Below are positions 1 through 25,780 of a stretch of 25,780 bases of DNA, in pieces; within the stretch, counting starts at the first letter, position 1, and each line of letters begins with the position of its first letter. The notes below the pieces were generated by a model. The model was given only the letters and a program-made list of their open reading frames with translations. It had not been told where the DNA came from and ran no database searches. The stretch spans positions 1 to 25,780 of the forward strand of contig RCSS01000540.1 in NCBI GenBank assembly GCA_004000155.1, in the 5' to 3' direction. The translations under genes and the position numbers were made by a program. Origin of the DNA: Tubulinosema ratisbonensis. Its lineage: Eukaryota > Microsporidia > Tubulinosematidae.

Positions 1-904
1 TTTAATTGTAAAATAAATACAGTTGTTTTCATTGTTTCAGGTGACGTTTAAGGTTGAAAATATAAATTAATTTTAATATTTTAAATTAAATTTATGAATC
101 AATTATTTATTTCATATTTGAATGCTTTATAATAATTTATTTTTATATTAAACCCTTTATAATTTTTATTATTTAATTAATTTTAGTTATAAATCTTAAA
201 ATGGTTTAAAAAATCATTAATATTTCGAAAATAGACTAAAATAATTGAATAAATTTTTTCAAGAAAATTAAAATTCTTGATATAAATGAAGAAAAAAGAA
301 GAAAATTATAAAAATTTTCTTTATTTTTAAAACTTCACTGATTTTTTTAGTAAATAGACATTTTATTTGTAAGATGTTTGTTCGAGAAATATCAATTAGA
401 TAAAAAATTAGTATTTTTTATCAATAACATTGGTTTGAATTCTTTATTTAGTTTCACAAAAATATAAAATTAAACTGTATTTTAAATAAATTATAACATA
501 AATTTTTCTTTTAAAAATTTTTATACAATATTTTTTTAAATCTGATTTTAATTCAATTAATTTTTCAGAATGTTTGAAACTGATTAATAAATTTTATAAT
601 ATTCTTAAATAGAAAGTATAGCGAAAAGATCTTCTTATGAATTTTTTATTTCTAGACAACAAAAAAAAATTAATAAATTTTAAAGTAAACTTTATAGTTA
701 AGTTTTATAATTATTTTAAAAACAATGATATTTAAACTAGTAAGATTTATATCAAAAAATTAAAGATAAAGTACTTTTCTATTTAAAACTATAAATTAAA
801 AAAAATCAAATTTAAATTTTTTCTAATATTTTTTAAAAAATTTTGTAAAATAAAGCTAATCACTTTTTTTTTAACATATCAGCTAATTAAAATTTTTTAA
901 TTAC
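1..904. other. AT-rich non-coding stretch
   Basis: I see no gene here. The sequence is extremely A+T rich, with runs of A and T and only very short open frames. The only structured part is a relic of the dispersed A-tailed repeat at 598-669, listed separately. Confidence 0.6.
598..669 (+). repeat. Dispersed A-tailed repeat, 3' fragment (copy A)
   Basis: This is a 3'-end fragment of the repeat best preserved at 22578-22804. Shared landmarks in order are AATATTCTTA, TATAGCGAAAAGATCTT, a degraded hairpin region, CTAG and CAAC followed by nine A. The 5' part is missing or unrecognisable, as expected of a 5'-truncated retrocopy. Confidence 0.65.
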
Positions 905-1144
905 TTAAACAAGGCTTTGATATTTTTCACGTGTTTTTCTTTTTTTAAAAATAAAAATGATAGTTGAAATAAAAAACACTAATAACAAAGTACACCCTCC
1001 AAACACATACCAGAAATGAGATTCTTCTTTCGAAGTACTTTGACACCCACAAGAATCGTCAATAGACCAGCTAAAAACATAAGAAATTGTATCTGTATCA
1101 GTATTATTCAAATTACACAGGTTAAGTAAAAAATAAAGTAACAT
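905..1144 (-). CDS. Small single-pass membrane protein, unrecognised
   Basis: This 79-residue protein has no family I recognise. It starts with a short hydrophobic stretch (residues 1-12) that could be a signal sequence. An Asn-Asn-Thr glycosylation sequon and a CGC cysteine pair (Cys33, Cys35) follow in the presumed lumenal part. A strong transmembrane helix spans about residues 46-66, and a Lys/Arg-rich tail suggests the C-terminus is cytosolic. The layout is that of a tiny type I membrane protein. The ATG is immediately preceded by CCC, a placement common at microsporidian genes, which supports both the start and the reality of the gene. The coding segment also uses more G and C than its surroundings. 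Function is unknown. Confidence 0.6.
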   Translation of the reverse strand: MLLYFLLNLCNLNNTDTDTISYVFSWSIDDSCGCQSTSKEESHFWYVFGGCTLLLVFFISTIIFIFKKRKTREKYQSLV

Positions 1145-1147
1145 GGG
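1145..1147 (-). promoter_or_regulatory. CCC start-proximal signal
   Basis: CCC (GGG on the plus strand) directly abuts the ATG of the 79-residue minus-strand gene. Such CCC or GGG signals close to start codons are known in microsporidia. Assignment here is by position only. Confidence 0.45.
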
Positions 1148-2066
1148 TTGTATTCTTGTTTTGATTTAAATTTTAATTGTTCTTAGAATCTTCTATTGAT
1201 AAGTAAATTTTTTTTGTGATTATACTTTTTTAGAAGATTATATCACATGAACAAAATTTTTATAATTAATTCTATTGTCATAATCATAGAATATAAGGAT
1301 ATATTTTTGAAAATATGTCTTGAATTGTAAAAAATAATTTATTAAAAATAAAAAAATTTAGTATTAGTGTCATTTGAACTTAAAAATATGTTTGAGACAA
1401 AATTTTATAATATCTGTTTAGATAAAAAGTTTATAGAGTACAATTTAATACATTTTATTCCATTTTCAATATATTATAAATGCCATTTAATATAAAATCA
1501 CATTTGATTTTACATTAAATTTTTTTTTAATTGTACTTTGTTTCAATTTCAAAATATGTTTGAATAAAAATTTTATGTGATTTTACATTTGATTCTAAAT
1601 TGATCATAAAATTATTTGTCTCTCTATTTTATTTTAGACACTTTTTTTCAAATTATCTTTTTTAATATTTTTTGATATTCAACTAAATATAGATTTTTAA
1701 TGAGTAATTATTTGTATTTTCTAAGGATGTATAATATAAAAACTATACTATATTTTTTAGCAGTCAAATTTTATTTTTGATTGATCAAATTTTTATAATA
1801 TAAAATTAGATTTAATGTTTATTTTACTCTTTTGCTTTAAAAAATATAACTATTTTTTTACAAAATGCTTTCTGGTTATATTAAATCATTGTTTAATTTT
1901 ATCTAAATTAAATTTTTATTCTTAGGTCATTTTATATTGTTTTAAAAATTATTACCTAAATTAATTATAATCAAATTATTAATTTAAATTCTCTATTGAT
2001 TATTTTAAATCTCTTTTTTACTAAAAAATCAAATTCTACATTATTTTTTATGTAAAAAAATTTCTA
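1148..2066. other. Non-coding stretch between two minus-strand genes
   Basis: I see no supportable gene or RNA. The stretch is AT-rich low-complexity sequence with many short T and A runs. Confidence 0.5.
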
Positions 2067-2576
2067 TCACACTATTTTAGTGTTAAGTTTACTTAAAATA
2101 TATAAATAAGTTAATATTCTGTTTACCTTTGTAAGATATCTTACATTTAAAGCTCTTTTTAATTGTAAATTAGATCCTATTTTAATGTTGTAACAATAAA
2201 TTGTTTTTCTGATTGAATAATCATAGCAGTAAATCACAAAAAAAATTTCTAAAATTAATGAACAAATAAAACCAAGAAAGAGGTATGGTTCTGTTGCTAA
2301 AAAGAAAGTGGCTAAAGTGTAAAATAAAATATTAAAATAGGTAAAGAAATAAAGCAGAAGAGAGAGAAGATCTTTTGATAAGATTGTATGGCTTAATGAA
2401 ATAAATTTTAGCCAGGTGGAAAAGAAATATCCTATTATGCCATAAAAAGATTCTGGACTCATTCTTATTCCTCTTTTAAAGTCACTGTGAATTGAAATTT
2501 TAGCATAAACCATGTATAAAATTGCCTCCATTATGCAAATTATGCAAAATATTATGTAAAAATATTTCTCTCCCAT
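2067..2576 (-). CDS. Multi-pass membrane protein, unrecognised
   Basis: This 169-residue protein is dominated by hydrophobic helices at about residues 5-24, 42-60 and a long block 70-120 that could hold two helices. A basic C-terminal tail of about 45 residues follows and is probably cytosolic. The ATG at 2576 is the first in frame, and the reading frame is much longer than chance stretches in this composition. It is divergently oriented to the EED-like gene that starts 142 bases away, so the short AT-rich gap between them could act as a shared promoter. I do not recognise the family and cannot assign a substrate or compartment. Confidence 0.65.
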   Translation of the reverse strand: MGEKYFYIIFCIICIMEAILYMVYAKISIHSDFKRGIRMSPESFYGIIGYFFSTWLKFISLSHTILSKDLLSLLLYFFTYFNILFYTLATFFLATEPYLFLGFICSLILEIFFVIYCYDYSIRKTIYCYNIKIGSNLQLKRALNVRYLTKVNRILTYLYILSKLNTKIV

Positions 2577-2717
2577 TTTTATGCATTTTTGTGGTTTATT
2601 TTATTTTTATTTTTTAATTTTAATTTTAATATTTAATTTTATTTATTACATTAAAAAAATATTTAAAAAAATGAATAAATATTTAAATAAAAAATAATTT
2701 ACACTTAAGCTTTATAA

Positions 2718-3656
2718 ATGAAGACTCTTCATCTGAATTACAGATCATTATCAAGGATAATATCATTTCCTTCAAAAAAGTTATTAGCTACCTTTGGTGG
2801 CAGGTCAGTATTTATTTTAAGTTACTTAGATGAACTAAAAATACTTATTCATTTCATAGACGAAGATCCAAAAGAAAATTTTTTATGCGGAACATTTTAC
2901 ATCGAAAATAAGAAAATTAAATTAGCTTTATCAGGCGAAAGTGGTATTATCAAATTATTAAATGTGAATGAACATAAAATAGAGGGATATTTAAGACAAC
3001 ATGGAGGAAAGGTTTATGATTTGAAAGGTCATCCTAAGGATANNNGTTTACTTTTTAGTTGTAGTGAGGATATGACTGTTAGGATGTGGGATGTTGTTGA
3101 GAAAAGGTGTTTGGCTATTTTTGGTGGATATATTGGTCATAAAGATCATATTTTGTCAATAGATATTAGTTTATGTGGCAAGAAATTGGTATCTGCAGGC
3201 ACAGATTGTGTGATTAAAGTTTGGAACATCCCTGAAAAAACAGATTTTCTTCAATTAATTTATTTTCCTATTTATTCATCATCCAAAATACACAAATCTT
3301 ATATTTCATGTGTAAAATTCTATGGCTTATTGATAGTCTCTAAATCACATTTTAACAGAATCTCAATTATCTGCCCCGAGACTAAGACAGTCATCTACAA
3401 ATCATTTATCAACTCAGATTCTTTTTTTATAAGTGATTTTACTCACTCTAGCAATTTTAAAGATCATTTCGATTTGAAGAACAATAAAATTGTTTTGTGT
3501 ACCCAAGAAAAAGAAATTCTTTTGCTTAAACTTGATAATTTAGAAGAGGATATTGTTACTAAAAAGAAGAGAATGAATGTTGGTGTGAAGGATGTTGTTT
3601 TGNNNNATGAATGTATTTATTTGTTGGATGAAGATTCGGTGGTTATGAAAATATAA
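2718..3656 (+). CDS. EED: Polycomb EED/ESC-like WD40 protein (PRC2 subunit)
   Basis: This 312-residue WD40 protein matches EED/ESC along nearly its whole length, not just at generic WD repeats. Family-specific stretches include ATFGG (24-28), D-x-KENF (50-55), SGESGIIKLLN (72-82), HPKD (105-108), SCSEDMTVRMWD (114-125), CLAIFGGYIGHKDHILS (131-147), SAGTDCVIKVWN, IHKSYISCVKF and a final LDEDSVVMKI. EED is the beta-propeller scaffold of Polycomb repressive complex 2. It binds EZH2 and reads H3K27me3 to stimulate further methylation. The long acidic N-terminal tail of animal EED is missing (312 versus about 441 residues), typical of microsporidian shrinkage. Ambiguous bases at 3043-3045 and 3603-3606 keep the frame. 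Aligned positions of the methyl-lysine aromatic cage are only partly aromatic. The start is the first in-frame ATG. The family call is firm; complex function is inferred. Confidence 0.85.
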   Translation: MKTLHLNYRSLSRIISFPSKKLLATFGGRSVFILSYLDELKILIHFIDEDPKENFLCGTFYIENKKIKLALSGESGIIKLLNVNEHKIEGYLRQHGGKVYDLKGHPKDXXLLFSCSEDMTVRMWDVVEKRCLAIFGGYIGHKDHILSIDISLCGKKLVSAGTDCVIKVWNIPEKTDFLQLIYFPIYSSSKIHKSYISCVKFYGLLIVSKSHFNRISIICPETKTVIYKSFINSDSFFISDFTHSSNFKDHFDLKNNKIVLCTQEKEILLLKLDNLEEDIVTKKKRMNVGVKDVVLXXECIYLLDEDSVVMKI

Positions 3657-3926
3657 ATAGATTTTTTTAAAGAATTTAAATTTTATTTAATTATTTTTTT
3701 ATAAAAATTTGATTTAATTTTAATAAAATTTTTCTTTCGCGAACTTATTTAAATCTTTAAAATTCCTGTCTTAAAAGAAAATTTGTTAAAATGTAAAAGC
3801 AACTTTTTTTAATCATTAAAATACTTTTTAAAAAATTTACTGTTCTTAGACCTTAATTTAAATTTTTATAAAATAACCTAAAATTTTTATCGATTACAAT
3901 CATAAAAACCTAAAAAAAGTACCTAA

Positions 3927-4289
3927 ATGGATTTAAGAAAAAAATCAAGACCAAACGAAAAGCAAAAAAAATCACTCTGGGAACACTTTTTCAAAAACAA
4001 AACACCAAACAAACCAGAAAGAATTTTATTAGCCAATAAATTAGGTGTATCAGTAAAATACATAGAAAATTGGTTTAGAAACACTCGTGCCAATTTCAAA
4101 AATAAACTTAAATCTGATAATTTATTTGGAAATAATGTTGTTATAGTACCTTATTGTATGGCATTACTAATTAAACCTAATTTGACTGATGTAGAGAAAT
4201 ATATTTATTTGGTGATGAAAGGATGTAATGTTCCAATTCTTATTAAATTTAATTACGAATCAAAGAAATATTCTTTATCTTATTGGTAA
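3927..4289 (+). CDS. Small homeodomain transcription factor
   Basis: This 120-residue protein carries a homeodomain at about residues 2-61. Key positions fit without gaps: Leu17 (homeodomain position 16), Phe21 (20), Trp49 (48), Phe50 (49), Asn52 (51) and Arg54 (53), in the recognition-helix motif WFRNTRA. Position 50, which tunes DNA specificity, is Arg, and position 52 is Thr where Arg is usual. The N-terminal arm is rich in Lys and Arg. The remaining 60 residues form no domain I recognise. Microsporidia are known to carry a set of short homeodomain proteins, and this fits that group. It lies 270 bases downstream of the EED-like gene on the same strand. CCTAA just before the ATG resembles the sequence ahead of the cullin start. 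DNA targets are unknown. Confidence 0.85.
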   Translation: MDLRKKSRPNEKQKKSLWEHFFKNKTPNKPERILLANKLGVSVKYIENWFRNTRANFKNKLKSDNLFGNNVVIVPYCMALLIKPNLTDVEKYIYLVMKGCNVPILIKFNYESKKYSLSYW

Positions 4290-6530
4290 ATAAATGATTT
4301 GTTTTTGATTTGATATCATTAAATTGAAAAGTATTTAAATATGATTTATAAATGTATTTTTTTTGTGATTCAATATAAAATATTCTCATTTGAGTGGCTA
4401 AAATGTGGTAAAGTTTTTTTAATTATACATTTATTTCTAAAAATGACGTATTTTCTAACATTTATATTTAAAAAATATTTCTTTTAATGGTAAGCTAATT
4501 TGATTTAGATCCAACAATAATTGGATATTTATTATAAAAAAAGAAAAATATAGCTATTTTAATTTAAATTTGCTGGATTTGTCACTTAAATTACATTTTT
4601 ATCATTAAAAAATAAACAAAAAATTTAAATGTTAATTTTATTCACTTCTTTCTATCCAAAAACAACTTTTTAACCGAAATTAAAGAAACATAGAAACGTA
4701 AAAATGAATGACAGGCAAGTATTTACAAGATATTAAGAGTTGACTAAACATCCATAAACACAAACTTTTATGTATATTAGACAAGAAGTAAAATAACAAT
4801 GGTTTTACTGACAGGACTAAAAATCTCTTGGTTACACAGATATAAGTAAAAAATGGATGTAATCAGATTGTAGCCTGACCTTAAAACAATAAAGTTAAGT
4901 TACAACTAGAATATCAATAAAACCAGAAAGATTTTTGTATGGATTTCCCATCCCTAGGCAACAAAAAAAATTAAATTTTTGAAAGATTTACGAAGAGGTA
5001 TCACTAAAGGCGGCTAGAAAAACAATTTAGACACAATACAAAGCGAATGTTATAAAAAAATAAATNTTTCCAATTCATACTAAGAACAATNGAGATGAAN
5101 GTTTCTTTCGACTAAGTGAGATTTAATATTTATATGCTAAACAAAGAAGAAAAAGGAAATTTAGTTGAAATAAAGTGATAATGATCATTTCTAAATTGCA
5201 TATAAGAATATTTTTAACTGTTGTGCTATCTACAATATTGAACTAAAGAATGTTTAAGATAATAAACAAATTTATAGATTAATTTAAATATTGTATCCAT
5301 AATGATAATTGTTTATTTTAAAAATTAACAGCTATAAATATTCTTTGGTAGAAACAATTTATTTATACTATCATTTCTTACAATCGTAGACTTTAAATAT
5401 TTCTATAAATAATCTCTTACATATTCATTACGGAAAGAAATATTAAAAGTTTCTTACACAATAATTTTTAGGTATATAATTTATTATAAGCATATACAGA
5501 GTGTTATAGATTAAAATTTACATTCATTTTTGTTTAGTGTTTTTTTACAGAAAATTGATTTACAAATTTACAAAAAACATACTCTATCATACCTAAAGCA
5601 TATAATATTTATCTTTTATATACTTACCATTAAATAAATCATTTTAATGAAAAATATATTTGGTAATATTATTACATGTCTCATTAAAAGTGTAATATTT
5701 TTTTGTTTAATACTTAAAAATCATCACATACTTACATCAAACATAGTATAAAAAGAATTTTTGATTTATTATGAATTCATTCTATTGTTTTAATGGGTTA
5801 ATTCTTAAAGAATGCTTACTAAAAGAATATTTGATAAAAGAATCAAAGAATTTGTCTAAGATCATAAGAATACGCAAATAAAAAAAATCAAGGTATTTCA
5901 AGCTAGCATAAGTTTTATTTTATTATAAAAAAAAAAAAATGTTACATTAACATAACATAGAATATTTACCTTTTCATTTCAGTTATAAAATTATATATTA
6001 AACAAGAGTTTTTTAAATATGACAATTTGTAAATTATAATAGAATTCATTTTTTTCTTATAAACTTATAAGTTATCTTGAGTAAATCAAATATCAATTGA
6101 AAAAACATTAATTTACTTTAAAACCTTATATTAATTCTGTCAATTACAAATTTTTTAAAGATATTTTATTTTAAAGAAAACTAATTACCTCATAAGATAT
6201 CATAAAGACAGAAGAAATAAATAAAGTATTTTTTTGTAATTGTATTACAAGGCGCTGAGTACATTATTAGAGGTTAGAGAAATAGTATTTATAATTTGTC
6301 TTAAGTTAAATTCTCTCATAAATAAATTGTTGTTCTATGATTTAAATGCTTATTCTTTTTAACATTTGATTCTTAAATATAAAAAATATTAATTTTTTTT
6401 ATATCCTACTGGATAGAACCCAAACACTAAATGATTTAAATAAATAGAGTCAAATGTTTTTTAATTTTCTTTATTAAAATTCTTTTTTGAATGATAATGT
6501 TTCATGGGCTCCTTTTATTTTTTATTTATA
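4290..6530. other. 2.2 kb non-coding stretch with repeat relics
   Basis: No gene is supported. The stretch contains the repeat copy ending at 4970 and a block at about 4985-5100 that resembles sequence after another repeat copy near 17.6 kb. It also holds three ambiguous bases at about 5066, 5092 and 5100. The remainder is AT-rich sequence broken by stops in all frames. Confidence 0.5.
4795..4970 (+). repeat. Dispersed A-tailed repeat, decayed (copy B)
   Basis: The 3' end is nearly identical to the best copy: GTATGGATTTCCCATCCC, TAGGCAAC and eight A. Upstream, weaker similarity (TATCTTGAGC-like and TATACCTAAG-like segments) can be followed back to about 4795, so the left border is approximate. 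Confidence 0.65.
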
Positions 6531-6531
6531 T

Positions 6532-6577
6532 CCCTTTAAAAATTAATAAAAAAATACTTACTGTAGGAGTTGAACCC
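6532..6577 (+). promoter_or_regulatory. Two CCC signals ahead of the APN2-type gene
   Basis: CCCTTT at about 6532-6537 and CCC at 6575-6577 lie 20-70 bases upstream of the ATG at 6600. Their position fits microsporidian start-proximal CCC signals. The second directly abuts an out-of-frame ATG (6578) that would become in-frame if the ambiguous base at 6581 were absent. Confidence 0.4.
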
Positions 6578-6599
6578 ATGNTTTTTTTTAATAAGTAAT

Positions 6600-7559
6600 A
6601 TGAAATATAACATTAATATAACATCGTTTAACGTAAATGGAATACGCTCATTCGAGAAACACGTAAAAGAAAAATATAACAAATCACTAAACGATTTCTT
6701 CTTATCAACACTTAGATCAGAAATAATTTGCTTACAAGAAACCAAAACAAACCAAATCTCCGATTACTCATCAATGAAAGATTACATTTCATTTTTTTCT
6801 GTTAACAAGAAAAAAAATGGGTACTGTGGGGTCACCACTTTTATTAAAAAATCATTTTATGTAAATAAAGTGATTTATGATGAAGAAGGAAGGTTTCTTC
6901 TAACAAACCATAATTCTTTTATAATTTTGAATGTTTATTTTCCATTTTTCGATGAAAAAAATTATAAAAAAGATTTAGAAAGAAAAAGAGAAGAAGTCAT
7001 AGATTTTTATAAAAAAATAGAAGAAATAGTAAATAAAAACAAATGTGTTATTTTGTTAGGTGATTTTAATGCTGTTTATGATTTTAAAGATCATTACCAA
7101 TACATCAAGGAATATGACAAAGTAAGAGAAATTAACAAAGAAATTCAACCAATCAGAAAAGAAAATCCGTTACCAACCGAATTACCTTTTTCTTTTTTTA
7201 ATGAAAAAGATTTAAAAAAATATCTTTTTTCTACTTTTCAGAGAGAATGGTTGTTTAATTTTTTGCAAAGAAACACTCATTACGATTCGTTTAGAAAGAT
7301 TTATCAGAATGAAAGGAAGAAATATACTTGTTGGAATACATTACTTGATTTAAGAAGTAAGAATTTAGGAACCAGAATTGACTTAATTTTGATACCGAAA
7401 GAGATAAGTTTAATAAATAGTGAAATTTTAACACATGTTTATGGCTCTGATCATTGTCCTGTGACTGCTTTGGTGGAAGTTGAATGTAATTTTGATGAAA
7501 AAAATCTTTGTAAGAAAAATAATAATTTATTGAGTTTTCTTAAAATAAATAAAATATAA
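6600..7559 (+). CDS. APN2: AP endonuclease 2-type exonuclease III family DNA repair enzyme
   Basis: This 319-residue exonuclease-endonuclease-phosphatase fold protein cuts DNA at abasic sites and trims blocked 3' ends in base excision repair in the nucleus. Catalytic motifs are all present: FNVNGIRSF (residues 10-18), metal-binding Glu47 in CLQETK, the GDFN pair Asp155/Asn157, Asp261 in GTRIDLIL, and Asp284/His285 in GSDHCPV. The segments REWL, DSFR, YTCWNT and RSKNLGTRID are more like Apn2/APEX2 than APEX1. The C-terminal extension with PCNA motif and GRF zinc finger of yeast and human APN2 (about 520 residues) is absent. I chose ATG 6600; an in-frame TTG at 6570 is less likely. An N and a T homopolymer at 6581-6589 leave open a start at 6578 in the true sequence. 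Confidence 0.88.
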   Translation: MKYNINITSFNVNGIRSFEKHVKEKYNKSLNDFFLSTLRSEIICLQETKTNQISDYSSMKDYISFFSVNKKKNGYCGVTTFIKKSFYVNKVIYDEEGRFLLTNHNSFIILNVYFPFFDEKNYKKDLERKREEVIDFYKKIEEIVNKNKCVILLGDFNAVYDFKDHYQYIKEYDKVREINKEIQPIRKENPLPTELPFSFFNEKDLKKYLFSTFQREWLFNFLQRNTHYDSFRKIYQNERKKYTCWNTLLDLRSKNLGTRIDLILIPKEISLINSEILTHVYGSDHCPVTALVEVECNFDEKNLCKKNNNLLSFLKINKI

Positions 7560-7750
7560 AATATAATATACATAGGTTAAGTGTAGGACTTGTATTGTAA
7601 AAGAACTACAGGAATTTTAAGAGAATAATTATTTAAAATAAAAGTTAATTATTAATACTAAAAAAGATAAATTAATGAGTAAGTAAATAAATTATTGAAT
7701 CAAATAAAAAAAGATTCAAAGATAAATAACTATTTTAAATTTATTTATAC

Positions 7751-7757
7751 AGTTATT
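7751..7757 (+). repeat. Putative 7-bp target site duplication of repeat copy C (left)
   Basis: AGTTATT at 7751-7757 next to the T-rich (A-tail) end is repeated at 7973-7979 on the other side of copy C. Confidence 0.5.
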
Positions 7758-7972
7758 TTTTTTGTTGCCTAAGGATGGGAAATCCATACGAAGATCTTTT
7801 CGCTATACCTTCTTTATAAGAATATTTATACCTAGTCGACGGTAACATACGGTAAAATATGTTTCCCATATTTATACAGCTATATTTATTCTAAATAAAT
7901 AAACATAGAACACCCTTAAAGGACTAGGTAAGGTTTAATTTACAGGTTTTTATTTATATTGAAAGCCTGGTT
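7758..7972 (-). repeat. Dispersed A-tailed repeat, near full length (copy C)
   Basis: Read on the minus strand, this copy matches the 22.6 kb copy over its 3' half almost base for base. The matches run from GGGAAACATATTTTACCGTA through ACTAGGTATAAATATTCTTA to GCGAAAAGATCTT, then the GGATTTCCCATCC hairpin, GGCAAC and an A run. The 5' half is more diverged but begins near AACC as in other copies. AGTTATT flanks it on both sides, consistent with a target site duplication. Confidence 0.8.
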
Positions 7973-7979
7973 AGTTATT
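7973..7979 (+). repeat. Putative 7-bp target site duplication of repeat copy C (right)
   Basis: This is the second AGTTATT, at the 5' border of copy C. Confidence 0.5.
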
Positions 7980-8062
7980 ATTTTACTTCTACTTTTAATA
8001 TTTTTTTCAAACAATATCGTGAATAAATTTTTGAATTGCAATTAGTACAGAAAAAGGCCAGG

Positions 8063-8281
8063 TTTTTTTGTTGCTTAATTGTAAAAAATCCATATTAAGA
8101 TCTTTTTCTGTACCTTTGTTTCAAATATTTATACCTGATCATCAGAAAAATACGGTAAAAGATGTTTCTATATGATTAGATATAGTGCAAGAAACTGCAG
8201 GCCTTTCACCTGCATAAATCTACTCTCATACACTCTATCGACTTCCTAAGTCTATCTTTACTTGCAGGCTTTGGTTACAGA
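8063..8281 (-). repeat. Dispersed A-tailed repeat, full length (copy E)
   Basis: On the minus strand it starts CTGTAACCAAAGCCTGCAAG and follows the 22.6 kb copy over its whole length. It includes a GGTGAAAGGC-like core, TTACCGTA, AGGTATAAATATT and AAGATCTT, and it ends GCAAC plus A. The hairpin near the 3' end has decayed. It therefore fixes the 5' end of the family. A TACAGAA 7-mer occurs near both ends, but about 10 bases off the tail, so it is only weak evidence of a duplication. Confidence 0.75.
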
Positions 8282-8522
8282 ATTATATATAGTGGGACTT
8301 TCGAAAATGTTTATAATTTTAAATTCAAATATATTAATTGTCTTTTAAATATTTATATATTTTATTCTAAAAAATTCGTTGTTCAAAAAATCCTTTTCCA
8401 TCAAAAAGCATAAAAAATAATATTGAATATAATAATTGCTTTGTGAAATTAATCAAATATTCAATTTGTAAATTTACAAGTAATTTCACATAATAATTAA
8501 TTTATTTAACAAAGTTAAATAG

Positions 8523-10448
8523 TTAAGGTATATAACAAATAACCCCATCTTCCTCCTTGCAATACCTCTTCCTGACAAGATTATTAATAATCTCATCAAT
8601 CTTTTCATAAAGATACCCTTTCATATTCATAAAAATAAACAACTCATTTTTACAAACCTTTTTTTTGTTCTTCAATATCTTCATAATTAACGATTCAATC
8701 AAATAATTCTCATTCACTGATACAAAATGATTTTCCGTCGCAAAAATATTTGTAGGTATTCTAAAATAATTTTTCTTTTCGCTGTTAAAATCATAATTTA
8801 TAAAATATAAATTATCTTTTTCATAAATGAAATTGTTGATTGACAAATAATCTAAGTTTTCTTTAAGAAAAGGATCATTTGTACAATTTTTTAGTTCTAA
8901 AAAAGATAACTGATTTTCTTCTAAAAAAAGAAGAAGAGATGCTAAATCAGTGTTAATGTCAATTAATTGATCATTAAAACTGATTGTTATTTTAGAGATA
9001 CTTGGTAAAATAGTAAAAGAAGATCTTTTATAATCTTTTCCCAAAAAATCAACATATTCTGAGAAATAAGAGTAAAGTGAAGAGTGTAAAAATACTTTTT
9101 CTTCTTTTAATGGCCAGAATCCTTTAGAAAGAAGTTTAGGATGAATGTCTTTGTAAACAAATTCATTAGATTTTCTTAGATCATTTATCAAATGACATGA
9201 TTTATAAAAATCATCAGAGGAGAGAATATGAGAAATAAAATTTAACAAATGTTTTTCATTTTCTAAAATATTGTCATTAAACAGAAGAAGTGATTGTAAA
9301 TTATGTATTATTGATTCACCGATCCTCTTATCATCCTTAATTAGTTTAACAAAACTAATCAAACATTTTTCTTTCGAGGATCCTTTTACCAAAAGTTTAA
9401 CTAATTCATCAATTAATTTTTTCTCAAACTCAATAATTTTATCAAAACTCTCTTTTAAATAAAAAGAATTGATTTCTTCTCTGTAAAAACTTAAAAGAAT
9501 CTTTCTAATTTCTTTATTATTTTTCATATTTTTCTCAAACAAAACGTAAAAATACGAAAAAGAAGAGAAAATATCAGAAAAATCAAAATTATTTTTCTTG
9601 CTTTTCAAAAATAATTCATATTTGTAATTAAATATTTTTAAAGAATTCTCACCTAAAAATTCTATAAGCTTATAAATAAATAAAATTTCCTTTTTTTGAT
9701 CAATTCTTTTTATAATTGTGTCTGACATCTCTTCATTTCTAAATTCTAATAATGTGACTATTCTACGATTAATATCACANGAAACATTTGAATCAAACAA
9801 TGAAGAAAGATTGACCAATTCTTCATAAACATTCATACAAACGAATTTGATATTCTCTTCAAAATTGATTCTTTTACAAACACTTTTTATATATTCATTC
9901 GTAAATTCTTTTACCTTTTCATCTTTACCAGAAAAAATAAGCACCTTTTTGTAAAAATTAAAAGCTTTTTTTAATTGGTCACCATTCACTGTTTTATCTC
10001 TAAAAAGATTTAATTCAAAGAAATACAATTTGTAAAAAGAGCTTCGCAAGTTTTTAAGATGATTGTTGTAATAAAATTGGTAAACTAACTGTCTAATTTC
10101 TTTAACATCTCTTTCATTCTTCTTAATGATATTAGTTTTAATGAAATATCTGGTCAAATATGAAAAAATTCCTTCCAAAACTTTTAAACTTTTTTCTAAT
10201 TTTTCGTACTGAAAATTGAATTCTTCTAAAGAATCAAAGATACTCAAATTAACAGTGTATTTATCTAAGATGTCTACCAATAATTTGTAGATTGGGTATC
10301 CACGTATTTCATAAACATTGGTTGGTTTTGAGCAGAATGAGAATATTACATTGTAAGCATTTATAAAGTCTTCTGAGGTGATTTTTTCAGGATAGTTTAA
10401 TGCTTTGTATGAAACTTCTGTTATGATTGTTGTTTCCATTTGATTCAT
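8523..10448 (-). CDS. CUL1: Cullin, Cul1/Cdc53-like ubiquitin ligase scaffold
   Basis: The protein has 641 residues counted from ATG 10448; a TTG seven codons upstream is in frame. The N-terminal repeats match cullin-1/Cdc53, for example INAYNVIFSFCS (about 29-40), the Skp1-contact helix region, and LEGIFSYLTRYFI. The C-terminal domain ends in the typical winged helix with IIN-LVRKRYC and a terminal CYIP like the cullin YVA/YLA end. The neddylation segment aligns without gaps (LIMKILKNKKK), and Lys593 sits at the modified position. Cullins hold a RING protein at the C-terminus and a substrate adaptor, such as Skp1 with an F-box protein, at the N-terminus, forming SCF ligases. It is about 100 residues shorter than usual. 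One N (9780) lies inside. Cul1 versus another cullin class is inferred from the N-terminus. APC2 is less likely because the neddylation motif is intact. Confidence 0.85.
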   Translation of the reverse strand: MNQMETTIITEVSYKALNYPEKITSEDFINAYNVIFSFCSKPTNVYEIRGYPIYKLLVDILDKYTVNLSIFDSLEEFNFQYEKLEKSLKVLEGIFSYLTRYFIKTNIIKKNERDVKEIRQLVYQFYYNNHLKNLRSSFYKLYFFELNLFRDKTVNGDQLKKAFNFYKKVLIFSGKDEKVKEFTNEYIKSVCKRINFEENIKFVCMNVYEELVNLSSLFDSNVXCDINRRIVTLLEFRNEEMSDTIIKRIDQKKEILFIYKLIEFLGENSLKIFNYKYELFLKSKKNNFDFSDIFSSFSYFYVLFEKNMKNNKEIRKILLSFYREEINSFYLKESFDKIIEFEKKLIDELVKLLVKGSSKEKCLISFVKLIKDDKRIGESIIHNLQSLLLFNDNILENEKHLLNFISHILSSDDFYKSCHLINDLRKSNEFVYKDIHPKLLSKGFWPLKEEKVFLHSSLYSYFSEYVDFLGKDYKRSSFTILPSISKITISFNDQLIDINTDLASLLLFLEENQLSFLELKNCTNDPFLKENLDYLSINNFIYEKDNLYFINYDFNSEKKNYFRIPTNIFATENHFVSVNENYLIESLIMKILKNKKKVCKNELFIFMNMKGYLYEKIDEIINNLVRKRYCKEEDGVICYIP

Positions 10449-10641
10449 TAGGTTATTATTTTTATTCAATTTAAAACAAAATTAATTTTCTTTTTTTATG
10501 AAACATATAAAATTTATTTTTATTTTAAAAATAGTTAAATTTTTAAATAAAAAATCATATTCTTTTATTTAAATATTATTTATATTTTAAATAATAAATA
10601 AATTATATTATTAATTTCTTTTTATAAAAGATAAATAGTAA

Positions 10642-10685
10642 TTTTATTTTAATATTATTCATTTTTTATTTTAATATTATTCATT
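10642..10685. repeat. Perfect 22-bp tandem duplication
   Basis: A 22-bp unit ending in TTAATATTATTCATT occurs twice in direct contact (10642-10663 and 10664-10685) with no mismatch. Confidence 0.7.
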
Positions 10686-10791
10686 TTTAGAAAAATAAAA
10701 AAACAATTAATTTTATTTTTTAGATAAAATAAGGAAATAAACATTATTCATATCTTAAATAAAGATAAATTATAATTTTATTTTTTTAATT

Positions 10792-10838
10792 AAAAATTAT
10801 ATTATTTATATTTAAAAAAAATTATATTATTTATATTT
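10792..10838. repeat. 22-bp direct repeat with 3-bp spacer
   Basis: AAAAATTATATTATTTATA plus TTT occurs at 10792-10813 and again at 10817-10838. Confidence 0.65.
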
Positions 10839-10909
10839 TAAATAAAATAAAAAAAAAATAAATTAATTATATTTTTATNTTTCATNANTCACTTTTTTAT
10901 TAAAACATT

Positions 10910-12229
10910 TCATTCATCAATCAAAGAAGAAGCTTCTCTAATATTCTGAAAAATAATCTCTTTAAGTTTATAAATTAAATTAATAATCTCATCAGTCTCA
11001 AGCTCAAACTTAGATGTACTATCCATAATCTTATATTCTAAGTCACNTTTCTTCTTTTCTAATTCTGATTTGGTATCTTTGTATAAATTATATTTCTCTA
11101 ATGTTCTTTCATATTCATTCTTTACTTCATCAGTGCAAATGTAAAGATTTTTAGAAAAATTGTATTCATTTTCTTTGTGTTTTCTTAATTTTTCCTGTAA
11201 ACTTTCTTTTTTTTTATTTTCATGATCACTTTTTAGTTTTAGTGATTTAATAATTGCTTCTTTTTCTTTTATCTCGGATAAAAAGTTGTTTAATTTGCCT
11301 GACAGTTCATTACTTTTCATTTGTAAAGAGTCATGTTCATTCTTAAGATTGTTNATTACTTCTAAATTATAAGATATTTGTGTNATTTTTTCATAATTTT
11401 TGTTTAAAAAGTTTGATTCTTTGTTTAATTCTTGGTTCTTTATTTCTTCTGATTCTAATTCTTTAACCATTTTTTCAAAATTTCTTTTTAATTCTTCAGG
11501 GTCAGAAATGAGGTAATTCTGGTAATTTAAAGATTCTTGTTTTTTATTTTGTAATTCTAATTTAAGATTTGAGATTGAATCTTCTAAAAATTCTTTTTCT
11601 TTCTCAAATTTACTGTNTTTTTTCAAAGAATCTTCNATGTATTTTTCTAATTCATTCCCTGATTGTAAAATATTCTCAATCTCTTTTTCTAAAACAATCA
11701 CTTCATAAGCTAATTTGTCTCTTTCTTCACTAAACTTATTGAAATGATAAGATATTTCATTTATTTGTTGGTTTATTTCTTTTATTTCTTCATTCTTTCC
11801 TTGTAATAAATTCATTCCATCCTTAAAAATACTTATTCTCATATCTCTAAACATAGAAAAACTTACTAAAATAGAAGGAATGGCAATNAGTTTCTTAGGT
11901 TCTGGTTTAAGAATCAATTTAATAGAAAAATTATAAACACCAATCATATTCAACAGTTCATTCATTCTTCTATGCACATTTACTAAAAAGAAAGTGTCTT
12001 CATGCTCTGTGGCTAAAGGATTGTCCTTTAAATCTTCTAAAATGTCTGAAAATGATTGGTTGGTAAAGAATTCTAGTAATGTGTCTAATAATTTTACAGT
12101 TGATTCTAAAGATGGTCTTAGTAAATCATTTGTGTTTATTTGAATGTCTTGTTCAGCAAAGTAATCTTTAATATCTTTTACTGTTAGTTCAGGCACAGTG
12201 TAAGTTTCTTGTCTTTTTGTTCTTAGCAT
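10910..12229 (-). CDS. NUF2: Kinetochore protein Nuf2 (Ndc80 complex subunit)
   Basis: This 439-residue protein has the two-part Nuf2 layout. A calponin-homology-like head spans about residues 10-135: PELTVKDIKDYF, DLLRPS at 35-40, and the family signature LKPEPKK at 107-113, which is followed by the FRDMR helix. A long Glu/Lys-rich coiled coil runs from about 145 to 430. Nuf2 pairs with Ndc80 (Hec1); with Spc24/Spc25 they form the complex that links kinetochores to spindle microtubules. Length is close to yeast Nuf2 (about 450), so little was lost. The start is an ATG preceded by AAACC. Six isolated N bases fall inside the gene and all keep the frame. Neighbour genes are unrelated in function. 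The call rests on the head domain, since the coiled coil alone would not be diagnostic. Confidence 0.88.
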   Translation of the reverse strand: MLRTKRQETYTVPELTVKDIKDYFAEQDIQINTNDLLRPSLESTVKLLDTLLEFFTNQSFSDILEDLKDNPLATEHEDTFFLVNVHRRMNELLNMIGVYNFSIKLILKPEPKKXIAIPSILVSFSMFRDMRISIFKDGMNLLQGKNEEIKEINQQINEISYHFNKFSEERDKLAYEVIVLEKEIENILQSGNELEKYXEDSLKKXSKFEKEKEFLEDSISNLKLELQNKKQESLNYQNYLISDPEELKRNFEKMVKELESEEIKNQELNKESNFLNKNYEKXTQISYNLEVXNNLKNEHDSLQMKSNELSGKLNNFLSEIKEKEAIIKSLKLKSDHENKKKESLQEKLRKHKENEYNFSKNLYICTDEVKNEYERTLEKYNLYKDTKSELEKKKXDLEYKIMDSTSKFELETDEIINLIYKLKEIIFQNIREASSLIDE

Positions 12230-12239
12230 GGTTTAAAAA

Positions 12240-12924
12240 TAAATTAATAAAATAAATTAATATTTTAAATTTACTTTTTTTTTGTGTTTAATTTTTATTT
12301 TGTGTAAGAAATAAATTAAATTTGTAAAATTTTTTTTGTTCTAAAAAAATTTATTATAAACATAAATAAAATAATTTTTTAAAAATGTGTGAAATTTTGA
12401 TTATTTACATAATCTTTTCTGATAAATTAATTATAAAATTTTCAAAATTTTTTAATGAACTATAAAATTTTGTAAATTTTTTCAATTAAAAATAAAATTT
12501 TCAAAATTTTATAATAAAAGATATTTTTTACATTAAAATAAAAATTGTTCTCATAAATAAAATTTTATTTAATAATCATTGAATAAATTGACTCTATTCA
12601 ATTAAAAAAAGTTATTTTTTAGCAGTTTACTCATAAGAAGATAGGTTTTAAATTTGTAATAAAATTTAAATGTAATTAAATTATATCAATAATAGTAAAA
12701 TAGTTGTTAATGTTTATAATTTAAAAGATATATTTCAATGAATTTTGGAATGTGCATAAAACATATTAATAAATGATGTTAAAAGATAAATTTAATTGAA
12801 TTTATCCTACATTTTTTAAAATTGGAATGATTTTGGTTTTTTAAAGTTATTATTCAATGTTAAATTTTTAATTAATCAAAATAAAATTATTTTGATCAAT
12901 TCAATAAAAAGTAGAAAAAAATAA
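12240..12924. other. AT-rich divergent intergenic region
   Basis: The region lies between the divergent NUF2 and secreted-protein genes. It holds clustered AAAATTTT palindromes at about 12430-12520 and the 19-base run ATAAAATTTTCAAAATTTT-like sequence twice. No gene is seen. A role as promoter region for both neighbours is inferred from position only. Confidence 0.45.
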
Positions 12925-12927
12925 CCC
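12925..12927 (+). promoter_or_regulatory. CCC start-proximal signal
   Basis: CCC lies four bases upstream of the ATG at 12932 (CCCTCATATG), matching the pattern at other starts in the window. Confidence 0.45.
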
Positions 12928-12931
12928 TCAT

Positions 12932-13741
12932 ATGAAAAATAAATTTTTTATTTTTTTACACATTTTATTTTCGTATCATTCACAGAGCAATGATGAAGAA
13001 TGTACAACAAGTGGGTTTAGCAATGATTCAGCCTCTTATTCATCAGATAACCTCACTAATAGTTATGCAATGCCTTACTTTCAATGTATAAATTGTGGTT
13101 ACCCTTTTTATTTCTTAAATCATAGTCAGCCATCTTCTATCTACAATGAATTTATACCTAGGTTTGATAGGTTAGATAGAGTTTATAAATTTAATGGTTT
13201 TACTATTTCTAATTCTGAATTTCAAGTAAATAATACCTTTTCAAACATTTCACATGAAAATGAAATTACTTTCTCAGAAATAATTAAGGAACGATTATAT
13301 GAATATTTCATTAATAAATTAAAGAGAAGAAACCGTAAAATGACTGATATTAACTTTTTAAGCATAGTTGATTTGTATATAAATCATTACAAAGACACTC
13401 CAAATAAAATAATTCCTATGTTTTTGTTTACCTCATTTATCACTAATTGTTTTTTATCCTTCACTCCTGAAAAAATATCAGATTGTCATTTTATTTCTAA
13501 AAAAACTAGAGATCAATCATTTAACTTAGCTGATATAGCCATAACTCTAGAAAGATATGATTCTTTGATACTTGATTTCTGTGATTTTTTTACTACTTCT
13601 GAGTCATTTAAAGTGTTGCTTTCGGCTTTTTATTTTAATTTTACAAATGAATTAACTCCTGGTAGAAATGAGTTTTTAATTTGTTTTGATAAGTTTGTAA
13701 AATGGGATCTAGCCTGGTTTTATCTAAAAAAATATTTATGA
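12932..13741 (+). CDS. Predicted secreted protein, unrecognised
   Basis: This 269-residue protein begins with a basic residue pair and a hydrophobic stretch (residues 5-15), followed by polar sequence, a typical cleavable signal peptide. The next 50 residues are Ser/Asn-rich. A CINCGYPF segment near residues 52-59 gives a CxxC pair that could bind metal or form a disulfide. Several Asn-x-Ser/Thr sequons fit passage through the secretory pathway. The C-terminal half looks helical and globular, with no second membrane segment, so the protein is probably exported or lumenal. Neither the family nor the target is known to me. The start is supported by the CCC signal and by the signal peptide beginning at the first ATG. 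A host-interaction role is possible for a parasite but not shown. Confidence 0.7.
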   Translation: MKNKFFIFLHILFSYHSQSNDEECTTSGFSNDSASYSSDNLTNSYAMPYFQCINCGYPFYFLNHSQPSSIYNEFIPRFDRLDRVYKFNGFTISNSEFQVNNTFSNISHENEITFSEIIKERLYEYFINKLKRRNRKMTDINFLSIVDLYINHYKDTPNKIIPMFLFTSFITNCFLSFTPEKISDCHFISKKTRDQSFNLADIAITLERYDSLILDFCDFFTTSESFKVLLSAFYFNFTNELTPGRNEFLICFDKFVKWDLAWFYLKKYL

Positions 13742-15567
13742 GTAAAAAATATTAGAANATTTTTTAAATTATAAAATTTTATTTACTTTTTAATTGTTCA
13801 ATATATAAAAAATGTTTTTTGCATTAAATTTACTTTATCATCTTGAACTTAACTAAACTCGGCTTGGTTAGTTTTATTTAAGTAGTTAATAGGCATATTT
13901 TAGAATTAGGTTTTATTATAATTTGATTTATATTTAAAAAAATTAAAAATTATTTTTTTTAAAATATATAAAGACGTAATTTATCAATTATGCAATTTTA
14001 GAAAATCCTAAAAAGACAAAGCTTGTTTTCGATATTGCGATTTGTTGTTTTGGGTTATAAGAATTTCCTTTATAGCTACTATGGCTTTACTATAATCCCT
14101 TATAAAAGATATTTTTAATGACAGCTAAAATTTTTTTGTGACTTGAATGTTTTGTATATTTTATTGCAATAATATTTTTCGTCTATGGGATCATACTTTT
14201 TCATTGATAGCTAATAATATTTTATGATGTTTTATAAAGGATATTTTGGCATTTGTTTTTTCTAAAATATTGAAATGGCATTTGACTTATGGAATTAAAA
14301 AAAGATTTTTTGTTGCCTATGGTTCGGAAATCAGTTTGAAGATCTCTTAGTATATCTTTTTATATAATATTAACAACTTGTTATAAGAAACATATAATTA
14401 AAATGAATCTACATAATTAGGCATAGCGCGAGATACTGCGATTCTTTCTCTGAGTAAAACCAATCTTCTTGTATTCTCTAACACACTGATTCTACTTTAT
14501 ATTGTAGCAATGAAGATTATAATGTATTTGTTACTGGAGGATTATTGAGCACAAAATTTTTCAAACAAAACAAAAAACACCAAAAAATCTTATAAATGCA
14601 TCTTAATCAAAATCTGATAGTCTATATTACAGCTATTGGATTATTTACTCAAGCGCGTTAAATTTAGACACAAAAATTGTAATGCTTTTATTTTATTCTA
14701 ATTTGTTTATGCAACTAAGAAGATAATTTTAAAAATAATTTATGCAATCACCTAAAAAATTATATTTGGATATTTTATTTGTTGGTTTGTGTTATTTTAT
14801 TTAAATATGTTTAAAAAATTAAAAAAATCAGGTCAAAATTAGAAAAACATACATTTCGTAACATACACTTACAAATCATATACTTGGAAAATAATAGAAT
14901 TGGAAGTTAGATTTATGAATAAGCTCAATTTAATATTAATAAAGTTTTATTAAATAACCTAGTTAATACCTTGATAAGTTACTAATAGACAAATCAATTA
15001 TAACAATAAATACTTCTTTTAACTTTTATAACAGTGTATATAATGATTAATAAGTTGTAACAAAAAAAAGAACCCCAAAGAATGCAAACTTTTTATGGTT
15101 AGTTATTGGATTTAAAATAAGAAAAATTATTTTTTAATGTTAAATCGAGATTAAATACATTTTATATTAGGGTACAAATGTTTTAATGTCGATAAAACGA
15201 TACTATATATAAGTCGAATAATTAAAATAAAGTTTAAAAAAGTATTTTTATATGAGAACTTATAAGTCTAAATAAATTTATAATTCTTTGAGTATAGGAG
15301 TTAAATTCATCTATAATAAAATGTTTTCGAACCAAATTATATTTAAAAAGTTACTTTCAGATCACTTATTTCAAAACAAGTGATTTTATCAATTAACCTT
15401 ACATATTTAAAAATTTTTTATATCTTTTTGTAAAAATATATGAATTATCGTAAAATTTAAAAAAAATATCTATACTTGATAAAAAGTTTCGGATAAAATT
15501 TTTTATTAAATTGTTTTGTTTCTATTATCAAAATTTTTATTTAAATATTTTTTGATTTTTTTACATT
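13742..15567. other. 1.8 kb non-coding stretch with repeat copy H
   Basis: No intact gene. It contains repeat copy H (14306-14510) and weakly coding-like fragments (for example 14523-14726, with one in-frame TAA at 14604). These may be relics but match no family I can name. An imperfect hairpin around the AACTAA and TTAGTT arms lies near 13850-13880. Confidence 0.45.
14306..14510 (-). repeat. Dispersed A-tailed repeat, decayed full-length copy (copy H)
   Basis: On the minus strand the core GCAGTATCTCGCGCTATGCC, the segment AGAGATCTTC and the end CATAGGCAAC plus A are recognisable at the expected spacing. The hairpin region is mutated and the 5' border (near 14510) is approximate. Confidence 0.65.
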
Positions 15568-16276
15568 ATGAGGAAGAATACTGGAAAAAATAATCTTACG
15601 AATAACTTCTCATTACTTAAAAAATGTAAAAACTGAAAAAAATTGGAAAGTAAAGAGGATTTAATTAAAAATCCTTTTTTCAAACAAGAAAACAGAATTT
15701 TTGGCTTAAAGAAAGCAGAATTATACGGCTAGTCAATTTATTAGTTTTGTCGCCTGTTATATATTTTGTTTTAACTTTATTTTGTTTTGTTCCTTTAAAG
15801 GGTAATCTCGAAAGTTTTATTTTCTTTATCTATTTGATAATAAATCTACTTTCTTTTATTTATGGAATAGTTTCATGTGTTGTTAATTTGGACCGAAAGT
15901 TTGGGATTATATTTTATATTTTAACTATTTTAGCTTTCTTATGGCCGCCTTTATTGCTTTTGCCATATATTTTTCTTAATTTGAATTTTAGGATAGAATT
16001 TAATGTTGTGGTTGTAAGAACTTTGTATGTTTTTTATTCATTGTTTTTTTTTATTATTATTATCAAATATAAAATCTCATGGTTATTTATCTTAATTTCA
16101 AAACATCACATTTTTTAATTGATTTTACAATCTTTAATGTTATTAACTCTTTGTTTTTTCTCATTACTATTCTTGAGGAATTTATTGTTACAACATTAGA
16201 AGAAGAAAATTTGTTTATAAATGACATTATTTTTTATATCAATACCAATATATTGTATTATGTAATAAAAAATTAA
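15568..16276 (+). pseudogene. Broken multi-pass membrane protein gene, paralogue of the 23.4 kb gene
   Basis: From ATG 15568 the frame encodes 22 residues to a TGA. The same frame then continues through a segment with IFGLK and meets a TAG at about 15730. The reading must then shift to another frame, which encodes at least three hydrophobic helices until 16118. It must shift again to a frame ending at 16276 that carries LFFLITILEEFIVTT. The order and content parallel the intact 290-residue protein at 23377-24249: a charged N-terminus, IFGLK, several helices, and a final VYIIFSYLELYYVTS. At least one in-frame stop and two frameshifts disable it. Sequencing error could explain some of the breaks but hardly all. 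An intron model is less likely because I see no clear splice sites. Confidence 0.6.
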
Positions 16277-16633
16277 GAATTGATCAAACTCTAAATTCTT
16301 TAACATTTTAAATGTTTAATAGTTTTTCTTTTATATAATAATTAAAATTTTAATATTTTTATAAAATAAATTCTAAATTTATCAAATTTGAAATTAAAAA
16401 TTTTATACTTTTATATTAAAAAATTTCCTGAGATTCTTCAAAAAAATCTTATAATTTTTTGTAAGAGAGTGATAAAAATAAATTTAATATGATATAAAAA
16501 AATAAAACAATTGTTTAATAACTAAATGTTAAAATTCAATGTCTTTTACTCATATATCCCTTTTTAGTTTACATGCTTATATACAATTACTTTTGCATGT
16601 TTTTTATTGTGCTTTCTATTATAATATATTTTT

Positions 16634-16851
16634 CCTATAAAGGCCTGCAATATTTGGTAAATTTAGACAGTCAATAGCGTGTTTGAGATAGGTTATATGA
16701 ATCAAGGGCTTTCAAATATTGTTCTATACCTAGTTTTGTAGATTAATATTTTATCTAATGTTTTTTAGTGAATGGATATCTTATATAATATAAAAAGAAG
16801 TATAGAGATAAAAAGCTGCATGGATTTTCCATCGTGAGATAGCAAAAAAAA
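16634..16851 (+). repeat. Dispersed A-tailed repeat, full length (copy G)
   Basis: Recognisable in order are GGCCTGCAA, ACAGTCAATAG, GGGCTTTC, CTATACCTA, GAAGTATAG, the hairpin ATGGATTTTCCATC and AGC plus eight A. It is diverged but collinear with the 22.6 kb copy from end to end. Confidence 0.7.
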
Positions 16852-17404
16852 TCAATCTTGCAATTATAACTGATTTTCATATCAAAGATTTTGTTAGTTT
16901 ACTGACTTTTTGGAGGCGTTTTGTAGAATTCTCAGCTTCCTAAATTACATAAAAGATTTTTTATATAGTATTTTATATTTTTGTCTTTTTAAAGTACAAT
17001 CTTAGTATTCCTTAGCATTCTTTATGAGTTTTAAAACTAGATTATATAAATAAAGAATTAAAAATTTTAAATTGTAACTTTTTGATTCAAAGTACAAAAT
17101 CAGAGGTCTCGGACAGCTCTTTTGCTTTTTATTGTCATTATATACCAAAATAATTTTATGAAAGCATTTTAATTGATAATGAAATAAAAAAGTAGATTTT
17201 TTAAATGAAAGTTCTATAAAAAGCATAAGAATTAAGTTAACATAGTTAACCATTTCTACTTTTTATTATAGACGATTACAACGCAAAAAGTACAAACTGG
17301 AAGTGGTTTATTAAAAAATGTACAACACGACAAGGTTGTATAGATTTCAAGACAATATTGCAACCTTTATGGTGCTGTCAGATTACAATCATTCACCTTC
17401 TGTA

Positions 17405-17552
17405 TTAGACTTTTAAGACAATAAACTATTTCGAATAAAACACTGCTATACTATGGACATGAATTCATTGCATATTACTAGATATTTATATTGAATATAA
17501 AAGGTATTTTAAAAGATCTTTGTATGGATTCCCTACTCCTAAGCAACAAAAA
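17405..17552 (+). repeat. Dispersed A-tailed repeat, decayed (copy F)
   Basis: The 3' part is clear (AAAAGATCTTTGTATGGATT, then AAGCAAC plus five A). TTAGACTTTTAAGACAATA and GCTATACTATGG upstream match the middle of the family. The left border is approximate. Confidence 0.6.
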
Positions 17553-17896
17553 GTTTATTGAAAATTTAGTTAGTAATGAAGTGATGGCGCAAATAAAAAA
17601 TTTTTAGATTATTACGGCGGCTAACAAGCAAAAGATGTTGTATTATAAAACAACATAAATTCTGCATCAGACAATGGTCTTGTCGATTTTCGAGTGATTT
17701 AAAAAATATTTGCCTTAAAAAAATTATATTTAATTCAGTTTTCATACTAGATAATGTTAAAATACATCATATTTCTGGAGTCAATAATGGACAAGAAGAA
17801 TTAAATTAAACATTATGTATTTACCTCCATGTTCCCCCTTTATAATCATAATCGAAAATTCTTTTTAAAGTCGAAAAACTATATTTGTCGTGTGAT

Positions 17897-18037
17897 ATGT
17901 GTCTCAAAGAGAAACTATTAAATGCTATTAAAAGTAAATTTAATTGCATTACAACTGAAGATTTGGCAGAATTTTATAAAAAACGTTATAATTTTTACTT
18001 AGATGCAGAGGTTTGGAGAATATTTTTGATTAAATAA
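17897..18037 (+). CDS. Possible 46-residue protein, unrecognised
   Basis: A 46-codon frame opens at the first ATG after a CCCCCTTT run at 17834-17841. The product is helical-looking and balanced in composition (KEKLLNAIK, TTEDLAEFYKKRYNFYLDAE), unlike chance AT-rich translations. A second open segment in another frame follows at about 18075-18130, so this could instead be the surviving front of a broken gene. The CCC run is 59 bases from the ATG, farther than at other genes here, which weakens the case. No homologue recognised. Confidence 0.3.
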   Translation: MCLKEKLLNAIKSKFNCITTEDLAEFYKKRYNFYLDAEVWRIFLIK

Positions 18038-18696
18038 TGTTTAAAAATTTAAACTTTTATAACATTTTTATTTAGAATCGACTGAAAAGATTATGAATTT
18101 CATTGAAAAAAATTATGATTTAAAAATATAAAATATTTTAATTAAATGGTCGATGATTTTATTAAATTAAAACAAACCCTCTATAATTAATTTTTTACAT
18201 TATAATTAAATTGATAAAAAAACTAATAAATTATTATCTATTTAAATTTAAAATTTTTACTATTTTTGTTATGCTTCTTTATTTTTAATTTTTATATTGG
18301 GAAAAATTTGAAGAAGTGTCTGTACATAAAAAAAATTTATTTACTAAAAGAAGATTAGACCAGCAAATAAAATTTCTTTATACACAACTATAAGAAATAT
18401 TTCTTGAAAAAAAGTAATTTATTAATATTCAAAATGATTCTCAATTGTGAAAAAAGCTATTTATATTTAAAAAAGTATAACTTACCCTTAATAAGTTGTA
18501 TTTATGGCCCGAAAAATATATCTCAAGGTGTTATTGTAAGGTATATTAAGGTGTTTTTTACATAAATTACAAGGCTAAAGTAAAAAGTTAACAAAAAATT
18601 GTATTTTTTACAATTATATATGGTTTGTATTGTAAAACTTAATGCTTAAAATATTAATTATATTAATACAAATAAATAAGAAATATTATTTATTTA
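18038..18696. other. AT-rich spacer
   Basis: I see no gene or repeat copy. The stretch contains short open segments only and T-rich runs. Confidence 0.4.
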
Positions 18697-18837
18697 TCAT
18701 TTTATTTTGTACTTTACATCAGAATTATATGAAATAAGGGTGTAATAAGCGAATGCAAATGAAATTATAGTTGAAAATGCAAAACATATGATATTCTTTT
18801 GTTTCTCGTTCAAAGATCTAAGATAAGACACAACCAT
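18697..18837 (-). CDS. 46-residue single-pass membrane protein
   Basis: A short gene: CCC directly followed by ATG (minus strand, 18837), 46 codons, then TGA. The product has a polar N-terminus (residues 1-15, including SLNEKQKN), one hydrophobic helix at about 16-36 and a charged tail ending KYKIK. This is the layout of small accessory subunits of membrane complexes such as translocons, oligosaccharyltransferase or V-ATPase, but I see no motif that decides between them. The CCC-ATG junction is the same as at the 79-residue gene and at 23377. Codon composition is richer in G and C than the surroundings. It is easily missed because of its length. Confidence 0.55.
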   Translation of the reverse strand: MVVSYLRSLNEKQKNIICFAFSTIISFAFAYYTLISYNSDVKYKIK

Positions 18838-18840
18838 GGG
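18838..18840 (-). promoter_or_regulatory. CCC start-proximal signal
   Basis: CCC (GGG on the plus strand) directly abuts the ATG of the 46-residue membrane protein gene, as at 1145 and 23374. Confidence 0.45.
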
Positions 18841-20810
18841 TTTAAAATATTTTAATTTTTAATTAAAAAAATAATTATTTTAATATACGAATTAATAAAA
18901 TAGTTATTTTATTGTATAAATCAAATAAGTAAATTTATTACAAAAACTAATTAAATTATAAAAAACAGCTAAAAATAATCATTTATTAAAAATATCACAT
19001 AAAAATAGAGAAACAAAAAAATATTTAGAAAATAAAAGAGTTAAATTAAACATTCAATTGAAAAAATCTTATTTTTTTATTAAATTAGAAAGTTATTTAA
19101 AAAAAAAATTAATAGCATAGAATAACATAAGAACTGTTTATTTTAAGAACCTTACATTATGAAGTTTTTCATAAAATTTATTGATTTTGAGAAAAAAGTG
19201 ATTTTTATGAGGAAAAAAATAATGTTTATAAATTTCGTATTTCATAATAGAATTAGACAAATTATTGTTTTATAACTTTCAAAAAAAAATTGGCTTGAAA
19301 GGACTTTTATTTAAATCAAAATTGAGATTCAAAAGGTTTCTAATTATGCAAGAATTTTTAGTTTACTTAATACGTTTAGAAATTCACTACAAATTAAAAA
19401 AAAATAAGATTGGATATTTTAGATATGTAATTAAAGGGCATGGTTGTTTTATTATTGCTATATGGATGTGTTTGTAAAATTTTTGTTTACATCAAATCTA
19501 GCATGCTTATTTTTTATTTAAAATGAAAATATATTTGAATTTGTAAAATAAACAGAATAATTTTTTATTTCTTATCTCGCTAATATTTTTTTCTCCTAAA
19601 TATAAAACATTGACTTATTTTAAGTAGCAAAATATTATTTTTGTTGTATTTTTTAACATAATTTTTCTTAGCACATAGGATCGACCCCCTTTAATTTTAT
19701 AATTTTTCGTTTATATTTCTTTGAGAAAAATAATTTATCTTAAAGAGAAGAAATTATTTTTATTCAAAGAAATATCTCAATTTATCTAAACACTTATCAT
19801 TTAGATTATAAGCCAATATATATGACAGTATTTAATTAAAGTTTATATGTAGGATAAACAATAAAACATTTAAAAAGGAGGGGTTTTGTTTGGTTAAATA
19901 GTATAAATTTCTATGAGTTGAAAGTTCACACTAAACAAAAAAAAAGTTAGCTGTTTTTTTATGAAAATTGAATTTTTTATTTTTTTTACACTATTTCACA
20001 ATATAGAAATATAACTTCTATTTATCTTAAAATATTTTATTGTTTAAATAATGATATCATAACACAATTTTGTAATCAAAAATTATAACTTAAGATAACG
20101 TATTATTTCGCGACAGCAAGAACTGCAAAAAAAAGAATGCAAAAATCAAAGAATAATTTATTAAAACATAAAATATATATTATGCATTTTTGATTTTTAA
20201 ATCTGATCTTTGAGTTCCTCTTTGTATTGTTCTTTTTTATATATTGAATAAAAAATTGATTTTTTCATGTAAAAAATTACTAATAATACTAAATAGTAAC
20301 TGTAATATTGTATCTGATTTAATATTTTACCTTTTTTTGTTTTATTCAACTTGAAATTATCAATAGCTTAATTTTATAATATTTCTAACAAAATGTGAAG
20401 TAATGAATAAAATTTATATTTTGCATGTACAATCTAGATAACATATCATTGTATTTAGAATTTGGCACTATATAATTAAGTTTAAAGATTTGGAACAAAT
20501 CCCTTTAACTAAAAAAAAGTAAAGATAGAGGGTTCAAAACATATATAAAAATAATTTATTGTGAAAATAAATAATATGTATCTCTGAGATCTTAGATCCG
20601 AAGGAACTACAGTCGCACAAACCAATAAAATGAAATTAATGAGGTTCTCGATTGTGAAGTTGGTTGTTTTGATTGCTTTCTTCAGAACCAACTCTCATAA
20701 TCATGCTAAAAAAAGTATTTGATAAGTTGTTTAATATTAAGGTTGATTTTTTTAATAAAAAGCTATTTAAAACATTTCAAAAATTATTAAAGGCTTTTAT
20801 TGTGTTATAG
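18841..20810. other. 2 kb non-coding stretch
   Basis: No supportable gene. An 82-codon stop-free plus-strand frame at about 19232-19477 lacks a convincing ATG and any recognisable motif. A block at about 20580-20700 is visibly richer in G and C than its surroundings and may be an eroded upstream part of the retroelement relic that follows. Confidence 0.4.
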
Positions 20811-20973
20811 AATTGCTTCAACATTTACATATTACAACCCAACTATATTAAGCAAGTAGAAGACAGATACAAGGTTTTATTGCTAAATTACCTTTCGGGT
20901 TGGAATGTGTTGCTATAATATTTAATAAATTTTTAGAAAAATTTAATTTATAAATTTTATCTTGATTTTAAAT
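20811..20973 (+). mobile_element. Ty3/Gypsy-type reverse transcriptase relic
   Basis: Three frames together give successive reverse transcriptase motifs in the right order. FNIYILQPNYIKQVEDRYK (20817-20873) resembles the F-x-x-LDL-x-SGYHQI...EDRYKT block. LPFGLECVAIIFNKFLEKF (20888-20944) is the PFGL-x-x-AP-x-x-F block. At about 20947-20973 FINFILIL is a mutated form of the Y-x-DDILI active site. Frameshifts separate the three parts, the catalytic Asp positions are lost, and spacing is shorter than normal. This is a dead fragment of a long terminal repeat retrotransposon pol gene. Known Ty3/Gypsy elements occur in many microsporidia. No flanking LTRs or integrase were recognised. Confidence 0.55.
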
Positions 20974-22570
20974 CTTAACTTTAATACTTTTTTTAAAATA
21001 ATGAACAAATGATTGTTTTACGGTTTCTTTTATTTTTGAAAAAGTCATCTATCAACAGTATTGATTAATAATAAATAAAACTTTTCAAACTACATGTTAA
21101 GGTAAGCACAAATATAAACCTTCTCTAACATACCTAAAACATATTTTTAATGTTTGTTGATTTTTTATTGAAAACATTTTAAATTTTTGATGCTTATTTA
21201 ACACATTCGTTTTTATACTTTAAAGTTTGATCTAATAACTATAAAAAACATGTAAATGTGATCTATTATTTATTTATAGCTTTGTTAGACTTTTTAATTA
21301 TAGATATAACATATGGTAATTGTTGATAATGTTTTGAGAAATTAAAATTTGTACGATTTTATTACAAATTTTTAAATTTCGATAAGATTCTTACCTTTTA
21401 TGTAAATACTAAAATTATTAAAAATAAATATATAGAAATGATAGTATGTAATTAAGAGCATGTCGTGGAGTTTCAATTAGAATTTAGCATAAATTTTTAT
21501 TTTTATTGTAAAACCATCAAAAAAGTCATTATAAAAAATTAGTAATATATTGAAAAAAATATAATTTTTTAAAAATGTACACATCAAATATAGTATAGAA
21601 ATATTTAAAAGGATTTTATATGAAAAATTATTTTTATCGTTAAAAAACGATTTTCGGGTGGCTTTACAAAAAGTCACTACTTTTGATTTAATCATATTTT
21701 TAATATATAAATTAAGTGCAAATTTTTTACTCCTTCTAACATAATTCAAAAAAAATCTTTAAATATTTGATCAATGTACTTTTTTAAAAAACCAATTTTG
21801 AAAAAAATCCGTTTAAAAATTGTAGTTTATTGTCTATAAGCAACAATTCACCAACAAAAAATTAATACCTTAAAACAGCAGTAAAGAAATCAATTAATTA
21901 TTAATTGTGGTAAAGTTTTATAAAACAGTACTTAATTCTAAGAGCAATTATATCCCGTTTTGTTAGGATGAAAATCTTTATATAAACAGATTTTAATATT
22001 ATACACTAAAACAAAAAAAATTTCGATAAAATATTTAAATTATAATCATATTCATTTAAACAAATCTAAATAAGACATATAGATGAGTCGATTATATTTT
22101 CGCAGATGTCATTTTCTTTATCCAATCTACTTATTGATTAAGAGAAAAATTTGCGTCATCAGCTATGGTAAACCTTAAGGTTTAAATATTTTTTAAAAGA
22201 ATTTTTAAGACTAAATTTTCGCTCTAATGCGTTTTAGTATTGAAAATTTTATGTTTTTTACAAGTTTATTATTTATCTTCAAAAATGATTAAATAAATGT
22301 ATTCTTAAAAAAATGTTTTTAGTTTTTTAATTTCATTAACCTGTTTAAAAGATTATGGCTTATTAATAATTTTTTAGATGTTTATCAAAAATAAAACATA
22401 ACAGCATTAAAAATTGAAAAAAAATACCTATATTTTTTAAAATTTTTAGTCAAAAAAATTACATATTTCAAGTTTTTGATATTATTATTTGATTTATAAC
22501 GATGTAAGAAGGGTTTTTGCTTGTAAATCTTTAATAATTCTTCTGATTATAAGGTAAATATTTTACAATT
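20974..22570. other. 1.6 kb non-coding stretch
   Basis: No supportable gene. A 90-codon minus-strand frame at 21477-21749 opens with TTG and has no signal or motif. The sequence is otherwise AT-rich and broken in all frames. Confidence 0.45.
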
Positions 22571-22577
22571 GACTCTT
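22571..22577 (+). repeat. Putative 7-bp target site duplication of repeat copy D (left)
   Basis: GACTCTT here is repeated at 22805-22811, just past the A-tail of copy D. Confidence 0.55.
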
Positions 22578-22804
22578 ATCCTGTAACCTAAGCCTGCAAG
22601 GTAAGGTAGACTTTGGCAGTCAATAGAGTGCACGGGGTGTGTTTTAGCGGGTGAAAGGCACGGAGTATCTTGAGCTATACCTAAGTATGGGAAACACATT
22701 TTACCGTATGTCTCCGTCAACTAGGTATAAATATTCTTATAAAGAAGATATAGCGAAAAGATCTTTGCATGGATTTTCCATCCCTAGGCAACAAAAAAAA
22801 ATTA
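22578..22804 (+). repeat. Dispersed A-tailed repeat, best-preserved copy (copy D); SINE-like element
   Basis: The element is about 225 bp, with a 5' end at CTGTAACCTAAGCCTGCAAG and a 3' end at CCTAGGCAAC followed by nine A. Its G+C content is much higher than the surroundings. Near the 3' end ATGGATTTTCCAT can fold into a 5-bp hairpin. GACTCTT flanks it on both sides. Seven more diverged copies in the window share the ends and order. The oligo-A tails vary in length, some copies are shortened at the 5' end, there are no inverted terminal repeats, and no long frame is encoded. These points fit a SINE or the tail of a LINE. I see no convincing tRNA-type A and B boxes, so its RNA parent is unknown. 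A 63-codon frame inside it is not a gene. Confidence 0.8.
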
Positions 22805-22811
22805 GACTCTT
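22805..22811 (+). repeat. Putative 7-bp target site duplication of repeat copy D (right)
   Basis: This is the second GACTCTT, following the A-tail of copy D. Confidence 0.55.
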
Positions 22812-23373
22812 TTGCTTAGGGTTTGTTGTGTTTGTTAATTAATTTATATGAAATCTATTTTTACAATAGAAGTTTATACAAAATATGATGATTACGAAAA
22901 ATATGAGAAAAAATTAGTTTTAAAGGCATAAAGCTTCAAAAGTAAATATAGAATAATGTCAAAATATTTATTAAATATTGTTTATAACATTAATATTGTA
23001 AATAAAATAATTTTAAAAGTATTATTTTTTTGTATAGTTGTATTTTAAAATAAATAATTATTATTTTAATCAATCAATCAATAAATAAATAAATAAATAA
23101 AAAGTTTAATCATTGAATATAAATATAAGAATCTAAATTAATCCATATTTTTAATAAAAACTATATTTATTTGATTTCATAGAAAAATTAAGTAGATATA
23201 CAAAATTTATAATTTTCAAATTTTATAAATAAAAACTTTATCTAACAAAAAAAAAGAGAGCTTTGATTTATCACAAACTTGAAATTTTTTGATAAAAAAA
23301 CTTTCAAACATTTTTTTATATGATAGATAATCTTAGAATCTTTTTATTATTAGATAATATTTCAAATTTTTTA
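22812..23373. other. AT-rich spacer with microsatellite
   Basis: No gene. Contains a tetranucleotide microsatellite at about 23070-23102 and probably the promoter region of the membrane protein gene at 23377. Confidence 0.45.
23070..23102. repeat. Tetranucleotide microsatellite (TCAA then TAAA units)
   Basis: About three TCAA units run straight into five or so TAAA units, followed by an A run. Confidence 0.7.
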
Positions 23374-23376
23374 CCC
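23374..23376 (+). promoter_or_regulatory. CCC start-proximal signal
   Basis: CCC directly abuts the ATG at 23377 and argues for that start over the in-frame ATG at 23320. Confidence 0.45.
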
Positions 23377-24249
23377 ATGGATTCGGATTTAAAAACAAAA
23401 GAAAAGTTTCAAAAAAATAAATTGTCAGAAAAATCTAAAAACTTTTTAGAAATTATTAATTTGAATACGCCCCATCATTTGACTAAAAGAGTGAAAGATG
23501 GGCATGAATGGAAAATTTTTGGATTAAAAACAGATGACAAAATACCTCTTATTTCTAGCCGTAAACCAAAAGATTTGCATTTGTTTAAACAAAAAACAAA
23601 TATAAAAAATAAAATAATCAAAGCTATTAAAAGATGGGACAAACAAATCTTTTTATTTATACCATTTTTTTATATATATATAAACTTTTATTGCTCTCTT
23701 TTTCTTGAATTAAGTTCCTTCTTTATTTTGGTGCAATTGTTTAACATTTTTAATTTTATATTTTTTTTAATAAGATTACTTTTGAGTTTCAAAAATAAAT
23801 TAGATTTATTTACTGCAAATGCAGACTTCTTAGTAGGTGGCAATATAGGATATATTTTTTCCATAATCGCTTATTCCTCTTGGTTTATAAAATTTAATCA
23901 TGATTTTACTATGTTTTTTGCTATGTGTATTTTTATTGTTATTTATATGTATTTTTTGAAGGCGCTTATCTACAATTTAAAAAGATCAAAATGTGTTTAT
24001 TTTATTTTACTTATCATTTTGTTTGCAGTTTTCTTTATAAGATTCCCTCAAATCACAGTCAACTTAGGGTTTGCTGTTTCGCTTTTAGTCTTTTCGTTTT
24101 TACATTTTATTCAATATAGAATATTTAAAGAAGATTTTATATTGCTTGATCTCGTATACATTATTTTTTCTTATCTTGAATTGTACTATGTGACCAGTGC
24201 AATAAATTTTGTTAACAACAGCGAAACAAAATTTTTCTATAATTTTTAA
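23377..24249 (+). CDS. Multi-pass membrane protein (290 residues), unrecognised
   Basis: I place the start at ATG 23377, because CCC abuts it and the upstream 19 codons from ATG 23320 give an ill-fitting AT-rich extension. The first 85 residues are charged and probably cytosolic, and include HEWKIFGLKTDDK. About six or seven hydrophobic helices follow to near residue 280, including GGNIGYIFSIIAYSSWFI and a last helix VYIIFSYLELYYVTS. The charged-head, many-helix layout is reminiscent of YIP1-type or related vesicle membrane proteins, but I see no diagnostic motif and do not assign it. A decayed paralogue lies at 15568-16276 on the same strand, so this is a small multi-copy family. Function unknown. 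Confidence 0.7.
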   Translation: MDSDLKTKEKFQKNKLSEKSKNFLEIINLNTPHHLTKRVKDGHEWKIFGLKTDDKIPLISSRKPKDLHLFKQKTNIKNKIIKAIKRWDKQIFLFIPFFYIYINFYCSLFLELSSFFILVQLFNIFNFIFFLIRLLLSFKNKLDLFTANADFLVGGNIGYIFSIIAYSSWFIKFNHDFTMFFAMCIFIVIYMYFLKALIYNLKRSKCVYFILLIILFAVFFIRFPQITVNLGFAVSLLVFSFLHFIQYRIFKEDFILLDLVYIIFSYLELYYVTSAINFVNNSETKFFYNF

Positions 24250-24873
24250 TTAAAAATTTTACCTGTTTTTATATTTTAGTAAAGTATTTCTGTTTTAATG
24301 ATTGGTTAAAAATTTTTGAGAAAGATATTTAGAATTACAGACAAGTTTTTATAATTTTAAAAAAAATCATTTATAATTCAAAGCCGAGGTAAAAATTTTG
24401 TGTGAGGAATACAGCATTTTTTATCAAAACATGTTGTGTTTTCAGATTGATCAATAACGAAGTATAAGTTTTTATATTTGATTTAAAAGTTTGATGAAAA
24501 AAATTCCTAAATTTATATTATTTTTAATTATACACAAATTATATTAGAGTATTAGTCAAAATGTTGAGTATAATTTGTATTATAACTTTATATAAATTTA
24601 AGAATGTTTTTTTAAGTATAGATGATGGTTTTTAAAATTTCACTTAAAACAAATAATATTTAATATCTATTTAATATATTTTTTCAGATGAAGAAATAAA
24701 TGCAAAAAAAAATAATGAAAAAATGGTATACTTTATTCAAGACATATAATATTTATAAGTAAAATAAATAAACATTAAGAATTTGTAGTTGAAACAAATT
24801 ATTTATTATCTTTAATATAAAGAATTAAAAACATAATAAATCTAAAAATAGCAACATTTAATTAGAATCTGGC
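24250..24873. other. Convergent AT-rich intergenic region
   Basis: Lies between the ends of two convergent genes. A perfect palindrome, AATTTTTAATTAAAAATT, overlaps the stop codon of the membrane protein gene and could mark the 3' end of the transcript. No gene seen. Confidence 0.45.
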
Positions 24874-25780
24874 TCAATTTTCTTGAAAACTGGGTACTTT
24901 TGTAAATTTGATAACCAGAGGAACTAATTTCTGATTAACATCAAAGTAATTTATAAGACCATTTGAGTCATACCATTCGTATTTCTTAAACTTTTTATTA
25001 CAATAAATAACATCATTTTGGGAGACTTTGTAGGCTAAAAATTCTGATGTCACATAATAATATTTTTTATTCTCGTTTTTAATAAAAAGAGTGGGAAGAC
25101 TATAGCACTCTTTATCTTTAGTCTCCATTTTTACTCCTGTTTTTCTAAGATGAGATTCTTCTGAAAATATGAAAAATAATTCATTTGGCATCAAAACACT
25201 TATTAATGATGGATCGTATTTCTGTAGATCAACTAATATTCTTGATAACTCTAAGTTATATTCAATCCCTTGATTATTTGTGTCTGACAAATATGCACAA
25301 CTAAAAGTACGGTTTATTTCAAATATATTACCAATTATACAAAGCATTTTTGTTAATTTGCTAATTCTACGCTGAAACGTTATATTATCTCCATAAATAT
25401 AAGTATTTACATCTTCGTCAATAATATATTTTAACAAGAATCCAGTAAGCTTCGCAATAATATCCTTTTCTGGTTCATTGATTTCTTTCAAAATATACTC
25501 ATTTTTAAGAAATTTTACACTTTCTTCTAATTTTTTGATATCTTTATATTCATTGTTCAAGTACCCAAAAATTCTAATAAACGGGGTCTTCTTTTCTAAA
25601 TGAAAGCTTTCCATTTCTAATCCGTACTTTCTAAACATATAAAAAATAGGCAATAATGTTTTACACTCATTTGATAAAGAGACCTCTCTTTTTTTCTCTC
25701 TGTTTTTATCAGGAAGAATGTTTAAAATAATAAAAACAAAGCCAATCAATGATAATGATAAAAGAATGAACTGGAAAATT
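24874..25780 (-). CDS. Membrane-anchored or secreted protein, 5' end outside window
   Basis: The frame is open to the right edge of the window, so the start codon lies beyond 25780. A TTG at 25749 is not a convincing start because the hydrophobic stretch continues upstream of it. At least 301 residues are visible. The visible N-terminus is a hydrophobic helix (FILLSLSLIGFVFIILN) followed by KNREKKRE, a signal anchor or signal peptide. The rest is a charged, soluble-looking region without further helices, with scattered Cys and an NRT sequon. This suggests a protein facing the secretory lumen or cell surface. I do not recognise the family. It converges with the multi-pass membrane protein gene to its left. 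Confidence 0.65.
   Translation of the reverse strand, partial: IFQFILLSLSLIGFVFIILNILPDKNREKKREVSLSNECKTLLPIFYMFRKYGLEMESFHLEKKTPFIRIFGYLNNEYKDIKKLEESVKFLKNEYILKEINEPEKDIIAKLTGFLLKYIIDEDVNTYIYGDNITFQRRISKLTKMLCIIGNIFEINRTFSCAYLSDTNNQGIEYNLELSRILVDLQKYDPSLISVLMPNELFFIFSEESHLRKTGVKMETKDKECYSLPTLFIKNENKKYYYVTSEFLAYKVSQNDVIYCNKKFKKYEWYDSNGLINYFDVNQKLVPLVIKFTKVPSFQEN

Follow-up and report, generated by a model that had tools for sequence, protein, structure and literature searches.

The window analysed here is the whole 25,780-nucleotide stretch of a Tubulinosema ratisbonensis contig, read on the forward strand. Near its start, on the plus strand at positions 2718-3656, lies an orthologue of EED/ESC, the propeller subunit of PRC2, encoded as a 312-aa protein in an intact frame. 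Two short runs of N, neither assigned to a strand, fall within this frame (three at 3043-3045 and four at 3603-3606), and the frame runs on past both in register with related proteins. Adjoining it on the same strand is a homeodomain gene of 120 aa (3927-4289; Pfam Homeodomain, 6.2e-11), which is of interest as context only. Further downstream are an exonuclease/endonuclease/phosphatase-family protein on the plus strand (6600-7559; Pfam 1.7e-12) and, on the minus strand, the kinetochore protein Nuf2 (10910-12229; Pfam 1.5e-18) and a 641-aa open reading frame (8523-10448) that has no Pfam or PDB sequence match and whose C-terminus resembles, by eye only, a cullin neddylation tail. The segment from 13742 to 23319 (~9.6 kb) contains no ATG-initiated reading frame of at least 100 aa, its longest stop-to-stop frame being 149 aa (15669-16118); there is no Rfam or tRNA match within it and nothing convincing in Pfam for nine of its frames. 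Such a segment is odd in a compact genome and is perhaps degraded sequence.

Several features identify the 312-aa protein as EED. Residues 24-218 have EED as their top PDB match (E 2.7e-33), and stretches specific to the family are present, such as AIFGG-x-x-GH-x-D. A profile built from an alignment of nine relatives matches EED as a single collinear stretch of 170.2 bits that spans profile positions 22 to 282. Full-sequence profile scores nevertheless place repeat-rich WD40 proteins above EED (2ymu in one search, seven proteins in another), and Pfam, which shows no EED model here, ranks WDR3 and THOC3 first, all below cut-offs, as might be expected if the gene belonged to a different WD40 family that merely resembles EED. 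Such higher totals, however, are sums over repeats, which in 2ymu reach at most 27.4 bits each, compared with 170.2 bits for the one EED stretch. Because the sequence score alone leaves the identity unsettled, folds were compared as well. The predicted fold of a 64%-identical relative (P0001) is a seven-bladed propeller whose nearest neighbor among solved folds is EED, and in the ranking of this model 41 EED rows stand ahead of every other propeller among the matches listed. The same genome also encodes E(z), as described below. Membership in another WD40 family is thus hardly credible: the gene is EED, and the presence of the EED homologue noted in the preliminary description is confirmed.

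The microsporidian protein resembles the EED of animal and Chaetomium PRC2 over the whole length of the propeller, with 308-310 residues aligned at 1.7-2.1 Å and 24-26% identity. Its N-terminus begins at approximately residue 84-85 of human EED, and at 312 aa it does without the long insertion that, in the available text of PMC8788455, characterizes most of the fungal EEDs studied. Various names are used for related proteins in the protein database, among them “uncharacterized protein” for Vittaforma, “WD repeat protein” for Spraguea and “polycomb protein EED” for a single metagenome. The alignment used below consists of 31 rows, namely the window protein and 30 of the best 120 of 150 database matches; the other 90, among them P0009, P0111, P0116, P0125 and P0129, were left out, and some of these may also be EED. 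Four of the 30 rows are microsporidian by name (P0003, with the code Antlo1, P0008, P0106 and P0109), the others being assumed to be so by similarity. No Encephalitozoon protein is named among the best 120 of the 150 matches to EED, although E(z) is found in that genus, and it is therefore possible that some relatives possess E(z) without EED.

A SET-domain search of the organism's own 4.117-Mb assembly points to one place, on contig C3, where a 525-aa reading frame scores 131.1 bits against EZH2 and 88.0 against Chaetomium EZH2 (phmmer), compared with 71.9 for the best SET protein outside the E(z) family, NSD2. The E(z) SET protein with CXC region whose absence had been named as grounds against the preliminary description is therefore present. 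When a profile of 16 proteins of this type is compared with one of 14 other E(z) proteins, the CXC-SET region matches with a probability of 100 over 209 columns, and the catalytic columns N473, H474, D510 and Y511 are invariant in all 16 rows. Upstream of CXC-SET, 59 columns around DDPVLRFIPYI correspond to the SAL/SRM region with a score of 48.5, where 30 column shuffles reached 17.8 at most, and the CxxCxxxxCxxH motif of E(z) is likewise recovered (45.1, against a maximum of 17.9 in 30 shuffles). The EED-binding helix (15.3; shuffle maximum 17.8) and the SANT region (11.8) do not rise above column shuffles in the same comparison. The C3 protein thus shares with E(z)/EZH2 the CXC-SET region, an SAL/SRM-like motif, the CxxCxxxxCxxH motif and the catalytic residues, but differs from the animal proteins in being shorter (525 aa, compared with 670-750) and in having unrecognizable SANT regions and EED-binding helix.

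In a 40-row tree of E(z) proteins, composed of the organism's own sequence and 39 of 76 matches, the own protein falls within an 18-row clade (support 100/99) that includes three proteins from Encephalitozoon, as well as Ordospora, Astathelohania and a protein filed under the louse Menopon. This placement agrees with the microsporidian origin proposed in the preliminary description. A search of the genome with a microsporidian SSU rRNA model returned no match. The Menopon-filed sequence (P0014, Menopon gallinae PYX00_011795) comes from a record marked UNVERIFIED_CONTAM; its position deep inside the microsporidian clade makes it probable that a microsporidian was present in the louse sample. 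With EED and its E(z) partner encoded in one genome, the PRC2 core is present at the level of genes.

In mapping the site at which EED reads its mark, we take Trp364 to be the fourth residue of the aromatic cage of human EED. The available portions of the structural literature describe a cage for H3K27me3 that includes Phe97, Tyr148 and Tyr365 (PMC13068663) and in which, in Chaetomium-based structures, the H3K27me3 peptide is still seated (PMC6002473). In the window protein, Phe247 (codon 3456-3458, plus strand) is profile-aligned to human Trp364 and Lys248 (3459-3461, plus strand) to Tyr365. A by-eye mapping of these two residues to Phe236 and Phe237 was discarded, as the printed HMMER alignment and the order in which the strands follow one another in the model both give Phe247 and Lys248. 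The candidate for Tyr148 is Phe55 (2880-2882, plus strand), although in the profile alignment the position may alternatively be deleted, the surrounding stretch lacking one residue relative to human EED.

Unlike in animal and Chaetomium EED, the positions of Tyr365, Trp364 and Phe97 carry no aromatic residue in most of the aligned rows. The Tyr365 column (248) is aromatic in none of the 31 rows and the Trp364 column (247) in four, with a gap in 21, while the three candidate columns for Phe97 (11-13) are aromatic in two, zero and zero rows. As judged from these alignments, the H3K27me3 cage of these EEDs looks much eroded. The preliminary description had argued that EED implies a surviving H3K27 methylation system; that premise presumes an EED that reads H3K27me3, and it needs to be changed for a protein whose cage appears to have decayed in this way. 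Aromatic residues do persist in the neighborhood, at the Tyr148 candidate column (55) in 24 of 31 rows, at column 244 in 19 and at column 56 in ten, and the rows resembling Vittaforma are gapped exactly at the cage region. Because nearby aromatics are common, because of these gaps, and because the SRM-like motif of the E(z) partner is conserved, it is possible that the cage has been rewired, with neighboring aromatics standing in for the canonical ones.

A rewired cage would suit an ordinary PRC2 with H3K27me3 read-write feedback, in which the cage residues have been replaced and SUZ12 and RbAp48 are either too divergent to recognize or situated outside the assembly. The known job of the SRM is to answer EED-bound H3K27me3, and its conservation speaks for such a complex, as do the aromatic column at Tyr148 and the aromatics near the other cage columns; set against these are the Tyr365 column and the Phe97 columns, where aromatics are absent or nearly so. 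In other species, according to the accessible part of PMC6002473, the SRM responds to EED-bound H3K27me3 and E(z) activity requires both EED and the VEFS region of SUZ12. Family searches of the assembly yielded no candidate for SUZ12 (VEFS box) or for RbAp48/Nurf55 (CAF1C), but the control searches were silent everywhere, so that neither result carries weight; moreover, the sections available of several fungal studies indicate that SUZ12 can diverge past detection (PMC9018016, PMC10538959, PMC7348808). Overall, we regard a conventional feedback-driven complex as rather unlikely.

Fourteen WD40 reading frames were listed in the genome, none of which was recognized, mostly by eye, as RbAp48; three of the others were also run against Pfam. 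The best candidate, on contig C171, has no CAF1C_H4-bd Pfam match and no RBBP4 among the 60 PDB matches listed; by eye it is closer to GRWD1/Rrb1. Another WD40 protein, on contig C69 (L026:397-1605, plus strand), gives a weak match to the Tup N-terminal domain that is below the cut-off (E 1.4e-5) and is possibly a Tup1-type corepressor. Neither a family search nor two typed query sequences turned up histone H3 in this assembly, so that Lys27 cannot be read from it; an assembly gap, a withheld stretch or sequence divergence may each account for the missing gene. The only core histone recognized, by eye, is an H2B-like reading frame (L005), and the other four histone-family matches resemble, again by eye, factors of the NF-Y/DR1 type. 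Searches of the genome for BAH and JmjC domains gave no candidates, each control having produced a signal in one genome, below the cut-off.

The genome also encodes a single HP1 protein, on contig C75, with a chromodomain (3.4e-15) and a chromoshadow domain (5.3e-6) in Pfam and with CBX5 as its top PDB match. The pairing of an E(z)-type SET protein with HP1 recalls Encephalitozoon, in which the proteins are probable orthologues of those described here, although they have not been matched by accession. As the text available to us describes it, the telomere-to-telomere study of that genus assigns “Clr4/EZH2” together with Swi6/HP1 to an inferred H3K9me3 heterochromatin, H3K27 being absent from that text (PMC10158259). 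This assignment to H3K9 methylation differs from the present reading. It is what would be anticipated if E(z)-EED had become a general heterochromatin writer, of H3K9 or of both marks, with HP1 as reader and the H3K27 service lost, and the single SET place, the single HP1 and a Pre-SET search of the genome that gave no candidate (its control being silent) all lean the same way. The diagnostic parts that were tested, however, are all of the E(z) type, namely a CXC rather than a Pre-SET region, the SAL/SRM-like segment and the CxxCxxxxCxxH motif. An active-site motif reading SYLF was considered as a sign of H3K9-type enzymes and set aside, for this variant is found in protist E(z) as well, among the 76 matches. 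Conversion to a general writer therefore strikes us as improbable.

The reading that we prefer, with a probability of roughly 0.78, is that the genome encodes a minimal PRC2-type core of E(z) and EED, with EED acting mainly as scaffold and activator and HP1 as a possible reader. The EED propeller would bind the E(z) protein of contig C3 and, through the SAL/SRM-like motif, keep it in its active shape. The enzyme would then methylate a histone lysine, which by homology would be H3K27, and thereby silence chromatin; methylation of H3K27 by this core seems likely on such grounds. Since the trimethyl-lysine cage looks eroded, EED would contribute mainly as scaffold and activator, having presumably lost H3K27me3 reading, and the mark may be read elsewhere, for example by the single HP1-type chromodomain protein. 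Counting against this reading are the EED-binding helix of E(z), which scores no better than shuffled columns, the missing histone H3, the lack of a named Encephalitozoon EED among the best 120 of 150 matches and, uninformative as those searches were, the lack of SUZ12 and RbAp48 candidates; the aromatics close to the mapped cage columns also weigh against the cage argument. A partial parallel is provided by the PRC2 of Cryptococcus neoformans (Ezh2-Eed1-Msl1-Bnd1-Ccc1), which, in the portions of the reports available, is a model with no recognized SUZ12 and with a chromodomain protein that reads H3K27me3 (PMC8788455, PMC7348808). There, Ccc1 is a purified subunit, whereas the microsporidian HP1 is known here from a gene in the same genome alone.

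A microsporidian E(z) is already published: according to the accessible text of a 2022 survey of fungal SET proteins, several Microsporidia carry genes of the E(z) type (PMC9692433). EED-like proteins, moreover, occur in several named microsporidia, so the rarity put forward in the preliminary description is weaker than claimed. Its assignments of EED and of a microsporidian genome stand, as does the E(z) partner that it called for, and its interpretation is thus supported in part. Among the papers listed by literature searches none was on a microsporidian EED, and the string “microsporid-” is absent from the main text, as available, of PMC9018016, PMC10638273 and PMC8788455.

Of the new observations, the one of greatest interest is that the reader cage seems to be lost across these EEDs, in combination with only one SET place and one HP1 in the genome. 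It is conceivable, though we consider it doubtful, that these belong to one merged heterochromatin system, in which E(z)-EED is the only, or nearly the only, SET methyltransferase, EED lacks its cage and HP1 serves as the reader. The read-write loop is thought to be the main contribution of EED, and elsewhere Polycomb and HP1 silencing are separate. If the merged system is real, the loop would be dispensable and the two kinds of silencing would form one pathway.

The E(z)-EED core is gone from the yeasts and from Aspergillus fumigatus. If the minimal core proposed here is borne out, it would be retained in some of the smallest eukaryotic genomes even though these have dropped the part of EED credited with the self-propagation of H3K27me3, a natural test of which function of EED is indispensable. 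The listing of E(z) from Microsporidia as a gene of H3K9 methylation would also be corrected, and facultative silencing would be indicated as a regulatory layer in these microsporidian parasites.
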